A DNA stretch of 12,022 nt from Holdemanella sp. Lineage in GTDB: Bacteria > Bacillota_I > Bacilli_A > Erysipelotrichales > Erysipelotrichaceae. Below, piece by piece: positions 1 to 12,022 of this stretch. The notes under the pieces are model-generated. The model saw nothing but the letters and a program-made list of their open reading frames with translations. It was not told the DNA's origin and did no database searches. Where the stretch lies: contig JABUSD010000354.1 of NCBI GenBank assembly GCA_021442845.1, positions 1 to 12,022 of the forward strand, read 5' to 3'. Numbering within the stretch: the first letter of the stretch is position 1; the number at the start of each line of letters is the position of its first letter. Position numbers and translations under genes: made by a program.

Positions 1-349
1 TTCCATATTTTGCAAAGTTATCCACAACGCTTTGATCAAATGTTCGAATCATGACACCATCTAAATATCTTGATAAAGCTCTTGCGGTATCCTGAATGGG
101 TTCTCCTCTATCCATCTGCAAATCGCTTTTTGATAGGAGTAATGGCTGTCCGCCTAATTGATTGATTCCAGTTTCAAAGGCAACACGGGTACGCGTACTT
201 ACTTTTTCCAGAATCAGGGCAACGGATTTACCATCTAATAATTTATGCGGGATTCCATGTTTCAATTCATATTTCAGCTGATCGGCAATATCAAGAATCG
301 ATGTGATATCCTCTTTTGTCAGATCCATTAATTTCAATAGATGTTTCAT
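1..349 (-). CDS. argF: Ornithine carbamoyltransferase, N-terminal part (truncated by window edge)
   Basis: Ornithine carbamoyltransferase makes citrulline from ornithine and carbamoyl phosphate in the cytoplasm. The 116 codons visible hold the N-terminal carbamoyl-phosphate domain, including the phosphate-binding motif STRTR at residues 51-55 (KVSTRTRVAFE) and the following GGQPLLL and DRGEPIQDTARALSRY stretches that are typical of the family. The start is the ATG at 349-347. It overlaps the argD stop as ATGA and is preceded by AAGGAG (358-363) at an 8-nt spacing. It is the last visible gene of the arg operon, and the remaining C-terminal two thirds lie beyond base 1. The closely related aspartate carbamoyltransferase is less likely given the arg context and the N-terminal sequence. 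Confidence 0.95.
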   Translation of the reverse strand, partial: MKHLLKLMDLTKEDITSILDIADQLKYELKHGIPHKLLDGKSVALILEKVSTRTRVAFETGINQLGGQPLLLSKSDLQMDRGEPIQDTARALSRYLDGVMIRTFDQSVVDNFAKYG

Positions 350-1527
350 TCAAAGATCTCCTTCATAATGGAAAGACTAGCATCAATTTCATCATAGGAA
401 ATCACAAGTGGTGGCAATAATCGAATCGCATCCAATCCTGCCGTTAAGACAAGAATACCTTTATCTCTTAAATTGTTTACATAGTCTGCACGTTTTTCTG
501 GATCGACAATAATTCCAATCATCAATCCCATACCACGTACATCTTTAATATTTTCTGATTGGAAAGAGCGGATTCCATTCATAAAATAGTCTCCCTTTTC
601 CTTTACTGCCTGTAAAAATTCAGGTGTATCCACTGTTTTAAGGACAACATTGGCTGCTTCACATCCTAGTGGGGTTGCCCCAAATGTAGAACCATGCTGA
701 CCTGGCTGCATAGTGTATTCACACTTTTCACCAACCATGAAGCCTCCAATTGGAAAGCCTCCACCCAATCCTTTGGCAATGGAAATGATATCTGGTTCAA
801 TTCCAAACTGCTGGTAAGCAAATAGTGTTCCTGTTCGTCCAATTCCTGTCTGTACTTCATCAACACAGACTAAGATATCTCTTTCCTTGCAATAGGCACT
901 TACCTGCTGTACAAAGTCTTTATCCAGTGGCAATACACCACCTTCTCCTTGGATCATTTCCATCATAACGGCACATACATGTTCATTGACATGAGCTTTG
1001 AAATCTTCAAAGTCATTGGCTATGACATAATCAAATCCTTCTGGAAATGGATAGAACCATTGGTGAAACTTTGCCTGTCCGGTTGCCTTTAATGTGTTCA
1101 TTGTTCTTCCATGGAATGACTGTTTTAAACTCAGAATCACAAAGCGGTCATTTCCATATTTGTCAGACGAATACTTACGGGCACATTTAATCAGTCCTTC
1201 ATTGGCTTCGGCTCCGGAATTGGCAAAGAAGACTTTCTTTAATCCGCTTCCCTTTGCCAGCTTTTCAGCAACTTCTACCATAGGCTCTGTATAATATAGA
1301 TTGGATACATGCATCAATGTAGCTGCCTGGTTTGAAATCGCTTCAACTAATTCTGGATGGTTGTGACCCAATGCATTGACACCAATCCCTGATGTTAAAT
1401 CGATATAGCTTTTTCCTGTACTATCATACAATGTACAGCCTTCTCCTTTGACAAAACATATAGGTGCTCTTCCATATGTATTCATCACATAGGCGCTTTC
1501 TTTTTGTTTGACTGTTTCAAAATCCAT
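346..1527 (-). CDS. argD: Acetylornithine aminotransferase
   Basis: PLP-dependent class III aminotransferase that converts N-acetylglutamate semialdehyde to N-acetylornithine, using glutamate as amino donor. With the ATG start the protein has 393 residues, the normal family length. Visible landmarks are NSGAEANE (about 103-110, PLP phosphate binding), SFHGRT, DEVQTGIGRTG (about 223-233, the Asp contacting the pyridine nitrogen) and SIAKGLGGGFPIGG, whose Lys (about residue 252) should form the PLP Schiff base. A TTG two codons upstream (1533) is in frame but lies against the Shine-Dalgarno AGGAGG at 1534-1539; the ATG at 1527-1525 sits 6 nt from that site and is preferred. It lies 10 bp after argB and overlaps argF by 4 bp. 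Related enzymes such as succinylornithine or GABA aminotransferase are unlikely in this operon. Confidence 0.95.
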   Translation of the reverse strand: MDFETVKQKESAYVMNTYGRAPICFVKGEGCTLYDSTGKSYIDLTSGIGVNALGHNHPELVEAISNQAATLMHVSNLYYTEPMVEVAEKLAKGSGLKKVFFANSGAEANEGLIKCARKYSSDKYGNDRFVILSLKQSFHGRTMNTLKATGQAKFHQWFYPFPEGFDYVIANDFEDFKAHVNEHVCAVMMEMIQGEGGVLPLDKDFVQQVSAYCKERDILVCVDEVQTGIGRTGTLFAYQQFGIEPDIISIAKGLGGGFPIGGFMVGEKCEYTMQPGQHGSTFGATPLGCEAANVVLKTVDTPEFLQAVKEKGDYFMNGIRSFQSENIKDVRGMGLMIGIIVDPEKRADYVNNLRDKGILVLTAGLDAIRLLPPLVISYDEIDASLSIMKEIFE

Positions 1528-1533
1528 GAGCAA

Positions 1534-1539
1534 CCTCCT
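1534..1539 (-). promoter_or_regulatory. argD ribosome binding site (decides the start)
   Basis: AGGAGG on the minus strand, 6 nt before the ATG at 1527-1525. It overlaps the argB stop codon TAG (1538-1540), so ribosomes finishing argB end on the argD ribosome binding site. The in-frame TTG at 1533-1531 directly abuts this site and is too close to serve as the start. Confidence 0.8.
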
Positions 1540-2392
1540 AATAGAACATCGTTCCTACACCATCATTGCTTAAAATTTCAATCAGAATGGAATGTGGTAC
1601 ACGTCCATCCTGAATATTAACTGTGCCAACACCTTGACGAATGGCTTCTACACAGCATTGTACCTTTGGAATCATTCCTCCGGAAATAATTCCTTCCTTC
1701 ATTAAGGCTGGTACCTGCGATATCTTTAATTCTGGAATCAATGTTGAATCATCCTTTGGATCTTTCATCAACCCCATCACATCAGTTAATAAAATAAACT
1801 TCTTTGCCTTTAAGGCAATTGCTAATTTTTCAGCGGCAATATCGGCATTGATATTGTAATTCATCATCTGGTCTACACCCGCTGCAACACTGGAAATAAC
1901 CGGAATATATCCTTTATCCAGAATATCTTTGACAATCTGTGGATTTACCTTTGTGATATTTCCTACATTTCCATGTACATCATCACATTTGACGGCTTCA
2001 AACAGATTACCATCCATACCCGCAAGACCGATTCCTGTACCACCTGCTTTACGTAGTAGGGATACAAGATTTTTATTGACCTTACCGCAAAGAACCATCT
2101 GAACGACATCCATAGTTTCATCATCGGTTACACGTAACCCGTTGATGAATTGACCTTTTTTGCCGACTTTATCTAACATTTCGTTGATTTCTGGTCCACC
2201 TCCATGCACCAGTACAACTTTTATTCCAATCAGATTCAATAAGACGACATCTTTAATGACGGCTTCCTTCAGATCTTCATTAATCATGGCATTTCCACCA
2301 TATTTAATGACAACCACTTCACCTACATACTCCTGTATATAAGGTAAGGCTTCAATCAGAATATTTGCCTTAATCCCTGGATCAATTCTCAT
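1538..2392 (-). CDS. argB: N-acetylglutamate kinase
   Basis: Amino-acid kinase family enzyme that phosphorylates N-acetylglutamate to the acyl phosphate, normally the committed and feedback-controlled step of the pathway. The 284-residue protein shows IKYGGNAM with Lys30 (ATP phosphate binding), VHGGGPEIN (62-70, acetylglutamate loop), NINADIAAEKLA (about 180-191), LLTDVMG, SGGMIPKV with Lys243, and the usual C-terminal GVGTMFY. The roughly 20-residue N-terminal extension containing ILIEALPYIQEY resembles the N-helix of hexameric, arginine-sensitive kinases, so feedback inhibition by arginine is a reasonable inference. The ATG at 2392 overlaps the argJ TGA as ATGA (4 bp), which indicates translational coupling. 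GGAG lies about 10 nt upstream. Confidence 0.96.
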   Translation of the reverse strand: MRIDPGIKANILIEALPYIQEYVGEVVVIKYGGNAMINEDLKEAVIKDVVLLNLIGIKVVLVHGGGPEINEMLDKVGKKGQFINGLRVTDDETMDVVQMVLCGKVNKNLVSLLRKAGGTGIGLAGMDGNLFEAVKCDDVHGNVGNITKVNPQIVKDILDKGYIPVISSVAAGVDQMMNYNINADIAAEKLAIALKAKKFILLTDVMGLMKDPKDDSTLIPELKISQVPALMKEGIISGGMIPKVQCCVEAIRQGVGTVNIQDGRVPHSILIEILSNDGVGTMFY

Positions 2393-3597
2393 GTTCGATA
2401 ATCTCCATTGATCTTTACATAATCATATGTCAAATCACATCCCCAGCATGATACAAAAGCATCTCCTTCTTTCATATCGGAAATGATTTCAACTTCATCA
2501 TCCAATAAGATTTCTTTAGCCAGTTCTTCATCAAATGGAAGTCCTTTTCCATCTTTACAGCACTGTACAATTCCCTTCTTTGACTTGAAGTAGATATCCA
2601 CTGTTTCAGGATCGAAATCTTCACCCGAATAGCCTAATGCACAGATGACACGTCCCCAGTTGGCATCCGCTCCAAACATAGCAGCTTTTACTAAAGAAGA
2701 AGAACATACCGACATTGATAACACTTCGGCCTTGGCTTCATTAGCTGCATGAATGACAGTACTTGTCATAAGCTTTCCAGCTCCTTCTCCATCCGCAGCA
2801 ATCTTCTTTGCCAATGTTTCCATCACAAATAGGAAAGCTTCCTTGAATGTTGCATAAGAATCATCTTCCTTTGATACTTCTTCATTTCCTGCTAATCCAT
2901 TGGCCATGATAACACACATATCATTTGTGGATGTATCCCCATCTACACTGACACGGTTGAATGTCTTCTTTACATTGTCATGAATCATTTCATCCAGTAA
3001 GTCTGATGAAATGTTACAGTCTGTTGTGATAAAAGCTAACATCGTACCCATATTTGGATGAATCATACCAGAACCTTTACAGATTCCTCCCATTTTTACG
3101 GTTGTTCCATGAATATCAAATTCAACCGCAATAACTTTTTCTACTGTATCGGTTGTTAAAATCGCTTTGGCTGCCTTATCATTTCCTGCTTCACTTAATT
3201 CAATGCAATGTGCATTTTCCTGAATACAGGCAATTGGTAAAGGCTGTCCAATTACACCTGTCGATGCAACAATCACATCGTTAGTATCAATTCCTAATAA
3301 ATCAGCAGCAACCTTTGCTTCTAATTCGGCATTTTCCATTTCAACGGGATTGCACGCATTGGCATTTCCTGAATTCACAATGACGGCCTGGGCAATTCCA
3401 TTCTGCAAGTGATTCTTTGTTACTTTTAATGGGGCTGCCTTTACTTTATTTGTTGTATAAGTTGCAGCACAGTTACATGGCTGGATTGAATAAATCATAG
3501 CTAAGTCATCTTTTGACTGATTCTTTCGAATTCCACAATGACAAGCTCCTGCTTTAAATCCTTTAGCGGCGCATATACCATTTTGAATAACTTTCAT
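2389..3597 (-). CDS. argJ: Glutamate N-acetyltransferase / N-acetylornithine transacetylase (ArgJ)
   Basis: ArgJ moves the acetyl group from N-acetylornithine to glutamate and so recycles it. Bifunctional forms also use acetyl-CoA to make N-acetylglutamate. The protein has 402 residues, the normal length. ArgJ is made as a proprotein that cuts itself before a catalytic Thr; here the site is KGSGMIHPNMGTMLAF with Thr185, giving alpha (1-184) and beta (185-402) chains. The residue before Thr is Gly184, where many homologues have Ala. Other conserved stretches are VNSGNANAC (74-82), ASTGVIGQPL (111-120), SVDGDTSTND (217-226) and GADANWGR (309-316). It starts at ATG 3597 behind AAGGTGG, 14 bp after argC. 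No argA or argE is seen, which fits a cyclic pathway. Mono- or bifunctionality cannot be read from sequence. Confidence 0.95.
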   Translation of the reverse strand: MKVIQNGICAAKGFKAGACHCGIRKNQSKDDLAMIYSIQPCNCAATYTTNKVKAAPLKVTKNHLQNGIAQAVIVNSGNANACNPVEMENAELEAKVAADLLGIDTNDVIVASTGVIGQPLPIACIQENAHCIELSEAGNDKAAKAILTTDTVEKVIAVEFDIHGTTVKMGGICKGSGMIHPNMGTMLAFITTDCNISSDLLDEMIHDNVKKTFNRVSVDGDTSTNDMCVIMANGLAGNEEVSKEDDSYATFKEAFLFVMETLAKKIAADGEGAGKLMTSTVIHAANEAKAEVLSMSVCSSSLVKAAMFGADANWGRVICALGYSGEDFDPETVDIYFKSKKGIVQCCKDGKGLPFDEELAKEILLDDEVEIISDMKEGDAFVSCWGCDLTYDYVKINGDYRT

Positions 3598-3611
3598 TCT
3601 AACCCACCTTT

Positions 3612-4523
3612 CTAAAGGTCTAATCCTTTTGTCTGATCAAACCCTAACATTAAATTCATATTCTGAATCGCAGCTCCACAAGCTCCTTTGCCTAAATTAT
3701 CAAATAGCGTTGTGATGCATGCCTTTTTATCATTGCCAGATACAATCAATTCAAGGCTATCCTTGTTTGCCTTTGTATTGGCACTTATCATACCATCGAC
3801 CTGTTTGGATACGGTAATCAATGGTTTTCCTTCATACCAGTTCTTTAAAACTTCATAGACTTCATCGATAGAATGGTTAAAAACCGGTACGGTAACTGCC
3901 ATTCCACGATAATAATCATCAACAATCGGATTGAAGATTGGCTCTTCATTCAATCCTGTCATCTTCTTCATTTCAGGAAGATGTTTATGCATCTGTGTCA
4001 ATCCATAGATTCTTGGTGCATATAAATCTTCTGTCTTATCGTTTTCATATTGGGCAATCATCTTATTTCCCCCACCAGAATATCCCGTTAGGGAATGGGC
4101 TACCAAGACGCTGTCCTTATCAATCAATCCTTTTTGAACAAGAGGATACACAGCCATGATAAATCCAGTGGCATGACATCCTGGATTGGCAACGCGATGG
4201 CTTGTTTCAATTTTATGTTTATGTGCATCGCTTAATTCACACATGCCATAGGCCCAATCATCGTTACAGCGATGCGCTGTCGATGCATCAATTACCTTTG
4301 TGTTTTCATCTAATAAATCGATGGCTGCAATACTTGCTGCATCTGGCAGACATAGAAAGACTAGATCCGCTTTATCCATGCATTTCTTTCTTTCAACATC
4401 ATCTTTACGCTTTTCAGGATCGATTAGAATAATTTCAATATCCTCTCGCTTTGATAAGCGCTGATAGATTTCCAATCCAGTTGTTCCTGCCTGTCCATCA
4501 ATATAAATCTTTGGTTTATCCAT
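3612..4523 (-). CDS. argC: N-acetyl-gamma-glutamyl-phosphate reductase, short (type 2) form
   Basis: NADPH-dependent reductase that turns N-acetylglutamyl phosphate into the semialdehyde. The protein has 303 residues from the ATG, matching the shorter type of ArgC rather than the roughly 345-residue Bacillus-type enzyme. It begins with the nucleotide-binding pattern GQAGTTGLEI (10-19), continues with VFLCLPD, and carries the catalytic Cys at about residue 116 in the NPGCHATGF motif. HSLTGYSGGG and the C-terminal GKGACGAAIQNMNLMLG stretch are also typical. The start is the ATG at 4523-4521, which shares one base with the argH stop (TAATG). An in-frame GTG at 4532 would extend it by 3 codons but lies inside the likely Shine-Dalgarno AAAGGTG (4530-4536), so it is rejected. 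Confidence 0.94.
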   Translation of the reverse strand: MDKPKIYIDGQAGTTGLEIYQRLSKREDIEIILIDPEKRKDDVERKKCMDKADLVFLCLPDAASIAAIDLLDENTKVIDASTAHRCNDDWAYGMCELSDAHKHKIETSHRVANPGCHATGFIMAVYPLVQKGLIDKDSVLVAHSLTGYSGGGNKMIAQYENDKTEDLYAPRIYGLTQMHKHLPEMKKMTGLNEEPIFNPIVDDYYRGMAVTVPVFNHSIDEVYEVLKNWYEGKPLITVSKQVDGMISANTKANKDSLELIVSGNDKKACITTLFDNLGKGACGAAIQNMNLMLGFDQTKGLDL

Positions 4524-5908
4524 TACGAACACCTTTCGTTAATAAATCTCTCTATCATCTGGATCTGACGGACCACTTCATTCTGACTTGGTCCTCCTAA
4601 TACCTTACGCATTTCTACACATGTCTTTAAATCCAATGCCTGATATACATCCTTATCAAAAGCTTCATTGAATTCCTTGAACTGTTCAAGACTTAATTCA
4701 TTCAATGCCATATGGTTCTTATTGCAGTATCCTACAAGCGAACCTACTACATGATAGGCATCTCTAAATGGAAGTCCTTTTCGTGTTAAATAATCCGCAC
4801 AGTCTGTCGCATTGATATATCCATGTAAACATGCATATTCACAGTTTTCCTTTAAAATTGTCATTGTATCAAACATCGGTTTGACAACGACTAGACACTG
4901 TTTCACGGTATCAATCGCATCAAATACCGCTTCCTTGTCTTCCTGCATATCTTTGTTGTAGGCAAGGGGAAGTCCTTTCAACATTGTAAGAGATGTCATT
5001 AAAGAGCCATAGACTCTTCCTGTCTTTCCACGTATCAATTCACAGATATCTGGATTCTTTTTCTGTGGCATGATAGAAGATCCTGTTGAGAAGGCATCAT
5101 CCAGTTCAATATAATGGAATTCAAGGGAGCACCATGCGATGATCTCTTCTGAGAATCTTGATAGATGCATCATTAAAATGGATAAATCAGAACATAGTTC
5201 AATACAATAATCACGATCACTGACACCATCGAGTGAATTGTCTACCGGTTGTGTAAAGCCTAATAGATCCGATGTATAGTTACGATCAATTGGATAGGTT
5301 GTTGTAGCTAATGCACCACATCCTAATGGACATTCATTCATTAAATCATATGTATTCTGTAATCGTCGGATATCCCTTTTCAACATATTGGCATAAGCCA
5401 TCATCCAGTGTGCAATTGTAATTGGCTGTGCTCTTTGAAGATGGGTATAGCCTGGAATATAGGTTTCTAAGTTGACTCTTGCCATTGCGGTTAAGGATTT
5501 CATGAAATCCAGTATCAATGCCTGGATTTCCTTGATTTCCTTTTTTACATACAAACGCATATCAAGGGCAACCTGATCATTACGCGAACGTCCTGTATGC
5601 AGTCGCTTTCCGGCATCGCCAATACGATTTGTTAGGGTTTCCTCCACAAACATATGAATGTCTTCAAACCCTTGTCCAAATGGTAATTTTCCTTCATTGA
5701 TATCCTTTAGAATGGATTTCAACCCTTCCTGAATATCCTGTGCATCTTTCGTTGTTACGATTCCCTGTTTTTCTAACATAGCTACGTGAGCCAGGGAACC
5801 TTGAATGTCTTCTTCATACAAGCGGCAATCAAAAGGAAGGGATGTATTAAAATCGTCTACTTTTGAATCTGTCTCCTTTGCGAAACGTCCTGCCCACATT
5901 TTTGCCAT
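4523..5908 (-). CDS. argH: Argininosuccinate lyase
   Basis: Fumarase/aspartase superfamily enzyme that splits argininosuccinate into arginine and fumarate, the last step of the pathway; homotetramer in known members. The 461 residues match the family length. It opens with WAGRF, then HTGRSRNDQVALD (104-116), GYTHLQRAQP (153-162, with the general-acid His156), and the superfamily signature GSSIMPQKKNP (276-286), in which Ser278 would be the flexible-loop catalytic base. It starts at ATG 5908 after AGGAG, 10 bp behind the argG stop, and its stop overlaps the argC start by one base. Confidence 0.96.
   Translation of the reverse strand: MAKMWAGRFAKETDSKVDDFNTSLPFDCRLYEEDIQGSLAHVAMLEKQGIVTTKDAQDIQEGLKSILKDINEGKLPFGQGFEDIHMFVEETLTNRIGDAGKRLHTGRSRNDQVALDMRLYVKKEIKEIQALILDFMKSLTAMARVNLETYIPGYTHLQRAQPITIAHWMMAYANMLKRDIRRLQNTYDLMNECPLGCGALATTTYPIDRNYTSDLLGFTQPVDNSLDGVSDRDYCIELCSDLSILMMHLSRFSEEIIAWCSLEFHYIELDDAFSTGSSIMPQKKNPDICELIRGKTGRVYGSLMTSLTMLKGLPLAYNKDMQEDKEAVFDAIDTVKQCLVVVKPMFDTMTILKENCEYACLHGYINATDCADYLTRKGLPFRDAYHVVGSLVGYCNKNHMALNELSLEQFKEFNEAFDKDVYQALDLKTCVEMRKVLGGPSQNEVVRQIQMIERFINERCS
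4530..4536 (-). promoter_or_regulatory. argC ribosome binding site (inside the argH 3' end)
   Basis: AAAGGTG on the minus strand lies within the last codons of argH, 6 nt before the ATG at 4523. It supports the ATG over the upstream in-frame GTG, which falls within the site itself. With the TAATG stop-start overlap it suggests that argC translation depends on ribosomes finishing argH. Confidence 0.6.
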
Positions 5909-5918
5909 ATTATGTCTC

Positions 5919-7169
5919 CTATTCTACACTTGGGAAGTGTTTTCCTTCTTTTTCAAATAATGCCTGGTCATTTAATGCTCTAACCTTTAGTGGCAATCCA
6001 AATAAGTTGATGAATCCTGCACTATCTGCCTGGTTGTAGCAGTCATCTTCATCAAATGTTGCCATACCGCTTGAATATAAGCTATATGGTGAAGTAACCG
6101 ATGTAGGAATGATATTTCCTTTATATAGTTTTAGTGAAACATCGCCTGTTACTGTTTCCTGTGTTGTTGTGACAAAAGCACTCAATGCCTTTCTTAATGG
6201 TGTATACCACTGTCCGTTATATACGATATCAGCAAACTTCAAAGCCACCTGCTGTTTGTAGTGTGCTGTTTCTCTATCCAATGTGATTTCCTCTAACTTC
6301 GCATGTGCTGCATAAAGAATTGTTCCACCTGGTGTTTCATATACACCACGTGATTTCATACCAACTAAACGGTTTTCAACAACATCTAACAATCCAATAC
6401 CATTCGCTCCTCCTAATTTATTCAATTCAAGGATGATATCCAATGGTTTCATTTCCTTACCATTTAATGATGTAGGAACACCTTTTTCAAAGTGCATTGT
6501 GATTTCTGTTGGTGTATCTGGTGCTGCATATGGAGAAACACCCAATTCTAAGAATCCTGGCTTCTGGATTGGTGCTTCATTGGCTGGGTCTTCCAGATCC
6601 AATCCTTCATGTGATAAGTGCCATAAGTTCTTATCCTTTGAATAGTTTGTTTCCTTATTAATCTTTAATGGGATATTGTGTGCTTCTGCATATTCAATTT
6701 CCTTTTCACGCGAATTCAATTCCCAGAATCGCCAAGGTGCAATGATATCCATATGAGGCGCAAATGCCTTGATTGCTAGTTCAAAACGAACCTGGTCATT
6801 TCCTTTTCCTGTACATCCATGGCAAATCGCATCAGCTCCTTCTTTAAGAGCAATTTCAGTAATTCGTTTTGCGATGATTGGACGTGCGAATGAAGTTCCT
6901 AATAAGTATCCTTCATAAGCAGCTCCACACTGCATTGTTGGAATTACATATTCATTTACGAATTCTTCATTTAAATCTTCAATATATAATTTAGAAGCTC
7001 CTGTCTTTAATGCCTTTTCTTCTAAACCATCCAATTCAGTTCCCTGTCCTACATTTCCTGAAACCGCAATGATTTCAGCTCCATAATTTTCCTTTAACCA
7101 TGGGATTAATACCGATGTATCCAATCCTCCTGAGTAAGCTAATACAATTTTCTTATACTGTTTTTTCAT
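5919..7169 (-). CDS. argG: Argininosuccinate synthase
   Basis: Joins citrulline and aspartate with ATP to form argininosuccinate. The protein has 416 residues, the usual length. It starts with the N-type ATP pyrophosphatase loop [10 protein letters not shown] (11-20), followed by [12 protein letters not shown] (91-102), [13 protein letters not shown] (118-130, citrulline/aspartate site), [15 protein letters not shown] (about 144-158) and NLWHLSHEG. It is the first gene of the operon. The start is the ATG at 7169, with GGAGG and a second purine-rich AAGGAA upstream. The first-gene position directly behind the T-box means it is the gene most directly exposed to tRNA-dependent antitermination. 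Confidence 0.97.
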
Positions 7170-7253
7170 TTCCTTTTTCCTCCATCTTTCTATATGTTTT
7201 TTTCTAAATTCAAATCCAATTTACATCGTCGGCCTTCCATACCATCACCTCAC

Positions 7254-7283
7254 AAAAAAACGCCCTTAACACAAAAAGGACGT
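7254..7283 (-). terminator. Intrinsic terminator of the arg T-box
   Basis: On the minus strand ACGTCCTT (7276-7283) pairs with AAGGGCGT (7260-7267), 8 bp with one G-U, followed by seven T (7254-7260). Its 5' arm is also needed to pair with the T-box sequence in the antiterminator, so the two structures exclude each other. Confidence 0.88.
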
Positions 7284-7488
7284 AATGAACGCGGTACCAC
7301 CTAATTTCCACTCAATCTATTTGAGTGACACCTTTTTCTTAACGCGAAAGCACGATCATTGCCTCATCTATGATTTCGACAATGCAGTTCCAAGACACGT
7401 TCCAGGATTTATTTCTGATGTTTTTCACCACACAACATCTCTCTAAAAGAAAATCCGTCCTGTACTTCTTCTCTTCATAACCTTTATG
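7254..7488 (-). promoter_or_regulatory. T-box leader of the arg operon, probable Arg (CGU) specifier
   Basis: The minus strand carries the T-box core AGGTGGTACCGCG (7290-7302), whose UGGU should pair with the ACCA end of uncharged tRNA. Stem III is CACTCAA/TTGAGTG (7309-7315 with 7321-7327). Stem I upper helix is GGATTT/AAATCC (7451-7456 with 7405-7410). It is topped by GATGTT/AACATC (7417-7422 with 7434-7439), whose loop contains GTGGTG, with an AGAGAG bulge below. On the 3' side of the specifier loop the triplet at 7399-7397 reads CGU (Arg), preceded by GAA and followed by a purine. A competing terminator lies at 7254-7283. Uncharged tRNA-Arg should stabilise the antiterminator and allow readthrough into argG. 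Specifier assignment is by position and by operon function. Confidence 0.93.
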
Positions 7489-7494
7489 CATGCT

Positions 7495-7523
7495 ATTTTA
7501 CAATTAATATACGCTTTTTTCAA
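7495..7523 (-). promoter_or_regulatory. Sigma-A-type promoter of the arg operon
   Basis: TTGAAA (-35, 7518-7523) and TAAAAT (-10, 7495-7500) on the minus strand with a 17-bp spacer. Transcription would begin near 7488, just before T-box Stem I. Confidence 0.75.
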
Positions 7524-7590
7524 GGTATTTTCACAAATTATTTCAAATACATCCTGTCCAAATATGACTATAATTTATGAACAATATATA

Positions 7591-7618
7591 TTGATATTTA
7601 AAAATTTACTGATACAAT
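7591..7618 (+). promoter_or_regulatory. Sigma-A-type promoter of the structured leader / potD
   Basis: TTGATA (-35, 7591-7596), 16-bp spacer, TACAAT (-10, 7613-7618). Transcription would start near 7625. It diverges from the arg promoter; the 67 bp between the two -35 boxes are AT-rich and show no other feature I can name. Confidence 0.7.
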
Positions 7619-7624
7619 AATATC

Positions 7625-7843
7625 GTCACAAAAGTGATAGACCTCCCAAAAGGATAAGGCTACACGGACGGCCGGGTCAAATGCCGAAGACTTATCGAAG
7701 AGATAAGAACTCTGTTTGAAGGACAGGGAAGGTAATTTGATTACCTTATTGATTGAGTTAAAAGCTCAGTTTTATAAGCATATGCATCTACTTATGAAAT
7801 AATCAATAAGATGGGACTCACTTTTTGTGTTGTCATGTATTTC
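7625..7843 (+). ncRNA. Unassigned structured leader RNA (candidate riboswitch or small RNA)
   Basis: No protein is encoded here, but the transcript can fold extensively. An outer helix pairs CACAAAAGTGA (7627-7637) with TCACTTTTTGTG (7818-7829; one bulged U). Inside, domain A is closed by ACCTCCC (7641-7647) with GGGAAGGT (7726-7733; one bulged A). It holds a GC-rich core (7658-7688) with a CGG-ACGG-CCG hairpin and the hairpin CTTATC/GATAAG (7691-7707). Domain B is closed by a perfect 10-bp helix CTTATTGATT/AATCAATAAG (7745-7754 with 7801-7810), which contains two hairpins (7755-7767 and 7770-7799). An alternative hairpin GGTAAT/ATTACC (7731-7745) competes with both domains. A terminator and the potD gene follow. 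The helices are read from sequence; the riboswitch role is inference, and I do not recognise the family. Confidence 0.6.
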
Positions 7844-7845
7844 AG

Positions 7846-7880
7846 TGTCAGATGTCTATGCGTCTGACATTTTTATTTTA
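7846..7880 (+). terminator. Intrinsic terminator before the potD ribosome binding site
   Basis: TGTCAGATG (7846-7854) pairs with CGTCTGACA (7861-7869), 9 bp with one G-U and a 6-nt loop, followed by TTTTTATTTT. The run of T ends right at the AGGAGG (7880-7885) of potD. It therefore lies in the potD leader, either as an attenuator or as the end of a separate small RNA. Confidence 0.85.
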
Positions 7881-7893
7881 GGAGGAAATCGAA

Positions 7894-8961
7894 ATGAAGA
7901 AAATGTTAAAAGGAGTACTTGCGGTTTCAATGGTCGCATCATTAGCTGGATGTTCATCAAAGAGTGGTAAATATGAAGGACAGACACTAAAGCTTTACAA
8001 CTGGGGTGAATACATCGGGGAAAATGTAATCAATGAATTTGAAAAGAGAACTGGGGCTAAAGTATCCAATGATTTCTTTGATTCCAATGAACAGATGTAT
8101 GTAAAGGTATCGAATGGTGAAAAGTATGATTTATTAGTTCCTAGTGACTACATGATCCAAAGATTGATTGAAGAAGATTATCTTATGGAATTGGATAAAT
8201 CAAAAATCACATGTATGGATGATTTAAATCCTGAAATCTTAGATCTTGAATACGATCCAGGAAACAAATATTCCATTCCTTATTTCTATGGAACTGTTGG
8301 TATTGTCTATGATAAGACACAGGTGGATAAAAAGGATTTAGAAACAGAAGGTTGGGATATCTTCCTTGATACAAAATACAAAGGAAATATCTACCTATAC
8401 AACTCTGAAAGAGATTCCTTCATGATGGCTTTAAAAGCATTGGGTTATTCAATGAATACAGACAATGAACAGGAATTACAGGAAGCTTATGACTGGCTTG
8501 AAAAGTGTGTTACAACAATGGACCCTGAAATTGTTACAGATGAAATCATCGACAATATGGCACAGGCTCGTAAAGCATTTGGTTTAATGTATTCTGGTGA
8601 TGCAACATATGTCATTGCGGAAAATTCGGATATTGACTACTATATGCCTGAATCAGGAACAAACATCTGGACAGATGCGATGGTTATTCCAAAGAATGCG
8701 GAAAATCCTGAATTAGCGTATGAATTCATTAACTTTGTTGCTGAATATGATCAGGCTTATGATAACTCATCCTATGTTGGATATACATCACCTGTTAAAA
8801 AAGTAGCCGATGATTTAAGCAAAGGGGACTTCGATGGTATTGATGCTTATATCCCATCTCTATCCAATGATAAGAATGAAGTATTTAGATACAATGAAAA
8901 TGCCCGTAAGATTATCTCTAATCTATGGTCAAAGATTTTAATTGTTACAAGTAATAAGTAG
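7894..8961 (+). CDS. potD: PotD-like polyamine-binding lipoprotein of an ABC transporter
   Basis: Extracytoplasmic solute-binding protein related to PotD (spermidine/putrescine). Residues 1-20 form a lipoprotein signal peptide with lipobox LAGC; Cys20 would be lipidated and anchor it outside the membrane. Mature features align with E. coli PotD: LYNWGEYIG (34-42, ligand-stacking Trp37), YDLLVPSDYMI, YSIPYFYGTVGI, RDSFMMALKALGYSMNT (173-189, acidic ligand contacts Glu172/Asp174), MYSGDATYV, NIWTDAMVIPKNA with Trp259 and Asp261, and GYTSP with Tyr297. The 355 residues match the family. The start is ATG 7894 with AGGAGG 8 nt upstream. No PotA, PotB or PotC gene is adjacent; the gene stands alone between a divergent operon and a convergent helicase. 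Polyamine binding is inferred from the family; which polyamine is unknown. Confidence 0.9.
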   Translation: MKKMLKGVLAVSMVASLAGCSSKSGKYEGQTLKLYNWGEYIGENVINEFEKRTGAKVSNDFFDSNEQMYVKVSNGEKYDLLVPSDYMIQRLIEEDYLMELDKSKITCMDDLNPEILDLEYDPGNKYSIPYFYGTVGIVYDKTQVDKKDLETEGWDIFLDTKYKGNIYLYNSERDSFMMALKALGYSMNTDNEQELQEAYDWLEKCVTTMDPEIVTDEIIDNMAQARKAFGLMYSGDATYVIAENSDIDYYMPESGTNIWTDAMVIPKNAENPELAYEFINFVAEYDQAYDNSSYVGYTSPVKKVADDLSKGDFDGIDAYIPSLSNDKNEVFRYNENARKIISNLWSKILIVTSNK

Positions 8962-8996
8962 AAAATACAAGAGGCTATCTAGCCTCTTGTATTTTT
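8962..8996. terminator. Bidirectional terminator shared by potD and dbpA
   Basis: A near-perfect inverted repeat pairs AAAATACAAGAGGCT (8962-8976) with AGCCTCTTGTATTTT (8981-8995) around a 4-nt loop. The flanking A and T runs let it act on both strands. It begins one base after the potD stop. The dbpA stop codon (8975-8977) and the codons before it lie inside the stem, so the right arm is coding sequence. Confidence 0.9.
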
Positions 8997-10384
8997 AGTT
9001 TCTTATTTTTTATCGTACGATTCTGTAGCTGTTTTAAAACAAGCTTTCCTTTATCATTTAATATTTCTACATAGGATTGATGATCCTGTACCTGGATTAT
9101 ACCAATATCTTCCATAGATACAGTTTCAATCTGACAGATGGCACCGACAATATCTCCTGGACGAATCTTCTTATTCTTTCCTCCATTCAGATACAATGTC
9201 ATTCTTCCTTTCTTTAATTCCTTTGCCTTATTTTCTACAATCTTTGTACTTTTTGAAATGATTTCCTTATCCTGTTTACTTATTGTATATGGAATAAAAG
9301 GTTCGACAGGAATCTCTTTATGCAGATATTCTTTTAACTGTTGTACATGATTATTATCATATTCATTGATAAAGGTGATGGCCATGCCTTTTTCATTGAC
9401 TCTTCCGCTTCGCCCAATTCGATGCGTATAGAATGCCATAGGCGATGGCATATCATAATTGATAATACAATCCACTTTCATGATATCCAATCCTCTTGCG
9501 GCAACATCCGTTGCGATTAGGACTCTGAAAGCACCTTTCTTAAAATCCTTTATACATGAAAACCGCTCATCCTGCATGAGACCTGCATGGATCCGATTGC
9601 AGGATACATCCTTATCTTTTAAATACGTATATATCGCTTCTACCCTTGCCTGTGTCTTTCCAAAGACAATCAGGCTATCCCATTTGTACTTTCCAATGCA
9701 TTGATATAGAATTTCATTTTTTAACGTTTCTTTAACCGAATAGAAATATTCATCAATTTTGACATTTCCTTCCATTTCTATCATTTTTGGATCCTTTAAG
9801 AATTCTTTAGATAGATTCTGAATTCCTTCTGGATAGGTTGCACTGAATATACAAGTAGCAGGATTGGAGGAAAGAAACGCAAAGATAGATCGGATATCCT
9901 CAATAAAGTTTAAATTCAACATTTCATCCGCTTCATCGAGAATGACATATTTTACTTTGTCTACATTCAACGTATTCTGCTTGAGATGATCTAATAGTCT
10001 TCCAGGTGTACCTATCACAACATGCGTACGCTGTTGTAAATCTTCCTTTTGAAACTTAAAGGGCTGTTTTCCGGTAATGGATATTGTCTTTATCTTTTTA
10101 AAGGATCCTAATTTATCAAATTCCTCTTTTATCTGCAGTGATAATTCTCTTGTCGGTACAAGAACCAATGCTTGTGGTAATTTTTCATCAATTTCCATTT
10201 TCTGGATGATTGGAAGGGCAAAACTTGCCGTTTTTCCACTTCCTGTCTTTGACTTTACAATCAGATTCATAGTATCAAGCATATAAGGAATTACCCTTTC
10301 CTGTACAGGCAATGGTTCCTTATAGTCTAATATAGATAAAGCTTTTAAGATATTTTCATCCAATCCAAGTTCTTTAAAAGACAT
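8975..10384 (-). CDS. dbpA: DEAD-box RNA helicase of the DbpA/YxiN type
   Basis: ATP-dependent RNA helicase expected to act on 23S rRNA during large-subunit assembly. The 469-residue protein has every core motif in order: Q motif (Phe3 to Gln28), SKTGSGKT (45-52), PTRELS (77-82), TPGR (126-129), DEAD (150-153), SAT (181-183), ATDVAARGLDI (291-301) and HRIGRSGR (321-328). Residues about 393-463 (MTLYLNGGKNKKIRPGDIVG, then EDIGIIQV and SYVEILN) match the C-terminal RNA-binding domain of DbpA and B. subtilis YxiN, which recognises hairpin 92 of 23S rRNA. ATG 10384 is chosen because GAGG lies 6 nt upstream; a TTG at 10405 has no such site. It overlaps the upstream transglutaminase-like gene by 11 bp, so the two are co-transcribed. 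Confidence 0.94.
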   Translation of the reverse strand: MSFKELGLDENILKALSILDYKEPLPVQERVIPYMLDTMNLIVKSKTGSGKTASFALPIIQKMEIDEKLPQALVLVPTRELSLQIKEEFDKLGSFKKIKTISITGKQPFKFQKEDLQQRTHVVIGTPGRLLDHLKQNTLNVDKVKYVILDEADEMLNLNFIEDIRSIFAFLSSNPATCIFSATYPEGIQNLSKEFLKDPKMIEMEGNVKIDEYFYSVKETLKNEILYQCIGKYKWDSLIVFGKTQARVEAIYTYLKDKDVSCNRIHAGLMQDERFSCIKDFKKGAFRVLIATDVAARGLDIMKVDCIINYDMPSPMAFYTHRIGRSGRVNEKGMAITFINEYDNNHVQQLKEYLHKEIPVEPFIPYTISKQDKEIISKSTKIVENKAKELKKGRMTLYLNGGKNKKIRPGDIVGAICQIETVSMEDIGIIQVQDHQSYVEILNDKGKLVLKQLQNRTIKNKKLKIQEAR

Positions 10385-11723
10385 CCTTGACCTCAACAAT
10401 TTCAATGATATCCTGTTTCATCACATAGTCTTCCTGTTTGATTGGACCACTCATGAATTCCACTTCCCCGGTCTGGTTATCGTATGGATCTCTTCTTGTA
10501 TATAATGTATCCGGTACATAATCCTGCTGGAATCCAACCGCACTTGGAATTCTAAATGGTTCCAGATTGCCAAAATAGAAGGCACGTTTTACAGGATCAT
10601 CGGTTCTTACTCCTGCATTTCCAAAGGAACAGTCTGCATACAACCATCCAAATGGGGCTACATAGAACTTAGCCCAGTCATGATTATCAATCATATATGG
10701 GTTGGCATACAATCCGGATTGCCATTGGGCAGGGATATGTGCCATGCGACATAATGTGATAAATAGACTTGCCATAATCCCACAGTCACCCTTCCATCCT
10801 GTTGCCGCATACATAGGAATACAAGGTAAAGTAATATACTGGCGAACAAAAGAATACATTAAATGCCCTGTAACATAATAATAGATCTTTTTCGCTTTTA
10901 ATAATGGATTTGTTTCTCCCTCAAGGATTTCATCCAATACACTTTGTAGATATGGTGTTGAAATGAAATGAGGTTCCTGCTCTTCTAAACAGAAATCTGG
11001 CTGTTCTTCTGATACAAGTGCTGGGTCTGGATCGTTGTATTTCATCGCATTGACAAATTCATATTCAACAAAGTATTCCTTCCCTTTTTCATATTTTTCT
11101 TCATAATATACATTTCTATGAGCTGTATCTTCTGGATTGACAATTCCTCCTGGTGTCATATCAATAATCTTAAAATCATGAACATTCTCTTCATGAAGTG
11201 GAATTGGAAGCCACACTCTTACCGTTTCATCTTCTTTTTCAGCATTCACCTGTAAACGCGTACGAATATGAATCTTATATGCCAGTTGCTTTTTTTCAAT
11301 CATGGCATGAATGGCATCATCCAAAGCGATGGCAGCATCACTTTTCTTATAATCCTTACAGCGTTTTGCATATGCCATTTTTGTCTTTGTGATATTATCA
11401 AAGAAATCATTCTTAATCTTTAATTCTCCTTCAATGAAGAAGAATTCAATATCTCCTGCTTTAAATAGAACATCAAATTCTTCATCTTTGAAATCGCTGA
11501 TTCTTTCTTTACAGATCTTTAATGCTTCTTCTTTACTATATATAAACTCTCTTGGATATAAATCGATGATTTCCTTCTCTAACATCAATCGTTCTTTTAA
11601 TGCCTGTGGGATATCTTTCTGTAAACGGATATCAATCATTTCTTTCATTAAGGCAAACTGTCCACTCCATTTCAATTTCATCAAATCTTCTGGTAATGGT
11701 ATATTTAAACTTGTTACTTTCAT
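10374..11723 (-). CDS. Transglutaminase-like (papain-fold) protein of unknown role
   Basis: The 449-residue protein has no signal peptide or membrane segment and is probably cytoplasmic. Residues 1-150 are mostly charged and helical with no domain I recognise. Residues about 150-225 look like a beta-rich stretch (RVWLPIPL, then YFVEYEFVN), as often precedes bacterial transglutaminase cores. The core, about 260-370, holds the Cys-His-Asp triad: Cys314 in GWKGDCGIMASLF, His348 in DNHDWAKFYV and Asp364 in WLYADCSFG. The triad is intact, so it may act as a protease, amidase or crosslinker; the substrate cannot be read. The start is ATG 11723 with GGAGG 7 nt upstream. It lies ahead of dbpA and overlaps it by 11 bp, a context that gives no clear function. 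Confidence 0.85.
   Translation of the reverse strand: MKVTSLNIPLPEDLMKLKWSGQFALMKEMIDIRLQKDIPQALKERLMLEKEIIDLYPREFIYSKEEALKICKERISDFKDEEFDVLFKAGDIEFFFIEGELKIKNDFFDNITKTKMAYAKRCKDYKKSDAAIALDDAIHAMIEKKQLAYKIHIRTRLQVNAEKEDETVRVWLPIPLHEENVHDFKIIDMTPGGIVNPEDTAHRNVYYEEKYEKGKEYFVEYEFVNAMKYNDPDPALVSEEQPDFCLEEQEPHFISTPYLQSVLDEILEGETNPLLKAKKIYYYVTGHLMYSFVRQYITLPCIPMYAATGWKGDCGIMASLFITLCRMAHIPAQWQSGLYANPYMIDNHDWAKFYVAPFGWLYADCSFGNAGVRTDDPVKRAFYFGNLEPFRIPSAVGFQQDYVPDTLYTRRDPYDNQTGEVEFMSGPIKQEDYVMKQDIIEIVEVKDVF
10391..10394 (-). promoter_or_regulatory. dbpA ribosome binding site (decides the start)
   Basis: GAGG on the minus strand, 6 nt before ATG 10384-10382, inside the last codons of the upstream gene. 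It supports the ATG over the in-frame TTG at 10405, which lies upstream of this site. Confidence 0.55.
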
Positions 11724-11744
11724 ATAGAATCCTCCAACATATTC

Positions 11745-11772
11745 ATTATAAAGGAAAACAAAAAGAATGGAA
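11745..11772 (-). promoter_or_regulatory. Likely promoter of the transglutaminase-dbpA unit
   Basis: A consensus TATAAT (-10, 11745-11750) on the minus strand lies about 22 bp before the start codon. The best -35 is a weak TTCCAT (11767-11772) at a 16-bp spacing. The 5' UTR would be only about 15 nt. Confidence 0.55.
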
Positions 11773-11784
11773 TAATTATCTATT

Positions 11785-11809
11785 TGTGAAATTATTATCT
11801 TGATTCACA
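11785..11809. repeat. Inverted repeat TGTGAA-N13-TTCACA between divergent promoters
   Basis: TGTGAA (11785-11790) and TTCACA (11804-11809) form a perfect 6-bp inverted repeat with a 13-bp spacer, upstream of the transglutaminase -10 and between it and serC. A second AT-rich pair, AATAATT/AATTATT (11771-11777 with 11790-11796), overlaps it. It could be an operator, but AT-rich sequence makes such repeats by chance. Confidence 0.3.
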
Positions 11810-11859
11810 TTTTTGTATTCAAATTAAAAACATTTGGTTTTATTTTATGAACAATGACC

Positions 11860-11887
11860 TTGAATATAAAGTCTTGCGTGGTATAAT
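11860..11887 (+). promoter_or_regulatory. Sigma-A-type promoter of serC
   Basis: TTGAAT (-35, 11860-11865), 16-bp spacer, consensus TATAAT (-10, 11882-11887). Transcription would start near 11894, giving a 5' UTR of about 47 nt. Confidence 0.75.
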
Positions 11888-11910
11888 ATGTACCGTACTG
11901 AAAGGAAATA

Positions 11911-11935
11911 GGTGGAGAAGGACCACCAGAGGTGA
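11911..11935 (+). promoter_or_regulatory. serC leader hairpin and possible 7-codon upstream ORF
   Basis: GGTGG (11911-11915) can pair with CCACC (11923-11927) around a 7-nt loop directly before the serC Shine-Dalgarno AGAGGTG (11928-11934). A GTG at 11912, preceded by AAAGGA, opens a 7-codon ORF (MEKDHQR) whose TGA (11933-11935) overlaps that Shine-Dalgarno. Both elements are visible; whether either is used is unknown. Confidence 0.3.
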
Positions 11936-11940
11936 AGAAA

Positions 11941-12022
11941 ATGACAAGAGTTTACAATTTTAGTGCAGGCCCTGCTGTCTTACCTGAAAAAGTATTGAAA
12001 CAGGCTGCAGAAGAAATGTTAG
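11941..12022 (+). CDS. serC: Phosphoserine aminotransferase, N-terminal end (truncated by window edge)
   Basis: PLP enzyme that makes O-phosphoserine from 3-phosphohydroxypyruvate and glutamate in serine synthesis. Only 27 codons are visible, but [19 protein letters not shown] is a highly characteristic SerC N-terminus (NFSAGPA followed by LP). The start is the ATG at 11941 with AGAGGTG 6 nt upstream, behind its own promoter. The neighbouring gene beyond the edge may be serA, as is common in Bacillota, but that cannot be seen here. Confidence 0.9.

Follow-up and report, generated by a model that had tools for sequence, protein, structure and literature searches.

An RF02440-containing leader RNA of Firmicutes polyamine genes as a probable transcription-attenuating riboswitch

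Non-coding DNA ahead of a potD-like gene in Holdemanella sp. appears to encode a folded RNA, raising the question of what this RNA is and whether it governs the gene that follows. Within the window (the whole stretch of DNA analysed, 12,022 nucleotides) the leader consists of the parts listed below. Comparison with its relatives makes it probable, in our judgement, that it is a cis-acting leader of a polyamine regulon and works as a transcription-attenuating OFF riboswitch, whose ligand is probably spermidine or a polyamine resembling it.

The potD leader and its match to RF02440

7591..7618, plus strand: promoter-like site TTGATA-16-TACAAT with TG ahead of the -10 (consensus scan)
7627..7637, plus strand: closing helix, 5' strand (partner 7818-7829)
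7639..7687, plus strand: module D1, RF02440 SpF59_sRNA/ldcC RNA (cmscan, 51.7 bits, E 4.2e-07)
7640-7643 and 7675-7678, plus strand: D1 helix P1, GACC with GGUC
7658-7661 and 7670-7673, plus strand: D1 helix P3, GGCU with GGCC
7665-7667 and 7684-7686, plus strand: possible D1 pseudoknot, CGG with CCG
7691..7728, plus strand: two further hairpins (by eye, from the fold)
7745..7810, plus strand: module D2, without an Rfam match (covariance model R2, 63.2 bits, E 7.5e-09 in its own genome)
7745-7752 and 7803-7810, plus strand: D2 helix P5
7755-7757 and 7765-7767, plus strand: D2 helix P6
7770-7778 and 7791-7799, plus strand: D2 helix P7
7784..7801, plus strand: antiterminator 5' arm, overlapping the P7 3' strand
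7818..7829, plus strand: closing helix, 3' strand (partner 7627-7637; 11 bp, one bulged U)
7838..7855, plus strand: antiterminator 3' arm, overlapping the terminator left arm
7844..7871, plus strand: intrinsic terminator with a 12-bp stem, a U-run coming after it
7881-7885, plus strand: Shine-Dalgarno GGAGG, with ATG at 7894
7894..8961, plus strand: PotD-like lipoprotein, a polyamine-type substrate-binding protein and the presumed regulated gene

An initial annotation, made from the sequence alone, had described a promoter, an 11-bp end-to-end helix, an intrinsic terminator and a potD ribosome binding site downstream of the leader, and all four are present at these positions. Promoter-like sites number 6 in 7400-8000 against 2.6 expected, making this one weak evidence on its own, and transcription likely starts near 7625; the terminator scan found 1 against 0.2 expected. 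The annotation's structured RNA at 7625-7880 is also borne out: it folds at -71.4 kcal/mol compared with -54.7 +/- 4.4 for shuffled sequences (z = -3.83, 0/200 as good). Its block of about 65% GC (7658-7688) counts 20 G or C in 31 positions, nearly all within the RF02440 match. The product of 7894-8961 scores above the cut-off of Pfam SBP_bac_8 and matches NCBIfam PRK09501.1 PotD with E 6e-54 and 183 bits, below the 582-bit cut-off.

The RNA had also been called unrecognised, with raiA RNA as a candidate, and here the annotation was wrong. Scanning against Rfam with cmscan gives a clear known-family match, the GC-rich central block corresponding to RF02440 over model positions 1-54 of 54 and exceeding the gathering cut-off of 37.2 bits. 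The window member is thus not a new family. Over 7560-7900 at E <= 5, the only other hits were two sub-threshold chance families; raiA and SAM-I-like aptamers gave no match at that threshold. With RF02440 alone lying above cut-off, raiA was excluded as the identity of the leader, as were the SAM, lysine and remaining Rfam classes. A conserved upstream open reading frame was rejected by eye, the D1 AUG not being kept (AAATG, AAAAG, AACG) and hairpin lengths shifting the frame.

The same scan bears on whether the leader could be an already known riboswitch with another ligand or scaffold, for example the spermidine-binding SAM-I variant or a lysine, glycine or T-box RNA. The published spermidine riboswitch likewise precedes ldcC, speE and speB, according to the parts of PMC10853860 available, but the scan returned none of these classes, and the one T-box of the window lies upstream on the minus strand adjoining argG, leaving this explanation hardly credible. 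That T-box leader (RF00230, 133 bits, 7273-7487 minus strand) adjoins argG and arginine biosynthesis genes.

Distribution, architecture and gene context

RF02440 matches were found in 18/145 relatives and in 31-33/244 sampled genomes of the order. Class- and phylum-wide samples contained few (4/395, 4/392 and 6/392; own genome included in all these counts), so the RNA is patchy. Searching named genome contigs with an exact D1 pattern yielded at least 120 stretches, and in the 120 loci found in this way conservation of the D1 pattern columns is by construction. Among the matches listed (80 titled) are Paenibacillus, Bacillus, Neobacillus, Acetobacterium, Lactococcus, Oscillospiraceae and Erysipelotrichaceae, together with records titled Spirochaetes and Synergistaceae. 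The locus set (n = 139) comprises 120 pattern-found loci, of at least 120 that exist, and 19 from whole genomes; 133 were long enough and 126 were aligned after removal of near-duplicates. L017 and L022, which are equal in length, are seemingly one contig.

In most of the 126 aligned relatives the RNA spans about 200 nt, compared with a 54-nt Rfam model that covers about a quarter of the leader. The alignment runs in the order D1 (P1-P3), hairpin P4, D2 and D3 (P10, P11), with D2 built from P5 (CUUAUUGA/UCAAUAAG) around P6 and P7 (UUUUAUAAGUU/AACUUGUGAAA), and with P8 and P9 often present. P5 (at least 6/8 pairs) is kept in 116/126 loci, P7 (8/11 pairs) in 110/126 and P10 (4/5 pairs) in 108/126. 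By eye, the window combines D1 with a short D2 and lacks D3, and the first of its hairpins at 7691-7728 carries a GAAGA-type loop that recurs at other loci whose D1 is of the GGCUACACGGACGGCC version.

The D2 model was built from 27 of 36 diverse loci, the window being a training row; nine were left out with D2 lacking or differing (L006, L012, L013, L017, L040, L061, L065, L085, L111), and by eye all nine keep D1. RNAalifold recovered the outer helix only, and a second model was built on a structure that we drew. Counted with that structure, and therefore leaning towards it, the 27 rows have 92% paired cells, and 6 pairs changed on both sides compared with 1.9 expected (1/500 shuffles as high). 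The annotation had proposed looking for covariation in homologues, and in an all-pairs test with substitutions re-placed on the tree this emerged for P2 alone, with 3 pairs at E <= 0.05, the other helices not reaching significance there. D2 and D3 barely covary because they are so conserved, and the D1 pseudoknot does not because its columns are invariant and, in 120 loci, were dictated by the search pattern. The inner helices other than P2 are thus predicted mainly from conservation.

D2 also occurs without D1, a further difference from RF02440. The D2 model gave 20 places, and the upstream DNA was read for 8 without an RF02440 match. Six loci carry a free D2-D3 leader at about 1501-1620 with no recognisable D1 (gone or degenerate), scoring 59-73 bits with the D2 model although none was a training row, and RF02440 had no match in them at E <= 1. 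By eye, these leaders precede a decarboxylase (L164, L148, L152), speD (L155, L162) or carboxynorspermidine synthase (L167). L164 and L148 belong to the window's own genus, and one genome of that genus (G003) encodes D1 plus D2 ahead of nspC (L002) and D2 alone ahead of a decarboxylase (L164). Other Rfam matches in the six loci were an opposite-strand L21 leader, which exceeded its cut-off in L148 but not in L164, and a single chance match in L152. No Rfam family matched the free-standing D2-D3 itself in these loci, and the module could be added to Rfam.

A downstream open reading frame could be called in 126/139 loci; the remaining 13 have 44 to 555 bases past the core. Polyamine genes, counted as speD, Orn/Lys/Arg decarboxylase, carboxynorspermidine synthase/nspC, potA and potD, lie within the first three open reading frames in sense orientation in 117/126 loci. 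As the first gene, potA accounts for 39 loci, speD for 36, carboxynorspermidine synthase for 34, Orn/Lys/Arg decarboxylases and C39-type lipoproteins for 5 each, potD and nspC for one each and other genes for 5. Genes were named by similarity to eight seeds drawn from the loci. Representatives exceeded NCBIfam cut-offs for nspC, speD, speE, agmatinase and potA, and the Pfam OKR_DC_1 cut-off for the decarboxylase; the representative synthase matched the carboxynorspermidine synthase model below cut-off. The 9/126 exceptions precede exported M28-type (L019 and L041 by Pfam, L062 and L101 by eye) or C39-type peptidases (L014 by Pfam; L011, L017, L018 and L022 by similarity to L014), which are not obvious polyamine genes. 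By eye, the same RNA stands ahead of exported peptidases in L166 and L171 too, the link to polyamines being unexplained.

Gene context, together with the switch anatomy described below, favours the RF02440 RNA being a cis leader rather than an independent sRNA gene. Rfam types SpF59 as 'Gene; sRNA', and a stand-alone, trans-acting sRNA whose position ahead of potD is incidental would agree with that label. The literature searched did not reveal where the name 'ldcC RNA' comes from; an ldcC motif may be listed, reportedly, in a survey published in NAR in 2017 that covered 224 candidate RNAs. Pneumococcal F59 is, we presume from its name, SpF59. In the available portions of three reports, F59, SN20 and srn235 are synonyms for an RNA between SP0915 and SP0916, given there as an sRNA with lengths from 82 to 327 nt (PMC3395615, PMC2887815, PMC12323649). 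Mutants of srn235 and SN20 have a listed lung fitness of 0.05 in the part of PMC3395615 available, an effect that might also stem from loss of a leader, and the corresponding part of a review places F59/srn235/SN20 under lung without a mechanism (PMC4387999). The sections of the literature searched gave no mechanism or ligand for the RF02440/F59 RNA. Against an incidental position stand the sense orientation before a polyamine gene in 117/126 loci and the pairing of the terminator arms with the P7 strand of the same RNA, and a terminated leader would yield identical transcripts. We therefore think a trans-acting sRNA improbable.

The window's genome has one RF02440 match. It also contains a second PotABCD-type operon (L145, 1808-6659), without an RF02440 match, encoding PotA (above the TIGR01187 cut-off), a permease and a permease fused to a binding protein (Pfam), and flanked by a helix-turn-helix/cupin regulator (Pfam). 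The single match and the separate transporter operon suggest that the window potD encodes an additional binding protein under RNA control of its own.

Terminator, antiterminator and closing helix

A terminator was detected downstream of the RNA in 78/121 classified loci, compared with 12/121 on the opposite strand, and was not found in 43/121. Its left arm tends to complement the P7 3' strand or its neighbour, and the antiterminator formed by this pairing and the terminator exclude one another. In the window, GCAUCU, AC and UGAAAUA (7784-7801) pair with AGAUGU, GU and UAUUUCA (7838-7855). The two folds differ by 1.1 kcal/mol (-71.4 with the terminator, -70.3 with the antiterminator), and a transcript that stops at 7856 adopts the antiterminator fold. 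The Rfam helix P1 is absent from the minimum-energy fold with the terminator, and single-sequence folding alone thus does not reproduce the family model.

Antiterminator arms pair better with their own partners than with permuted ones across 76 loci (z = -7.2, 0/20000 as good), compared with z = -1.8 for a control region. The potA group alone gives z = -6.9, and the test was not significant within the speD (z = -1.1) or carboxynorspermidine-synthase (z = +0.2) groups. With dinucleotide shuffles, 32/76 loci reach <= 5%, compared with 2/76 for the control region, and 44/76 do not beat the shuffles at that level; for the window, 2.2% of 500 shuffles were as good. A closer set of six comprised the window and its near relatives L019, L031, L035, L172 and the D1 variant L161; in it, 9/720 permutations of the antiterminator arms were as good as their own. 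This set was chosen by us, and L172 and L161 were obtained after the switch had been proposed. Seven loci had been named for it, of which L165, at a contig end, was lost because the search expression failed to capture it. L169 and L170, which nearly duplicate L031 and L035, were not entered, and neither were L171 (without D2) or L041, L055, L062 and L112 (same D1 version, longer D2). Coupling of a mutually exclusive terminator and antiterminator to the conserved domain is well supported by these data.

For the closing helix, the same six loci show compensatory variation among close relatives, and 2/720 permutations were as good as their own arms (exact). By shuffling, the helix reaches <= 5% in 32/124 loci and falls below z = -1.65 in 34/124, a level that a control segment located farther downstream reaches in 4. 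The carboxynorspermidine-synthase group contributes 21/30 at <= 5%, and such values are rare elsewhere (speD 3/34, potA 6/39, decarboxylase 0/5, C39 0/4). The window's own arms are matched by 6% of shuffles; L001, L031 and L035 are also strong, and L019 stands at 7%. An earlier test permuting loci gave z = -14.6 and -10.0, values that base composition can inflate, and the shuffles were relied on. The closing helix can accordingly be regarded as reasonably secure for the window's subtype and for the synthase loci, and as unproven in the other groups.

Two variations on this layout were noted by eye. In L011, past D3, an arm resembling that of the antiterminator shares bases with a hairpin that could hide the Shine-Dalgarno sequence, and some members may act on translation. 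In L012 and L013, which have a smaller D2, the P6 strand rather than P7 complements the terminator, a possible second switch layout.

A polyamine as candidate ligand

Gene context and switch anatomy make a polyamine-regulon attenuator well supported, its signal being proposed from the genes concerned. The computations support a course in which RNA polymerase makes D1 first and D2 next. Before the terminator right arm exists, the P7 3' strand could pair with the terminator left arm to form the antiterminator, leaving potD on; alternatively, it could stay in P7, which would free the terminator left arm, allow the terminator to form and turn potD off. We infer that the D1/D2 fold recognises a polyamine end product, with spermidine or a near relative of it as the best candidate, and that this stabilises P5/P7 and the closing helix, so that termination would occur when internal polyamine is sufficient and would shut down uptake or synthesis. 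The pneumococcal 'sRNA' would then be the terminated leader. A polyamine is the likeliest signal because uptake and two biosynthetic routes appear to meet in that product. The annotation's guess of a polyamine riboswitch thus gains from the gene context (139 loci), the antiterminator/terminator switch and, in the window's subtype, the closing helix, its ligand remaining inferred.

The attenuator might instead respond to a signal other than an RNA-bound polyamine, such as an RNA-binding protein, Mg2+ or a precursor (decarboxylated SAM, ornithine, lysine). Context and switch anatomy would suit any signal of polyamine metabolism, and the broad association of polyamines with RNAs is named as a difficulty in the available part of PMC10853860. 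Yet the gene sets span potABC uptake, speD/speE/agmatinase and the carboxynorspermidine route, whose common element would be the polyamine product, and conserved unpaired stretches of D1 and D2 resemble a binding pocket, with the D1 columns pattern-fixed in 120 loci. On balance we regard another signal as rather unlikely and prefer direct sensing of a spermidine-type polyamine.

One validated class of polyamine riboswitch, the SAM-I variant, appears in the accessible parts of the literature searched, and its authors expect further classes (PMC10853860, in the part available). That spermidine riboswitch (Salvail et al. 2023) is likewise described there as an OFF switch of polyamine genes using a terminator and an antiterminator. 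It has a different fold, with no SAM-I match in the window leader, and its published alignment, as given in that part, holds 13 representatives compared with at least 120 stretches here. The speF, odc1 and potE candidate motifs are also leaders of polyamine genes, the first two in alphaproteobacteria and potE in Veillonella, as far as the available sections of PMC11477304 and PMC8632094 describe them; none matched the window in the Rfam scan, although Rfam may not hold all three. Compared with RF02440 as a 54-nt sRNA, what is new here is the fuller architecture of about 200 nt with D2, the terminator/antiterminator switch with a closing helix in some loci, and the free D2-D3 module. We advance more tentatively, at slightly less than an even chance, that these RNAs form a widespread class of spermidine-type riboswitch with a non-SAM-I fold, in which D1 and D2-D3 have been gained and lost independently and may integrate two signals. 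A common leader over Firmicutes polyamine synthesis and uptake genes, with a testable switch, lends itself to immediate ligand assay, and a catalogued 'sRNA' would become a regulator of central metabolism.

One variant may bear on specificity. L161 (about 1380-1760) has CGGAAUGCC in D1 in place of CGGACGGCC, a change that might alter specificity, and precedes a lipoprotein that by eye resembles gamma-glutamyl-GABA hydrolases (PuuD-like).
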